From Anaerolineae bacterium (GTDB taxonomy: Bacteria > Chloroflexota > Anaerolineae > B4-G1 > DUEL01), in NCBI GenBank assembly GCA_016931695.1, contig JAFGEI010000217.1:30248-94247 (forward strand): a stretch of DNA of 64,000 nucleotides, given 5' to 3'. Made by a program: the position numbers and the translations under genes. Shown piece after piece: positions 1 to 64,000 of the stretch. Each line of letters starts with the position of its first letter. Within the stretch, counting starts at the first letter, position 1. The notes under the pieces are model-generated. The model did not search any database. It saw only the letters and a program-made list of their open reading frames with translations, and had not been told where the DNA came from.

Positions 1-969
1 AAAACGTACTTCGGCAAACCCCATCTCGGCCGACAACAATTTCTCCACGTCCAACGGCTGCTCTTTGACCAGGATCTGCTGCCCATTGCTGAACTCGGCC
101 AGTTGGTCCAGGCGGCCCTCCACCAGCAGACGGTCGTCAGCCTGGAGGACGGTTTCCGGCGTGGGGGCCAGCCGGACCGCGCCCTGGCGGAGGATGCCGA
201 CGACGTTCAGGCCCAGCACCACGCCCAGGCGGCTTTCGAGCAGAGATTTACCCGCCAGGGGCGAAGCGGGCGGCAGGCGCACAGTGTACAACCGCTCGCG
301 CAGTCCAAAGAACTCGGCCAGGTCGGCGCGTTCGTCGCCGGGCAGCCGCTTTGTCTCGCGCCTCGGCAACAGGTGGCGCCCTCCCAGCGTCATAAAGACG
401 ATGCTCGCCAGGGTCACGGCCAGGCCCACCGGCAAAAAGTCAAACATCTGGAAAGAGTTCAAGCCGCTCTCGTGCAGCGCCTCGCTGATCAGGAGGTTGG
501 GCGGGGTGCCGATCAGGGTAATCGACCCGCCTACCAGGGTGGCAAAGGCGAGGGGCATGAGCAGCCGTGACGGGGGGCGCCCGGTCTGCCGGGCAATGTT
601 GACGACCACCGGCAGCATCAGCGCGGCCACGCCCACATTGTTCATAAAACCCGACAGCACGGCGGCGGTCAGCATAATGACCGCCACCAGGCGAGCCTCG
701 CTGTGGCCGGCCAGCCTGAGCATCTGTTGGCCCACCAGGCCGGCCAGACCGGCGCGGGTCAGGCCGGCGCTGAGGATCAGCACCGCCCAAACGGTCACTA
801 CCGCCGGGCTGCTAAAGCCTGACAGGGCTTCGGCGGGGGTGATCAGCCCGGTCACGACCAGGCTGACCAGTATCAGCATGGCCGCCAGGTCCATGCGCAC
901 CCGCTCGGTCACAAAGAGCAGCAAAGCAACTCCCAGGATAGCCAGTACAAGCGCAATCTGAAACGTCAT
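1..969 (-). CDS. SLC13/DASS-type (citrate/sodium-sulfate symporter family) permease with a cytoplasmic TrkA-C-like region; truncated by the window edge
   Basis: Manual translation of the minus strand from ATG at 969: MTFQIALVLAILGVALLLFVTERVRMDLAAMLILVSLVVTGLITPAEALSGFSSPAVVTVWAVLILSAGLTRAGL...LSGFMNNVGVAALMLPVVVNIAR...LIGTPPNLLISEAL; the NNVG and GTPPN motifs are typical of the family. Absent from the ORF track because it is incomplete. Confidence 0.85.
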   Translation of the reverse strand, partial: MTFQIALVLAILGVALLLFVTERVRMDLAAMLILVSLVVTGLITPAEALSGFSSPAVVTVWAVLILSAGLTRAGLAGLVGQQMLRLAGHSEARLVAVIMLTAAVLSGFMNNVGVAALMLPVVVNIARQTGRPPSRLLMPLAFATLVGGSITLIGTPPNLLISEALHESGLNSFQMFDFLPVGLAVTLASIVFMTLGGRHLLPRRETKRLPGDERADLAEFFGLRERLYTVRLPPASPLAGKSLLESRLGVVLGLNVVGILRQGAVRLAPTPETVLQADDRLLVEGRLDQLAEFSNGQQILVKEQPLDVEKLLSAEMGFAEVRF

Positions 970-1238
970 ACTACGACTCGGCCAATAAAAGTTGTAACTG
1001 CCTCGACAATGGCACATTTCAACATTGGATGCTCTACCGCAGTGGGAGAAGGGGAAAAGGGCGGTTTCGACTCCGATGGCGCGGTAGTTGAACTCTGCCG
1101 CAGCTCCTGATTACGCCATTTTACCACAGAATCCCGGCGCCACGAACCACGAAACTGGTTTTGACTTTCTACCGATTTTGGTGTAAGATATTTTCACAGT
1201 CGACAATGAAGCTTACAACGCAGCAATAAGGAGGCAAC

Positions 1239-1652
1239 ATGTTTCACACAATCATTATCGCAGGATACCTGGGCCGGGACCCCGAGATGCGCTATCTTCC
1301 CAGCGGGACGCCGGTGACCGACTTTTCCGTGGCCACCAGCCGCCGCTGGACGGGCCAGGACGGCCAGCAGCAGGAGGAAACCATCTGGTTCCGCGTCTCC
1401 GCCTTTGGCCGGACAGGCGAGGTCTGCAACCAGTACCTCTCCAAGGGCCGGCCAGTGCTGATCGAGGGGCGGCTCCGCCCCGACGAAAACGGCAACCCGC
1501 GCACCTGGACCGGAAACGACGGCGCTGTTCGGGCGAGCTTTGAGGTCGTCGCGCAAACCGTCCGCTTCCTGGGCGGCCGGGGCGAAACTGCTGGCCCGAC
1601 GTCCGAGGTCCCACCATACGAGGAGCCCGGCGAGGAGGAGATTCCCTTCTAG
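1239..1652 (+). CDS. ssb: single-stranded DNA-binding protein
   Basis: MFHTIIIAGYLGRDPEMRYLPSGTPVTDFSVATSRRW...VLIEGRL: OB-fold SSB signature; RBS aaggagg upstream. Confidence 0.95.
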   Translation: MFHTIIIAGYLGRDPEMRYLPSGTPVTDFSVATSRRWTGQDGQQQEETIWFRVSAFGRTGEVCNQYLSKGRPVLIEGRLRPDENGNPRTWTGNDGAVRASFEVVAQTVRFLGGRGETAGPTSEVPPYEEPGEEEIPF

Positions 1653-1715
1653 CTGGAAGAATGGCCGGCAAGGTCATTGTGAACGGCAAGGGCGGCCCCC
1701 TGGGGGTCGCCCTTT

Positions 1716-2222
1716 TTACTCCTGACCGATCACCAGCAACAGCTCTCCCTGCGCCACCTCCACCCCAGGCGCAGCGCAGACGCGTTGCACTGCGCCGGCG
1801 CACGACGTGCGCAGCTCCAGGCGCATCTTCATCGACTCGAGCACAGCGACGACCTGGCCCTGGCCAACTGCCTCTCCCTCGACCACGCGCACTTCCGCCA
1901 ACAGCCCGGGCAGCGGCGCACAGACGCGATCCGACCCGGCTGGGGACGGCGGCGGATAACGGGCCGGCTCGCTGGACGGCGTCGGCTCTGATTGCAGGCA
2001 GGCCTGGTAGGTGCGGCCGGCGACCATCACCTGGCACTCGCCCGCCTCTTCCGTCTCGACGTGGGTTTCGTAGGAGCGGTGATCGACCAGCAGCGAGTAC
2101 TGGGGCAGTCCGTCGATGCCCTCCAGGTCAACGTCAAACGGCTGGCGGTCTACCCACACCTTCCCTTCGGCGTCGATCTCGATCTCGAAAGTTCGCCCCT
2201 CGACGACGACCTGGTACTTCAC
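1716..2222 (-). CDS. biotin carboxyl carrier protein / biotinyl-lipoyl domain protein of acyl-CoA carboxylase
   Basis: C-terminal VVAVLESMKMRLELRTSCAGAVQRV contains a canonical ESMKM biotinylation motif; adjacent to the BC and CT subunits. GTG start (VKYQVVVEG) assumed within ORF 1716..2246. Confidence 0.88.
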   Translation of the reverse strand: MKYQVVVEGRTFEIEIDAEGKVWVDRQPFDVDLEGIDGLPQYSLLVDHRSYETHVETEEAGECQVMVAGRTYQACLQSEPTPSSEPARYPPPSPAGSDRVCAPLPGLLAEVRVVEGEAVGQGQVVAVLESMKMRLELRTSCAGAVQRVCAAPGVEVAQGELLLVIGQE

Positions 2223-3709
2223 CGGCTGCCTCCCTGCAAATCCCACCGGCCCAACATCTTCCAGCGGCTGGTTGAACGGGCCTCTCCCTCCCGGCCACGG
2301 GCCCGGCGGCGCCAGTCGAGCAGCGCGGCGGTCAAGGCAGCCGCCAAATAGTCCTCTTCTTCGGACGAGGGGGGAATAAACTGCTCCTCCAGGAACCGGG
2401 TGTGGAACTGCCCGCCAAAGAAGCGGTGGCTGTCCAACAGCGCCCGGTGCAGCTCCAGGTTGGTCGTGACGCCGACAATTTGATACTCTTCCAACACGCG
2501 GCGCATGCGGACGATGGCCACGCCTCGCGTCTCACCCCAGGCCACCAGCTTGGCCAGCAGCGGATCGTAATCGGGCACCACGGTCAGTCCTTCACAGACC
2601 CCGCTGTCGACGCGGATGCCGGGCCCGCCCGGCTCCCGCAGGCGCGAGATATGCCCGACGCAGGGGGCAAAATTGTTAAAGGGGTCGTGGGCCAGGATGC
2701 GGCACTCCAACGCCCAACCACGGGGAAGGACGTCCTTCTGCGCGTAACGCAGCTCCCGCCCGGCAGCGATCCGCAACTGCGCCTTGACGATGTCGATGCC
2801 GGTGATCGCTTCGGTCACCGTATGGCCCACCTGCAGGCGCGGCTTGAGGCGCAGAAAGTAGAAATTTCCCTCTGCATCCAGCAGAAATTCGACCGCGCCG
2901 GCGCCGATGTAACCGGCCGCACGGCCAATCCGCACCGCGGCGCGGCAAACCCGCCGGCGTAGGACGCCGTCCAACGCCCGCGACGGCGCTTCTTCGATCA
3001 GCTTTTGATTCGGTCGCTGGATGGAACACTCCCGCTCCCCCAGGTGAATGACGCGTCCCTGGTGGTCGCCGAGGATCTGCACCTCGATGTGGCGGACATT
3101 TTCGACCAATCGCTCCAACAAGAGCGCGTCGTCGCCGCAGGCAGCTTGCGCCTCCTGCCGGGCCCGGGGGATCGCTGCCTGCAGCTCGTCTGGGGAGCTG
3201 GCGGAGCAAATACTCCGCTCATCCTTTCCCCCTGCCGCTTTCAACGAGACGGGATACCCGACGCGCCCGGCGGCCTCGAGCAGGCCCGCGTCGTCGAGCG
3301 CCTGATCGGTGCCGGGCAGGAGCGGCAGGCGCAGGCGGCGCACCATCCGCCGCGCGGCCGTTCTGCTCCCCAGCAGCTGGAGCGTCTCGGGGCGCGGCCC
3401 GACAAAGATCAACCCCGCCTCGTCGCACGCACGGGCAAAGTCGGGCGACTCGGACAGGAAGCGATAGCCGGGGTGGATGGCCTGGGCGCCGCTCTCCAGG
3501 GCGACGCGGATGAGGCGCTCGCCCCGCAGATAGCTCTGCTCGGCCGGCGGCGGGCCGATGCAGTACGCCGCGTCGGCATAACGGACGTGGGGCGCCTCGC
3601 GGTCCGCTTCCGAAAAGACCGCCACCGTCTCTAACCCCAACTCCCTGCAGGTGCGCAGCACGCGCACGGCAACCTCGCCGCGATTTGCCACCAGCACCTT
3701 GTTGATCAT
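2219..3709 (-). CDS. biotin carboxylase-like (ATP-grasp) subunit with degenerate active site
   Basis: MINKVLVANRGEVAVRVLRTCRELG...AIHPGY...RHIEVQILGD...GYIGAGAVEFLLDAEGNFYFLRLKPRLQVGHTVTE; clear AccC fold family, but several catalytic/ATP motifs are substituted (see findings). Confidence 0.9.
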   Translation of the reverse strand: MINKVLVANRGEVAVRVLRTCRELGLETVAVFSEADREAPHVRYADAAYCIGPPPAEQSYLRGERLIRVALESGAQAIHPGYRFLSESPDFARACDEAGLIFVGPRPETLQLLGSRTAARRMVRRLRLPLLPGTDQALDDAGLLEAAGRVGYPVSLKAAGGKDERSICSASSPDELQAAIPRARQEAQAACGDDALLLERLVENVRHIEVQILGDHQGRVIHLGERECSIQRPNQKLIEEAPSRALDGVLRRRVCRAAVRIGRAAGYIGAGAVEFLLDAEGNFYFLRLKPRLQVGHTVTEAITGIDIVKAQLRIAAGRELRYAQKDVLPRGWALECRILAHDPFNNFAPCVGHISRLREPGGPGIRVDSGVCEGLTVVPDYDPLLAKLVAWGETRGVAIVRMRRVLEEYQIVGVTTNLELHRALLDSHRFFGGQFHTRFLEEQFIPPSSEEEDYLAAALTAALLDWRRRARGREGEARSTSRWKMLGRWDLQGGSR

Positions 3710-3737
3710 TCGTCGCCCGCCCCCTGCTTGCCGCCGG

Positions 3738-5285
3738 TCACAACGGGATATTCCCGTGCTTCCGCGGCGGCCGGCGCACGCGCTTGTCCCGCAGCATGCG
3801 CAGCGCACGAATCAGCATCGGGCGGGTCTGGCGGGGACGGATCACCCCATCCAGGTAGCCCCGCGCTGCAGCGACGTACGGATTGGCAAAAGTGTCGCGG
3901 TACTCGTCCACCAGGCGCGCCCGCTCCGCCTCCGGGTCCCCGGCGCTGCCCAGCTCGCGCCGGAAAACCACGTTCACCGCGCCCTCCGGCCCCATCACGG
4001 CGATCTCGGCGCCCGGCCAGGCCAGGCAGACGTCGCCGCGCAGGTGCTTGGAGCTCATGACGATGTACGCCCCGCCGTAGGCCTTGCGGGTGATGACCGA
4101 CAGTTTGGGCACCGTGGCCTCGGCGTAGGCATAGATCATCTTGGCCCCGTGACGGATGATGCCCCCGTGCTCCTGCGACACGCCGGGCAGAAAGCCGGGC
4201 GTGTCGGCCAAGGTGACCAGGGGGATGTTAAAGCTGTCGCAGAAACGGATAAAGCGCGCTCCCTTGTCGGCGGCGTCGATGTCGAGCACGCCCGCCAGCA
4301 CGAGCGGCTGCTGGGCCACCACTCCGACCACGTACCCGTCCAACCGGGCAAAACCGACGATCAGGTTGGCAGCGAATCCCGCCTGTACCTCCAAAAAAAC
4401 GCCATCGTCCACCACACAACGGATCACCGCCCGCATATCGTACCCCAGGGCCGGGTCCTCCGGCACCAGCTCGTCCAGCGATGCTTCGCTGCGGTCCGGC
4501 GGATCGACAGGCGAGACGTGGGGCGGGTCCTCGGCGTTGTTCGCGGGCAGGTAGGACAGCAGCTGGCGCACCAGCGCCAGGGCCGCGCGGTCGTCCTGAG
4601 CCGTAAAGTGGGCCACCCCGCTGGTGTGGTGATGGAGCGATGCGCCGCCCAGCTCCTCGGCGCTGATCTCTTCGCGGGTCACGGCGCGGACCACGTCGGG
4701 GCCGGTGATAAACATCTGGGCAGTCCCTTCGACCATCAGGACAAAGTCGGTGATGGCAGGAGAATAGACCGCTCCCCCAGCGCAAGGCCCCATGATGACC
4801 GATATCTGGGGGATCACGCCGGAGGCGAGGACGTTGCGGTAAAAGATTTCGCCATAGGCCGACAGCGCATCGACCCCCTCCTGGATGCGCGCCCCGCCCG
4901 AGTCGTTGAGGCCGATCAGCGGCGCGCCATTCTCCAGCGCCAGATCGAGCACCTTGCAAATCTTTTGCCCGTGGGCCTGTCCCACCGATCCCCCGAGCAC
5001 GGTAAAATCCTGGGCAAAGAGATAAACCAACCGGCCATCGATTCTCCCCCATCCGGTGACGACGCCATCCCCCAGCGGATGCTGCCGGTCCAGGCCAAAA
5101 TCGGCCGCCCGGTGGGTGACAAACATGTCCAGCTCGCAGAAGGAGCCGGGGTCGAGCAGCACCTCCAGCCGCTCACGGGCCGTCAACTTGCCCCGTTGGT
5201 GCTGCCGCTCGATCCGCTCGGGCCCGCCCCCCTGCTGGGCTTGCACAACGACTTGTTCCAGGCGCTCCAGCACAGCGCGGCTCAT
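3738..5285 (-). CDS. acyl-CoA carboxylase carboxyltransferase subunit (PccB/AccD6-like)
   Basis: MSRAVLERLEQVVVQAQQGGGPERIERQHQRGKLTARERLEVLLDPGSFCELD...LNDSGGARIQEGV...GPCAGGAVYSPA...RKAYGGAYIVMSSKHLRGDVCLAWP; ATGA overlap with fabH. Confidence 0.95.
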   Translation of the reverse strand: MSRAVLERLEQVVVQAQQGGGPERIERQHQRGKLTARERLEVLLDPGSFCELDMFVTHRAADFGLDRQHPLGDGVVTGWGRIDGRLVYLFAQDFTVLGGSVGQAHGQKICKVLDLALENGAPLIGLNDSGGARIQEGVDALSAYGEIFYRNVLASGVIPQISVIMGPCAGGAVYSPAITDFVLMVEGTAQMFITGPDVVRAVTREEISAEELGGASLHHHTSGVAHFTAQDDRAALALVRQLLSYLPANNAEDPPHVSPVDPPDRSEASLDELVPEDPALGYDMRAVIRCVVDDGVFLEVQAGFAANLIVGFARLDGYVVGVVAQQPLVLAGVLDIDAADKGARFIRFCDSFNIPLVTLADTPGFLPGVSQEHGGIIRHGAKMIYAYAEATVPKLSVITRKAYGGAYIVMSSKHLRGDVCLAWPGAEIAVMGPEGAVNVVFRRELGSAGDPEAERARLVDEYRDTFANPYVAAARGYLDGVIRPRQTRPMLIRALRMLRDKRVRRPPRKHGNIPL

Positions 5286-6424
5286 TGCTCCTTTCTCCCA
5301 TCTTTGGCCATCGGATCGCGGGTCAGCAAGGCGTTCAACCACCGCCATGCCTTGCGCAGCCGGGAGCGCGTCGTCGCCAGCAGGTAGAGCAAGCGGCGCA
5401 GGAAGCGGCGCAACGGGGGCGTTGGAACCGGCTGCGGGCGCGTCCAGCGGATCGCCGCCGCACCCCAGGTCAATCCGGCGCCAAACCCCACGCAGACCAT
5501 CAGGTCGCCGGGCTGAATCCGCCCTTCGTCGGCCGCCTCGCACAAGGCCAGCGGGATCGAGGCGGAAGAGGTATTGCCGTAGCGATGCAAGTTGCTGTAC
5601 ACCCGTTCCGGCGGCAGGTCGAGGGCGCGGGTTGCCGCCTCGATGATGCGCTGGTTGGCCTGGTGGGGAATCAGCAGGTTCACGTCGGCTATCGAAAGCC
5701 CCGCCTTCTGCAACACCTCTTGAGTGGCGGCGGGCATCTTGCGCACGGCAAAGCGAAAGACCTCGCGCCCTCTCATCTGGATATAGTGCATCCCCTCGGC
5801 CACGGTGCGGTGGGAAGCCGGGTAGCGGCTCCCGCCCGCCGGCAGGTGGAGCAGCTCGCCGCCGGAACCATCCGCACCCAGGACCGTTGCCAGTATACCG
5901 CCCTCGTTCTCCCCGGCCTGCAGGATCACTGCGCCGGCCCCGTCGCCAAAAAGGACACAGGTCGCCCGATCCTGCCAGTCCGTGATGCGCGACAGGGTCT
6001 CGGCGCCGATCACCAGGGCGGTCCGATAGACCCCGGCGATCAGCAGGTGAGAGGCAATGCCGAGTCCATAGACAAAGCCAGTGCAGCCGGCCGAGAGGTC
6101 GAATGCAGCGGCGCGGGTCGCGCCCAGGGCATCCTGGAGCAGGCAGGATGTCGCGGGGAAAAGGTGGTCGGGGGTCACGGTGGCGATGACGATCAAATCG
6201 AGCTGGTTGGGGCGCAAATGGGCTACCTCCAGGGCTTGCTGCGCCGCGTGGAGCGACATGCTCAGCGTCGTCTCCTCTTCACCAACGATTCGCCGCTCCT
6301 GGATGCCAGTGCGGGCGAGGATCCATTCGTCAGACGTATCGACCATCTCGGACAGTTCATCGTTGGTCAACGCCCGCTCTGGCACACACTTGCCCCAGCC
6401 GACGATGTGGGCGTAGGGGGTCAC
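5282..6424 (-). CDS. fabH: 3-oxoacyl-ACP synthase III
   Basis: DLSAGCTGFVYGL (active Cys), IPHQANQRIIEA (His), YGNTSSASIPLAL (Asn); GTG start overlapping the fabF stop (GTGA). Confidence 0.95.
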   Translation of the reverse strand: MTPYAHIVGWGKCVPERALTNDELSEMVDTSDEWILARTGIQERRIVGEEETTLSMSLHAAQQALEVAHLRPNQLDLIVIATVTPDHLFPATSCLLQDALGATRAAAFDLSAGCTGFVYGLGIASHLLIAGVYRTALVIGAETLSRITDWQDRATCVLFGDGAGAVILQAGENEGGILATVLGADGSGGELLHLPAGGSRYPASHRTVAEGMHYIQMRGREVFRFAVRKMPAATQEVLQKAGLSIADVNLLIPHQANQRIIEAATRALDLPPERVYSNLHRYGNTSSASIPLALCEAADEGRIQPGDLMVCVGFGAGLTWGAAAIRWTRPQPVPTPPLRRFLRRLLYLLATTRSRLRKAWRWLNALLTRDPMAKDGRKEQ

Positions 6425-7665
6425 GACACATCCTCCGCCCTGGCCAAGATCACGCAAGCGTTGTGACCGCCAAAGCCAAAGGAATTCGAGAGCACGTAGC
6501 GGGGGTTCAACTGCCGCGCCTGGTTGGGCACATAGTCCAAGTCACACAGGGGATCCACGGTTTCATAGTTGATCGTCGGATGGACCCAACCAGTCTCTAC
6601 GCTTTTGACGCTGACGACGCCTTCGACCGCACCAGCAGCCCCCATCAAGTGGCCGATCATTGACTTGGTCGCACTGACCGCCAACCGGTCGGCGTGGGCG
6701 CCAAAAACCGTCCGGATCGCCCGGGTCTCGATGGGATCGTTGAGCTGGGTGCTGGTGCCGTGCGCGTTGATGTAACCGACATCCTCGGGAGCCAGGTTGG
6801 CGCGCCGCAGCGCCCGCTGCATCGCCATTGCCGCCCCCTCGCCCATCTCGTCAGGCGCGGTGATGTGAAAAGCATCAGCCGTCGCGCCATATCCCACCAG
6901 CGCGCAATAGATGCGCGCATCGCGCTGCCGGGCGTGTTCCAGGCTTTCCAACACCAATACTCCCGCCCCCTCGCCAACCACGAAACCATCGCGGTCGGCG
7001 TCAAAGGGGCGGCTGGCCCGTTCCGGCTCGTCGTTGCGGGTGGAAAGCGCCCCCATGTTGCTAAAGCCGGACACCGAGAGCGGGTGGGTGGCAGCCTCGC
7101 TGCCGCCGCAGATCATGACCTCGGCATCCCCGCGCTGGATGATCGCCGCCGCTTCGCCCAAGACGTGCGTGCCGGTGGCGCAGGCGGAAACGATCGTAAA
7201 GTTGGGGCCGTTCAGCCCGTAGGTGATGGCGACTGCCGCCGAGGCCGAGTTGGGCATCATCATTGGGGTCATGAAGGGGCTGATCCGCCGCGGGCCGGAT
7301 TCGTTAAACTGGTCATAGTTCTCCAACAACGTGCCGACGCCTCCGATGCCCGTGCCAATCAGCACCCCGACGTCCCAACTGGGATGGCTAAAAGTCAGGC
7401 CGGCGTCCGTGATGGCCTGCCGCGCAGCTTCGAGGGCAAAGAGGGTAAAGCGATCGTTCCGTCGCGCCACCCGCCGGTCGAAAAGAGCCTCGGCATCGAA
7501 ATCTTTTACTTCAGCGGCGATCTGGACTTCGAGGTCAGAGGCGTCAAAACGGCTGATGCGGGCGATGCCACTTTGTCCCGCCAGCAGGCATTCCCACAGC
7601 GTGGGAACGTCATTGCCCAGGGGCGTCACTGCGCCCAACCCCGTCACCACAACTTGTCTTGCCAT
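6421..7665 (-). CDS. fabF: 3-oxoacyl-ACP synthase II
   Basis: MARQVVVTGLGAVTPLGNDV...VSACATGTHVLGEA...INAHGTSTQLNDPIET...SMIGHLMGAAGAVE...LSNSFGFGGHNA. Confidence 0.96.
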   Translation of the reverse strand: MARQVVVTGLGAVTPLGNDVPTLWECLLAGQSGIARISRFDASDLEVQIAAEVKDFDAEALFDRRVARRNDRFTLFALEAARQAITDAGLTFSHPSWDVGVLIGTGIGGVGTLLENYDQFNESGPRRISPFMTPMMMPNSASAAVAITYGLNGPNFTIVSACATGTHVLGEAAAIIQRGDAEVMICGGSEAATHPLSVSGFSNMGALSTRNDEPERASRPFDADRDGFVVGEGAGVLVLESLEHARQRDARIYCALVGYGATADAFHITAPDEMGEGAAMAMQRALRRANLAPEDVGYINAHGTSTQLNDPIETRAIRTVFGAHADRLAVSATKSMIGHLMGAAGAVEGVVSVKSVETGWVHPTINYETVDPLCDLDYVPNQARQLNPRYVLSNSFGFGGHNACVILARAEDVS

Positions 7666-7752
7666 TGGTTCCTCCCTGATCACAATGTTCAGTTGAATTA
7701 ACACCACAACCAGTCGAAGGTCACGCTGACTTGGGGCAACTGCGCACCCACC

Positions 7753-7823
7753 ACCGGCGAGGAGAAAAAACGGGGGGTTCACCAGCAGCGCTACCGCTGG
7801 CAAACCCCCCTGTTCCCTCCTGC
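7753..7823. repeat. imperfect nested hairpin upstream of fabF
   Basis: ccggcgaggag...acggggggttcaCCAGCagcgctacCGCTGGcaaacccccctgt...ctcctgccgg; possibly a diverged relative of the AACTGCTCAG palindromes. Confidence 0.45.
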
Positions 7824-7876
7824 CGGGGGCGGTTACCTAGGCGGCCGAAGCGAAAAAGATCGGTTTCGGCTGCACC

Positions 7877-7902
7877 CGGCCGGGATCTGGCGATCCCGGC
7901 CG
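7877..7902. terminator. candidate terminator hairpin downstream of the FG-GAP gene
   Basis: Perfect 11-bp stem CGGCCGGGATC-tggc-GATCCCGGCCG immediately after the stop at 7939 (minus-strand gene); no adjacent U-tract. Confidence 0.45.
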
Positions 7903-7938
7903 AGCGCGAAACCGGCGAGCGATTTCCGCCAAGATGCG

Positions 7939-10900
7939 CTAGGGCCCATCCTGTACAGTGATAGGCAGGTAAATGAACGATCCGCCGCTGGTAACGACGA
8001 CCGTGGTGGTCGTCGTCGCCGAACTGACCGTGTTGCTGGCGGTGACGATCGCCGTATAGACGCCAGGGGCGGCGTAGGCGTGATAGACCTGCGCCCCAGC
8101 CCCAAACGTCCCGTCCCCCAGGTCCCAGGCATAGTCCACCGGGTTGCCCTCAGTGACCATGGCGGAAAGCGCCACCAGCGTTCCTACCGGCTTGGGACTG
8201 TTGTTGATCGCCGCAAGACCGGCGACCGGGATCGGGGTGCGGAAATCCGTCTCGGCCCAGCTGTTCCAGGGCACGTGGATCCAGCGGCTGGCCTGCTGGC
8301 CGAGCAGGTTGTTGGGACGATAGAGCAGGCGAACGCGCCAGTGATAGGACGTGCCCATCGCCAGCCCGGTGACCTCCTCGACGAGGAGCACGTTAGGAGT
8401 GACCACAGTGGTCCACGCCGCGCTGGTGCCGCTGATGACGACCGTCTCGGTGTAGGGCACGCCAACGGGCGCCACCTCCCACTGCAGCTTGACGTCCCCG
8501 CGCCCGATCGGCAGGCGCCCATTCAGCTGGAGCTGCACCGAGGTGGTCGAGTCGCTCATCCCCAGCCAGGAGATGGACCGGGCGCCAGCGGTGAACATCT
8601 GGCGCGGCAGGTAGGGCAGGCCGTTTCCGGCCCCCACAGAGTAGTAAACGGAAGCAACGCCCTCGCCGCTCTGGCCGGCGCTGGCGTCGGGGGCACCGAC
8701 GACGAGGTCGGCATAGCCATCCCCATCGACGTCGCCGGCCGTTCCAACCGCCTGGCCAAAGTGCGCGCCGTCCTGCTCCCCATCTGTCATCCAGCAAGGG
8801 TCCGGGTCCAAATCGTACCGGGTGCCGCAAAAGACATAGACCCGGCCCCGATCCGGGCCTGTGCCGTCGTATCCGGGCGCAGCGACGGCGGTGTCGGCAT
8901 AGTGGTCGCCGTTGACGTCGCCCAGCCCGGTCACGGCAGCGCCAAAGTGAGCGCTGTGCTGGCTCCCTTTGGCGGTCCAGGCGGGAACGATCCCGATGCC
9001 GCCCGGCCAGCCACGGTAGATAAAGACCGCGCCGGCATCGGTGTACGTATCGTCATAGTAAGGAGCGCCGACGACGAGGTCGGAGTAGTTATCGCCATTC
9101 ACGTCGCCAGCGTTGCCCAGCGCCGCGCCAAGCCGGGCGCCGTCCTGATCGCCCTCGACGGTCCAGTCGCGCGTCGTGCTCAACCCGGCCGCAGAACCCC
9201 AGTAGCCGAATGCCGCCCCGGCGTCGACATCGTCGTTATCATAGCCGGGGGCGCCGACGATCACTTCGCTGTAGCCGTCATTGTTCGGGTCGCCCGCACT
9301 GCCCACCACGCTTCCGTACAGCGATCCCTCCTGGCCCCCATCCGCCATCCAGTCGTAGATGGCGCTGAGGCCAGCCGCGGAGCCATAGTAGACAAAAGCC
9401 GCGCCCTCATTCAACTGCCCGCCGTCGAAACCGGGGGCGCCGACGACGACATCGCCGTAGCCATCGCCGTTGACGTCGCCCGCCGTTGCCACGGAATGTC
9501 CATAGGCCGCTGCCACCTGCCCGCCCAGGCCGATCCAATCCGCCGTCAGGCTCAAGCCGGACGCCGAGCCGTGGTAGACAAAGGCAGCGCCCTCGTCGCC
9601 ATACGCGTCGGTGTAGCCGTCCGCGCCGACGACGACGTCGCCGTAGCCGTCGCCGTTGACGTCGCCCGCGCTGCCCACCGAAAGGCCCATGTAGGCCCAC
9701 GCCTGGTCGCCCTCGACCATCCAGTCCGCCGTCGTATTCAGACCCCAGGCGGAACCGTGGTAGACGACGGCGGCGCCTTCGTCCTCCTGGCCATTGTCAT
9801 AGTAGGGCAGGCCGACGATGACGTCGGCATAGCCGTCGCCGTTGACGTCGCCCGCCGTCCCCACCGCGGCGCCCATCATCGCGCCGTCCTGGTCCCCTTC
9901 CGCCGTCCAGTTTGCCGTTTCCTGCAGGCCGTCGGTAGAACCATAGAAGGCATAGGCCATGCCCTCGTTGTCCTCCCCCTCGTTGCTGCGCGGGGAACCG
10001 ACGACGATGTCGCTGTAGCCATCGCCGTTGACGTCCCCCGCCAGGCCCGTCGAGGTGCCAAAGCCACAGTTCTCTTGATCGCCCTCGACGATCCAGTCCG
10101 GCGTTGCCGCGGGACCGGACGACGAGCCGTGATAGACAAAAAGCCGGCCCTCGTTGGCCAGCTCGTTGTCATACTGCTCGGCGGCGATGACGAGATCGGC
10201 ATAGCCATCGCCGTCGACGTCGCCGGCGGTGCTGACCTGGTTTCCCATCTGGGCGCCGGCCTGGTCAGATTCGCCGACCCAGGCCGGGGAAGTATCCAGC
10301 CCTGACGACGCGCCATAGTAGAGAAAGGCCGCCCCTTCGCTGATTTCGCCGTTCTCATAACCGGTCATGCCGACGAGAACGTCGCCATAGCCATCGCCGT
10401 TCACGTCGCCCGCCATGCCGACCGCGGCGCCATAATAGCCAAAGTCCTGATCCCCTTCCATCATCCAGGCCGGGGTGACCTCCAGGCCGGTCGCCGAGCC
10501 GTGGTAGACGAATGCAGCGCCCTCGTTCGATTCGCCAGCGTCGTAGAGGATGGCGCCGACGACGACATCATAATACCCGTCGCCGTTCACATCACCGGCC
10601 GTGCTGACGGCACTGCCGAAACGGGCGTTGATCTGTCCACCATTGGCGACCCAGGCGGGAGCCAGGCCCAGCCCGCCGGCGGAGCCGTGGTAGACAAAAA
10701 CCATGCCCTCGTTGGACTCGCTGTTGTCATAGAGCTCGGCGCCGACGATGACGTCGGCATAGCCATCGCCGTTCACGTCCCCCGCGGCTTTGATCGCGCT
10801 GCCCAGAAACGCATCGTCCTGGTCGCCCTCGACCATCCAGTCGGGCGCGGTGCTGGGGCCAGTGGCAGAGCCGTAATAGGCATAGACGCTGCCCTCGTCG

Positions 10901-12012
10901 ACCTGGCCGTCGTCGAACTCGGGCGCGCTGACGATCACGTCGCCAAAGCCATCGCCGTTCACGTCCCCAGCCATCGCAACGGCGCTGGCAAAGTGGGCGC
11001 TGGCCTGGCTGAACTCGACCGTCCAGCCGGGGGTTGTGCTCAGGCCGTCGACTGAACCGAAAAAGATAAAGGCCGCGCCCGCATCGACGTCCCCATTGTC
11101 GTAATAGGGTGCGCCGACGATGACCTCGGCATAGCCGTCTCCATTCACGTCGCCGGCCGAATCTACGGCGGTGCCAAAGAAAGCGCCGACCTGCCCACCC
11201 TCCGTATACCAGCTCACCTCAGTGGCCAGACCATCGGTAGCGGCGGAGAGGACAGCAGAGAAGGTGAGGGGATAAACAGCCGCCGGGGCATCGCCGGCCA
11301 GTTCGAGGGTCCAGGCCTGCAATTCCGCGCCCGAAACTCGAAGCTGGGCGGCCAGTTGGCGACCGGTGGCGTCGACGAGGCGCAGGTCAGTGTAGCGCAG
11401 GACGGGCTGCCCATCCGCCGCGGTCAGCTCGACGTCATCGCCGACGCGACGCGGGACGAGGTCACCGCTGATATCCAGGATCAGAGACAGCGGGCCGGCA
11501 GAGAGGGGGGCTGAGAGGACAAGTTCCTGCCGCAGGCCGCGCGCGTCGTTGTGATACCGTTCGACGATGCCGGGACGGCGGTATTCGACCACATGGCCGT
11601 CTGGATAAAGGGCCGCTGCGCCGACGGGCATCCCCCCCCAGGCGGAGAGGGAGAGATTCAAACGCCAGGGCGGCGCCGCGGCGTCATCCGCCCAGGTGCG
11701 GGGGATTACCGCCACCTCGCCGGGGGTAAAGTAGACGCGCAGGTTGTGGGCCCGGTTGGGAGCGTGATAAGCCGCCGCCACGTCCGCCAGGTGCGTCCTT
11801 TCCTGCCAGGTGACCTGGTACTCGGCGAGCTGGACGCTCCCCATCGCTCTCGTCCACCAATCGCCGCCTGTTTCTGCGGCAGTGACCGCCAGCAGAGCGC
11901 CCGCCCGTTCACCTGGCACCAGGGGAGCCGCAAACATCTGCGCGGCCCAAGGGCCAGGCAACACTGCCATGCCAATGATGACAACCATGATCGAGAAACG
12001 CCAGAACTTCAT
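7939..12012 (-). CDS. large exported FG-GAP (integrin-alpha-like beta-propeller) repeat protein with C-terminal PKD domain
   Basis: MKFWRFSIMVVIIGMAVLPGPWAAQMFA signal peptide; 14 copies of AGDVNGDGYxDVxVGAPxY; C-terminal DYAWDLGDGTFGAGAQVYHAYAAPGVYTAIVTASN PKD; ends GGSFIYLPITVQDGP. Confidence 0.92.
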   Translation of the reverse strand: MKFWRFSIMVVIIGMAVLPGPWAAQMFAAPLVPGERAGALLAVTAAETGGDWWTRAMGSVQLAEYQVTWQERTHLADVAAAYHAPNRAHNLRVYFTPGEVAVIPRTWADDAAAPPWRLNLSLSAWGGMPVGAAALYPDGHVVEYRRPGIVERYHNDARGLRQELVLSAPLSAGPLSLILDISGDLVPRRVGDDVELTAADGQPVLRYTDLRLVDATGRQLAAQLRVSGAELQAWTLELAGDAPAAVYPLTFSAVLSAATDGLATEVSWYTEGGQVGAFFGTAVDSAGDVNGDGYAEVIVGAPYYDNGDVDAGAAFIFFGSVDGLSTTPGWTVEFSQASAHFASAVAMAGDVNGDGFGDVIVSAPEFDDGQVDEGSVYAYYGSATGPSTAPDWMVEGDQDDAFLGSAIKAAGDVNGDGYADVIVGAELYDNSESNEGMVFVYHGSAGGLGLAPAWVANGGQINARFGSAVSTAGDVNGDGYYDVVVGAILYDAGESNEGAAFVYHGSATGLEVTPAWMMEGDQDFGYYGAAVGMAGDVNGDGYGDVLVGMTGYENGEISEGAAFLYYGASSGLDTSPAWVGESDQAGAQMGNQVSTAGDVDGDGYADLVIAAEQYDNELANEGRLFVYHGSSSGPAATPDWIVEGDQENCGFGTSTGLAGDVNGDGYSDIVVGSPRSNEGEDNEGMAYAFYGSTDGLQETANWTAEGDQDGAMMGAAVGTAGDVNGDGYADVIVGLPYYDNGQEDEGAAVVYHGSAWGLNTTADWMVEGDQAWAYMGLSVGSAGDVNGDGYGDVVVGADGYTDAYGDEGAAFVYHGSASGLSLTADWIGLGGQVAAAYGHSVATAGDVNGDGYGDVVVGAPGFDGGQLNEGAAFVYYGSAAGLSAIYDWMADGGQEGSLYGSVVGSAGDPNNDGYSEVIVGAPGYDNDDVDAGAAFGYWGSAAGLSTTRDWTVEGDQDGARLGAALGNAGDVNGDNYSDLVVGAPYYDDTYTDAGAVFIYRGWPGGIGIVPAWTAKGSQHSAHFGAAVTGLGDVNGDHYADTAVAAPGYDGTGPDRGRVYVFCGTRYDLDPDPCWMTDGEQDGAHFGQAVGTAGDVDGDGYADLVVGAPDASAGQSGEGVASVYYSVGAGNGLPYLPRQMFTAGARSISWLGMSDSTTSVQLQLNGRLPIGRGDVKLQWEVAPVGVPYTETVVISGTSAAWTTVVTPNVLLVEEVTGLAMGTSYHWRVRLLYRPNNLLGQQASRWIHVPWNSWAETDFRTPIPVAGLAAINNSPKPVGTLVALSAMVTEGNPVDYAWDLGDGTFGAGAQVYHAYAAPGVYTAIVTASNTVSSATTTTTVVVTSGGSFIYLPITVQDGP

Positions 12013-12036
12013 TGATACCTCCAGATGTAAAAAGTC

Positions 12037-12182
12037 AACGCTCAGCCAGTTGCCCTTGGATGATTCCCCAAGCACGGAGAAAGAGGGTTTGTGGGTGTCG
12101 GGGGCGGCAAAGCCGCCTGCAACACCCGCAAACCCCCCTCTCCAGCCTTGGGAGGGCATCCCGGCGGCTCGCCTGAGCAGTT
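12037..12182. repeat. palindromic element, family 1 (TIR AAC(T)GCTCAG...CTGAGCAGTT)
   Basis: aacgctcagccagttgcccttggatg...GGCGGCaaaGCCGCC...cctgagcagtt; shares ends and central hairpin with 23132-23281 and 30375-30490. Confidence 0.8.
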
Positions 12183-12337
12183 AGGAATCAAGTGCGAACA
12201 GCTTGAGCGGTTGCGCTGTGAGTATATGTAGAATACCGCGTTTGTCAAGACACACTCGAACGGGAGCGATGGAATTGCCCTCTTCCCTGTTCCGTGCTAC
12301 CATGGGGCGCTGTGAAGCACGACAAGGCCGGATAAAT

Positions 12338-13138
12338 ATGAATGATTTGCAGCCCATGACCAGCCATCCTCAATCCGTCATCGACGCACTTCAAGAACGG
12401 ATCGACTACCGTTTCGCAGAGACCGACTGGCTACTCCGCGCCCTGACCCATTCTTCCTACCTCAACGAACACCCGGAAGAGAAAAGCGACAACCAACGGC
12501 TCGAATTCCTGGGCGATGCGGTGCTCGACTTTGCCGTCGCCGCGTGGATTTTTGTCGCTTACCCCGAATTTCAGGAAGGAGAGATGACCCGGCTGCGAGC
12601 AGCGTTGGTGAGGGAAGAGCAACTGGCCGCTTTTGCCCGCCAGTTGGGCCTGGGCGCAGCGCTGCGGTTGGGCCGGGGCGAGGAGGAGGGCGGCGGCCAG
12701 GCCCGGCCGGCGAACCTGGCCGACGCTTTTGAAGCCCTGATGGGGGCGCTTTACCTGGACGGCGGGCTGGCCCCCGTCCAGCAAATCTTGCTGCAATTGA
12801 TCCAGCCCGTTGCCGAGCGGATCATTTCCAGTGCCGCGGATAAGGACGCCAAAAGCCGCTTCCAGGAATGGGCCCAGGGCACGCTCGGGGTGACGCCGCG
12901 CTACCACATCGTCGACGAGACAGGCCCCGACCACGACAAACTCTTTGTCGCCGAGATCACCCTGGAGCAAACGGTCGTCGGGCGGGGAGAGGGCCATTCC
13001 AAACAGCTCGCCGAACAAGCAGCCGCCCAGGCAGCGTGGGAAGAAATGTCCCAAGCGAACCGGATTGTCACTGCCCAACCGGTCGCCGCAGGTGGGGGGG
13101 CAGGCGAAGCGGGAGAGCACCCAGGTACAACCGGCTGA
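12338..13138 (+). CDS. rnc: ribonuclease III
   Basis: [46 protein letters not shown]-terminal dsRBD. Confidence 0.95.
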
Positions 13139-13179
13139 GTCGTGGCCGATCGTACAGCCTACACGCAATGGGGGTACTG

Positions 13180-14853
13180 ATGAACAAGAAAGAACGCGAA
13201 AAGATAAAAAATGCGCTGGAGCAGTGGGAACGGACGACGTTACAACCGACGTTGGAGCGCCGGGCAGAACGGAGCGAAGAATTCATCACCGCTTCCAGCG
13301 ACCCGGTCAAGCGGCTGTACACCCCGCTGGACGTAGAAGGGGAATATGCGGAAAAGCTGGGCTTTCCGGGCGAATACCCATTCACCCGCGGCGTGCATCC
13401 GACCATGCACCGCGGCCGGCTGTGGACGATGCGAATGTTTGCCGGATTTGGTACCGCGGAAGAGACCAACGCCCGCTTCAAGTACCTGCTGGAACAGGGC
13501 CAGACGGGGCTGTCCGTTGCCTTTGACCTGCCGACGCTGATGGGATACGACACCGACGCTCCCCAGGCGATGGGCGAGTTTGGCAAATGCGGCGTGGCAA
13601 TCTCTTCGCTCAAGGACATGGAGATTCTCTTCGACGGCATTCCGCTGGACAAGGTGACGACCTCGATGACGATCAACAGTCCGGCCGCGGTGGTCTGGGC
13701 CATGTACATTGCCGCTGCCGAGCAGCAAGGGGTGCCAATGTACCAGTTGGGCGGTACGATCCAGAACGACATCTTGAAAGAGTACATTGCGCAGAAGGAA
13801 TACATCTTTCCCCCCCACCCTTCGATGCGGCTGGTGACCGACACGGTGGAATTTGGCAGCGAGAACCTGCCGCAGTGGAACACCATCTCGATCTCTGGCT
13901 ACCACATCCGCGAGGCCGGGGCGACGGCGGCCCAAGAGCTGGCCTTTACCCTGATCGACGGCATCGAGTACGTCCGCTGGGCGCTGGAGCGGGGGCTCGA
14001 CGTCGACGCCTTTGCGCCGCGCCTGTCCTACTTTTTCAACTGCCACAACGACTTTTTGGAGGAAATCGCCAAGTTCCGCGCCGCACGCCGAATATGGGCG
14101 CGGGAGATGCGCGAGACCTTTGGCGCCCAGAATCCCCGCTCCTGGTGGCTGCGCTTCCACACCCAGACCGCTGGCTGCACCCTCACCGCCAAGCAGCCCG
14201 AGATCAACATCGTCCGCGTGGCCATCCAGGCCCTGGCCGCAGTGCTCGGCGGAACTCAGAGCCTGCACACCAACAGCATGGACGAAGCCCTGGCACTGCC
14301 CAGCGAGTTTGCCGTCACCGTTGCCCTGCGCACCCAGCAGATCATCGCCCACGAGTCGGGCGTGGTCAACACCGTCGATCCGCTGGGTGGCTCTTATGCC
14401 ATCGAGGCCCTCACCGATCGCATGGAGCAACAGGCGTACGACTACTTTGCGCGCATCGAGGCCCTGGGCGGGGTGCTGCCCGCTATCGAGCTGGGTTTCT
14501 TTCAGCAAGAGATCGCCGACGCCGCCTACCGCTACCAGCGCGAGATCGACGCGCAGCGGCGGGTGATTGTCGGGGTCAACGAGTACGCAGACGACGAGCC
14601 GCTGCGGATCCCGCTGCTGGAGATGGATCCGCAAGGGTATGAGCGGCAGCGGGCGCGGTTGGAACAGGTGCGGAAAGAGCGGGACAATGGCGCCGTAGGC
14701 CAGGCCCTCGACCGCCTGCGCATTGCCGCCGAGGGCAGCGAAAACACCATGCCCCACATCCTGCGCGCGGTGAGAGCCTACGCCACGCTGCAAGAGGTCA
14801 TGGACATCTTTCGCGAGGTGTTTGGCCTGTACCAGGAGCCGATGATTTTATAG
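13180..14853 (+). CDS. methylmalonyl-CoA mutase family protein, large/catalytic subunit without B12-binding domain
   Basis: [42 protein letters not shown]...[14 protein letters not shown]...[20 protein letters not shown]...[19 protein letters not shown]; ends QEPMIL before any DxHxxG motif. Confidence 0.94.
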
Positions 14854-14874
14854 CGGGCGCCCTTCCGAGCAACC

Positions 14875-15570
14875 TCAATACCCTGCCCCCTCCAAGAGGT
14901 TGATCGCTGCGATCAGCACGTTCAGGGCATTGTTCACCTCTTGCCGCGCCACTCCCCACTGCTGGAAGGGGATGCTTCCTCCCTCCGGGTTGGCCAAAAA
15001 GTCCCGGCAATTCTGGGTCATATTTGCCGCACCAGACGAAAAAATATAGACTGCTTGCTGATAGCTGGCGTAGGCGTTTTGCACCGTCGAACTGCTCCCG
15101 GAGACATTGTAGGTTGGCGCAGCGACGATGGCATCGTAAGAATCGACAACGTCCTGACAGTCGATCCACCCCTGTCTCACTGCGACGTCGATCAGGCCGC
15201 CAAATCTCTCGATTTGCGTGCGCTTGGTGCGCAGCGTGCCCAACAGCTGAGACCCAACGTCCCGTGGAACGGCGGTCGGCGGGGGGCCAGCTGGAGTTGC
15301 AGTGGCAGTCGCCGTTTCGGTGGGCGGTGGAACGGGGGTCGACGTCAACGTGGGAGTTGGTTCTGGCGTCGGCGTATTCGTCGGCTCCGGCGTGTAGGTC
15401 GGCAGAGGGGTATAGGTCGGATAAGGCGTCGCGGTTGGATACGGCGTAGGCGTCGGCTCCTCTTCGGTCAGGCTGCATGCCGCCTGGACCACAATCGACA
15501 ATAAAAGGCAAATAACCAGAACGAGCAATTTCTTTTTCACGTTTTTCCTCCTTGAATCCAGTTGCATCAT
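14875..15570 (-). CDS. lipoprotein with Thr-Pro-rich linker, unknown function
   Basis: KKKLLVLVICLLLSIVVQAACSL lipobox followed by TPTPYPTATPYPTYTPLPTYTPEPTNTPTPEPTPTLTSTP. Confidence 0.75.
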   Translation of the reverse strand: MMQLDSRRKNVKKKLLVLVICLLLSIVVQAACSLTEEEPTPTPYPTATPYPTYTPLPTYTPEPTNTPTPEPTPTLTSTPVPPPTETATATATPAGPPPTAVPRDVGSQLLGTLRTKRTQIERFGGLIDVAVRQGWIDCQDVVDSYDAIVAAPTYNVSGSSSTVQNAYASYQQAVYIFSSGAANMTQNCRDFLANPEGGSIPFQQWGVARQEVNNALNVLIAAINLLEGAGY

Positions 15571-15707
15571 CGATACCCGTCTCGCTTTGATCCCTGCAAA
15601 AGGAAAAAGTCCAGGCCGACAGCGGGGACGGCACATTATAGCATAGAACGCGCGAGGGAACCACTGTTCGAGCAAACCAGCTCAGATCATTTGCTCTTTC
15701 CCCACTT

Positions 15708-15733
15708 TTGTAGTAAACTATTTATCACTACAA
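15708..15733. promoter_or_regulatory. palindromic operator candidate upstream of recA
   Basis: TTGTAGT-aaactatttatc-ACTACAA: perfect 7-bp inverted repeat, 12-nt spacer, ending 21 bp before the recA ATG. Confidence 0.55.
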
Positions 15734-15754
15734 TGAGGAGGACAACGAGACAAG

Positions 15755-16789
15755 ATGACAGAAGAAGGACGCAGGAAGGCGCTGGAATCGGCGTTGGCAA
15801 CGCTGACCAAGCGGTTTGGGGAAGGGACGGTGATGCGGTTGGGGGAAGCGTCGCACCTGGCAGTGGACGTCATCCCCACCGGTTCACTCTCGCTTGATCT
15901 TGCCCTGGGCGTCGGCGGCATTCCGCGGGGCCGCGTGACAGAGATTTATGGGCCGGACGGAGCCGGCAAGACCACCCTGGCCCAGCACATTGTCGCCGAA
16001 GCGCAAAAGAAGGATGGGGTAACGGCGTACATCGATATGGAGCACGCCCTGGACCCCACCTATGCTGCTGCCTGCGGCGTTGATGTGGACAACCTCTACA
16101 TTTCTCAGCCGGATACAGGAGAACAGGCTCTCGAGATCGCCGAAGCATTGGTGCGCAGCGGTGCGGTCGACCTGGTCGTGATCGACTCGGTCGCGGCCCT
16201 CGTGCCCCGAGCGGAGCTCGAAGGCGAGATGGGGGATTCCCACCCCGGACTGCAAGCACGGCTGATGAGCCAAGCCCTGCGCAAGTTGTCGGGAGCTATC
16301 AAGCAGTCGAACACGGCCATGGTCTTTACCAACCAGCTGCGAGAAAAGATCGGCGTCATGTTCGGCAATCCCGAGACCACTTCCGGTGGCCGTGCGCTCA
16401 AATTCTATGCCAGTGTGCGGCTCGACGTGCGACGAGTGACGGGGATTAAGCACCGCGGAGAAATGATCGGCGTCCGCACCCGCGTGCGAGTGACCAAGAA
16501 CAAGGTCGCGCCGCCGTTTCGAGTTGTCGAGTTCGACATTATCTATGGCCAGGGAATCAGCCGGGAGGGCGACCTGCTAGACCTGGGCGTTGATCTTGGG
16601 GTGATCGAAAAACGGGGCTCGTATTATGGTTACCAGGGCGAGAACTTTGCCCAGGGACGGGAAAGTGCCAAGAATTACCTGGCAGAAAATCCGGAGCTGA
16701 CCAATACCATCGAGTCCGTGATTCGCCAACAGGCGCTGGTACCCCCAACCGACGATTCCGACGACTCGGAAGACATAGAATTGAGCTAG
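15755..16789 (+). CDS. recA: recombinase A
   Basis: [39 protein letters not shown]...[17 protein letters not shown]...[38 protein letters not shown]...[18 protein letters not shown]. Confidence 0.97.
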
Positions 16790-16854
16790 GTTTTCCCAGC
16801 CAACTTCCTGCGTCGCGGCTGAACCACAGCCACGACAATGATTGCGTGTTCTAC

Positions 16855-16980
16855 CCTTTGATGGGATACCCGTCAAAGGAAGGCCCTGTGTGACCGGTAT
16901 TTGTTGGTGAATCGAGCGTAAAAGGGGGTCCCCCAGCAGTCCGACGTTGGGGTAGGCACTTTTTCTACCGGTCCAGACAC
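16855..16980 (+). ncRNA. candidate structured RNA in the recA-recX intergenic region
   Basis: 11-bp hairpin CCTTTGATGGG-ata-CCCGTCAAAGG (16855-16879, one G-T pair), then a long-range helix GTGTGACCGGTA (16888-16899) / TACCGGTCcagACAC (16966-16980) enclosing about 66 nt. Confidence 0.45.
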
Positions 16981-16986
16981 GCGAGA

Positions 16987-17021
16987 CCCGCCGTGGCGGT
17001 TGAGCCACGGCGGGTTTTTTT
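16987..17021 (+). terminator. Rho-independent terminator after recA, directly abutting the recX start codon
   Basis: CCCGCCGTGGC-ggttga-GCCACGGCGGG-TTTTTTT; 11-bp GC-rich stem, 7 T, then ATG at 17022. Confidence 0.85.
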
Positions 17022-17672
17022 ATGGGTGGACAGATCACAGCATTAAAGGTTCAAAAACGCAACCCGCAGCGGGTGAACGTCTTTTTGGACGGTCAATTCG
17101 CTTTCGGGCTGGCGGCGATCGAGGCAGCCCATCTGCGGACGGGGCAGTTCCTCTCTGACGACGAGGTCGCCAGCCTGAAAGGGCGGGACGCGGTAGAACG
17201 GGCGGCCGACCGCGCGCTGAACCTCCTCTCCTATCGCCCTCGCAGCCAGGTGGAGGTCCGCCGCCGTCTGGCTGAAAAAGGTTTCGAGGACGAGGCAATT
17301 GACGGGGCGCTGGATCGCCTACAGCGCAGCGAGTTAGTCAATGATCGGGCTTTTGCCCGCTATTGGATTGAAAATCGGTTCCAGTTCAAACCTCGGGGTT
17401 TGGCCCTGTTACGCCAGGAACTGCGCCAAAAGGGAATCGACGACCGGATCATCGTGGAAACCCTCGCGGAATACGATGAAAATGATGCCGCAGTTCGGGC
17501 TGCTGAAGGAGGCATTCGCCGCTTGCGCGGTCTCGAGCCGGCTGCCTTTCGGCGCAAGCTGACGGATTATCTGCGGCGGCGGGGGTTTTCCTACTCGGTC
17601 ATCGCCCCCATCGTGCAGCGCGCCGTGGCCGACCACGCCCCAGAGGACTCTTGGCAAAAAGATGAGGTGTGA
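17022..17672 (+). CDS. recX: regulatory protein RecX
   Basis: LLSYRPRSQVEVRRRLAEKGFEDEAIDGALDRLQRSELVNDRAFARYWIENRFQFKPRGLALLRQELRQKGI; directly downstream of recA. Confidence 0.92.
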   Translation: MGGQITALKVQKRNPQRVNVFLDGQFAFGLAAIEAAHLRTGQFLSDDEVASLKGRDAVERAADRALNLLSYRPRSQVEVRRRLAEKGFEDEAIDGALDRLQRSELVNDRAFARYWIENRFQFKPRGLALLRQELRQKGIDDRIIVETLAEYDENDAAVRAAEGGIRRLRGLEPAAFRRKLTDYLRRRGFSYSVIAPIVQRAVADHAPEDSWQKDEV

Positions 17673-19219
17673 CAATGAACGGTTGGACAATGAATGGCTT
17701 GTGGATCATCCTGTTCGGTATTGTCGGCCTGGGGGTCGGAATTGCGGTCGGGTATTACCTCAACCGGATGGTGGGGCAGAACCAGATCGCCAAGGCCCAG
17801 GCAGAAGCGCAGCGGATCACAGCAGACGCCGAGTCCCGGGCTCAGAACGCGGTCCTGGCGGCAAAGGATGAAGCGGTCAAGATTCGCGACCAAGCCCAGG
17901 CCGAGTCGTCGCGCTGGCGGGCGAACCTGCACCGCGAGGAGGAGCGGCTGCAGAAACGGCGGGAGCAGCTCGACGAGCGGCAGGAGACGCTGGACAAGCG
18001 CGAGCAGCGGCTGGGCAAGCGCCAGAGCACGATTGACCGGCAGCGGAACGAGATACAGAAACTCTACGACCAGCGGCTGCAGGAGTTGGAAAAAGTAGCA
18101 CAAATGACCCGCGGCGAAGCACACCAAGAACTGCTCCAGGTGGTGGAGGACGATGCCCGCCAGGATATGGCCCGCATTATCCGCGAGATCGAACAAGAGG
18201 CAAAGGAGGAAGGAGATCGGCGGGCGCGCAAAATCCTCACCGTGGCCATCCAGCGGATAGCAACCGACCACGTGGCCGAGATGACCGTCTCTTCCATCGA
18301 TTTGCCTTCCGACGAGATGAAGGGCCGCGTGATTGGCCGCGGCGGGCGAAATATCCGCGCCTTTGAACAGGCCGCCGGTGTAGACGTGGTGGTCGACGAC
18401 ACCCCCGAGGCGATAACAATCTCCTGCTTCGATCCGATCCGCCGCGAGATCGCGCGCCGGTCGATGGAACGGCTGGTGGTCGACGGACGGATTCACCCCA
18501 GCCGCATCGAAAAAATCCTCTCGGATTCGCGCAAAGAGGTGGAGCAGGTCATCCGCGACGAAGGGGAGCGGGCGGTCTATGAGGCGGGGGTGTCCGGCCT
18601 CCATCCCGAACTGGTCAAGCTGTTGGGCAAGCTCTACTTTCGCACCAGCTACGGCCAGAACCAGCATGCCCACGCCATCGAATCGGCCAAGCTGGCGGCA
18701 ATGCTCGCCGCCGAGCTAGGAGCGAACGTCGAGGTGTCCCGGCTGGGCGGGCTGCTGCACGACATCGGCAAGGCGATCGACTTTGAGGTGGAAGGCACGC
18801 ACTCGGCCATCGGGGCCGACCTGGCGCGGCGGTACGGCGTGCCCGACGAGGTGGTGCACTGCCTGGAAGCCCACCATCACGAGGTGGAACCCCAGTCGGT
18901 AGAGGCGGTCATCGTTGAGGCGGCAGATGCCATCTCCGGCGCTCGCCCCGGCGCCCGGCGGGAAAGCCTGGAACAGTACATCAAGCGCATTCACGCCCTG
19001 GAAGAGATCGCCTCTTCCTTCGACGGCGTCGCCGAGACCTATGCCATCCAGGCCGGCCGCGAGATTCGCATCATCGTCAAGCCGGAAGAGATCGACGACC
19101 TAGCCGCCATTCAACTGTCGCGGGATATTGCCACCAAGATCGAGGAGGGGATGCAGTATCCAGGCCAGATCAAGGTGATGGTGATTCGAGAGACGCGGGC
19201 GGTCGATTATGCCAAGTGA
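17669..19219 (+). CDS. rny: ribonuclease Y
   Basis: N-terminal TM + coiled coil; KH GRVIGRGGRNIRAFEQAAGVDVVVDDTPEAITISCFDPIRREIAR; HD GLLHDIGKAIDFEVEGTHSAIGADLARRYG. GTG start overlapping the recX stop; alternative ATG at 17675. Confidence 0.95.
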   Translation: MTMNGWTMNGLWIILFGIVGLGVGIAVGYYLNRMVGQNQIAKAQAEAQRITADAESRAQNAVLAAKDEAVKIRDQAQAESSRWRANLHREEERLQKRREQLDERQETLDKREQRLGKRQSTIDRQRNEIQKLYDQRLQELEKVAQMTRGEAHQELLQVVEDDARQDMARIIREIEQEAKEEGDRRARKILTVAIQRIATDHVAEMTVSSIDLPSDEMKGRVIGRGGRNIRAFEQAAGVDVVVDDTPEAITISCFDPIRREIARRSMERLVVDGRIHPSRIEKILSDSRKEVEQVIRDEGERAVYEAGVSGLHPELVKLLGKLYFRTSYGQNQHAHAIESAKLAAMLAAELGANVEVSRLGGLLHDIGKAIDFEVEGTHSAIGADLARRYGVPDEVVHCLEAHHHEVEPQSVEAVIVEAADAISGARPGARRESLEQYIKRIHALEEIASSFDGVAETYAIQAGREIRIIVKPEEIDDLAAIQLSRDIATKIEEGMQYPGQIKVMVIRETRAVDYAK

Positions 19220-19550
19220 TTAACCGCTGAATCCGAATCCGCTGGGCGCGAAGCCAACGACGAGGGCCGAGAATTGCGCGGCCAAACTCTGGCGGGCGGT
19301 CGGGCAGACGGCGCAGCTTGCCCTCTTCCTCCAGCCGACCCCAGAGGGCAAAGAACCGTTCTTGCAGCTCCTCGTCGCTGAACTCGCACCCCCGCTCAGC
19401 CGCCTCGTGGGCCAGATGCTCGATGTAGGCCGCCGTCTCGTCGATCAACGTCTCGACCGGCTCGAACACCATTCCCCAGCCATAGACCGGGTCCAGCGGC
19501 ATGGAGCCAAACTCCATTGGCGAAGGGCGGCGCAGTTTTTCCTCACCCAT
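19170..19550 (-). CDS. hypothetical protein, 3' end overlapping the rny 3' end (convergent)
   Basis: ORF MGEEKLRRPSPMEFGSMPLDPVYGWGMVFEPVETLIDETAAYIEHLAHEAAERG...; fills the gap between rny and the next gene. Confidence 0.6.
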   Translation of the reverse strand: MGEEKLRRPSPMEFGSMPLDPVYGWGMVFEPVETLIDETAAYIEHLAHEAAERGCEFSDEELQERFFALWGRLEEEGKLRRLPDRPPEFGRAILGPRRWLRAQRIRIQRLITWHNRPPASLESPSP

Positions 19551-19551
19551 C

Positions 19552-21255
19552 TCATTCTCCCCACCCGCTGACGGCAAAAACCGCCTCCAGCAGCGCGCGG
19601 CGCTCTTCCGCCGTCATAGGTCGCGGGCGCGCATATTCTTCCAACATTGCCGTCAGCAGCTCGACGCTCAGCAGCCGCCCGTCGTAAAAGAACAGCCGGT
19701 CGACAAACTCTTGCCGCGTTTCCAGCGATTGCATCTGGTCAAAGAAAAGATTGCCCAGCCCATAGTGGATCAGCGCCCCGGCACGAAAATCAAAGCCCTG
19801 GGGTTGGTGGGCCTGGCTGCCCTGGACCAGCACCGCCCCCGCGTCCGCCAGCGCGCGAAAGGTGTCCCGCTGGGCGGCAGTAGGAAAATACTCATAGGTC
19901 TCGTACGCCTGGACGGTACAGATGGGCAGCCAGCCCGCGGCGCGCAGGGCAGTGACCTGGGCACGCAACGCTTCCCAATCACAAGGAGCAGCGCCGGGCG
20001 ACTCTTCCGTCGCCCAGGCGTAGGCCGGGCCGACGGCGTTGCAGCCCACAAAAGCCAGCCGGTTGGGCCCGATGGTCACGGTCAACGGGCGGGTCGCCTC
20101 CGCCAGGTCTGTACCGCCGCCAAACCAGCGCCACCCCCGCTCACGGAACATGTCCAGCGTGTGCAGGTTCGGCCTGATGCCATAGTCGTTGTTGTGGTTC
20201 CCCGTCAGCTCGATGACGTCAACCTCTGCCGCTTCCAACAGCTCGATGTACCGGTCGTGAGAGCAAAAGGTCATCGTCCCCAGCTGTGGCGGCACGGGAC
20301 AGTCGGGAGTGAACGACACCTCGTTGCTGACGTGAGTCAAGTCCGCACTGCGCAGCCAATCGCCGATATCCTGGGCGGGGTAGGTCGTCCCACGAGATTC
20401 CATGGTCTGGGCGGTGCCCCGCGTCAGCGCGGTGACGCCGGTCATGATCACCACTGCCAGCCGGCTCTCGTCGCGGTTGGCCAAGTCGCCGGGCAGCATG
20501 CCCAGCGCATCCGGACGTCGTTCGCTGCTCAAGTAGAGGGCAACGGAGAGGGGGTAACGAGCGAACGCGTCCCCCCGTTCCAGCGGCGAGAGCCCGTCGA
20601 TCCGCAGCACCTTCCAGCGCGGTTCCAACTCGTGAAAGGGCAGGATCGCCCAGGCATCGGCCTGGAGCGCGTCAGCCAGCATGTCGCCAGCCTCCACGAC
20701 GCGCACGATCCCGCCCGCCGGCGCTCCCCACTGCACTGCCAGGGCGTCCGCCGTATCCGCTGCAAGCAGCAGGGTGCGCCCGACCCATGGCCCCGCCGGC
20801 GTCCCGGCCCAGGCGGCCTGCAGGTCGGCCAGGGAGACCGCGTCCTCGATGGTGTAAAAAGGCGCAGCGAGGGCATAGGCCCACGTTCCGACCCCCAGCG
20901 CCCCCGGGTCTCCCTGCAGGTCCAGGCGGACGTCGGCAGCGAGGGGGTCGTCGGCCCAGGCAAAATGGCCGGAATCCAGGTCGACGGTTTCACGCAGGCG
21001 GCTGCAGGCCGCGTCGGGCACTGCGGTCGCGCAGCCGACCGTGACCGGCCAGGCCGGCGTCGGGGTTGGAATGGGGGTGGGCGTCGCCGTGGGCGTGGGC
21101 GTCAGCGTAGGGCGCGGCGTGCGAGTGGGCGTAGGCGTGATGTCAAAGCGATAGGCCGGGCCGCACGAGCCCAAAGCCACCAGGGCCAACCCGACGACGA
21201 GCAGCAGCAGCAAGAGCCACTTCAGGCGACGAGAGGCGGCGTTGTTCACCGGCAA
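19552..21255 (-). CDS. CapA/PgsA-family (metallophosphatase-like) lipoprotein
   Basis: LVVGLALVALGSCGP lipobox, TP-rich linker TPTPTRTPRPTLTPTPTATPTP; CapA motifs VIELTGNHNNDYG, LVQGSQAHQPQG, LIHYGLGNLFFDQ. Confidence 0.85.
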   Translation of the reverse strand: MPVNNAASRRLKWLLLLLLVVGLALVALGSCGPAYRFDITPTPTRTPRPTLTPTPTATPTPIPTPTPAWPVTVGCATAVPDAACSRLRETVDLDSGHFAWADDPLAADVRLDLQGDPGALGVGTWAYALAAPFYTIEDAVSLADLQAAWAGTPAGPWVGRTLLLAADTADALAVQWGAPAGGIVRVVEAGDMLADALQADAWAILPFHELEPRWKVLRIDGLSPLERGDAFARYPLSVALYLSSERRPDALGMLPGDLANRDESRLAVVIMTGVTALTRGTAQTMESRGTTYPAQDIGDWLRSADLTHVSNEVSFTPDCPVPPQLGTMTFCSHDRYIELLEAAEVDVIELTGNHNNDYGIRPNLHTLDMFRERGWRWFGGGTDLAEATRPLTVTIGPNRLAFVGCNAVGPAYAWATEESPGAAPCDWEALRAQVTALRAAGWLPICTVQAYETYEYFPTAAQRDTFRALADAGAVLVQGSQAHQPQGFDFRAGALIHYGLGNLFFDQMQSLETRQEFVDRLFFYDGRLLSVELLTAMLEEYARPRPMTAEERRALLEAVFAVSGWGE

Positions 21256-21270
21256 ACCTGTTCGCTCTTT

Positions 21271-22461
21271 CTACTCGCCAAACGGCGAGGTGTTGTGCAC
21301 CCACACCGTGTCGCCGACGCTGGCCCAGTGATAGATCCACTCGGCATCCCGCGGCGCCAGGTTGACGCAGCCGTGGCTGCGGGTAAAGCCAAAGGCGTCG
21401 TGCCAGTAGGCAGTGTGGAGGGCGGTGGGCCCGTTAAAGTAGAGCGTCCACGGCACATCTTCCAGGTAATACCATGCCGGGCTGCCGTCCTGGACATCCG
21501 GGTTGCTCATCTTGCCCGCGTCCAGCTTGAGCCAGATGCGGAACACCCCCGAGTCGGTCCAGGTCGAACCGGGACGGCCGCTGGAGATGAGCGTCGCATA
21601 GACCATGCGCGTTCCTTGATAGAGCGCAATCGTCTGCTCGAACAGATCGACCTCGATCCACCGCCCCTCTCCCACGCCCGCTGGCGGCGGGTCGACGGTG
21701 ACCCTGGAAACGTGGCTCTGTTCCACCCACTGCTCCGGCCCGATCAAGTACCAGATTTCATCCCCCCGGAGTTCCTGCGCATAGATGGTGACCAGCTGGT
21801 ATCGTTGATAGAGCGGCGCGCTCTCGTCCGGGGCGGCCTGGGGGGTGCGGGCCGGACGGGTCAGGCGGTTGATCCAGGCAAAGGAGTACGCAGGCTGCTC
21901 GTTGAGATAGACGCCCTGGAAGCGGGAGGGACGGCCAATGGCAAGAGCGTCGGCGGAGACGAATTCGCTGGGGTTGATCTGGTACCACCGCGCGCCCTCG
22001 TATTCCACCTCCCCGTCGACGCTCACCCACTGGTCGCCAGAGTACAGGATGCGCACCGGCGGCAGGCCCAGAGCGGCCTCCAGCGGATGGCGATAGATGG
22101 ACAGGGGAAGGGTGCGGACGTAGGCAAAGGTGAAGGGAACGACGTCCTCCTCGGGATCGACTTCCATCTCGACCAGCGGGAGTTCGGGCAGCGGGTCGGG
22201 CAGCCGGATGTGGGAGATGCGATAGTCGGTCGTTGCGGGGCCATTCCCTGGGCAGCTCTGCCGCCAGCGCCAGACCCGCCCGGGCGTACAGACGACACCG
22301 TTGATTGCCGGCGGGGACAACGGCTCGGCAACGGACCCGCGGGGAGGGTACTCTGTTGCCGCGGCGGTGAGCGGAAAGCCCAACACGACCACAGCGGCGG
22401 CCGCCAGCATGCAGAAAAGAACACGCCGGCTGATTCTGGGCACCACAAATCCTCGTTGCAT
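21271..22461 (-). CDS. L,D-transpeptidase (YkuD domain) exported protein
   Basis: Signal peptide; AYWHDAFGFTRSHGCVNLAPRDAEWIYHWA (HxxGxxxxxSHGCVN). Confidence 0.9.
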   Translation of the reverse strand: MQRGFVVPRISRRVLFCMLAAAAVVVLGFPLTAAATEYPPRGSVAEPLSPPAINGVVCTPGRVWRWRQSCPGNGPATTDYRISHIRLPDPLPELPLVEMEVDPEEDVVPFTFAYVRTLPLSIYRHPLEAALGLPPVRILYSGDQWVSVDGEVEYEGARWYQINPSEFVSADALAIGRPSRFQGVYLNEQPAYSFAWINRLTRPARTPQAAPDESAPLYQRYQLVTIYAQELRGDEIWYLIGPEQWVEQSHVSRVTVDPPPAGVGEGRWIEVDLFEQTIALYQGTRMVYATLISSGRPGSTWTDSGVFRIWLKLDAGKMSNPDVQDGSPAWYYLEDVPWTLYFNGPTALHTAYWHDAFGFTRSHGCVNLAPRDAEWIYHWASVGDTVWVHNTSPFGE

Positions 22462-22484
22462 CGGAGACCTCTCGCAAACCGGCG

Positions 22485-23078
22485 CTAGGGCAACGGCAAG
22501 CTGAAAGGGGACATCCCGAACAGATCGAACAACCAGAGCCAAAAGCGCTCGGGGGCAACCCAGAGAAAGGCGGCGACGGCGATGCAGAGGACCAGAACGA
22601 CGACCAGGCACCCCACCCCAATCCACAACCCGCGACGGCTCCGCCGGGGCGGATGGGCAACGCTTTCGGCCACCGGCGGTGCGGAGTAGGTTGGCGGGGG
22701 AGGTGGAGAGCTGGCCTGCGGCTTCAGGGAAGGAATCTCGCCCGGCCGGGTCACCACCGTCTCTTCCATGCCAGTAGGCCGGCCGTAAAAAGTCAGCGTC
22801 ACCGATTCCCCCAGTCCGACCACGTCGCCGTTGGCGAGGGTATGCGGGGAGGTCAAGCGCATCCCGTTGACAAAGGTGCCGTTGGTGCTTCCCAGGTCTT
22901 CCAATACGATCACCCCGCCCTGGAGGGTCAGCCGAGCGTGCTGGCGGGATACCTGCAGATGGCCAATAGCCAGATCGTTGGAGGGATCGCGGCCGATGGT
23001 GATGATCTCGCTGTCCAGTGTAAACGTCTGCCCCGACTGCGGGCCTTGGGTCATTACAAGGCGAAACCCGTCTGTCAT
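22485..23078 (-). CDS. FHA-domain membrane protein
   Basis: IITIGRDPSNDLAIGHLQVSRQHARLTLQGGVIVLEDLGSTNGTFVNGMRL; C-terminal TM segment. Confidence 0.9.
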   Translation of the reverse strand: MTDGFRLVMTQGPQSGQTFTLDSEIITIGRDPSNDLAIGHLQVSRQHARLTLQGGVIVLEDLGSTNGTFVNGMRLTSPHTLANGDVVGLGESVTLTFYGRPTGMEETVVTRPGEIPSLKPQASSPPPPPTYSAPPVAESVAHPPRRSRRGLWIGVGCLVVVLVLCIAVAAFLWVAPERFWLWLFDLFGMSPFSLPLP

Positions 23079-23131
23079 TCTCCCTGTCTCCTTACGACAC
23101 AATGATAGAAACCCCTATCAGAAAAGTATAG

Positions 23132-23281
23132 TAACTGCTCAGGCTGCCCACCCGGATGCTCTCCCGTGCCAGAGAAGGGGGAAAATGTGGGTGTTGCGGG
23201 CGGCTTCGCCGCCCGCAACACCCACACCCTCCCCTTTTCCGGACTTGGGAGAGCATCCAAGGGCAACCGGCTGAGCAGTTA
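23132..23281. repeat. palindromic element, family 1 (TIR TAACTGCTCAG...CTGAGCAGTTA)
   Basis: taactgctcaggctgcccacccggatgctctccc...GGGTGTTGCGGGCGGCttcGCCGCCCGCAACACCC...gggagagcatccaagggcaaccggctgagcagtta; near-perfect long inverted repeat. Confidence 0.88.
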
Positions 23282-23340
23282 CAAAGTATATATGGTTCTC
23301 GCCGCTTGTCAAACGGCCCAAGTGGTGTACACTGGTAGCC

Positions 23341-24408
23341 ATGAAAATCATTGATGCGCACGAGGACATTGCATGGAACGTCCTGACTTTTGGGCGGGAC
23401 ATACTGAACAGCGCACAAGAAACGCGGCGGCAGGAGGAGGGAACCCGGATTCCCAGCTACAACGGGAGCTGCATGCTGGGGCTGCCCGACTGGCTGGCGG
23501 GCGGCGTCGCCCTGGTTTGGGGCTCGCTCTTTGTTGCACCGGCCCGCCGTTCGCTGGGGAGCTGGGACAGCGAAGCGTACGCCGATGCGGAGCAAGCCCA
23601 CCGGCGCTTTTCCGCTCAACTGGACGTCTACCACCGGCTGCGGGATCAGTCGAAACAGATCGAGCTGGTGGGCAGCCAGGCCGACCTGGAGGCGGTGTGG
23701 GAGCCGCAAGAAGGCGCGGCGCCCCGCGTGGGAATCCTGCCGCTGATGGAAGGAGCGGACGGGATTCGTCGTCCGGCCGAGGTGGCAGAGTGGCATCGAC
23801 GCGGTGTGCGGGCGGTGGGGCTGACCTGGGCAACCCGCTCTCGCTACGCCGGCGGGAATGTGGAGCCCGGCCCCCTCACCGACGCCGGGCGCGAACTGCT
23901 GGCGGCGATGGCCGACGTCGGCATGGTGCTCGACGTCAGCCACCTGGCCGAGGAAGCTTTCTGGGAAGCCGTGGAGCGGTACCAGGGGCCAGTCGCTGCC
24001 AGCCACGCCAACCCGCGCGCCATCGTCCCCGGCCCGCGCCAGCTGTCCGATGGCATGATTGCCGCGCTGGCGGAACGGGACGGTGTGATCGGGATCGTGC
24101 CCTTCAACCGCTTCCTCAGCCGCGGCTGGGCGCCGACAGATGGAAAAGAGACAGTGACCATCCAGCACGTAGCGGCGGCGATCGACCACGTCTGCCAGGT
24201 CGTCGGCGACGCCGCGCACGTCGGCCTGGGTTCGGACTTTGACGGCGGGTTCGGCGCGGAATCGGCGCCAGCCGGGATCGACACGGTGGCAGATCTGCCC
24301 AAGATCGCCGCTGCCCTGGGCGAGCGCGGCTATGCCGACGCACAGGTGGCGGCGATCATGGGCGAGAACTGGCTGCGCTTGCTGCGCGCGGCCCTGCCCG
24401 CCGACTAG
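23341..24408 (+). CDS. membrane dipeptidase (peptidase M19 family)
   Basis: MKIIDAHEDIAWNVL; VLDVSHLAEEAFWE; VAASHANPRAIVPGPRQLSDGMIAAL; HVGLGSDFDGG. Confidence 0.92.
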   Translation: MKIIDAHEDIAWNVLTFGRDILNSAQETRRQEEGTRIPSYNGSCMLGLPDWLAGGVALVWGSLFVAPARRSLGSWDSEAYADAEQAHRRFSAQLDVYHRLRDQSKQIELVGSQADLEAVWEPQEGAAPRVGILPLMEGADGIRRPAEVAEWHRRGVRAVGLTWATRSRYAGGNVEPGPLTDAGRELLAAMADVGMVLDVSHLAEEAFWEAVERYQGPVAASHANPRAIVPGPRQLSDGMIAALAERDGVIGIVPFNRFLSRGWAPTDGKETVTIQHVAAAIDHVCQVVGDAAHVGLGSDFDGGFGAESAPAGIDTVADLPKIAAALGERGYADAQVAAIMGENWLRLLRAALPAD

Positions 24409-24423
24409 GTTGCAGGCAGCAGC

Positions 24424-26790
24424 TCAGGCTTCCCGCCCGACGAGGCGCCGGAAAAAGGCGCGGCGGGACGTGGCGCGGATGATGCGTCCCGCCCGTTTGG
24501 CAGCGTAGGGGTCGCCCGGCGTGGGACCGTAGGCGGTCGCCTGGTACTCGGCCAGCAAGCCCCTGACATAGACCGCGCTCTCGGGAAGAAGTTGGATCAA
24601 AGCCGCGGCCCGCTCGGCAGGGGTATAGTGAGGGGCCGGTGCCCCGCCCAGCAGTGACAAGGCGCGGTTGATCTCGCCGTAGGCGCGTTCCAGGAGCGGC
24701 AACGTGCTGCGCCGGGCCCAGCGACGCAAAGCCGGCGGCGGCCCGAGGCCCAGTCGGCGCATCCCCCGCTCCAGCAGCAACGAGACGGGCGGCAGCAGCT
24801 GCCGCTGCCGGACACGCCACAGCAACAAGACCGCGAGCGCTCCCAGGCCCAGCAGCAGCGGGCCAAAGGGAAACCGGCGCCGCAGCGGCGGCGGCGCGCT
24901 GCCGCCAGCCGCATAGGGATCGAGGGCCAACAACTCCTCTAGCCGCTCCTCCAGGCGGTCCCGCCCCCCATCCCCCATCTCTCCACCCGCTGCCCCCCCG
25001 CTGCCCTCCGGCCCGTCCATGTCCTGCGTCGCCCGCTCCCCTGCCGGCCGCTCGATGAAAACCTCGGTCGCAGTCGGCTCAAACTCGACCCAGCCCAGGG
25101 TGGGAAAATAGACCTCGGGCCACGCGTGCAGGTCGTACCGATGCACCAGGTAGATGTTTGTTTCGGGCTGGCGTTCGCCGGAGGAAAAACCGGCCGCCAG
25201 GCGGGCGGGAATCCCCAGCGTGCGCAGCAGGATGACTTCGGAAGAGGCGTAATAGTTGCAAAACCCCTTCTGCACGTCGAACAGGAACCAGTCCAACGGC
25301 TCCTGTTCGTCCGGGCGGTCCTGGGGAAGCGTGTCGCTGTAGGGGTAGGTGCGCAGGTGGGTGGTGACGGCAACCGCAATGTCGTAGGGATTGTCCAATC
25401 CCTGCGCCAGCTCCTGGGCCAGCTCGTAGGTTTGGGAAGTGATTTCTGGCGGAAGCTGCAGGTAGCGGTTGCGGACCCATTGTGGATAGTCCCTGCCCGC
25501 AGACCGCAACTGGGAGACGGTGAACGTGCTGGGAGAAGACCACGCCCGGTACTTTTCCCCCGCCGCAAGCGGGGTGACGGCGTGCAGGGCGAACATGTCC
25601 AGCCCTCCGCCAGGAGTGGGACTCGCGTCGGCATAGACCGGGCGGTCGATCCACAGCGGTTGAGGGGCAGCATAGATGATGCCCAGGCCAGTCGCCGGGG
25701 TAAAGGTAAACGTCAGCGTCTCGCGATGCTGCAGGCCGGGCACGGTGGCGCCGAAATGGGCCAGGGTGATCGGCATGGTGGCGGAAAAGACGCTGCGCCA
25801 GCGCCCGTCGGCATAGGTGTCATAGGTGTGGGCACGCCAGTAATAGGGCGGCATGAGCTCGGAGCGCGGCGGGGCATCGACGGTCAGGACGAGCTCGCTG
25901 GAAGCGGTAAATTGGGTGCCCAGCACCAGGCGATCGCCATAGTCATCCTGGACATAAACCAGGGCGGTGCCACGCAGGGCGTCGAAAGCGTGGCCGAGCC
26001 GCTCCGTCAACTCTGCCCAGGGCTTGGTGACCGTCAGCCACGCTTCTCGCACTGCCGGCATCGCGTCGGCCGCCGCGGGGATGGACCAAGAGACCAGGAC
26101 CAGCAGCAGGGTGACGACGATGACTGTACGGGCAATCTCCAGCCCCATGTAGGGCAAGGTTTGGGCGCGATAGCGGCGCCACTCGACCTGGTAGCGCAGA
26201 TAAGCAAAACGGGCCACCAGCAGCAGCGCCAAGAACAGGTAGAAGGCAACAAACCACATCCGCCTGGAGACGTACGGATCATAGGCCTGGATGACCAGCA
26301 TCAACAGGCCGCCGGGGATGATCGACTGCCACGGCCGCCCGTGCCGGGTGAGAGAATAGCCGGCGTGCAGGCTCACGCCCCAAAAGAGGCTGTCCATCAG
26401 CATGAGAAAGAGCAGGGGGTCGCGCACCGACTCCTGGCGCGCCAGCAAGCCGGCGGTTTTCGCCAGCCGCGCCAGCAGCTCGGACACCCGCTCCACCCAC
26501 AACGAGCCCTCATCCAGCGTGACGCCCAACTGCCAGCCGACGACAAAGAGGCCATAGGCAAGGGACAAAAGGAGCGCGATCCGTGGCGAGAAGCAACTGC
26601 CGCCCAGCGCCAGCCCGGTCAATAAGCCTAAAAAGACCACCGTCTGGACCAGACCCAGGTGGTCGGTCCAATCGGTTGCCCCCAGGCGGGCAGCGGCGAT
26701 GGTCATTGCCCCCAGCAGCAACAAGGCCCCCAGAAGGTCCCACCAACGTTCTGGGCGCGGACTGTTGTCGTTTCGTCGATTCTTTTTCAT
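24424..26790 (-). CDS. transglutaminase-like membrane protein (TgpA/DUF3488 type)
   Basis: Multiple N-terminal TMs; VQKGFCNYYASSEVILLRTLGIPARLAAGFSSGE...HRYDLHAWPEVYFPTLGWVEFEPT. Confidence 0.92.
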   Translation of the reverse strand: MKKNRRNDNSPRPERWWDLLGALLLLGAMTIAAARLGATDWTDHLGLVQTVVFLGLLTGLALGGSCFSPRIALLLSLAYGLFVVGWQLGVTLDEGSLWVERVSELLARLAKTAGLLARQESVRDPLLFLMLMDSLFWGVSLHAGYSLTRHGRPWQSIIPGGLLMLVIQAYDPYVSRRMWFVAFYLFLALLLVARFAYLRYQVEWRRYRAQTLPYMGLEIARTVIVVTLLLVLVSWSIPAAADAMPAVREAWLTVTKPWAELTERLGHAFDALRGTALVYVQDDYGDRLVLGTQFTASSELVLTVDAPPRSELMPPYYWRAHTYDTYADGRWRSVFSATMPITLAHFGATVPGLQHRETLTFTFTPATGLGIIYAAPQPLWIDRPVYADASPTPGGGLDMFALHAVTPLAAGEKYRAWSSPSTFTVSQLRSAGRDYPQWVRNRYLQLPPEITSQTYELAQELAQGLDNPYDIAVAVTTHLRTYPYSDTLPQDRPDEQEPLDWFLFDVQKGFCNYYASSEVILLRTLGIPARLAAGFSSGERQPETNIYLVHRYDLHAWPEVYFPTLGWVEFEPTATEVFIERPAGERATQDMDGPEGSGGAAGGEMGDGGRDRLEERLEELLALDPYAAGGSAPPPLRRRFPFGPLLLGLGALAVLLLWRVRQRQLLPPVSLLLERGMRRLGLGPPPALRRWARRSTLPLLERAYGEINRALSLLGGAPAPHYTPAERAAALIQLLPESAVYVRGLLAEYQATAYGPTPGDPYAAKRAGRIIRATSRRAFFRRLVGREA

Positions 26791-28073
26791 CGTGACAGTT
26801 GGGCCATTCCCTGGGCCGCGACGACGACGCCCAGGGCAACCACCAGGTCGGCCCCGCGGTCCACGCGGCAGACCGGTGCGCCGAGGGAAGCGATGGTGTG
26901 GGCCAGCCTGGCGCTCCCCGCCGGTCCGCCAAAGGAAGCAGCGTCGAGCAGAACGATAACTGGCCGCAGGCCGCGCCGCAGTAGATAATCGGCCGTCAGG
27001 GCCACGTCCTGCCGCACAGAGGGCGTGACCAGGATCACCGTGCTGCCGCGCGGCAGGTGTTGCGCCTGCGCCGTCGCCAGGGCCGAGATCGACATCTCGC
27101 CCGTTGCCTGCAGCAGGGCCAGCGCTTCCAGTATCTTGCCCAACTGGCGCCCGCCGCGGTCGGGGGGCAGCACATCCAATCCCTGGTTGTAATAGGCCAG
27201 CCCGACCGTCCGCCCGCGGCGCAAAAAGTAGCGCGCCAGAGAGGCGGCAATGCTCACGGCGTATTCCTCGGTCGAGGGCGGCAGTTCGACCTGGGGCAGC
27301 GGCTGCCAGAAGGCGTCTGCGGCCTCCTCCAGCGTGCGCGAGGAGTGTTTGACGCGCACCGCCCGCTCTGCATCGACGACGATCCAGACCTCGGCCAATG
27401 GGTCCAGCTCAAACTCTTTCGCCATCAGCCGCCCCCGCCGCGCCGTGCTCGGCCAGTGGATGCGGTTCATGGAATCACCGGGGGCATAGTCGCGCACAGT
27501 CGCCGCGTTTGGCGTGACCTGGTGCGTACGGCGCCGCAGCGCCTCCCCGCCTGGCAGCAAGCCCGGTGGGCTGGGAAAAGCGCGCACCTCAAACATCAGG
27601 GGATAGACGAGCACTGATTTGCCGGCCGGCACAGTCCGGCTGACGGGAAAGAGGCCAAAGGGGTCCGCCGATCTCAGCTCGGTCGGTCCCAGCGGGAACA
27701 CCCCGCGCCGGACCAGGCGAGTTCGCGCCAGGTAGGAGCCGCCTTCGCGCCCGCCGATCCGCGTCAGCACGCGAGAGCCCTGGGCGCCCGGCAAGGCAGA
27801 GCGATCGCGCACCTCGACCCACAGCCGCGGCAGGCGGCCGGTGTTTTGCACCTGGAACCGCTCGCCCAGAATCTGCCCCACCTCGGCGCGGCGCGTCTGT
27901 GTGAGGCGCGTCACCTCCACGCCCCGCAGGGCGATCTTGGACCACAGCCAGCAGGTCGCCAGGACGAACCCCCACAGGTAGCTCAGGCGGGCATAGACCG
28001 GCGAACCGGTGGCCGCCAGGGCAAACAGGCTGAGGGCCAGCATGACAAGCACGACGCGCAGTGAAACAGTCAT
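26787..28073 (-). CDS. DUF58-domain protein
   Basis: Two N-terminal TMs; VRDYAPGDSMNRIHWPSTARRGRLMAKEFELDPLAEVWIVVD (DUF58 core); ATGA overlap with the transglutaminase gene. Confidence 0.92.
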   Translation of the reverse strand: MTVSLRVVLVMLALSLFALAATGSPVYARLSYLWGFVLATCWLWSKIALRGVEVTRLTQTRRAEVGQILGERFQVQNTGRLPRLWVEVRDRSALPGAQGSRVLTRIGGREGGSYLARTRLVRRGVFPLGPTELRSADPFGLFPVSRTVPAGKSVLVYPLMFEVRAFPSPPGLLPGGEALRRRTHQVTPNAATVRDYAPGDSMNRIHWPSTARRGRLMAKEFELDPLAEVWIVVDAERAVRVKHSSRTLEEAADAFWQPLPQVELPPSTEEYAVSIAASLARYFLRRGRTVGLAYYNQGLDVLPPDRGGRQLGKILEALALLQATGEMSISALATAQAQHLPRGSTVILVTPSVRQDVALTADYLLRRGLRPVIVLLDAASFGGPAGSARLAHTIASLGAPVCRVDRGADLVVALGVVVAAQGMAQLSR

Positions 28074-28149
28074 TACAGTCCAGTTGTGATAGATCGAGAT
28101 GCGCGCGGTGGATTTCCGCGCTCTTGCGCGGGACAGTCTTTAGGCCCAC

Positions 28150-29070
28150 TCATTTGCCCGATTCGAGCATTTCCCGCACGCTCCCCAATGCGCCCAAAAT
28201 TCCCGTTGCCTCGTACGGCAAAAACAACTTGGTTGCATTCCCTTTCGATATCTCTTGCAGCGATTCCAGGTATTTCAGGGCGATGAGATAATCGGTTGCT
28301 TTGCCTTTTCCAATCTTGGCTTCGATACACTCTAGCGCCTGCGCTTCCGCTTCGGCAACTGCCAACCTGGCCTGCGCGATTCCCTCGGCCTCCAATATCC
28401 TGGCCTGTTTTGCCGCTTCCGCTTTCCTGATCTCGGCCGTCGCCTCGCCTTCAGCTTCCAGCACGGCCGCTTGCTTCTTCCCTTCCGCCCTCAACACTTC
28501 GGCCCTCTTTTCCCGCTCCGCCGTCATCTGCAATTCCATCCGCTGCCGGATGTCTTCTGGAGGGCTGATCTCTTGCAACTCGACCCGGGTCACGTGGACA
28601 CCCCACGGATTTGTCGCCTCGTCGAGAATTGCCCGCAGTTGCGTGTTGATAGTTTCGCGCGAGGACAGCGTTTCATCGAGGGTCAATTGCCCGACGACGT
28701 TCCTGAGGCTGGTCTGCACGACCTTTTCGATACCGTCGACCAGGTTTGAAATCCCGTATACCGCCTTGTCCGGTTCCCTGATCTGGAAATACAGCACGGC
28801 GTCGATGCCCATCGTCACGTTATCCTGGGTGATGACGCTCTGTTGGGGAAAATCCAAAACCTGCTCTCTCAGATCGATCAGGTAAGACGTCCGGGTGACA
28901 ATTCTCCTTCTCCCATCGACATCGACCTCCAGCGCTCTAAAATAGATATTGCGCTTTGCTTCCAGTATCGGCACGACGAACTGCATCCCGCTATGGATCA
29001 CGCGGTGAAATTTCCCCAGTCGCTCGACGACAATTGCATGGGCTTGCGGCACAATGATAAAACCGAACAT
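28150..29070 (-). CDS. SPFH/Band 7 (stomatin-like) protein lacking an N-terminal TM
   Basis: MFGFIIVPQAHAIVVERLGKFHRVIHSGMQFVVPILE...SVITQDNVTMGIDAVLYFQI...TNPWGVHVTRVELQEISPPEDIRQRMELQMTAEREKRA; RBS aaaggag. Confidence 0.93.
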   Translation of the reverse strand: MFGFIIVPQAHAIVVERLGKFHRVIHSGMQFVVPILEAKRNIYFRALEVDVDGRRRIVTRTSYLIDLREQVLDFPQQSVITQDNVTMGIDAVLYFQIREPDKAVYGISNLVDGIEKVVQTSLRNVVGQLTLDETLSSRETINTQLRAILDEATNPWGVHVTRVELQEISPPEDIRQRMELQMTAEREKRAEVLRAEGKKQAAVLEAEGEATAEIRKAEAAKQARILEAEGIAQARLAVAEAEAQALECIEAKIGKGKATDYLIALKYLESLQEISKGNATKLFLPYEATGILGALGSVREMLESGK

Positions 29071-29083
29071 CGCCTGACTCCTT

Positions 29084-30040
29084 TCATTGTACTCGATCTA
29101 AATCTCCGCCGGGCACGGCGAGTTTTTCCACGATCTCTTGCACAATATCCCTGGCGCTGACGTCGCGCAGGCGAGCGGCCGGGCCGGGGATCACGCGGTG
29201 CGCCAGGGCCGGCAGGGTCAGCGCCTTGACGTCGTCGGGCAGGACGAACTGCCGTCCTGCCATCGCCGCCCGCGCCTGCCCGGCCCGGTAGAGAGCCAGG
29301 CTGCCGCGGGGGCTGGCGCCCAGATAGACCTCGGGGTGCTGGCGGGTCCGCCGCGTCATCTCGACAGCATACTGTTTTACCGCCACAGAGACGTGAACCG
29401 ACTTGACCGCCTCCTGGGCAGCGACCAAATCCTCCACCGCGGCGACCGGCCCCAGCTCCTCAATGGGATGGCGGAACTGCTGTCGGTCCAGAATCTCGAC
29501 CTCGTCCTCCCGCGCCGGGTACCCCAGGCCAACCCGCAGCAAGAAGCGGTCGAGCTGGGCCTCGGGGAGGGGAAAAGTGCCCTCGTACTCGATGGGATTC
29601 TGGGTGGCGAGCACCAGGAAGGGTTGGGGCAGGGGATGGGTCACACCATCGACGGTAATCTGCCGCTCCTCCATCGCTTCCAGCAGGGCGGCCTGTGTCT
29701 TGGGCGTCGCGCGGTTGATCTCGTCGGCGAGGACAACCTGGGCCACCACCGGGCCGGGTCGAAACTCGAACTCGCGGCTGACCTGGTTAAAGATCGAAAC
29801 ACCCGTGACGTCGCTGGGCAGCATGTCGGGGGTAAACTGGATGCGGCTGAAGGAACAGCCCAGCGAGCGGGCCAGGCTGCGAGCCAGCACCGTCTTGCCC
29901 ACGCCGGGCACGTCCTCGATCAACAGGTGCCCCCGCGAGAGGAGGGCGATCACGACCAGCTCTACCGACTCTCGCTTGCCAACGATCACCTGTTCAATGT
30001 TCTCGATCAACAACTGGGCAAAAGCTTGTACCTGGGACAT
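29084..30040 (-). CDS. MoxR-family AAA+ ATPase
   Basis: [49 protein letters not shown]...[23 protein letters not shown]...[24 protein letters not shown]. Confidence 0.95.
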
Positions 30041-30073
30041 GTTCTCTCCGTTTTGCAAGAGTCCTGATCATCG

Positions 30074-30129
30074 GCCACGAATTAACACGAAAAAGGTAGA
30101 AAATTCGGAAATTCGTGTTAATTCGTGGC
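30074..30129. repeat. 18-bp perfect inverted repeat upstream of moxR
   Basis: GCCACGAATTAACACGAA (30074-30091) / TTCGTGTTAATTCGTGGC (30112-30129), 20-nt loop. Confidence 0.8.
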
Positions 30130-30373
30130 AGAAATTCCGAGATCATCTAGGGCTCCCCCAACTAATAAATGCGCCCGCTGCCCTGAAATGCACCCTCTGA
30201 GGATGGGCTGGTTGCGGGGGCACGACTCGGCTCACGTATACTATACCCACGAGAAACGGTTTTGGTTCATCTGGCTGAGCAGTCTCGTGTCAAGAGTCAT
30301 GTCATTCTTCAGCAAATAATAGGAAAAACGTCTATGGTCAATTTGGCCTTTTGGGTGTATCCTATGGGCGATA

Positions 30374-30490
30374 TAACTGCTCAAGCCACCCGCCTAGATG
30401 CCTTCCCTACGGTGCATAAAGAGATGGGGGGGGTTACGGGCGGCTTTGCCGCCTGCAAACCCCCATCTTGGCGAGTAGACTGGGCAGTTG
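30374..30490. repeat. palindromic element, family 1, directly upstream of the citrate-cleavage operon
   Basis: taactgctcaagccacccgcctagatgcc...gggttacGGGCGGCtttGCCGCCtgcaaacccccatc...tgggcagttg; same ends and core hairpin as 12037-12182 and 23132-23281. Confidence 0.78.
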
Positions 30491-30519
30491 CAGTTTACAT
30501 CCATTGAGGAGGGAATTTC

Positions 30520-32058
30520 ATGGCACGACTGCACGAATTTCAGGGAAAAGCGCTTTTGCGGCAGTTCAAGATCGCCGTGCCCCAGGGGGGCGTGGCGGCG
30601 ACGCCGGACGAAGCGCGCACGATTGCCGCAGAGATCGGCAAGCCAGTCATGGTCAAGGCCCAGGCCTGGGTGACAGGGCGGGCGAGCATGGGCGGCATCA
30701 AAAAGGCCGCCACGCCCAACGAGGCTGCCGCGGCGGCCGAGGCAATGCTCGGGATGAAGGTCAAGGGCTTTGTCGTCGAACAGGTGCTGATCGAGGAACA
30801 GCTGGACATCACCCGCGAGTTCTACGCCGGGGTCATTGTCGATGACCGGGCGCAGGCGCCGCTGGTCATGTTCTCCAGCGTGGGCGGAACGGGCATCGAA
30901 GAGATCGCCGCGGCCCACCCGGACCAGGTCGCCAGCACCCACGTCGACATCATCGCCGGCCTGCAGGATTACAAGGCCCGCAACCTGGTGCGCAAGACCG
31001 GCATAGGCGGGCGGCTGCAGCGGGACCTGGGCGGTCTGTTGGTACAGCTGTACGATGTGGCGCGCACCTACGAGGCCCGTGCAGCCGAGATCAACCCGCT
31101 GGTTGAAACTGCCGACGGCAAGCTCTACGCCGCCGACTGCCGCCTCACCGTAGACGATTACGCCGTCTTTCGGCACAAGGACCTGGGCATCGAGATCGCG
31201 CGCGAGTACGACCGGCCGCCCACGGCGCTGGAAAAGATCGCCTACGCGGTGGAAGCAAAGGACTATCGCGGCACCTTTTATTTTATCCAGATGGCCGAGG
31301 ATTTTGAGCAGGGGGATGGCTACGTCGGCTTCCACGGCGCCGGCGGCGGCGGCTCGATGATGAGCATGGACGCCGTGCTGCGCCAGGGCTACAAGCTGGC
31401 GACCTTTGTCGACACCAGCGGCAACCCGCCCGCCAGCAAGGTCTACCGCGCGGCCCGCATCGTCCTGGCGACCGGCCCCATCGACGGCTACTTTGGCTCC
31501 GGCTCCGGCGTCGCCAGCCAGGAACAGTTCCACTCGGCGCGGGGGCTGGTCAAGGCCTTTTTGGAGGCCCACCTCGACATCCCCGTCGTCGTCCGCCTGG
31601 GCGGCAACGCCGAGGACAAGGCGGTCGAGATCCTGGAACGGCTCAACGAGCACATCCCGGCCCCCGTGGAGGGATACAGGAAAGACGACTCGCCCGACTT
31701 TTGCGCCCAGCGGCTCGCTGCCCTGATCGAGGCGGGGGAGCTGCGGGACGTCGCCCCGCCGGCACCACGCCCCGCGCCCCAGCAGCCCTACAGCTTTACC
31801 ACCGTCACCGGCGGCACGGTCACTTTCGACCACGCCCTCTGTGCCACCTGCGAGAGCAAAATCTGCGTGCAGGAATGCGTCGCCCAGATCCTCTCCCTAA
31901 ACGACGACGGCTGCCCAGAGCTCAACATTACGCTCGCAGAGGCCCAAAAAGGCCGCTGCATCGAGTGCCTGGCCTGCGAGGTCGAGTGCATGTTCCAGGG
32001 AGCGGGCGGCGGGCACATCGATCTGCCCATCCCCGGGCTGGACGAGGAGGTCATCTAA
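30520..32058 (+). CDS. succinyl/citryl-CoA synthetase beta (ATP-grasp) subunit fused to a C-terminal 2[4Fe-4S] ferredoxin-like domain
   Basis: MARLHEFQGKALLRQFKIAVPQGGVA...KPVMVKAQAWVTGRASMGGIKKAATPNEA...EINPLVE...DTSGNPPASKVYRAARIVLATGPIDGYFGSGSG...VPVVVRLGGNAED; then a Pro-rich linker and CATCESKICVQEC...CIECLACEVEC. Confidence 0.9.
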   Translation: MARLHEFQGKALLRQFKIAVPQGGVAATPDEARTIAAEIGKPVMVKAQAWVTGRASMGGIKKAATPNEAAAAAEAMLGMKVKGFVVEQVLIEEQLDITREFYAGVIVDDRAQAPLVMFSSVGGTGIEEIAAAHPDQVASTHVDIIAGLQDYKARNLVRKTGIGGRLQRDLGGLLVQLYDVARTYEARAAEINPLVETADGKLYAADCRLTVDDYAVFRHKDLGIEIAREYDRPPTALEKIAYAVEAKDYRGTFYFIQMAEDFEQGDGYVGFHGAGGGGSMMSMDAVLRQGYKLATFVDTSGNPPASKVYRAARIVLATGPIDGYFGSGSGVASQEQFHSARGLVKAFLEAHLDIPVVVRLGGNAEDKAVEILERLNEHIPAPVEGYRKDDSPDFCAQRLAALIEAGELRDVAPPAPRPAPQQPYSFTTVTGGTVTFDHALCATCESKICVQECVAQILSLNDDGCPELNITLAEAQKGRCIECLACEVECMFQGAGGGHIDLPIPGLDEEVI

Positions 32059-32963
32059 TGTCTATTCTCATCGATCAAACCAAGCGCGTCCTGGTACAGG
32101 GCATCACCGGGCGCGAGGGAATTGCACGCACGCAGTTGATGGTTGGCTACGGCACCCACGTCGTCGCCGGAGTGACGCCCGGCAAGGGCGGGCAGGCAGT
32201 CGAGGGCATCCCGGTCTTTGATACCGTCGAGGAAGCGTGGGAGCAGGCTGGCCCGATCGACATCAGCGTCCTCTTTATCCCCGCGCCACTGGTGCGGAGC
32301 GCGGCGTTGGAGGCGATCGACGCCGGGGTCAAGCTGCTGGTCATCGTGCCCGACCGGGTGCCCATCTATGACGTGCTCGTCATCGCCAAGCGGGCCAAAG
32401 AAACCGGGGCCCGCTTCGTCGGGCCGAACACGCTGGGAGTGCTCAGCCCCGACAAGGCAGTGCTGGGCATGATCGGCGGCCGCGCCGCCTCGGCCCGCTC
32501 CTGGTTCTTCCCGGGGCCGGTCGGCATCTCCTCTCGCAGCGGCGGCATCACTTCCTCAATGGCCTACTACCTGGCCCAGGAGGGCATCGGCGCCACCACC
32601 CTGGTCCACGTCGGCGGCGACGCGGTGGTCGGATTGCCCCACCCCGAGGTGGTCAAGCTCTTTGAGCATGACCCCGAGACCAAGGCGGTGGTCATGTTCG
32701 GCGAGATCGGCACCAGCCAGGAAGAGATGGTGGCGGATTTGATCGAAGAGGGCGCGTTCACCAAACCGCTGGTCGCCTACATCGGCGGCAAGGCGGCCAA
32801 GAGCGGCACCCGCTTCTCGCACGCCGGCGCCATCGTCGAAGGAGGCCGCGGCACCTACGAGGGCAAGGTCGAGCGGCTGCGCGAGGTCGGCGCGACGGTG
32901 GTGGAACAGTTTATGGATCTGCCGGCGGCAACCAAGGAGGTGTTGGCACGGATTGGCGCATGA
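32058..32963 (+). CDS. succinyl/citryl-CoA synthetase alpha subunit
   Basis: MSILIDQTKRVLVQGITGREGIARTQLMVGYGTHVVAGVTPGKGGQAVEGIPVFDTVEEA; catalytic His motif RFSHAGAIVEGGRGTYEGK. Confidence 0.93.
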   Translation: MSILIDQTKRVLVQGITGREGIARTQLMVGYGTHVVAGVTPGKGGQAVEGIPVFDTVEEAWEQAGPIDISVLFIPAPLVRSAALEAIDAGVKLLVIVPDRVPIYDVLVIAKRAKETGARFVGPNTLGVLSPDKAVLGMIGGRAASARSWFFPGPVGISSRSGGITSSMAYYLAQEGIGATTLVHVGGDAVVGLPHPEVVKLFEHDPETKAVVMFGEIGTSQEEMVADLIEEGAFTKPLVAYIGGKAAKSGTRFSHAGAIVEGGRGTYEGKVERLREVGATVVEQFMDLPAATKEVLARIGA

Positions 32964-32977
32964 GATTTATCGCGTAC

Positions 32978-33013
32978 TGCGTATTGTGTATTCCGTTCCT
33001 TACGCAATACGCA
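32978..33013 (+). repeat. intergenic hairpin (TGCGTATTG family) between the alpha subunit and the lyase gene
   Basis: TGCGTATTGTGTA-ttccgttcct-TACGCAATACGCA, 13-bp stem with one G-U. Confidence 0.7.
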
Positions 33014-33053
33014 CCATGTCGCTTCATCCAATTGAACGTTTGAGGAGATAATC

Positions 33054-33830
33054 ATGACCGAAGAAATCTGGTCTCAACCAATCACAAAAATCGAGCCCAA
33101 CAAGGTGGCTGTGCGCGGTTATCGCATCGACGAGTTGATGGGCCGCGTACCCTTTGCCCACGTCGTCTACCTGGTACTCAAGGGCGAGCTGCCCACTGCA
33201 GCCCAGGGGCAGGTAATGGACGCCATCCTCGTCTCCAGCGTCGACCACGGCGCGACGCCGCCCTCGGTGCTGGCGGCGCGGACGGTCGCCTCGGGCGGCG
33301 CCCCACTGACCACCGGCATCGCCGCCGGCATCATGACCATCAACCGCCACCACGGGGGAGCCATCGAGGGCTGCATGCGCGTGCTGCTGGAGGCAGTGGC
33401 CTCCAAGCGGGCGAAAGGGCAGGATACCCTCACCGCCGCTCGCGAGCTGGTGACCGACTACCGGGAGCAGAAAAAGCGCATCCCCGGCTACGGCCACCGC
33501 ATCCACACCGAGGACCCGCGCACGATCAAGCTCTTTGCCATCTGCGAAGAGGTGGGGGTGGCGGGCGAATACGTCGCGATGGGACACGCCCTGCGCCAGG
33601 CAATGAACGAGATCATTGGCAAGGACCTGCCGCTGAACGTCGACGGGGCCATCGCCGCCGTGCTGTGCGAGCTGGACATCCCACCCGAAATGGGCAACGG
33701 CCTCTTTGCCATCGCCCGCACCGTCGGCCTGACCGCCCACGTATTCGACGAAATCACCGCCCAGCGGCCGATGCGGCGCATCTCGCCTACAGCGCAGGAG
33801 TATAACGGACCGGAGGAACGGTCTCTGTAG
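33054..33830 (+). CDS. citryl-CoA lyase-like protein (citrate synthase C-terminal fold, stand-alone)
   Basis: 258 aa; NRHHGGAIEGCMRVL, IPGYGHRIHTEDPRTIKLF, LPLNVDGAIAAVLCELDIPPEMGNGLFAIARTVGLTAHVFDE: the three catalytic motifs (His, His, Asp) of citrate synthase/CCL. Confidence 0.82.
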   Translation: MTEEIWSQPITKIEPNKVAVRGYRIDELMGRVPFAHVVYLVLKGELPTAAQGQVMDAILVSSVDHGATPPSVLAARTVASGGAPLTTGIAAGIMTINRHHGGAIEGCMRVLLEAVASKRAKGQDTLTAARELVTDYREQKKRIPGYGHRIHTEDPRTIKLFAICEEVGVAGEYVAMGHALRQAMNEIIGKDLPLNVDGAIAAVLCELDIPPEMGNGLFAIARTVGLTAHVFDEITAQRPMRRISPTAQEYNGPEERSL

Positions 33831-33843
33831 CACAATTCACATT

Positions 33844-33914
33844 TTGCGCTTTACGCTTTACGCCTTACGTATTGCGTATTGCGTATTGCGTATTGCGTAA
33901 AACGTAGAGCGTAA
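33844..33914 (+). repeat. intergenic hairpin with four tandem GTATTGC heptamers
   Basis: Outer imperfect stem ttgcgctttacgctttacgc / gcgtaaaacgtagagcgtaa; (GTATTGC)x4 at 33869-33896. Confidence 0.75.
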
Positions 33915-33929
33915 TGAGGAGAAAAAGTG

Positions 33930-34502
33930 ATGAGAGAACGACTGCTTGAACTGATGCCCGAGTTCGATCTGATCCAGGATGACGAACTGCGGGAAAAGTC
34001 AATCCACACCTGGGAGGTGGCGATGGAGCAGGGGGGCTGGACGCCGGATGAACTGGCCGAGATGCCCTTTACCCTGCTGCTCAACCCCTGCCCGGCCTCT
34101 TACATCGACCACGTCCGCGCGGTGACCCTGACCGCCGTCCGCACCGCCGAGGTCTTTGGCGAGATCTATGGCGACCGCGTGCCGGTCGACATGGACCTGC
34201 TCGTTGCCGGCGCGCTGCTGCACGACGTCGGCAAGATCCTCGAGTACGAGCCGTGCGAGGACGGCACGACGGTGCAGTCCTACAACGGCAAGCTGATGCG
34301 CCACCCCTTCAGTGGCATGGAGCTGGCGGCCCGCTGCGGCCTGCCGCTGGAGGTCCAACACATCATCGCCGCCCACGCCGGGGAGGGGGACAAGATGGAC
34401 CGCACCACCGAAGCGACGCTGGTCAACCACGCCGATTTCATGTCCTTCCACAGCTTTCAGCGCATGCTGACCAAGAAGCAACTTGCGGCGAGGATGGGGT
34501 AA
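33930..34502 (+). CDS. HD-domain phosphohydrolase-like protein
   Basis: VDMDLLVAGALLHDVGKILEYEP...LMRHPFSGMELAARCGLPLEVQHIIAAHAGEGDKM. Confidence 0.85.
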   Translation: MRERLLELMPEFDLIQDDELREKSIHTWEVAMEQGGWTPDELAEMPFTLLLNPCPASYIDHVRAVTLTAVRTAEVFGEIYGDRVPVDMDLLVAGALLHDVGKILEYEPCEDGTTVQSYNGKLMRHPFSGMELAARCGLPLEVQHIIAAHAGEGDKMDRTTEATLVNHADFMSFHSFQRMLTKKQLAARMG

Positions 34503-34555
34503 TACACAATACGCAGTACGTATTTCGTATTGCGTAGTACGTACTGTGTATTACA
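34499..34555 (+). repeat. intergenic hairpin (ACGTA/TAATACACA family)
   Basis: TAATACACA atacgca GTACGTA ... TACGTAC TGTGTATTA nested stems. Confidence 0.7.
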
Positions 34556-34571
34556 TAACGAGGAGAGACGT

Positions 34572-35831
34572 ATGGCTGGACAAACGATCATCGAAAAGAT
34601 ATTTGCCGCCCACACCGCCGCTGACGCCTCCGTCGAGCCGGGCAGCATCATCTGGCTCGACCTCGACGTGCGCACGGCGCGCGATTTTGCCGGGGCGAAC
34701 GTGGTCAAGAACTATCAAACCCACTATGGCGAAACGCCCGTCGCCGACAAAACCAAGACCTTTTTCACCTTCGACCTGGTCGTGCCGCCCAGCAACATCC
34801 CCTACGCCAACAACCAACAGGTCTGCCGCACCTGGGCGCGGGAGCAGGGGGTCGGGGTCTATGACGTCAACGCCGGCATCGGCTCCCACGTGGTGGTGGA
34901 GGAGGGGCTGGCCTACCCCGGCGTGACGCTGGTCGGCACCGACAGCCACCTCAACATCCTGGGAGCAATCGGCGCCTTCGGCCAGGGCATGGGCGATCAG
35001 GACATTGCCTTTGCCTTCAAAACCGGCCGCACCTGGTTCGAGGTGCCGCCGACGATGAAGGTGGTGGTCAAGGGAGAGTACCAGTACCCCTGCACCGCTC
35101 GCGACCTGACGCTGGCGATCCTGGACAAGCTGGGCTCCAAGGGCGCGCTGGGCCGGGCGATCGAGTTCTACGGCCCGGCAATCGAGGCCCTCGACCTGCC
35201 CGGGCGCATCACCCTCGCCAGCCAGGTGACCGAAATGGGCGGCATCGTCGGCTTTATCCCCCCTTCGGAGGAGGTGCTGGCCTACGCCCGCCAGCAAAGC
35301 GGACGGGCCGACATCCCGTCGTTCGCCGCCGATCCCGACGCCGAGTACGTAGAGACGGTCGTGGTCGACGTCAGCGGGCTGGAACCGCTCATCGCCTGCC
35401 CGCCCAACCCGGCCAACGTGGTGCCGGTGCGCGAGGTGGCGGGCCGGCGCATCGATTCGGTCTTTTTCGGCTCCTGCACCAACGGCCGGTTCGAGGATTT
35501 CGCGGCGGTGGCCGAGATCGTGCAGGGAAAGCGGGTCGCGCCGTGGGTCATGGCGACGGTGGTACCGGCGACGCGGGAGGTCTACCAGCAGATGCTTCGC
35601 TCCGGCGTGCTGCAGACCCTCTTTGATGCCGGGTTCATCATCAGCAACCCCGGCTGCGGCGGCTGCGCTTCGGGACATCTCGGCATGACCGGCGTGGGAC
35701 AGGTCAACATCAGCACCAGCAATCGCAATTTTCCCGGCAAGCAAGGCGCCGGCGACACCTACCTGGCCAGCCCGGTCACGGCCGCCTGGTGCGCCCTCAA
35801 AGGCGAGATCACGGTGCCGGAGGCCAGTTAA
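34572..35831 (+). CDS. aconitase superfamily (LeuC/HacA-like) dehydratase large subunit 1
   Basis: LVGTDSHLNILGAIGAFGQGMGDQDIAFAF; GSCTNGRFEDF; NPGCGGCASGH Fe-S ligands; STSNRNFPGKQG. Confidence 0.9.
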   Translation: MAGQTIIEKIFAAHTAADASVEPGSIIWLDLDVRTARDFAGANVVKNYQTHYGETPVADKTKTFFTFDLVVPPSNIPYANNQQVCRTWAREQGVGVYDVNAGIGSHVVVEEGLAYPGVTLVGTDSHLNILGAIGAFGQGMGDQDIAFAFKTGRTWFEVPPTMKVVVKGEYQYPCTARDLTLAILDKLGSKGALGRAIEFYGPAIEALDLPGRITLASQVTEMGGIVGFIPPSEEVLAYARQQSGRADIPSFAADPDAEYVETVVVDVSGLEPLIACPPNPANVVPVREVAGRRIDSVFFGSCTNGRFEDFAAVAEIVQGKRVAPWVMATVVPATREVYQQMLRSGVLQTLFDAGFIISNPGCGGCASGHLGMTGVGQVNISTSNRNFPGKQGAGDTYLASPVTAAWCALKGEITVPEAS

Positions 35832-35888
35832 CCGACAAATCAGCCACGAATTACACGAATTCTCACGAGTAAAACAGGAGAATGATGT

Positions 35889-36422
35889 ATGAAGGAAACA
35901 ACAGTTAAAGGCCGCCTCTGGATCCTCACCAACCCGGCGGGCAAGCTGTACGACGACATCGACACCGACATGATCTTTCACAACCGCTACCTGCACATCA
36001 CCGACGTGGCCGAGATGGGGCAGTATGCGTTGGACAACCTGGTCGGTTGGAAGAATTTTGCGCGCAAGGCCCAGGCGGGGGACGTGATCATGGCCGGGCC
36101 GAACTTTGGCTCCGGCTCCTCCCGCCAGCAGGCAGTCGACTGCTTTCGCGCCCTGGGCATCAACGCGGTCATCGCCGAGAGCTTTGGCGCCATCTACAAG
36201 CGCAACGCCATCAACAGCGGGCTGCCCATCGTCACCATGCCTGGCCTCAGCAAGATCGCCGGCGAGTTTGCCACCGGCGACGAGCTGGCGGTCGATTTCG
36301 CCACCGGCGAGGTGGTGCTCAACGGCGAGAAGCGCTTCCAGGCCGAGCCCTTCTCCGGCGTGCAGATGGACATCTACCAGGCAGGGGACCTGTTCGCGTA
36401 CGGGGAGTCGTTGGGAGCGTGA
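35889..36422 (+). CDS. aconitase superfamily (LeuD-like) dehydratase small subunit 1
   Basis: DDIDTDMIFHNRYLHITDVAEMG; GDVIMAGPNFGSGSSRQQAVDCFRALGINAVIAESFGAIYKRNAINSGLP. Confidence 0.9.
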   Translation: MKETTVKGRLWILTNPAGKLYDDIDTDMIFHNRYLHITDVAEMGQYALDNLVGWKNFARKAQAGDVIMAGPNFGSGSSRQQAVDCFRALGINAVIAESFGAIYKRNAINSGLPIVTMPGLSKIAGEFATGDELAVDFATGEVVLNGEKRFQAEPFSGVQMDIYQAGDLFAYGESLGA

Positions 36423-36430
36423 ACATACAA

Positions 36431-36480
36431 TTACGTTTCACGTTTTACGCTTTACGTATTGCGTAAAACGTGAAATGTAA
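36431..36480 (+). repeat. 20-bp intergenic hairpin between dehydratase pairs 1 and 2
   Basis: TTACGTTTCACGTTTTACGC-tttacgtatt-GCGTAAAACGTGAAATGTAA; 20-bp stem with a single G-U. Confidence 0.85.
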
Positions 36481-36498
36481 TGCAAGGAGAAATTGCAC

Positions 36499-37752
36499 AT
36501 GGGAGAAACGTTTGCTGAGAAACTCCTGGCCCGCAAAGCCGGGCTGGCCGGCGTGGTTCCGGGACAGATCGTCGTCGTACAGCCCGACAAGCTGCTGACC
36601 CACGACAACACGGCGGCGATCTCGAAAAAGTTTTACCAGATCGGGGTCGAGCGAGTTGCCAACCCGCGCATCAACGTCATCGTGCTCGACCACGTCACGC
36701 CGGCAGCGGACGAAAAGTATGCCACCAACCACCAGGTCATCCGTCAGTTCGCCGCCGAGCAGGGCATCGAGGCCTTTTACGACGTGGGGGAGGGCATCTG
36801 CCACCAGGTGCTGCCCGAGAAGGGGCACGCCTGGCCTGGCGCGCTGATTGTCGGTTCCGACTCCCACACGCCGACCCACGGCGCCTTTGGCGCCTTTGCC
36901 GCCGGCATCGGCCGCACCGAGGCGGCGGCAGTGATGGCGACGGGTAACATCTGGCTGCGGGTGCCGCACAGCTTTCGCATCGTCATTCGCGGCGCCATGC
37001 CGCCGCGGGTGACGCCCAAGGACCTGGCTCTCCACATCATCGGCGACCTGCGCGCCGACGGGGCCGACTACCGCTCGGTCGAGTTCGCCGGCGAGACGGT
37101 CCGCGACATGAGCGTCGCCGGACGCATGGTGCTGACCAACATGGTCGCCGAGATGGGCGGCAAGAACGGCGTGATCGAGCCGGACGACAAAACCCGCGCC
37201 TGGCTGCAGGGCCGCGTGACCCACGAGTACGAGGAGATCCACGCCGACCCCGACGCCAGCTACGAGCGGGTGATCGAGTACAACGTGAGCGGCCTGGCGC
37301 CCCAGGTGGCCAAGCCCCATACCGTCGACAACGTGGTGCCGGTGACCGAGACGGCTGGCATCCCCATCGACCAGGCCCTGATCGGTACCTGCACCAACGG
37401 GCGGGTGGAGGACCTGGCAGCAGCGGCCGAGATCCTGCGCGGGCGGCACATCGCCCCTGGCGTGCGGCTGCTGGTGCTGCCCGCCTCGCGCGAGGTGTTG
37501 CTGCAGGCAGTAGAACAGGGCCTGGTCAGCGACCTGGTCGCCGCCGGCGCGACGCTGCTCAATCCCGGCTGCGGCCCCTGCCTGGGCGCCCACCAGGGCT
37601 GTATGGCCCCCGGCGAGACGACCATCTCGACCGCCAACCGCAATTTCAAGGGCCGCATGGGCGCCAAGGAAGCCTTTATCTACCTCGCCAGCCCGGCCAC
37701 GGTAGCCGCCTCGGCCCTGACCGGCGCCATCACCGATCCGAGGGAGGTGTAA
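36499..37752 (+). CDS. aconitase superfamily dehydratase large subunit 2
   Basis: LIVGSDSHTPTHGAFGAFAAGIGRTEAAAVMATG; GTCTNGRVEDL; NPGCGPCLGAHQG; STANRNFKGRMG. Confidence 0.92.
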   Translation: MGETFAEKLLARKAGLAGVVPGQIVVVQPDKLLTHDNTAAISKKFYQIGVERVANPRINVIVLDHVTPAADEKYATNHQVIRQFAAEQGIEAFYDVGEGICHQVLPEKGHAWPGALIVGSDSHTPTHGAFGAFAAGIGRTEAAAVMATGNIWLRVPHSFRIVIRGAMPPRVTPKDLALHIIGDLRADGADYRSVEFAGETVRDMSVAGRMVLTNMVAEMGGKNGVIEPDDKTRAWLQGRVTHEYEEIHADPDASYERVIEYNVSGLAPQVAKPHTVDNVVPVTETAGIPIDQALIGTCTNGRVEDLAAAAEILRGRHIAPGVRLLVLPASREVLLQAVEQGLVSDLVAAGATLLNPGCGPCLGAHQGCMAPGETTISTANRNFKGRMGAKEAFIYLASPATVAASALTGAITDPREV

Positions 37753-37753
37753 C

Positions 37754-38251
37754 ATGCAGAGCAAGATCACGGGCCGCGTCTGGAAGTATGGCGATGACGT
37801 CAACACCGACGTCATCTTTCCCGGCAAGTATACCTACTCTGTCTCTGACCCACAAGAGATGGCCCGGCACGCCCTGGAGGACCTGGACCCGACCTTTGTC
37901 GCTAACGTGCAGCCGGGCGACGTCATCGTGGCTGGCAAGAACTGGGGCTGCGGCTCCTCCCGCGAGCAAGCAGTGACCTGCCTCAAGGAAATTGGGGTCG
38001 GCGCCATCGTCGCCCGCAGCTTTGCCCGCATCTATTTCCGCAACTGCATCAACCAAGCCCTGCCCATCGCCGCCTGCGACGCGGTGGACGGGGTCGAAAC
38101 GGGCGAAGAGGTCACCATCGACTTTGCCGCGGGCACGGTGACGACGCCGCGCGGCACCTACACCTTCCCGCCCCTGGCGCCCGAGGTGATGGAGATTTTG
38201 GAGACGGGGGGATTGATCCCCTACGTGCAAAAGCAGTTGGGGGTGAAATAG
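37754..38251 (+). CDS. aconitase superfamily dehydratase small subunit 2
   Basis: DDVNTDVIFPGKYTYSVSDPQEMARHAL; GDVIVAGKNWGCGSSREQAVTCLKEIGVGAIVARSFARIYFRNCINQALP. Confidence 0.92.
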   Translation: MQSKITGRVWKYGDDVNTDVIFPGKYTYSVSDPQEMARHALEDLDPTFVANVQPGDVIVAGKNWGCGSSREQAVTCLKEIGVGAIVARSFARIYFRNCINQALPIAACDAVDGVETGEEVTIDFAAGTVTTPRGTYTFPPLAPEVMEILETGGLIPYVQKQLGVK

Positions 38252-38300
38252 CCGGTTGGCTGGTAAAATTCTCTTCGCTGCTCAATGATACGAACCAACC

Positions 38301-38438
38301 TGTCATTCTGAGCAGCCTGCCCCGGGCGTAGCCGAGGGGAGCGAAGAATCTCCACGTTGGCTATCAGAGAGATTCTTTGCCACTTTGGCCCCTACGTCCC
38401 CGTCCGGGGACTTTGGGACCTCCGTTCCTCAGAATGAA
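38301..38438. repeat. dispersed repeat, family 2 (TGTCATTCTGAG...CTCAGAATGA)
   Basis: tgtcattctgagcag...gcgaagaatctcc...gagattctttgcc...cctcagaatga; second copy at 62159-62311. Confidence 0.7.
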
Positions 38439-38481
38439 AGGCAAAGAATTTGCCAGTCAGTCAAGGCAATACGGTGAATTG

Positions 38482-39891
38482 ATGAAAACCGTACTTTGGT
38501 GGATCCGCCGCGACCTGCGGCTGGCCGATAACCAGGCCCTCGCCGCCGCGCTGAACGCGGCCGAGCGGGTGGTCCCGGTCTTTGTCCTCGACCCGGCCCT
38601 CCTCGCATCGGAGCGGGTTGGGCCGCTGCGCGTCGCCTTCCTGCTGGAGGGGCTGCGCCGCCTGGACAGCGACCTGCGCCAGCGGGGCAGCCGCCTCGTC
38701 CTGCGGCGGGGCGACCCGGCGGCGGAGTTGTCTGCTGTGGCGGCCGAGACCGGCGCCGGGGCGATCTTGGCCGAGGAGGATTTCACCCCCTACGCCCGGC
38801 AGCGGGACAGTCGCGTCCCGTCGCTGCAGTTGGTCGGCGGACGGCTGGTCCACCCCCCGGGCAGCGTGCGCAAGGCGGACGGCACTCCCTACGTCGTCTA
38901 TACCCCTTTCAGCCGCACGTGGAAGGGACTGCCTCAACCGGGGGCGGCAATGCCCGCCCCTGCCCACGTCCCCACAGCGCCACAGGTAGCATCCCTGCCG
39001 GTTCCCGACCAACCGGAACGGCCTCCCGCTATACCGTTCCCCTCAGGTGAGACAGAGGCTCAGCGCCGCCTGGCGGCCTTTGTCACCGGCGACGATGCCC
39101 CCGTCTACCGCTACGCCCAAACGCGCGACCGCGTCGACCTGGACGGCACTTCGCAGCTCTCCCCTTACCTGCACCTGGGGATGATCTCTTCTCGCCAGGC
39201 CGTCGCCGCGGCGTTGGACGCCATTGCCGCCGCCCCCAACGCCGCCGCCCGCGAGGGAGCCGAGACCTGGCTGAACGAGTTGATCTGGCGCGAGTTCTAT
39301 GTCCACATCCTCTACCACTTTCCCCACGTGCTGGAGCAGAGCTTTCGTGCCAACCTGCAAGAGATTCGCTGGCAGGACGATGCGTCATCCTTTGCCGCCT
39401 GGCGCGACGGTTGCACCGGTTATCCCATCGTCGACGCGGCAATGCGCCAGTTGGCCCAGACCGGCTGGATGCACAACCGGGCGCGCATGGTCGCCGCCTC
39501 CTTCCTGATCAAGGACCTGCTGATCGACTGGCGGTGGGGCGAGCGGTATTTCATGCAGACGCTGATCGACGGCGACAGCGCCGCCAACAACGGCGGCTGG
39601 CAGTGGACCGCTGGCACCGGCACCGACGCCGCACCCTACTTTCGCGTCTTTCACCCCGTCGCCCAGGGCAGGAAACACGACCCCCAGGGAACCTACGTCC
39701 GCCGCTGGCTGCCGGAACTGGGCCGCGTGCCGGAGCGCTTTGTCCACCAGCCGTGGAAGATGCCCGACGATGTGCAGCAAGCTGCCGGATGCGTGATCGG
39801 ACGGGATTACCCTGCGCCGATCGTCGATCACGCCTGGGCCCGAGAGCGGGCCCTGGACGCCTACCGGCACGCCCGGAGGAACCTGGCATGA
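38482..39891 (+). CDS. phrB: deoxyribodipyrimidine photolyase / cryptochrome family
   Basis: [114 protein letters not shown]. Confidence 0.95.
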
Positions 39892-42800
39892 CGTCCCTCC
39901 CGCTCCTCGCCGCCTACCTGCCCATCGACCGGCGTTTTTCGCTGCTCAGCGGGGAACCGATCCCGCAGCAGGACGAGGGAGCGGTGCTGGTCGCCGACGT
40001 GCGCGGTTTCACCGCCCTGGGCGAGAGCCTGGCCCAGCACCTGGGTCCCTGGGAGGGGGCGGAGGAGCTAAACCGGCGGGTCAGTGACTGTTTCGCCGAC
40101 CTGATCACTGCCGTCCACACCTTCCACGGCTCGGTCATCCGTTTCTCCGGCGACGCCCTGCTGGCTTTCTTCTCCGGCGGGAAAGCGGCGCGTCGGCGCG
40201 CCACCGCAGCAGCGCAGGCCGTTCAATCCGCCGCGCGCCACAACCACCCCGCCATCAGCCTGCGGGTGGGCGTGGGCGCCGGTGCCGTCCACCGCCGCCT
40301 GGTGGGCGATCCGGCCTACGGCCTGTACGACCTGGTCAGCGGCCCGGCCCTGAACGCGGCCCTGGTGGCGATGAAGCAGGCGCTGCCGGGCGGCATCAGC
40401 GGCGACCTGGCCGCCCAGCCGGCAGAGCCCTGGCCCTGGCCCGCCCAGGCGTGGGATGACCTGCCAGAGGCCAGCCTGCTGCCGTGGATTCCCCCCGCCA
40501 TCTATGCCCGGCTGGTGGAAGGAACAGCAGCCTTTGTGGCCGAGCTGCGCCAGGTCGTACCCATCTTTGTCCAGGCCGGGTGCTCGGAGGCGGATTTGGC
40601 CGATTACGTGCCGCGGGTCCAGGCGGTGCTCGCGCCCTACGAAGTCAGCCTCAACGGGGTGGACATCCTGGACAAGGGGCCGGTGCTGGTCGCATGTCTC
40701 GGCGCGCCGCTGGCGCGGGGCGACGATCCACTGCGCGCGGTCGGTGCGGCCCTCTCCCTCGCCGACGCCGGGCAGGCATGGGAGCGCCCCATCCCACAGC
40801 GAATCGGCATCAGCATGGGACCGATGTACGCGGGAATGGTCGGCAGCCCAGCCCGCCTCGCCTACACCCTCTACGGCGACGAGATGAACGTAGCGGCGCG
40901 GCTGATGGAGTCGGCCGCGCCGGGAGAGGTGCGGGTGCACGCCGGCCTGCGCCGCCTGACAGAGCGCTGGTACGATTACACCCCGCTGGGCGCAGTGACG
41001 GTCAAGGGACGGCGGGAACCGGTCCCCGTCGCCCGGCTGGAAGGGCAGCGGCAGTCGCCCGGCGGGCTGTCCAAGGGGCCGCTGGTCGGCCGGCAGCGGG
41101 AGTTGGCCCGCCTCGAGACGGCGATAGACGCCGCCTGGTCGGGCCGGAACCGCGTCGTCGTGCTGAGCGGCGAAGCCGGCATCGGCAAGAGCCGGCTGGC
41201 GGAATTCCTCGTGCAGCGGTGGCGCGAGCGCGGCGGAAGCGCCGCGGCCGGACAGGCGCAGGCTGCCGCCCAGCAGCAAGCCTATGCGGCCTGGACGGAG
41301 CTGCTGGGGCGGTTCTTCCACCTGCAAGGCGACGATCAGGACCGGCAGCGCCTGGCAGAGCACGTTGCAGCCGCAGAACCGGCGCTGCTGCCCCGCCTGC
41401 CGCTCTTGGGCGACGTGCTGGGCCTGTCCATCCCTGACAACGACCTCACCCGCGACATCGACGCCCGGCTGCGCCAGGCCAGCACCCAGGCGCTCGTCGT
41501 CGACCTGCTGCGTGCCCGCGGCGAGCCGACCCTGCTGCTGATCGAAGACGCGCAGTGGCTGGACGGGCCGTCCTGGGAGCTCATCCTCGCCGCCGCCCGC
41601 GGCCTTGCCGACAGGCCAGCCCTGCTCTGCCTGACCAGCCGCCCCATCGAACCGCCGCCCATGGCCCTGAACCAACTGCTGGCGCTGCCGCACAGCGAGC
41701 GGATCGCCCTGGGCGAGTTCTCCCCTGCAGAGGCGGTCGACCTGGCCCGCGCCCGCCTGGGAGTTTCATCCCTGCCGCCGGAACTGGCCGAGTTCCTCCA
41801 ATCCCGCGGACAGGGGAACCCCTTTTTCATCGAAGAACTGTTGCACGATCTGCAGGAGGAGGGATTTATCGCCCACGAGGACGGGCAGGTCAGCATGGCC
41901 CGCTCCCTGGACCAGGCCGATCCGCCCGACAACGTCCACGCCGTCATCCTGGCCCGCGTCGACCGGCTGGACGAGCCCGCCCGCTTGACACTCAAGGTGG
42001 CATCGGTCATCGGGCGCAGTTTTGCCTATTCAATCCTGCGCCAGGTCCACCCCGTCCAGGCCCGGCAGGATGCCGACTTGCTGGCGCAACTCGACCACCT
42101 CCAGATCGTCGACATCGTCCTCACCGAGACGCCGACCCCCGAACCGACCTATATCTTTAAGCACGCCATCACCCACGACGTCACTTACGGCACGCTTCTT
42201 TTTTCCCAGCGGCGGGAATTGCACGAGCAGATCGCCCGTTTCTACGAGGAACGTTACCGCGGCCGCCTGGAACCCTACTTTGCCCTGCTGGCCTACCATT
42301 ACAGCCGCAGCGGCAACGAGGAACGCCAGGTCGATTACTGCCTGCAGGCCGGGCAGGAAGCAGCCCGGCGATTTGCCAACGTGGAAGCGATCGCCTTCTA
42401 CAGCCAGGCCCTGGAGGTGCTGGAACGCCGGGCTGCTGTCCTAGAGGGAGCGCCGCTGCAGGACAACCGCCAGCGTCGTTGGGAGCTGCTGGTACGCCGC
42501 GAGGCACTGCTGAACCGCACCGGGCAGCGGGATGCGCAGCGCAGAGACGTCGACGCACTGGGAATTCTGGCCTGCGAGATGGGACAGCCAACACTCTTGC
42601 TCCAGGCCCTGTACCGCCGGGCCCACTTTTTGTACCTGGTCAACGACTATGAACAGAGCCTGTACGCCCTGGAAGAGTTAATGGACGCCGCCAAAGCGGC
42701 CGGCGACTTGTCGATCGAGGGCAAAGCACTGCATATCATGGGCCAGATTGCCTACTACCGGGGATACTGCCAGGAAGCGCTCGAGTACTACCACCAAGCC

Positions 42801-43658
42801 CTTGATCTGTTCCAGGCCGCCGAAGCCAGGAACGAAATGCCGCCACTGCTGAATTCCCTCGGCCTGGCGCACTACAGCCTGGCCGCGTACGACCAGGCGC
42901 TGCCCTATTACGAGCAGGCGATGGAGGTTTACCGCCAGACCAGGAATTACGACGGCGAGGTCCAGGCGCGGGGCAACATCGGCCTGGTCTATTGGGACTG
43001 CGGCCAGTACGACCTGGCGCTGGAGCAGTTCCGGCACATCCTCTCCCTGGCGCAGCAGATGGGCAACCGCCGCCACGAAGCTTATACGCTGCACAACATC
43101 GGCGACCTCTACCGCTACCTGGGCCAGCACGATCAGGCCATCGACTACCTGCAGCGGGCCCTTCACCTCTGCCAAGAGATCGACTCTTCATCGCTGAGAG
43201 GGGAATGCCTGAACAACCTCGGGCGGGTCTATTTGGAGCAGGGGCAGTTTGCGCAGGCACAATCCCACCTGGAGCAGGCACTGCGAATCCGCCAGCAGTT
43301 GGACGAGACCGGCAGCATGGTCCTCGACCGCTCGTTCCTGGCCCGGGCGGTCCTGGAACAGGGCAACCTGCAGGAGGCGCTGGCCCACTCGCGCCGGGCG
43401 ATGGAACTGCTGCAAGGGGATGACGTGGCGGTGGATTGGGAGCACCAGGTCCACTTTAACCATTACCGGGTCTGCCGCGCCTCCAGCCTGCCAGAAGAAG
43501 CCAGCGCAGCCCTGGAGCGCGCCTATCGAACGATGCAGGCGCTGACGGAAAAGATGAGCGAGGAAGGACGCCGCTCATTCCTGGGGGGAGTATGGATCAA
43601 TCGGGAAATTACAATGGCCTGGAAAGCCAACGCGAATCGCACGAATAAACACGAATGA
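39888..43658 (+). CDS. tandem class III cyclase domains + AAA ATPase + TPR protein (soluble-adenylyl-cyclase-like)
   Basis: CHD1 [12 protein letters not shown]...[14 protein letters not shown]2 [34 protein letters not shown]; Walker [16 protein letters not shown]; multiple C-terminal TPRs. ATGA overlap with phrB. Confidence 0.9.
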
Positions 43659-43754
43659 AAACGAATGGAGTCACGAATGGCATCGATGATACGAACAAGA
43701 TGAACACCGACTTTGGATTCTAGACCTCAGACTATACATCATAAGGAGAAAAAT

Positions 43755-44873
43755 ATGCCCAAGTATCGAATCGCTTGGATGCCCGGAGATGGCATCGGCA
43801 ACGACGTGATGGACGCCGCCAGGATCGTCCTCGACAAGATCGCCATCGACGCCGAGTACGTCCCGGCCGACATCGGCTGGGAGTTTTGGCGTACAGAGGG
43901 GGAACCCTTGCCGCAGCGCACCATCGACATCCTCAACAGCTGCGACTGTGCCCTCTTTGCCGCCATCACCTCCAAGCCGAAGGAAGAAGCCGAGGCCGAC
44001 CTGGTCCCCGAGCTGCAAGGCAAGGGCCTCGTCTACCGCAGCCCCATCGTGCGGCTGCGGCAGATGTTTGACCTGTACATCAACCTGCGCCCCTGCAAGG
44101 CGTTCAAGGGCAATCCGCTCAACCTGCAGGACGGGATCGACATGGTCGTCTTTCGCGAGAATACCCAGGGGCTCTACGCCGGGGTCGAATTTCATCCCCT
44201 GCCGGCCGAGGTGCGGTCGGTGTTGGAAGCCCACAGCCCTCGCATGGCGGCCTTTGAGGGCGTTCCCTCGGAGGACATTGCCCTCTCCACGCGCATCTTT
44301 ACCCGCGCCGGCTGCCAGCGCATCGTGCGCGCCGCCTTTGAGTACGCCGACAAGTTTGGCTACCCCACCGTCACCTTGGTGGAAAAGCCAAACGTCATCC
44401 GCGAGACCTCCGGCCTGATGGTGCGCGAAGCGCGCAAGATCGCCAAAGAGTATCCGCGCATCGAGCTGTGGGAGACCAACGTCGACGCCATGGTGATGTG
44501 GATGGTCAAAAACCCGCAGAATTACGGCGTGATGGTGGCGAGCAACATGTTCGGCGACATTGTCTCCGACCTGGCAGCGCAGCTGGTCGGGGGGCTGGGC
44601 TTTGCCGCCAGCGGCAACATTGGCGACAAGTTTGCCGTCTTTGAACCGACCCACGGCTCGGCGCCCAAGTACGCCGGGCAGTACGTCGCCAACCCCACGG
44701 CAATGTTACTGGCGGTCAAGCTGATGCTCGATTGGCTGGGCGAGACCGAGACCGCGCAGGCGTTGGAGCAAGCTGTCGCCGCCGTGATCGAGGAAGGCCG
44801 GGTCCGCACCTACGACCTGGGCGGCCAAGACGGCACCCTCGACGTCGCGCGGGCGGTGGCGGAGCGTTTGTAA
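43755..44873 (+). CDS. NAD(P)-dependent isocitrate/isopropylmalate-type beta-decarboxylating dehydrogenase
   Basis: [104 protein letters not shown]. Confidence 0.9.
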
Positions 44874-44976
44874 ACTAGAGAGGCAAGCCGCTGGCTCGCC
44901 CCTGCTTGTGGAACAACCGCCACGGCCCGCCGGGCCGCCGCAAAAGGAAGAAAATGGGGGCGCAGCCCTCTCCCCA

Positions 44977-45014
44977 CCCCTGCCCCTCTCCTGCCGAGCG
45001 GGAGAGGGGCAGGG
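44977..45014. terminator. bidirectional terminator-like hairpin between convergent genes
   Basis: CCCTGCCCCTCTCC ... GGAGAGGGGCAGGG 14-bp stem between the plus-strand gene ending 44873 and the minus-strand gene ending 45108. Confidence 0.55.
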
Positions 45015-45107
45015 ACTTGTGCCCTAAAAACGCCGGGCCGAGTTAGCCAAGCCCTGCGGGCTTGTTTGGAGTCCCACGGTTCGCGCCAGGCCCCCCTACC
45101 CCGCGCC

Positions 45108-46235
45108 TCACCCGGCGGGGGCACCGGAGGCCACTGGCAGGCGGATGGTAAAGGTGCTGCCCTCCCCCACTTTGCTCTGCACCGTGATCTCTCCCCCGTG
45201 CATCCGGATCAGCTCCTGGGCAATGGCCAGTCCCAGGCCTGTTCCCTGCTGCTCCATCTTTTCCCGGCCGATCTGCTGAAACCGCTCGAACAGGCGCCGC
45301 ATCTCCTCGGCCGGGATTCCAACTCCCTGGTCTGAAACAGCGACCTCTACCCAGCCCTCCACGCTCGAGACCTGCACCGTGACCTGTTTTTCCTCGCCGC
45401 AGGAGAACTTGATCCCATTATCGATCAGCCGGGTGAGGGAATCGACAAAAAAGAACTCGTGAAAGCGAATGGGGGGCAGGCTCTCGCTCAACTCTTCTAG
45501 CGTCAACGTCACGCCGGCTGCGGCCGCTCGCGGCTGGCATTGACGGACGCTGCGCCGCACGACCGCATACAAGTTGGTGCGAACGCTGCCCAGCATGCGG
45601 TACTCCTCGACCGCCTGGCCAGTATCGAGCCGCACCAGGAGAATCAGGTCGTTGACCAGGCGGGCCAACCGATCCGCCCCCTTGCGAATTCCGCGCAGGA
45701 AATTCTCCAGGGCATCCGGAGAAAGCGTGGTGACGTCCTCCAGCGCCAGCTCGGTGTAGCCAAGGACGTAGGTGAGCGGCGTACGCAGCTCGTGCCCCAA
45801 AACGGTAACGATCTGCTGCTTCAGATCTTCGAGCTCGACCGCGGTTGCCGCCCGAATCTCCCGCGCCCGTCCCAACCGCGCCTGCACTGCCACGACCAAT
45901 TCCTGCGGATCAAAAGGCTTGGTGATGTAATCCTCCGCACCCAGCCCTTTTCCCCGGATCACGTCCTTCTGCTCCGCCTTGGCGGTCAAAAAGATAAAGG
46001 GGATCAACACCCAGCGCGGGTGTTTCCGGACCGCCTCGTAGAAAGCATAGCCGTCCATGCGCGGCATCATAATGTCCGCGACAATCAAGTCGGGACAGGT
46101 CTCTTCCATCACCTGGAGCGCCTCCACGCCATCGGAGGCGGTGAGAACGATATAGCCTTCCCGCTTTAGGATATCGCGAATCGCCATCAACAGGGGTCGA
46201 TGATCCTCCACAACCAGGATGCGCTGTTCTACCAT
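45108..46235 (-). CDS. response regulator-histidine kinase hybrid (REC-HisKA-HATPase)
   Basis: MVEQRILVVEDHRPLLMAIRDILKREGYIVLTASDGVEALQVMEETCPDLIVADIMMPRMDG; LGHELRTPLTYVLGYTELALED; DQGVGIPAEEMRRLFERFQQ; GTGLGLAIAQELIRMHGG. Confidence 0.93.
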   Translation of the reverse strand: MVEQRILVVEDHRPLLMAIRDILKREGYIVLTASDGVEALQVMEETCPDLIVADIMMPRMDGYAFYEAVRKHPRWVLIPFIFLTAKAEQKDVIRGKGLGAEDYITKPFDPQELVVAVQARLGRAREIRAATAVELEDLKQQIVTVLGHELRTPLTYVLGYTELALEDVTTLSPDALENFLRGIRKGADRLARLVNDLILLVRLDTGQAVEEYRMLGSVRTNLYAVVRRSVRQCQPRAAAAGVTLTLEELSESLPPIRFHEFFFVDSLTRLIDNGIKFSCGEEKQVTVQVSSVEGWVEVAVSDQGVGIPAEEMRRLFERFQQIGREKMEQQGTGLGLAIAQELIRMHGGEITVQSKVGEGSTFTIRLPVASGAPAG

Positions 46236-46236
46236 A

Positions 46237-49200
46237 TCACTCTCCCCGGCTTGATTTGCCCTCTCCATCGCCGAGGGGCAGCCAGACGATGAACTCGCTG
46301 CCCTGCCCGACCTCGCTCTGAACCGTCACCTGCCCCCCGTGCAGTTCCAGGACCTCTTGGACGATCGCCAGCCCCAGGCCCGTTCCCGGCACCTGCATCT
46401 GGCGCGGCTCTTCGCCGCGGAAAAAGCGGTCAAATACGTAGGGCAATTCCGCCTCGGGAATACCAATGCCGGTATCTGTCACCTTCACCTGGGCCCACCG
46501 GCGTCCATTGACCTCCTCTTTTTCCGTGGCGACGACGACCCGCCCCCCGGCCGGCGTATAGCGGATGGCATTGATGACCAGGTTGTTCAGCGCCTGCATC
46601 ATCTGGCCCCGGTCGACCAGCACAACCAGGCCCGGCGTGACGATCCCCAATTCGAGGGTCAGACCGCGCTCCTGTGCCAGCACCCGGTGACTGTCCACGA
46701 CCGTTTCCGCCAGCTCGATAAGCGGAATGGGCCGCAGGTGCAACTCTAGCCGTCCGGCGTCGACGCGCGAGATTTGCAGAATATCCTCGATCAACCGCGC
46801 CTGTCGCTCCGCCTCTTGCTCCAGGGCGTCCAGGTATTCCGCCTGGTCCTCCGGCGCACATTGCCGCAGCAACGACACGTACAGCCTAATCGTCGTAATG
46901 GGCGTCCGGAGCTCGTGCGAGACGTTGGAGACGAGGCGGGATTTGAGGCGGTCGAGGGCCTTGAGGTGGCTGACATCGTGCACCGCGACGACTGCCCGCG
47001 CGCCCTCCATCCCCGGTTCCGAGATCGGAGCGGCGTTCAACTGCAAATCGAGCCCCTTCAACTCTAGCACCATCTCCGGCCGTTCTTCGACCCGCTGAAC
47101 CAGGCTGTAGACGGCATCCCGCAGCTGCTGCGCATCCTTGTCCGAGAGAATCTGGGTCAGCCAGGTATGGGCAATGGGGTTGGTCTGGAGGATGTTTCCC
47201 TCACCGTTGGTGACAATGATTCCATCGGAGGTGCTGCGGAGGACCGTCTCCAGGCGGGCGTATTGGGCCTGGATTTGCGCGGTTCGTTCCTGCACCCGTT
47301 CTTCCAGTTCCTCGCTAAAGCAGCGGATCTCTTCGTACAGGCGGACGTTGACCATGGCCACCGCGGCCTGGTTCGCCAGGGCCTGGGCCAGGCGTATCTG
47401 GTCGGCAGTAAACGTCCCTTCTCGCCGGGCAAGCTCGATCAACCCCACCGTCCGCCCGCGGGCGACCATGGACAGCAAGAGCAAGGCGTCCAACCCACGC
47501 CCCTGCAGCTCTGCCCCGACACCGTCGTTGGCATCGTCGGCCCGCAGCAGCAGTGGCTGTTGAGTCAGCAGGACTTCGAGCACCTCGGGGCGTTCGGCAG
47601 CGCGATACACGGCGCCGACCAGCGAATGGGCGTTCATCTCTCCCACCTGCCAGATGACTGCCACCTGGTCGCTCTCCCGCTCCCACTCGGAGATGATGCA
47701 GGCATTGGCGCCGGTCATCCGCAGCAGGCGGTCCCCCAACGCCTGGAGGACCCAATCGAGGTCCAGGGTGGAGGAAATCGCCCCACTCGCTTCGAGCAGG
47801 ATAGAGAGTTCTCGCGTCCGGCGCACCGCCTCGTCAAAGAGGCGCGCCCGCTCGATCGCCGCCGCCGCGTCCGCGGCCAGGGTCTGGCAAAGCTGGATCT
47901 CGACCTCGGTAAACTCGCGCTCCCACTCGGTCTCCCACAGCTCGATGTAGCCAATGACGCGATCCTGGCTCACCAGCGGCACGATCAAAAACGACTTCCA
48001 ACCATACTGTTCCGCCCCCACCTGCTCCGGGGGATCGAGAGTTGGATCGCTGGAGCGGACAAACAGGGGTTGCTTCTCCTCCAGGGCGCGCAGCGTGGTC
48101 GGGAACTGGCTCAGATCATAGGTCATGCCGAGGTCCGATTCCCGTTCCAGGCCCGTCGCCCGCGGGCCGATCCACTCTGCCAGCACGGTGGTTTGGGCCG
48201 TTTCACGATCCCAATCACAGATGTATGCACTGCTGACGTCCAACATCCGCCCGACCTGTCTCGCCAGCGTGCGCAGCACTTCTCCCAATTCCAGGCAGGA
48301 AGAGATGGCGACCGCCGCCTGGTGCATCTGGTTCAGCTCTTTGGCCCGGCGACGTGCCTCCTCAAAAAGCCGGCTGTTCTCAATCGCAATGGCAGCCTGG
48401 GCGGCAAACGCCTCCGCCAGGCGGGCGTGCTCGGCGGTGTAAAATTCAGGCTCCCGCTTATCCAGGGCGATCATGCCGACAAACCGCTCGCCCACCAGCA
48501 TGGGCACCCCCAGCCAGGAGCGGGTACCCAATGCGGCGTGCGGCTGCTGGCGGAAAGGCTCGTATTTTATCGGCGCATCGGCAACGATAAAGGGCCTGCG
48601 GCGGGAAAACACCTCGGCGTTCGGCGTAGCACCGTCGACGGGGAAAGAGCTGCCCAACAGCTCGTCGAGATTGGGAAACCCCCGCCCGCCGACAATCTCC
48701 ATGTTGTTCTGCCGCAGCAGCTGGACCGAGGCGCTGTCGTACGGCACAACCTTCTGCAGCTGGGCCAGAATGCGCTCGATGACTTGATTGCGGTCCAGCG
48801 TCGTGGTGAGCGCCAGCGCTGCCTCGCGCAGGGTATTCGCCTCCACCTGGTGGGTCGCGTCCTCCAAGATCCCGTCGACGAAACAGAACTTGCCGCCTTG
48901 ATCCCGCACCACGATCGAGTGCAACTCGGCCCAGAACGTCCCACCGTCCGGGCGGCGCATCTTGATCCGCCAGCCCGAGACGTGTCCCCGCCGTTCCAAC
49001 TCCTGCAGCAGCCGCTCCCGGTCGCCAGGATCGGCATAGAGACTCGAGATCGGGCAGGAAGCCGCCTCCTGGAGGGAGTCAAACCCCAGCAGGCGCAATC
49101 CCGCCGGGTTCAGTTCGAGGAATTCCCCTCCCACCGAACTGCGGTACACCCCGACCGGCAGATTGTCGATCAACTGGCGGTAGCGCACGTGCAGGTCGAG

Positions 49201-49602
49201 GGCCCGGCGCCTCTCGGCGGCCCGGTTGAACGCCGCCTGCACGGCAACCGGCAGCAGGGTATAGTGGTGAGGGGATTTGAGCACATAATCGTCCAGGCCC
49301 GCCTTCATCGCCTCGACGGCGATCTCCTCGCTGCCGGTGCCGGTAAACATGACCACCGGGCAGCCAGGCCAGTGCGCCTTGACCGTGCGCACCACGGTCA
49401 AGCCGTCTGTCCAACAAAGCTGGTAGTCGGTGACGACGAGGTCAGCCGGCTCCGCCTCTAGGGCCTGGGCAAATTCCTGCGCATTGGTGATCTCGATCAC
49501 CTCCAGGCCGGGGAGACTGCGCTTCAAGGCTCGCAGGGTCAACATCCGATCGTCGGGATTGTCGTCCAAGAGCAAAATGGACAATGGTCGTGCGCCAGTC
49601 AT
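46237..49602 (-). CDS. REC-PAS-multi-GAF-histidine kinase
   Basis: ILLLDDNPDDRMLTLRALKR...VVTDYQLCWTDG; PAS; several GAF repeats; VSNVSHELRTPITTIRLYVSLLRQ; GTGLGLAIVQEVLELHGG. Confidence 0.93.
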   Translation of the reverse strand: MTGARPLSILLLDDNPDDRMLTLRALKRSLPGLEVIEITNAQEFAQALEAEPADLVVTDYQLCWTDGLTVVRTVKAHWPGCPVVMFTGTGSEEIAVEAMKAGLDDYVLKSPHHYTLLPVAVQAAFNRAAERRRALDLHVRYRQLIDNLPVGVYRSSVGGEFLELNPAGLRLLGFDSLQEAASCPISSLYADPGDRERLLQELERRGHVSGWRIKMRRPDGGTFWAELHSIVVRDQGGKFCFVDGILEDATHQVEANTLREAALALTTTLDRNQVIERILAQLQKVVPYDSASVQLLRQNNMEIVGGRGFPNLDELLGSSFPVDGATPNAEVFSRRRPFIVADAPIKYEPFRQQPHAALGTRSWLGVPMLVGERFVGMIALDKREPEFYTAEHARLAEAFAAQAAIAIENSRLFEEARRRAKELNQMHQAAVAISSCLELGEVLRTLARQVGRMLDVSSAYICDWDRETAQTTVLAEWIGPRATGLERESDLGMTYDLSQFPTTLRALEEKQPLFVRSSDPTLDPPEQVGAEQYGWKSFLIVPLVSQDRVIGYIELWETEWEREFTEVEIQLCQTLAADAAAAIERARLFDEAVRRTRELSILLEASGAISSTLDLDWVLQALGDRLLRMTGANACIISEWERESDQVAVIWQVGEMNAHSLVGAVYRAAERPEVLEVLLTQQPLLLRADDANDGVGAELQGRGLDALLLLSMVARGRTVGLIELARREGTFTADQIRLAQALANQAAVAMVNVRLYEEIRCFSEELEERVQERTAQIQAQYARLETVLRSTSDGIIVTNGEGNILQTNPIAHTWLTQILSDKDAQQLRDAVYSLVQRVEERPEMVLELKGLDLQLNAAPISEPGMEGARAVVAVHDVSHLKALDRLKSRLVSNVSHELRTPITTIRLYVSLLRQCAPEDQAEYLDALEQEAERQARLIEDILQISRVDAGRLELHLRPIPLIELAETVVDSHRVLAQERGLTLELGIVTPGLVVLVDRGQMMQALNNLVINAIRYTPAGGRVVVATEKEEVNGRRWAQVKVTDTGIGIPEAELPYVFDRFFRGEEPRQMQVPGTGLGLAIVQEVLELHGGQVTVQSEVGQGSEFIVWLPLGDGEGKSSRGE

Positions 49603-49615
49603 CGCTCCCCCACTT

Positions 49616-51496
49616 TTACCGCCGTGCGTTCTCGTCACCCACGGGCAACTCGATCCAGAAATCGCTTCCTTCGCCAACCGTCGAATCCAGCCCCACCGCC
49701 CCCCCCATGCGCTGCATCCCCTTGCGCACGATCGCCAGGCCAATGCCGGTGCCGGGGTAGGTTTCGATACCGTGCAGCCGTTCGAAAACGCAAAAGATGC
49801 GTTCGTAGTGCTCCGGGGCGATGCCGATGCCATTGTCCTCCACCCACAGGCGGACCACCCCGTCCCGCTTCTCGGCCCAAATTCGCACCCGGGGCTGCAC
49901 GTCGGGGGCGACGAACTTGATGGCGTTTGCAACCAGGTTCGCGACCACCTGGGCCAGGGTGGGATAATGGCCCACCACTGCCGGGAGCGGTTTCTCGACG
50001 GTCACTCGTGCATCCTGTTCACGGATGGCGCTCTCCAACTGCAGCAGCACGTCCTGCAGCACCAGCTCCAGGCTGACCACCTTGAACTCGACGTTGGCGC
50101 GGGCGATGCGGCTGTAGGCCAGCAGGTCCTGGATCAGCGTGTCCATCCGCTGTGCCGAGCCTTGGATGCGCAGGACATAGTCGCGGCCGACGGCGTCCAG
50201 CTGGTCGCCACAATCCTCCAGCAGGGCCTGGCTCAAGCCCTGCGTCGCCCGCAGCGGCGCGCGGAGGTCGTGAGAGACCGAATAGGCAAAGGCCTCCAAC
50301 TCGGCATTGGCCTCCTGCAATGCCTGCGTCCGTTCCGCCACCCGCTGTTCGAGGGTTGCGACCAGGTTGCGGAGCTGGCGGGTCATTTCGTTGAAGGCGT
50401 GGGCCAGCAGGCCCATCTCGTCCGCTCGCTGCAGCGGGGCGACCCGCTCCAGGTTTCCGGCGGCGATGTCGCTGGCGACTGCGGTCAGTTCGGTGATGGG
50501 ACGCACAATGCGCCGCGTCAGGAGCAGCGCGGCCGCCGCGGCCAGAACGGCGGCAACGCCGACTACGCCGGCCATCGTCGCCGCCTGGCGGTAGGCAGCA
50601 GCCACCACGACCGTCCAATCCTGCTCGATCAGCAAAGCGACTTCCATCTTGGGTACCCAGCGGTAGGTTCCCAGGACATCCTGGCCCCAGTCGTTGACGT
50701 AGCGCCCGCTTCCCGCCACGCGCAACAGCGCCCGGCGCACGCCGACGCTCCCCACCTCTCCCTGGGCAGCCACGTCCATTCCGCGGCTTCCGGCAATGTA
50801 CAGGCCAGCGTCGCTCACCAGGTACGTCTCGCCCTGGCCGCCCATCCCGCTACCCGCCTGGATCAACACGCCCAGGTCAGCCAGGTTCGCCCGCCCGACG
50901 AGCACCGCCAACACGTCGCCGCCCGGTTCCTCCACCGGCCGGGCGATGAGCATCGTCGGCCCATTGACGGTGGGGTCAAAAACCGGCGGTTGGACGTACA
51001 ATTCCCGCTGCCCGTGCTGGAAATAGGCGGCCGTAAAATGGGACTCGCCCTCGCGCAGCACGTCGGTCGAGACCATCGTCCGCCCCGTGTCGGCGTCCAG
51101 CAGCGCCAGCTCGACAAAGGCCACCTTTTTGCGCAAGAATCCGGTCAGGCGCACGGCAATTTCCGAATAGGCGTTCAACCGCTCCGGGCTCTCCCCTGGA
51201 GCGGTGCGCAGCACGGCGAGCAGCTGCTGCAGCGACGGCTCCGTCGCCAGCACCGCCAGGTCGCTCTCCCGCTCCTCGACCCAGCGCTCGATCTGCCGCT
51301 GCTTCAAGTCGGCCGCGGACGCCAGTTGACGGCGAGTGCTGGCGAGCTGGGACTGGTAGCTCAGCCTCGCCCCGATGAGGATGAAAGCCAGCGACAGGGC
51401 CAGGACCAGCAGCAGGCTGTAGGCGAGCATCGCGTGCCGGATGCTGCCCCGCCGCGCGGGCAAGGTCATTGCCTGACCAGGCTCAGAGTTTTGCAT
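49616..51496 (-). CDS. transmembrane sensor histidine kinase (extracellular Cache-like domain, HAMP, HisKA, HATPase)
   Basis: TM AMLAYSLLLVLALSLAFILIGA; HAMP RRIVRPITELTAVASDIAAGNLERVAPLQRADEMGLLAHAFNEM; SVSHDLRAPLRATQGLSQALLED; GTGIGLAIVRKGMQRMGG. Confidence 0.93.
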   Translation of the reverse strand: MQNSEPGQAMTLPARRGSIRHAMLAYSLLLVLALSLAFILIGARLSYQSQLASTRRQLASAADLKQRQIERWVEERESDLAVLATEPSLQQLLAVLRTAPGESPERLNAYSEIAVRLTGFLRKKVAFVELALLDADTGRTMVSTDVLREGESHFTAAYFQHGQRELYVQPPVFDPTVNGPTMLIARPVEEPGGDVLAVLVGRANLADLGVLIQAGSGMGGQGETYLVSDAGLYIAGSRGMDVAAQGEVGSVGVRRALLRVAGSGRYVNDWGQDVLGTYRWVPKMEVALLIEQDWTVVVAAAYRQAATMAGVVGVAAVLAAAAALLLTRRIVRPITELTAVASDIAAGNLERVAPLQRADEMGLLAHAFNEMTRQLRNLVATLEQRVAERTQALQEANAELEAFAYSVSHDLRAPLRATQGLSQALLEDCGDQLDAVGRDYVLRIQGSAQRMDTLIQDLLAYSRIARANVEFKVVSLELVLQDVLLQLESAIREQDARVTVEKPLPAVVGHYPTLAQVVANLVANAIKFVAPDVQPRVRIWAEKRDGVVRLWVEDNGIGIAPEHYERIFCVFERLHGIETYPGTGIGLAIVRKGMQRMGGAVGLDSTVGEGSDFWIELPVGDENARR

Positions 51497-51502
51497 ATCG
51501 CT

Positions 51503-52654
51503 TCAGCGCCTGTAGAGTACAAACTGTCCGCCCGCGTCAATCTGGTAGACCACGCTGATTGCCCCGACGCGGTTCCCCTGTTCGTCAAATCCCTCGATCG
51601 GGCCGGTAATGCCGGCAAAGTCGGCCAGTTCGTCGTGCAGGTAGTCGGCGAGCAGCGCCGGGTCGTCGGACCCGGTCTGCTCGATGGCATAGACAACCAG
51701 GCGGAACCCGTCTGCCGCTCCCAGGGTACGATTGCTGGCCGGGAACTCGCCATAGGCCTGCTCGTAATCGGCGACAAAAGCAGCGGTCTCGGGGTACTGC
51801 AGCATATCCTGGGCCAAGAGCTCCGTGGTGACAAAAGTCCCCGCCGCTGCTGGCCCGGCGTAAGCGACGAACTCTGGGGTATCGAGGGCATCGCCGCCGA
51901 CGAACTGGACCTCCAGGCCGCTCTCGTACATCTGGCGCGCCAGCAGCCCTCCTTCGACATAGTAGCCGGTGAAATAGAGCGCGTCGGCCTCGCGCTCCGT
52001 CAATTCCTGGATCAAGGCGGTGAAATCCCGCTGACCCAAGCGGACGGCGGTCGACAAGACGACCGTTCCCCCGCGCACCTCGATGGCGGCCTGGGCCAGC
52101 GCGGCCAGTTCGTAGGCATACAAAGAGTGATCGTGGACCAAAGCGACCCGCGGCCGCTGCAGGTCGTCGACCATCAACCCGGCCGCGCATTGCGCCTGTC
52201 GCGCGTTGGTGGAACAGGTGCGGAAAAATCCCGGGCACCCCTGTTCGGTCAACTGCATCACGGTCGAGGCGGGCGTGATCTGCAGCACGCCCGCCTCAGC
52301 ATAGATCGCCGACGCCGCGGCAGTGGCATCCGAGTTGTACGAGCCCACGACGGCAACGACCCCTTCCGCTACCAGCCGCTCCGCCACCCGGCGCGCCTCC
52401 TCGCTGTCGCCCCGGTCATCCCCGACGACGACCTCGACCGGGCGCCCGCCCAGCACCCCGCCCCGATCATTCACCTGGTCGGCCAGCAACTGGAGCGCGC
52501 GGTAAAAGCCCACCCCCTCGTAGGCCAGGTCGCCGCTCATTGGGCCCTGCACACCGATCCGAACGGGAGAGCGATCGACCCGTCCACAGGCTGTCATCAA
52601 ACCGCACACAGCGGCGAGGATGGCCCCCATCGTCCAGAATAGCCGTGGCTTCAT
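51503..52654 (-). CDS. branched-chain amino acid-type periplasmic binding protein (Peripla_BP_6), lipoprotein
   Basis: ILAAVCGLMTACGRVDRSPVRIGVQGPMSGDLAYEGVGFYRALQLLADQVNDRGGVLGGRPVEVVVGDDRGD...VAVVGSYNSDATAAASAIYAEAGVLQITPAST. Confidence 0.92.
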   Translation of the reverse strand: MKPRLFWTMGAILAAVCGLMTACGRVDRSPVRIGVQGPMSGDLAYEGVGFYRALQLLADQVNDRGGVLGGRPVEVVVGDDRGDSEEARRVAERLVAEGVVAVVGSYNSDATAAASAIYAEAGVLQITPASTVMQLTEQGCPGFFRTCSTNARQAQCAAGLMVDDLQRPRVALVHDHSLYAYELAALAQAAIEVRGGTVVLSTAVRLGQRDFTALIQELTEREADALYFTGYYVEGGLLARQMYESGLEVQFVGGDALDTPEFVAYAGPAAAGTFVTTELLAQDMLQYPETAAFVADYEQAYGEFPASNRTLGAADGFRLVVYAIEQTGSDDPALLADYLHDELADFAGITGPIEGFDEQGNRVGAISVVYQIDAGGQFVLYRR

Positions 52655-52904
52655 TTTTTTGCCCTCCCATCCCACTTGCAAGCCGCGATCCATCACGTCC
52701 TTGCGATTGGGCCGAGATGTGGAGAAAGAGCCAGCTTGTGCGCTTTTCAAGGGTCGACTGGATACAAATAGATTATAGCACAACCCCAGGCAGTTTGGCA
52801 ATGCCCCCCCTGGGAGGGATTTCAAAGCAAAACACGCGACTGCCGCTTTTCTCTGCCATGGGAGCCTGAAAATGGCATCTCACGCTACCCAGGCCGTCAT
52901 TCCC

Positions 52905-52942
52905 GCGAAGCATGTCCCCGCTTTCGCGGGGACATGCTTCGC
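52905..52942. repeat. perfect 17-bp hairpin
   Basis: GCGAAGCATGTCCCCGC-tttc-GCGGGGACATGCTTCGC. Confidence 0.85.
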
Positions 52943-53048
52943 CGTGTCAATTCGTGTCACACCGATTTCCTCCAGCCGCTTTGCCCTCCATGTCCTCATT
53001 TGCATGACCTGGCAGAGAAGTGTAGAATCAGATAGCGAGGATTGCGCG

Positions 53049-53603
53049 ATGAAAATCATTGTTGCCATAACCGGCGCGTCGGGTGCAGTCATGGCGCTCC
53101 GCCTGCTCCAGGAACTGTCCGCCCACCACGTCTACCTGGTCGTCACCGCCGCGGCACGCCGGGTCATTCGCTACGAACTGGGCGACCCAGTCCTGCCCTG
53201 CGCCCGCTGCTTTGCGGCGCAAGAGATGGACGCCAGCATCGCCAGTTCGTCCCACCCGGTCGACGCGATGGTCGTGATCCCCTGTTCGATGAAAACCCTG
53301 GCCGCCATTGCCCACGGCTATACGGACGACCTGGTCGTGCGGGCAGCGGATAACGTCCTGCGCATGAACAAGCGGCTGGTACTGGTGCCGCGGGAAACCC
53401 CGCTCTCGCTCGCCGCGCTGGAGAACATGCGCGTCGCCCGCCAGGCGGGGGCGGTGATCCTGCCGCCGGCGATGGCCTACTACTTTCAGCCCCAGACCGT
53501 CGACGACGTGACTGACTTTTTCGTCGGTAAGGTGCTCGATGCGCTGGGCCTGCCGCACGAACTGTACCGCCGCTGGAGCGGCCCCGAGACTGGAGAGGAA
53601 TAG
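53049..53603 (+). CDS. ubiX: UbiX-family flavin prenyltransferase
   Basis: MKIIVAITGASGAVMALRLLQEL; VVIPCSMKTLAAIAHGYTDDLVVRAADNVLRMNKRLVLVPRETPLSLAALENM. Confidence 0.93.
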   Translation: MKIIVAITGASGAVMALRLLQELSAHHVYLVVTAAARRVIRYELGDPVLPCARCFAAQEMDASIASSSHPVDAMVVIPCSMKTLAAIAHGYTDDLVVRAADNVLRMNKRLVLVPRETPLSLAALENMRVARQAGAVILPPAMAYYFQPQTVDDVTDFFVGKVLDALGLPHELYRRWSGPETGEE

Positions 53604-53606
53604 CAA

Positions 53607-56600
53607 ATGACCGCTGACGAGATTTCGGCTCTGCGCGAGGCGATCGCCGCCCTAGAAGCGCAGCGGGCCATCCTGGGCGATGCGGTGGTCGAGACCGCCC
53701 TGGCGCCGCTGCAGGAGAAACTGCTCGCCCTCACCCGCGCCGCTCCCCCCGCAGACGAGCGCAAGCGGGTCACCATCCTCTTTTCCGACCTGGCCGGGTT
53801 CACCGCCATGTCCGAAACCCTCGATCCGGAAGACGTTCACGCCATCATCGACGCCTACTTTGCGCGCATGAACCCCGCCATCACCCGCTTTGGCGGCGTG
53901 ATCGAAAAGTACATTGGCGACGCGGTGATGGCCCTCTTTGGCGCTCCCCACGCCCTGGAGAACCACGAAGAGATGGCGGTCCGCGCGGCGCTGGCCATGC
54001 AGCAGGCGCTGGACGAGTACAACCAGGAACTGGAACGGGAGCGCGGCCTACAACTGGCCATGCGCATCGGCCTCAACACCGGGCTGGTGATGTACGGGGC
54101 AATGGGCGGCAAGGCGAGCTCCGACTTCACCGTCATCGGCGACGCGGTCAACCTGGCCTCGCGGCTGGAGCACGCCGCGCCGGTCGGCGGCATCCTGGTC
54201 AGCAGCGAGACGGCGCAGCGGCTGCATGCGATCTTTGAATTCGAGCCGCCGCAGCAGGTCACGGTCAAGGGCAAGGCAGAGCCGATCACCGTCTACGTGG
54301 TGCGGGGGGAAAAGGCGCAGCGGGGGCAGGTGCGCGGGCTGGCGGGGCTGCACGCGCCGATGGTGGGGCGCGAGCGGGAGATGGCGGCGCTGCAAGAGTC
54401 TTTCACCCGCGCGGTGGACGACAAGAACTGGCAGGTGGCGATGCTGGTCGGCGAGGCCGGCATCGGCAAGAGCCGCCTGCGGCGCGAGTTCGTCGCCTGG
54501 GTCAAGCAGGCCCACCCGCAGACCCGGCTGGTCATCGGCCGCTGCTACGCCCACACCCGCGACACGCCCTATTCCCTGGTCGCCGACATTGTGCGCAGTC
54601 TCTTCCAGATCGACGCGCAGGCCGATACCGCCACCACCCTCGCACAACTTGCAGAACGGGTGCGGGTGCTGGACCCGGCGGTCAACGAGACCGAATTCCG
54701 CTACCGGCTGGCCTCCCTCGCCAGCATCCTGGGCCTGCCGCTGCCCGACAATCCGCTGCACGCCCTGGCCCCAGAGCAGCGGCGCGACCGCGTCTTTCTC
54801 TCCCTGGAATGGATGCTGCTGGCAGTTTCAGCCGTCGCGCCAATGCCGATCATCCTCGACGACCTCCACTGGGCCGACACGACCTCCTGCGCCGTCGTCG
54901 AGCGCTGGGCTCAGGTGGCGCGCCGCGGTGCCACCGGCAACCACACCGCCTTCTTCCTGCTGATCAGCCGCCCGGCCGAAGAGCCCAACTCGCCACTGGA
55001 CCAGTTGATCGAGCAGTTGTCGACGCCGCCCTGCCTGGCGTTGCGCCTCTCCCCCCTGGACGAGGGGCAATCCACTGCACTCGTCTCCGCCCTGCTCGCC
55101 GGCGTCGACCTGCCAGCCGAGCTGCTGACACTGATCACCGCACGCGCCCAAGGCAACCCGTTCTTTGTCGAAGAACTGCTGCGCACGCTCATCGAGAACA
55201 AGTGCCTGACCCACGATCCGGCTTCCGGGCGCTGGCGCGTGACACAGCACGTGGCCGAACTCGACGTGCCCGGCACCGTACAGGGGGTGTTGGCCGCCCG
55301 CCTGGATCGCCTGCCGCCGCTGGACAAGCAGATCCTCCAACGGGCCGCTGTCAGCGGGCGGGTCTTTTGGCAGCAGCTGTTGGCCCGGATCAGCCAAGAC
55401 GGGCAGAACGTAGAACAAGCGGTACAGGAAACGCTCGACCGCCTGCAGGCCCGCCAGTTGGTGCTCCAGATGGGCGAGTCGCAGGTCATCAACGATTGGG
55501 AGTGGGCCTTTCGCCACGCCCTCACCCAGGAGGTTGCCTACGCCAGCCTGCCTCGCGGGGTGCGACAGCGCATCCACGCCCAGGTGGCACGCTGGTTGGA
55601 AGAACGGATCGTCGAACAGCAGAGCACGTTCATCCCGCTCATTGCCTATCACTACGATCAGGGTAACGTACCGCAAAAGGCGGCCATCTACCTGCGACGG
55701 GCTGGCGAACAGGCAGCCGCCCAGTTCGCCAACGACGACGCGGTACGCTACCTGAGCCGCGCCATCGAACTGGCCCCGCCGGCGGACGAGGCGGAACGCT
55801 ACGCGCTCTTGCTGGCGCGGGAGAACGTCCTGCACCTGCAGGGAGCGCGGGAGGTCCAGGCGCAGGACCTGTCGCTCCTGGCGCAGCTGGCAGACACGCT
55901 GGACGACGACCGTCGGCGGGCCGAGGCCGCCCTGCGCCGCGCCCGCTACGCCCAGGCGACCAGCGATTTTTCAGCGGCGATCGCCGCCACCCAGGAAGCC
56001 GCCCGTTGGGGAGAGGCCAGCCGCGACTCTGTGCTCCAGGCGTCCGCCCACCTGGGATGGGGTGACGCCCTCTTGAGCCAGGGCGCCTATGAAGCGGCGC
56101 GGCCGCAGCTCGAACAGGCGTTGGAGCTGGCCATGTCTGCCGAGGCCCACCAGGTCGCAGCCCATAGCCGCCATGCCCTCGGCCGTGCTGCCTTCGACCA
56201 GGGCGATTATGCGCAGGCGACCGCCGATTACGAGTGGGCGCTGGATATTTACCGCGCCAGCAGCGACCGGCGCGGAGAAGCCAGCGTGCTGAACAGCCTG
56301 GGTGTCGCCTGCTGGAAACTGGGCGAATACGACCGCGCTCGATCATACTACCACCAGGTGCTCCAGATACGGCGCGAGACCGGCGACCGGCGCGGCGAGG
56401 CCGGGATGCTGAACAACCTGGGGGTGATCTTCCAGGAACTGGCCCGGCACGACGAGGCGCTCGATTACTACGAACAGTCCTTGCACATCGCCCGCCAGAT
56501 CGAGGAGCGCCGCGGCGAAGCCGTTGCCCTGGAAAACAGCGGCATCACCTACATCTCCCAGGGCCAATACAGCCGGGCGTCAGCCAACCTTGAGACGGCA

Positions 56601-57314
56601 CTGTCGATCTACTGCGAGATCGGCGACCGGTGCGGCGAGAGCAACGCGTTGAACAACCTCGGCTATGTCGCGTCGCTCCAGGGCGATTACGCCACAGCGC
56701 GGCGGTATTTCGAGCAGGCGCTGGTCATCTACCGCCAGGTCGGCAACCGTTGGGGCGAGGGCATCGTCCTCGACGACCTGGGCTTTGTCGCCCACCACCA
56801 GGGCGACGACGCGGCGGCCCTCGATTACGCCCAACAGTCGCTCCAGGTAAGCGGGGAACTGGCCGATCGCTCCACCCAGGCCTACGCCCTGATCCACCTG
56901 GGCCACGCCTTGCTGGGCCTGGACCGCCCGGACGAGGCGGCGGCGGCCTACCAACATGCGCTCGACCTGCGACAAGAGATCGGCCAGCAGAATCGCGCCA
57001 TGGAGGGCTGGGCCGGCCGGGCCCAGGTGGCAATGGCAAAAGGGGAACTGGAACAGGCGCAGGCCTGCGTCGAACCCATCCTGCAGCACCTGCAAGACGG
57101 CAACCTGGAAGGGTGCCAGGAGCCTTTCTGGATCTATGTCACCTGTTATCGCGCCTTGCAGCGCAGCGGCGACCCCCGCGCCCCGCAGCTCCTTGCCGAG
57201 GCACACCGGCTGCTCCAGGAGCGAGCGCAGCAGATTCCCGACGCGCAGCTGCGCCGCTCATTCCTGGAGAACATTGCCGCCCACCGCGAGATCGTGCAGG
57301 CGTTCGAAAAGTAG
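53607..57314 (+). CDS. adenylate/guanylate cyclase domain + AAA ATPase + TPR protein
   Basis: RKRVTILFSDLAGFTAMSETLDPEDVHAIIDAYF...FGGVIEKYIGDAVMALFGAPHA...[29 protein letters not shown]; about 8 or more TPRs with EYDRARSYYHQVLQIRRETGDRRGEAGMLNNLGV. Confidence 0.93.
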   Translation: MTADEISALREAIAALEAQRAILGDAVVETALAPLQEKLLALTRAAPPADERKRVTILFSDLAGFTAMSETLDPEDVHAIIDAYFARMNPAITRFGGVIEKYIGDAVMALFGAPHALENHEEMAVRAALAMQQALDEYNQELERERGLQLAMRIGLNTGLVMYGAMGGKASSDFTVIGDAVNLASRLEHAAPVGGILVSSETAQRLHAIFEFEPPQQVTVKGKAEPITVYVVRGEKAQRGQVRGLAGLHAPMVGREREMAALQESFTRAVDDKNWQVAMLVGEAGIGKSRLRREFVAWVKQAHPQTRLVIGRCYAHTRDTPYSLVADIVRSLFQIDAQADTATTLAQLAERVRVLDPAVNETEFRYRLASLASILGLPLPDNPLHALAPEQRRDRVFLSLEWMLLAVSAVAPMPIILDDLHWADTTSCAVVERWAQVARRGATGNHTAFFLLISRPAEEPNSPLDQLIEQLSTPPCLALRLSPLDEGQSTALVSALLAGVDLPAELLTLITARAQGNPFFVEELLRTLIENKCLTHDPASGRWRVTQHVAELDVPGTVQGVLAARLDRLPPLDKQILQRAAVSGRVFWQQLLARISQDGQNVEQAVQETLDRLQARQLVLQMGESQVINDWEWAFRHALTQEVAYASLPRGVRQRIHAQVARWLEERIVEQQSTFIPLIAYHYDQGNVPQKAAIYLRRAGEQAAAQFANDDAVRYLSRAIELAPPADEAERYALLLARENVLHLQGAREVQAQDLSLLAQLADTLDDDRRRAEAALRRARYAQATSDFSAAIAATQEAARWGEASRDSVLQASAHLGWGDALLSQGAYEAARPQLEQALELAMSAEAHQVAAHSRHALGRAAFDQGDYAQATADYEWALDIYRASSDRRGEASVLNSLGVACWKLGEYDRARSYYHQVLQIRRETGDRRGEAGMLNNLGVIFQELARHDEALDYYEQSLHIARQIEERRGEAVALENSGITYISQGQYSRASANLETALSIYCEIGDRCGESNALNNLGYVASLQGDYATARRYFEQALVIYRQVGNRWGEGIVLDDLGFVAHHQGDDAAALDYAQQSLQVSGELADRSTQAYALIHLGHALLGLDRPDEAAAAYQHALDLRQEIGQQNRAMEGWAGRAQVAMAKGELEQAQACVEPILQHLQDGNLEGCQEPFWIYVTCYRALQRSGDPRAPQLLAEAHRLLQERAQQIPDAQLRRSFLENIAAHREIVQAFEK

Positions 57315-57315
57315 A

Positions 57316-57350
57316 ACGGATGGGCCAGAGTTGAACTCTGGCCCATCCGT
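57316..57350. terminator. bidirectional terminator-like palindrome between convergent genes
   Basis: ACGGATGGGCCAGAGTT-g-AACTCTGGCCCATCCGT, perfect 17-bp arms. Confidence 0.7.
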
Positions 57351-57353
57351 CCG

Positions 57354-57554
57354 CTATCCCCCGGCAATCAGGTGGATCAGCCGCACGTTGGCGCCATCGG
57401 GGATCACGCGGCGGTCGTACTCCTCTTCGTAGACGACTTGGCCGTCGACGGTGACGACGATGTGCGGATACGTGTAACCAAGCCGGTCGAGGAGAACAGA
57501 GACCGTCAACCCCTCCCGCCAATCGACCTCGTCGCGGTTGTTGACGCGGATCAT
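57354..57554 (-). CDS. MoaD/ThiS-like sulfur carrier protein
   Basis: MIRVNNRDEVDWREGLTVSVLLDRLGYTYPHIVVTVDGQVVYEEEYDRRVIPDGANVRLIHLIAGG: ubiquitin-like length, C-terminal GG. Confidence 0.85.
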   Translation of the reverse strand: MIRVNNRDEVDWREGLTVSVLLDRLGYTYPHIVVTVDGQVVYEEEYDRRVIPDGANVRLIHLIAGG

Positions 57555-57601
57555 GGGAACGAGGCCGCCTGGCACTTTCGGGCGCCAGGCGGCTCTCCTC
57601 G

Positions 57602-59755
57602 CTACAGGTGCTTCTCGACGACGGCGACGACCTCGGGCAGGTCCATGCCCAGTTGTCGCAGCTTCTCCAGCGTCGGCACGCCGTCGTTCGACCAGCCGCG
57701 CCGGGCATACACGGCGTCGATGAGCTTTTGATAGCGCTCGGTGCGATACTGGCGGTGGGCGGCCATCTTTTCCTCTAACGACATCTGCGCCGGGTCGAGG
57801 CCGAGCCACTCGCGGAGCTGGTCGTCGTACCGCTCGGCGCGGGATTCGTACTCTTCCGCCGTCACCGGGCCGGCGGAGCGGTAAGGGATGGCGTCGTGCT
57901 GGCGCAGGCCATAGCCGAGGCGAATATTAAAGACGCGCTGAAAGTTATAGACCCGCTCGGACATGGTGATGATGTCGTCCAGCGTGACGGCGGTGCCGGT
58001 CACGCCCTCATAGATCTTTTGGTAGTTTTCGACGTGGTGCATGATCTTTTGCGGCTCAGGAGAGAGCTTGTTCTTGGGGTGGACCACGTCGTTCCACGGC
58101 AGCTTGCAAAAGCCACACAGGCCGAACCAGGTGCGCCACATCGGAAAGTAGTGCAGCGCCTCGGCCTTGTCCTCAAAGGTCGGCAGCTCGTTGTTGACCA
58201 TGTCCATAAAGATCAGCCAGGCCTCGTCGTGCTGCGGCCCCTTGTTGGTCAGTCCGTACCCGCCCTGCTGTGCCAGCGACTCTTTGGTCATGTACTCCGA
58301 GTACTCCAGCCCCTTGGCCTGCATGCCAATGTCCCGCACGAACTGGGCATCGGCGCCATAGTGCTCGACGAAATAGTCCTGCATACCGCGGATGCCCATG
58401 CCAAAGATGCGGCCGAACTCGTCGCCGCGGGCCATCTGGTGCAGCACCTCGATCGCGTCGTCGGCGCTGCCAAAAGTCAGCTCGAGCCCGCCGGTCTTGG
58501 CTTCGTCGAGGATGCCGGCTTCGTAACACTCCATCGCAAAGGCCATCGCCGTGCCGAAAGAGATGGTATCGATGCCGTACGTGTCGCAGTAAAAGTTGAT
58601 CTCTAGAATCGCGTCGGGTTCAAAGATGCCACAGTTCGAGCCGACACCGGCGACGGTCTCGTACTCGGGCCCGTCGACGATGACCGCCTGCCCCTTGTAC
58701 GGCCCGCTGCGCACGACGTAGCCATCAACAGCGTGGGCGCAAGCGACGGTGCAGCCATACCAGCAGCCATCGGGCAAGCCCTGGGTCAGGCGGGCCTCCC
58801 ACACCTCGCCGTTGATCTTGGGCGTGTCGGGATGGGTGCCGAATTTGAAATTGTGCACCGGCAGCAAGTCGTAATCGTCCATGATCTGCACCAGGTAGGG
58901 CGTACCGCGGCTGCGCATGCGATTCTGGACGGGATCGTAATCGTGCACCTCCTGGTGCATTTCGGCGCCGGTCTCTTGCAGCAGCCCCAGGTCGGCCGGG
59001 GCGTTCAGATTGCCGGCAATGGGAAAGGTGCGCACGACCAGCGCCTTGACCTTTTTGTCGCGCAGGACGGTGCCGATGCCGCCGCGCCCGGCCTGCTTGT
59101 AGCGCAGGTCCTGCCGCCTGCGGTCGTAGAGGCTAAAGTTGAGGCAGCCCATCCGGCTGTGCTCGGAACCGCGCCCCGCGCTGACAAAGGACATCTGCTG
59201 GCGATCCGACTCGCTCTCGGCATAGTGCTCGAGGATCCACTTGCCCAGCACGTGCGTATCGGTGGGGGCGTCGGCGGGCACCTCCTCGATCGTGATCCGC
59301 CCGGCAGGGGCGTCGACAAAGACGATGACCTCCTGCTCCGCCTTGCCCTGCACCTCGATCGCATCCCAGCCGGCAAACTTTAAATATGGACCAAAGTGAC
59401 CGCCGGCATTGCTGTCGATGGGCACGCCGGTCAGCGGCGAGATCGCGGCGGCGATCGATTTGCCAGCGCCGGGGTACTGGGTCGTGCCGCCGCAGGGGCC
59501 AGAGGAGATGACGATCTCGTTCTCGGGATCGTCCCAGCGGGTGTCGTCGTCGACGCCGTGCCACAGCAGGTAGAGGTCAAAGCCGCGTCCGCCGATAAAC
59601 TTTTCCTTCATCAGGTTGGTGACCGGCCTGGCGGCAATCGTGTTATCGGACAGGTTGACATAGAGCGTCTGGCCGGCGTAACCGCGCTTGATGGAAGGCG
59701 CGTCATAGGTCAACTCGGCCAGAACGCGGCGGGGGGATAAGGTCTTTTCAGCCAT
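57602..59755 (-). CDS. aldehyde ferredoxin oxidoreductase family protein (tungstopterin)
   Basis: GYAGQTLYVNLSDNTIAARPVTNLMKEKFIGGRGFDLYLLW; GPCGGTTQYPGAGKS; RGGIGTVLRDKKVKALVV; GCWYGCTVACAH; FGLCGFCKLPW. Confidence 0.94.
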   Translation of the reverse strand: MAEKTLSPRRVLAELTYDAPSIKRGYAGQTLYVNLSDNTIAARPVTNLMKEKFIGGRGFDLYLLWHGVDDDTRWDDPENEIVISSGPCGGTTQYPGAGKSIAAAISPLTGVPIDSNAGGHFGPYLKFAGWDAIEVQGKAEQEVIVFVDAPAGRITIEEVPADAPTDTHVLGKWILEHYAESESDRQQMSFVSAGRGSEHSRMGCLNFSLYDRRRQDLRYKQAGRGGIGTVLRDKKVKALVVRTFPIAGNLNAPADLGLLQETGAEMHQEVHDYDPVQNRMRSRGTPYLVQIMDDYDLLPVHNFKFGTHPDTPKINGEVWEARLTQGLPDGCWYGCTVACAHAVDGYVVRSGPYKGQAVIVDGPEYETVAGVGSNCGIFEPDAILEINFYCDTYGIDTISFGTAMAFAMECYEAGILDEAKTGGLELTFGSADDAIEVLHQMARGDEFGRIFGMGIRGMQDYFVEHYGADAQFVRDIGMQAKGLEYSEYMTKESLAQQGGYGLTNKGPQHDEAWLIFMDMVNNELPTFEDKAEALHYFPMWRTWFGLCGFCKLPWNDVVHPKNKLSPEPQKIMHHVENYQKIYEGVTGTAVTLDDIITMSERVYNFQRVFNIRLGYGLRQHDAIPYRSAGPVTAEEYESRAERYDDQLREWLGLDPAQMSLEEKMAAHRQYRTERYQKLIDAVYARRGWSNDGVPTLEKLRQLGMDLPEVVAVVEKHL

Positions 59756-59766
59756 TCTCTCTCTCC

Positions 59767-60183
59767 TTATGCCTGGGGCCCTGGAGCGCTGGGCGTCTCC
59801 ACTTCGACGATCTCGAGCGCGCCGGCCGGGCATTCGTCGACACAGTTGCCGCAAGCCACGCACTTGAAGGGTTGGGACTGGTCCGGGTGATAGATCATTG
59901 CCAGGTAAGGGCAAAAGCCGACGCAGGAAAGGCAGCCCACGCACTGCTTTTCCCGCAGCAGGACGACGCCCTGCTTGTTGCGCGTGAGTGCATTGACCGG
60001 GCAGACGTCGATGCAGTCTCCCTTTTGTACGCAGTAGAGGGCGCTGATCGAGCCGTCGTCGTGTTCCTGGATGCGGATACGGGATTTGTCGCGGTCGGTG
60101 ACCTTGAACCAGGTTTGTGAGCAAACCTCCTCGCAAATATGGCAGCCAACGCAGCGGTCCGGATAGAAGGCTAGAACTTTCAT
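59767..60183 (-). CDS. polyferredoxin (4Fe-4S) partner of AOR
   Basis: CVGCHICEEVC; CVQKGDCIDVCP; CVGCLSCVGFCP; CVACGNCVDECP. Confidence 0.93.
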   Translation of the reverse strand: MKVLAFYPDRCVGCHICEEVCSQTWFKVTDRDKSRIRIQEHDDGSISALYCVQKGDCIDVCPVNALTRNKQGVVLLREKQCVGCLSCVGFCPYLAMIYHPDQSQPFKCVACGNCVDECPAGALEIVEVETPSAPGPQA

Positions 60184-60290
60184 ACTCCTTTCTCCTTGTT
60201 AATTGGGACTCGGCAGGTACAAGCGCCTTATTCTATCACACCTGCAAGGAACATGAAAGTGAGAGCACGAACGGGTGCACTTTCTTGGGG

Positions 60291-60335
60291 TGCCCCAAGA
60301 TGCAGCGGGGTTGTACTCCGCCGCATCTTGGGGCA
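60291..60335. terminator. hairpin downstream of the small exported-protein gene
   Basis: TGCCCCAAGATGC ... GCATCTTGGGGCA 13-bp stem with inner GCGGgg/ctCCGC. Confidence 0.6.
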
Positions 60336-60352
60336 TTATTGGGGGTATCCGA

Positions 60353-60655
60353 TTAGCCGGTCACGTCGCGCACGACGATGGGCAGATAAAGACGATGCAC
60401 AAGCACAGTGACCCGGCCCATGCTATACCAGTAACCAGCGCCGAGCATAAAGTTGTTGCTGCCCGACGGGCCGATATTGTTCTGGCCGATGGTGCTGTTG
60501 ATGCCATAATTTGGCGAGGCCATGTCGCGGCCACCCCGTCCAATTACGTCCCACGGGATCGAAAAGTTGGGCGACGATCCAGCAGCCATTGCAGCCCCGG
60601 TCACCACCAGTGCGATGAGGAGACCGAGCAGGACAATCGTGACACTCTTTTTCAT
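60353..60655 (-). CDS. small exported protein, unknown function, C-terminal YLPIVVRD motif
   Basis: MKKSVTIVLLGLLIALVVTGAAMAAGSSPNFSIPWDVIGRGGRDMASPNYGINSTIGQNNIGPSGSNNFMLGAGYWY...HRLYLPIVVRDVTG. Confidence 0.75.
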   Translation of the reverse strand: MKKSVTIVLLGLLIALVVTGAAMAAGSSPNFSIPWDVIGRGGRDMASPNYGINSTIGQNNIGPSGSNNFMLGAGYWYSMGRVTVLVHRLYLPIVVRDVTG

Positions 60656-60702
60656 CCGTCACCTCCTGACTTGGGCGCACCGGGCAGGTGCGCCGCACGA
60701 CA

Positions 60703-61959
60703 CTAGTGGAAACCAACCATGACCCAAACCAGGCCGTCGGCGTCGACGATGTCGAGCGCCATGCCCAGCGGCTGCCCGCTTGCCTCAGTCGTCACGCCGT
60801 CAGCGCCGAGGTAGAGCAGGTCGCCGGCCGCGATCTCGGCCGCCGCGTCAGCCCGCACCTGGGCCGGGCCCTGCACGACGATGACCAGGTACTGGTTCGG
60901 CCCCGCCGCCCCACCGACGTCGTAAAAGTGGGGGCCGGGCCGGGCGCCGTCGGCATTCTCCTCGTCGACCATCGTCAGCTCGGTGCGGCCAGCGACGACG
61001 CCAAAGACTGTCTCGCCGGCAGCCGCAGGGGCGACTTCGATGATCGGAACCTCCATTCCCGTCAGCATGGCCGCCCCCACGGTGTGGACCGCGTCGCCCG
61101 GCTGGAGCGTGCGGCTGGAGACGTTGCGCCCGATGCTGCTGTAGGTACAGCCCACGCACATTGTCTCCACAAAGATCGGGCCGGCAAAGTAGGCGCTGTA
61201 GGCGGCATTCGCGCTCCAGGCGTAGAGGCCGTAGCCGTCGGTGCCGCGCGCCAAAACGCCATAGTCACTGACGTTGGTGCCCCGGCTGTAGAGATAGGCC
61301 CCTTCACCATAGCTGACCCCGTGGTAGGCGTCATCATCCGCACCAATGTCCGGTGCGGCGTTCCTGGAGGCGATCACCGCTGTACCATTTTGGGACGAGA
61401 GAGAGGCGGCATGCTCGGTCACGTTTTCCACAACGACCCCCTGGCGGGCAACGCTGGCACCGTCGATGGCGAGGCCCACTTCCGCCCAGGTGTTTATGGC
61501 GATGGTGTAGCCGGTGCCCGAGTCGCCGAAATTGAGCAGCCCTGGCTCATCGGCATCGATGTTCGAGCCGCCGACGATGACCGCGCCCGGCACCAGGGTC
61601 ATGGCAAAGGGAGCGCCGGTCAGCTTTTGGCGCGGGGTCATCTCCCCATCGCCATTCACTTCCACGCCCAGCCAGAGCTGCTGCGAAAAGATGGTCGGCG
61701 TGATATAGTTCACCGCGCCGATGGTCGCGTTAAAGAGACCGTCGTTCACGGCGACCGTCTGCGTCTCTTCCCACTCCAGATTATTGTCGATGTCGTACAG
61801 CCGGAAGGTCATCTGGTAATTCCCGTCCGATACAGGATTGCCGCTGGGGTCGGTGAGCTGTCCCTGGTAAGACATCTCCGGCTCCACCGGCGTACACGAG
61901 GCCAGGGCCAAAACAGCCAGGGCCAACCCAAGCACGATCCAAAGCGATTTTCTAGACAT
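60703..61959 (-). CDS. exported lipoprotein, unknown function (structural/adhesin-like)
   Basis: MSRKSLWIVLGLALAVLALASCTPVEPEMSYQGQLTDPSGNPVSDGNYQMTFRLYD; lipobox LASC. Confidence 0.75.
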   Translation of the reverse strand: MSRKSLWIVLGLALAVLALASCTPVEPEMSYQGQLTDPSGNPVSDGNYQMTFRLYDIDNNLEWEETQTVAVNDGLFNATIGAVNYITPTIFSQQLWLGVEVNGDGEMTPRQKLTGAPFAMTLVPGAVIVGGSNIDADEPGLLNFGDSGTGYTIAINTWAEVGLAIDGASVARQGVVVENVTEHAASLSSQNGTAVIASRNAAPDIGADDDAYHGVSYGEGAYLYSRGTNVSDYGVLARGTDGYGLYAWSANAAYSAYFAGPIFVETMCVGCTYSSIGRNVSSRTLQPGDAVHTVGAAMLTGMEVPIIEVAPAAAGETVFGVVAGRTELTMVDEENADGARPGPHFYDVGGAAGPNQYLVIVVQGPAQVRADAAAEIAAGDLLYLGADGVTTEASGQPLGMALDIVDADGLVWVMVGFH

Positions 61960-62158
61960 GATTTTTTCTCCTTTTTGAAATGATCACCCACAGCACGATT
62001 CAATTGCCCGCCCCGCCTGTCTTTGGGGGCTGCCGCAGTCCGGGGCAGCGAACTTTTTATTTACTACCGGTTTCTTTATTATACCACAACTGGGAAAAAA
62101 CAAAACCAAGCCCCACCTCCAGCCGGCTGGTACCTTTTCAAGGCGATTTTGACAAATT

Positions 62159-62311
62159 GTCATTCTGAGGAGCCAGAGACCGCAAAGCGGTCAGAGCGAC
62201 GAAGAATCTCGTTTTGGGCATAACAGCGTGTTTTCTAGAGAAAACCGAGATTCTTCGCCCTGATGTGGTTTATCATGAGTGATGACCAAAAAAGCCGGAC
62301 TCAGAATGACA
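62159..62311. repeat. dispersed repeat, family 2 (TGTCATTCTGAG...CTCAGAATGACA)
   Basis: tgtcattctgaggag...cgaagaatctcgttttgg...aaccgagattcttcg...ggactcagaatgaca; terminal and internal inverted repeats. Confidence 0.8.
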
Positions 62312-62335
62312 TATCAAAACCATGTTGAAAAGGTA

Positions 62336-63238
62336 CTAGTTCAGCACGTGCACCTGGGGCTTGAGGGGGATGCGCTCGACAAGATCAGCCAGGTCCGCGT
62401 CGGTAATCCGATCGTCCGGCTTGTCTACCAGGCAGCGGCAGACCGCTTCCATCACATTGGTGCCGAAGGAGCGACCGGCCAGGCGCGGGGTCGTCGTCAC
62501 CAGCATGTGCAGGTTGCGCCGCTGCAGTTCCTCGACGTTCCGGGCTGTCGTCGTGTTGGTGACAATGATCTTGCCGCCCAGTTCGTCGGGCAGGTTCGAC
62601 CAGACTTGCAAAAAGTCACCGGCGATGACGTCGGCCTGCTCGTAAAAGCGGCTGTACTTTTTGACCGGTTCCCGATCCTGTTCCTCGCCCAAGGGGTAAA
62701 ACCACATGTAGGGAAGCTGGGTGATCGGTGGGGCGAGCAGGGCGGCCAGGGTGTGCACAGTGCGCAGGCGGCGAATGGGAATCGGCAGGCCGAGGTAAAA
62801 CATCAGGTCGCCAAACACCGTCTCGCAGCCGGCATCGACCAGCGCCCGCGCCATCCCGTACCGGTCGACGGCGCTGGTCACAAAGGCACGTTTCCCCCGC
62901 AGGTCGACGCCACACGCGCGCAGGGCCTGGACGGCATAGGGGGCCAACAGGTGCTTGATCCCGTTGCCGTCGGCGATTTTCGAGAGCCGGACCGCCTGGC
63001 GGACCCGCTTGACGTCGCGAAAGTAGTAGCGGCGGTTGTTGACCAGGATGTAAAACTCGGCCCCACCGACGCCAAAGGCATCTACTTTGCCATCGTATTC
63101 GCGATACATCTGGATGTAGCGCTCGAAATCGCCGTCAGTGCCCTGGCGGCTGAGCCAAAAATGCCGGCCCAGAAAATCCGCTTCCGTCGTGTGATCGCGC
63201 TTCGACGACCCCATGCTGACGCTCAAAACCTTCTTCAT
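62336..63238 (-). CDS. quinate/shikimate 5-dehydrogenase-like protein (tentative)
   Basis: MKKVLSVSMGSSKRDHTTEADFLGRHFWLSRQGTDGDFERYIQMYREYDGKVDAFGVGGAEFYILVNNRRYYFRD: resembles proteins annotated 'quinate 5-dehydrogenase' from recall only. Confidence 0.5.
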   Translation of the reverse strand: MKKVLSVSMGSSKRDHTTEADFLGRHFWLSRQGTDGDFERYIQMYREYDGKVDAFGVGGAEFYILVNNRRYYFRDVKRVRQAVRLSKIADGNGIKHLLAPYAVQALRACGVDLRGKRAFVTSAVDRYGMARALVDAGCETVFGDLMFYLGLPIPIRRLRTVHTLAALLAPPITQLPYMWFYPLGEEQDREPVKKYSRFYEQADVIAGDFLQVWSNLPDELGGKIIVTNTTTARNVEELQRRNLHMLVTTTPRLAGRSFGTNVMEAVCRCLVDKPDDRITDADLADLVERIPLKPQVHVLN

Positions 63239-63247
63239 GCTTCCCCC

Positions 63248-63631
63248 CTACGCTGCCTTCCACTCGGGATCGAGAAACTGCTGGATCTCGATCCGGTAGC
63301 CATTCGGGTCCTGCAAGAAACAGTGATAGATGTTGTAGGCCGGGTTGACCGTCGGCGGGGTCTCAAAGACCACGTCCTGGTCGACCAGGTGCTGGTACCA
63401 GCGGTCGACCTCCTGGGTGACGATGGTAAAGAGAACGCCAGCGGGTTGTTCTGGGGCATTGGAACGCTGGCAGAAGCCGAGGTAGCCGTCCCGGCTGACG
63501 CGGTAGATGCGACAGTCACCCTGGTCGAGCACCAGGGGCAGCTTGACGACCTGTTCGTAAAAATGGGCCGTCGCGGCCAGATCGCGGCAGTAGAAAAACG
63601 TGATTTGCTCGTCGATGGAAGGATGGCGCAT
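63248..63631 (-). CDS. VOC/glyoxalase-family protein
   Basis: FFYCRDLAATAHFYEQVVKLPLVLDQGDCRIYRV...VFETPPTVNPAYNIYHCFLQDPNGYRIEIQQFLDP. Confidence 0.88.
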   Translation of the reverse strand: MRHPSIDEQITFFYCRDLAATAHFYEQVVKLPLVLDQGDCRIYRVSRDGYLGFCQRSNAPEQPAGVLFTIVTQEVDRWYQHLVDQDVVFETPPTVNPAYNIYHCFLQDPNGYRIEIQQFLDPEWKAA

Positions 63632-63667
63632 CGCTCGTTCTCCTCACGGGAAATGATCCCGGCTCGC

Positions 63668-63745
63668 AACTGCTCAGCCGGCCACCCCTGGAAGCTCGCC
63701 CTCTTCCTGGGCAGGAGAGCTTCCGGGCGGGCAGCCTGAGCAGTT
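63668..63745. repeat. palindromic element, family 1, short form lacking the central GC hairpin
   Basis: aactgctcagccggccacccctggaagctcgccctcttcctgggcaggagagcttccgggcgggcagcctgagcagtt; same TIRs. Confidence 0.8.
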
Positions 63746-64000
63746 ATCCCGGCTTTGCAACAACTCGGGCCGGGTTGGATAAACGAGGCTGATTCTACTC
63801 CACTCTGGCCGACTGCACAAATCAACCACTGGCGGGGGGTTGTGGTGTGCTCTCGTTTGGGACGAACTTGGTAGATGGGCCAGAGTTGCTGCGTGGAATG
63901 CAACTCCGCCCCGAAACTGAAATGAGTCTGGCTAAAATCTGTCGCAATTTCTACTTTGACAATGGCACATTTCAGTAGATTGCCCTGCCAAGCACGGGGA

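Follow-up and report, generated by a model that had tools for sequence, protein, structure and literature searches.

A ferredoxin-like domain attached to a putative citryl-CoA synthetase in an Anaerolineae bacterium and its relatives

The window analyzed here, a 64,000-nucleotide stretch of a contig from an Anaerolineae bacterium, contains an operon in which genes for a ligase β subunit with a ferredoxin-like domain (β-Fd), a ligase α subunit, a citryl-CoA lyase, an HD-domain protein, LeuC1, LeuD1, LeuC2, and LeuD2 follow one another in this order, much of which recurs in relatives. The first gene, at 30520-32058 on the + strand, starts with ATG and is open throughout; its 512-residue product consists of an SCS-β-like ATP-grasp core, a Pro-rich linker (APPAPRPAPQQP), and a tail with eight cysteines. 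The features of the locus are as follows.

30520..31752, + strand: SCS-β/CCS-large-like ATP-grasp core, residues 1-411 (PF08442, E=5e-54, and PF13549; best PDB match 3ufx_B residues 3-375; CCS-like GGGGS and SGNPPASK loops)
31753..31788, + strand: Pro-rich linker, residues 412-423 (translation and alignment; length and sequence vary among relatives)
31789..32055, + strand: eight-Cys dicluster-ferredoxin-like domain, residues 424-512, about 89 residues (alignments, Fer4 matches in relatives, AlphaFold model)
32058..32963, + strand: SucD-like CoA-binding α subunit with phosphohistidine loop FSHAGAI (PF02629, PF00549; SHAG loop)
33054..33830, + strand: citryl-CoA lyase, a short citrate-synthase-family protein with HHGGA, GHR, and NVD motifs (NF004869, 265.9 bits; cut-off 212)
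33927..34502, + strand: HD-domain protein (PF01966; same place in relatives)
34575..35831, + strand: LeuC1, aconitase-family large subunit (PF00330, NF001614; the start codon is our choice)
35889..36422, + strand: LeuD1, aconitase-family small subunit (PF00694, TIGR02087)
36493..37752, + strand: LeuC2, aconitase-family large subunit (PF00330, TIGR01343/NF001614)
37754..38251, + strand: LeuD2, aconitase-family small subunit (PF00694, TIGR02087)
43713..44873, + strand: isocitrate/homoisocitrate/isopropylmalate-dehydrogenase (Iso_dh) family protein (same NCBIfam profile matches as the Iso_dh-like protein of relatives)

The start codon of the α gene overlaps the β-Fd stop codon (TAATG), and the citrate context proposed in an earlier note on this DNA is supported. 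The HD-domain gene is kept between the lyase and aconitase genes in many relatives and follows the lyase in WOR-3. The LeuCD-type genes form two tandem pairs (34575-38251), although a single Iso_dh gene is all that the genome yielded; citrate dehydration and cis-aconitate hydration might be divided between the two pairs, or one of them might act in a different pathway. In several relatives an Iso_dh-like gene lies directly 3' of the operon. In the window, the interval between them holds an open reading frame of 1415 codons (39411-43658), whose translation, inspected by eye, resembles a cyclase in its N-terminal region and contains numerous TPR-like repeats. Simple scans of the operon for sigma-70 promoters and terminators returned nothing above shuffled sequences.

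The cysteines of the tail are arranged in two motifs, CATCESKICVQEC (Cx2Cx4Cx3C; Cys441, Cys444, Cys449, and Cys453) and CIECLACEVEC (Cx2Cx2Cx3C; Cys480, Cys483, Cys486, and Cys490), with the first and last Cys codons at 31840 and 31989. An eight-Cys dicluster layout in frame after the SCS-β core had been described in the earlier note, and the open frame and both motifs agree with it, but the motifs are separated by 26 residues and not by the approximately 32 given there. Motif 1 may resemble that of FixX/ETF-QO. A Pfam Fer4 search, which had been suggested as a check, gave a divided answer. The window tail by itself produced weak matches to Fer4_6 (E=9e-4) and Fer4_9 (E=0.048), both below the curated cut-offs, and a Pfam scan of the full-length window protein contained no Fer4 match, whereas under a permissive threshold (E≤1) Fer4_9 matched the tails of 15 of 18 relatives (best 1.3e-6) and Fer4_7 likewise 15 of 18 (best 3.5e-5, also at a permissive threshold). 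In the AlphaFold model the tail is a confident, compact domain (pLDDT 92.6; 89.8 for the complete β-Fd protein). Foldseek comparison of this domain with the PDB gave weak matches (best E=0.042), mostly to ferredoxin-fold proteins, and the best 50 matches of the whole protein included the SCS/CCS/ACL core. The tail is like 2[4Fe-4S] ferredoxins and the ferredoxin subunits of PFOR/KGOR (8ys5_D, 9bt4) in its two Cys motifs and ferredoxin-like fold model, these matches being weak, but differs from both groups in the Cx2Cx4Cx3C spacing of motif 1, in its attachment to a ligase, and in terminating in a conserved LPIPGL-type segment. Archaeal RNA polymerase subunit D has a ferredoxin-like Fe-S domain within an enzyme that carries out no redox chemistry; this protein (2pa8_D) is a weak Foldseek match to the tail (E=0.13) and, the enzyme being unrelated, offers an analogy for a structural role only.

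A scan of GTDB genomes found relatives encoded at 41 loci, and the full-length fusion is recurrent in Chloroflexota, WOR-3/Hydrothermota, and Methylomirabilota. The tail was matched at every one of these loci except L028, where the contig ends 28 bases past the core match, and the L023 tail is truncated; it should be noted that one of the six search peptides came from the tail, so that the scan leans somewhat to tailed forms. The eight cysteines are invariant in 18 aligned fusions with identities down to 52% (Chloroflexota, WOR-3, Hydrothermota, and Methylomirabilota), which upholds the assignment of a dicluster ferredoxin-like domain joined to an SCS/CCS-type ATP-grasp subunit. Both canonical motifs are present in 57 of 63 distinct tails, fused and stand-alone; the others are four stand-alone proteins with Asp in place of one motif-2 Cys, the degenerate L084 copy, and one tail ended by its contig. 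Of 148 genomes from the phylum that contains WOR-3, 13 had a match to the tail, those tabulated lying in frames of at least 519 residues, as fusions predict; so did 3 of 96 genomes in the Methylomirabilota set (two in 552-residue frames and one in a 213-residue frame). Among plasmid records, neither the tail nor either of two stand-alone versions found a match. Nei-Gojobori comparisons of the window with six relatives gave dN/dS values of 0.15-0.25 for the tail versus 0.09-0.21 for the core and, as judged from these ratios, the tail is under purifying selection. A frameshift or chance reading frame, the former having been raised in the earlier note as a possible artefact, is rejected on the grounds of this conservation, across at least three phyla, and of the dN/dS values.

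A search of Chloroflexota genomes with a profile of the tail retrieved separate small proteins as well as fusions, so that the term "fusion" used earlier holds for some lineages, the domain apparently being a ligase subunit with a gene of its own in others. At six loci (L079-L084) a SucC-like gene is accompanied by a stand-alone ferredoxin gene, which is directly followed by a SucD-like gene (located by tblastn in L079); at L083 two extra open reading frames separate SucC from the ferredoxin. This arrangement, with the ferredoxin as a separate gene just before SucD, is new here. The neighbours include methylmalonyl-CoA mutase (L079 and L082), aconitase-type genes, PrpF, and an HMGL-like lyase (L080 and L081), an HpcH/HpaI lyase, MmgE/PrpD, and fumarate-reductase-like flavoproteins (L083), and two MmgE/PrpD genes (L084), and the linked lyases are of unrelated folds. 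Because the stand-alone gene precedes SucD and is linked to such different lyases, the ferredoxin appears to belong to the ligase and not to one redox pathway. Motif 2 is altered in five of the six stand-alone copies, with Asp for one Cys in four and several Cys lost in L084. In a tree of β cores, in which SCS, with four sequences, was the only known ligase family represented, a single branch parts the fused and separate-ferredoxin ligases from the SCS sequences (SH-aLRT 100). The paralogous SucC-ferredoxin-SucD clusters at L080:6621-13068 and L081:6977-13466 (− strand), which also contain PrpF, a LeuC of the aconitase type, and an HMG-CoA-lyase-like gene, look as if they encode a so far undescribed pathway that breaks down a tricarboxylic or branched acid. 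A further cluster that may serve acid degradation lies at L083:3118-15623 (+ strand), where SucC, ferredoxin, and SucD share the neighbourhood with MmgE/PrpD, a CitE-like HpcH/HpaI lyase, and two fumarate-reductase-like flavoproteins.

Few ligases have been studied as much as SCS, CCS, and ACL, and to our knowledge none of the three contains an Fe-S module. The earlier remark that no characterized CCS or SCS is known to have this fusion is in keeping with our comparisons, in which no matched PDB chain of SCS, CCS, or ACL covers the tail, and the open-access literature, to which the search extended, yielded no description of a ferredoxin domain in SCS or CCS. The core of the window protein keeps the ATP-grasp fold, and the α subunit the phosphohistidine loop (Pfam and motifs). 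The window ligase shares with SCS (SucCD; 3ufx, 1scu) its fold, overall sequence, and the phosphohistidine loop in α, but its β and α subunits score below the curated cut-offs for SucC (261 bits; cut-off 370) and SucD (290.5 bits; cut-off 336), and it has SGNPPASK where SCS has a GGG loop, plus the ferredoxin tail. A simple SucC annotation is rejected in view of these cut-offs, of the loop motifs, and of a separate SucC/SucD pair on another contig of the same genome. The CCS of Hydrogenobacter thermophilus (6hxq) resembles the window ligase in its SCS-like β and α subunits, its linked citrate-synthase-type lyase, and its acid-binding loops, which are GGGGS and GGNPPAEK in that enzyme and GGGGS and SGNPPASK in the window; GGGGS and GNPPA-K are common to both and absent from SCS, the 6hxq sequence used being partial. 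However, the 429-residue large subunit of that CCS lacks a ferredoxin domain, and its alignment stops ahead of the window tail. Overall sequence and fold scores favor SCS structures over CCS, so that the case for citrate specificity depends on the loops and neighbouring genes. ACL (6hxj, human ACLY) combines citrate activation with a lyase, as is predicted for the window, but the window encodes its lyase in a gene of its own, and the matched ACL chains have no Fe-S domain. Relatives at L085:3377-5071 and L086:7720-9444 (both − strand) have the SucD-like subunit inside a protein of 565-575 residues; at L085, Pfam identifies a fusion of this subunit to a citryl-CoA lyase domain, an ATP-citrate-lyase-like arrangement, beside a ligase β subunit of the ferredoxin type.

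In the genome, which is 93% complete, the lyase at 33054-33830 is the only citrate-synthase-family (PF00285) gene found, LeuC1 and LeuC2 are the only aconitase-family large subunits found, and 43713-44873 is the only Iso_dh gene found. Within the same order, full-length citrate synthase is absent from 21 of 23 genomes with the fusion versus 16 of 26 without it (Fisher p=0.02, a value that ignores relatedness and completeness), two genomes carrying both, and the short citryl-CoA-lyase type accompanies the fusion in 16 of 23 genomes, compared with 3 of 26 that lack it. The module is probably the citrate-making or citrate-cleaving step of the cell. One publication (PMC8129789) reports that in Thermoflexus hugenholtzii glycolysis and the TCA cycle appear to be uncoupled. 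The fusion is present in a Thermoflexus sp. (L007), a possibly unconnected fact.

Most likely, the product of the locus is a citryl-CoA synthetase with three modules, namely an ATP-grasp β subunit, a ferredoxin-like module fused to it, and a CoA-binding α subunit with the catalytic phosphohistidine. Together with citryl-CoA lyase and the aconitase-type hydratases, the ligase would form the only detectable route in this organism between isocitrate and acetyl-CoA plus oxaloacetate; it would stand in for citrate synthase and is probably reversible, yielding ATP when citrate is made and consuming ATP when citrate is cleaved. The best interpretation of the ferredoxin-like domain is that of a third subunit in this subfamily of ligases, joined to β in the window and encoded on its own in relatives. 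Most likely it takes no part in catalysis and is a predicted Fe-S module that stabilizes the ligase or keeps it in an active state, and oxidation or oxygen damage at the module could turn the ligase off. For the combination of citrate as substrate, sole detectable route, and a structural or gating module we judge the balance to be about even. Redox or oxygen gating, which the earlier note had also suggested, is possible. The broader proposal, that in an acid-CoA ligase subfamily an iron-sulfur third subunit acts as a redox/oxygen switch on the activation of citrate or a related acid, cellular redox conditions thereby governing whether citrate is made or cleaved, or how fast, is tentative and less probable.

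The other option suggested in the same note, that electrons are channelled between the ligase and a ferredoxin-dependent partner, is not supported. In a form close to that suggestion, the domain would dock on, or exchange electrons with, 2-oxoacid:ferredoxin oxidoreductases (PFOR/KGOR), tying the ligase to reduced ferredoxin in a TCA metabolon. Such a role would predict the retention of all eight cysteines, which is seen in almost all fused forms, and it draws on six POR_N-family matches in the genome and on the weak sequence and fold similarity of the tail to the KGOR ferredoxin subunit 8ys5_D and to the ferredoxin subunits of PFOR and oxalate oxidoreductase. Acid-CoA ligation, however, requires no electrons; a POR-family gene was identified beside the ligase at none of the loci examined, nor was any common redox partner gene seen. 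The domain stays with the ligase, also as a separate gene, when the lyase family changes, and one of its cluster motifs can be altered, as it is in all but one of the six stand-alone copies; this speaks against a two-cluster electron relay being essential. For these last two reasons a structural or redox/oxygen-gating role is favored over electron channelling, and we consider the oxidoreductase-linked role unlikely.

Were the ligase substrate another acid, such as 2-methylcitrate, homocitrate, or a citramalate-like compound, the operon would belong to a side pathway. Two LeuCD pairs exceed the need for aconitase, methylmalonyl-CoA mutase neighbours the ligase in some relatives, and paralogous ferredoxin-type ligases lie beside PrpF, MmgE/PrpD, and HMGL-like or HpcH/HpaI lyases. 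We nevertheless regard a substrate other than citrate as doubtful, since the lyase exceeds the score cut-off for citryl-CoA lyase, the genome yielded no further citrate-synthase or aconitase gene, and an Iso_dh gene follows in relatives. That the tail is an extension devoid of Fe-S clusters, produced by decay or misreading (a zinc-binding or disulfide domain, say, or the artefact of a frameshift), is very improbable: the weak Pfam scores of the window sequence alone and the L087 locus might be cited for it, but the invariance of the cysteines over at least three phyla, the low dN/dS, the confident fold model, and the independent stand-alone genes weigh against it. At L087:2125-3947 (− strand), the ligase core and ferredoxin tail are in separate, overlapping frames, which may represent a frameshift, either real or due to an assembly error. 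Since relatives encode the domain in a small gene of its own next to the ligase genes, it does not look like a sequencing accident but like an iron-sulfur subunit, not described before, of an enzyme that handles citrate.

A conserved Fe-S subunit in a ligase that apparently replaces citrate synthase would represent an unknown layer of control or assembly in the TCA cycle, and it would open to direct testing whether redox state controls citrate synthesis versus cleavage. Recognition of this ligase would also help in annotating the central metabolism of uncultured Chloroflexota and WOR-3, whose copies of the gene are easily mislabelled as succinate-CoA ligase.
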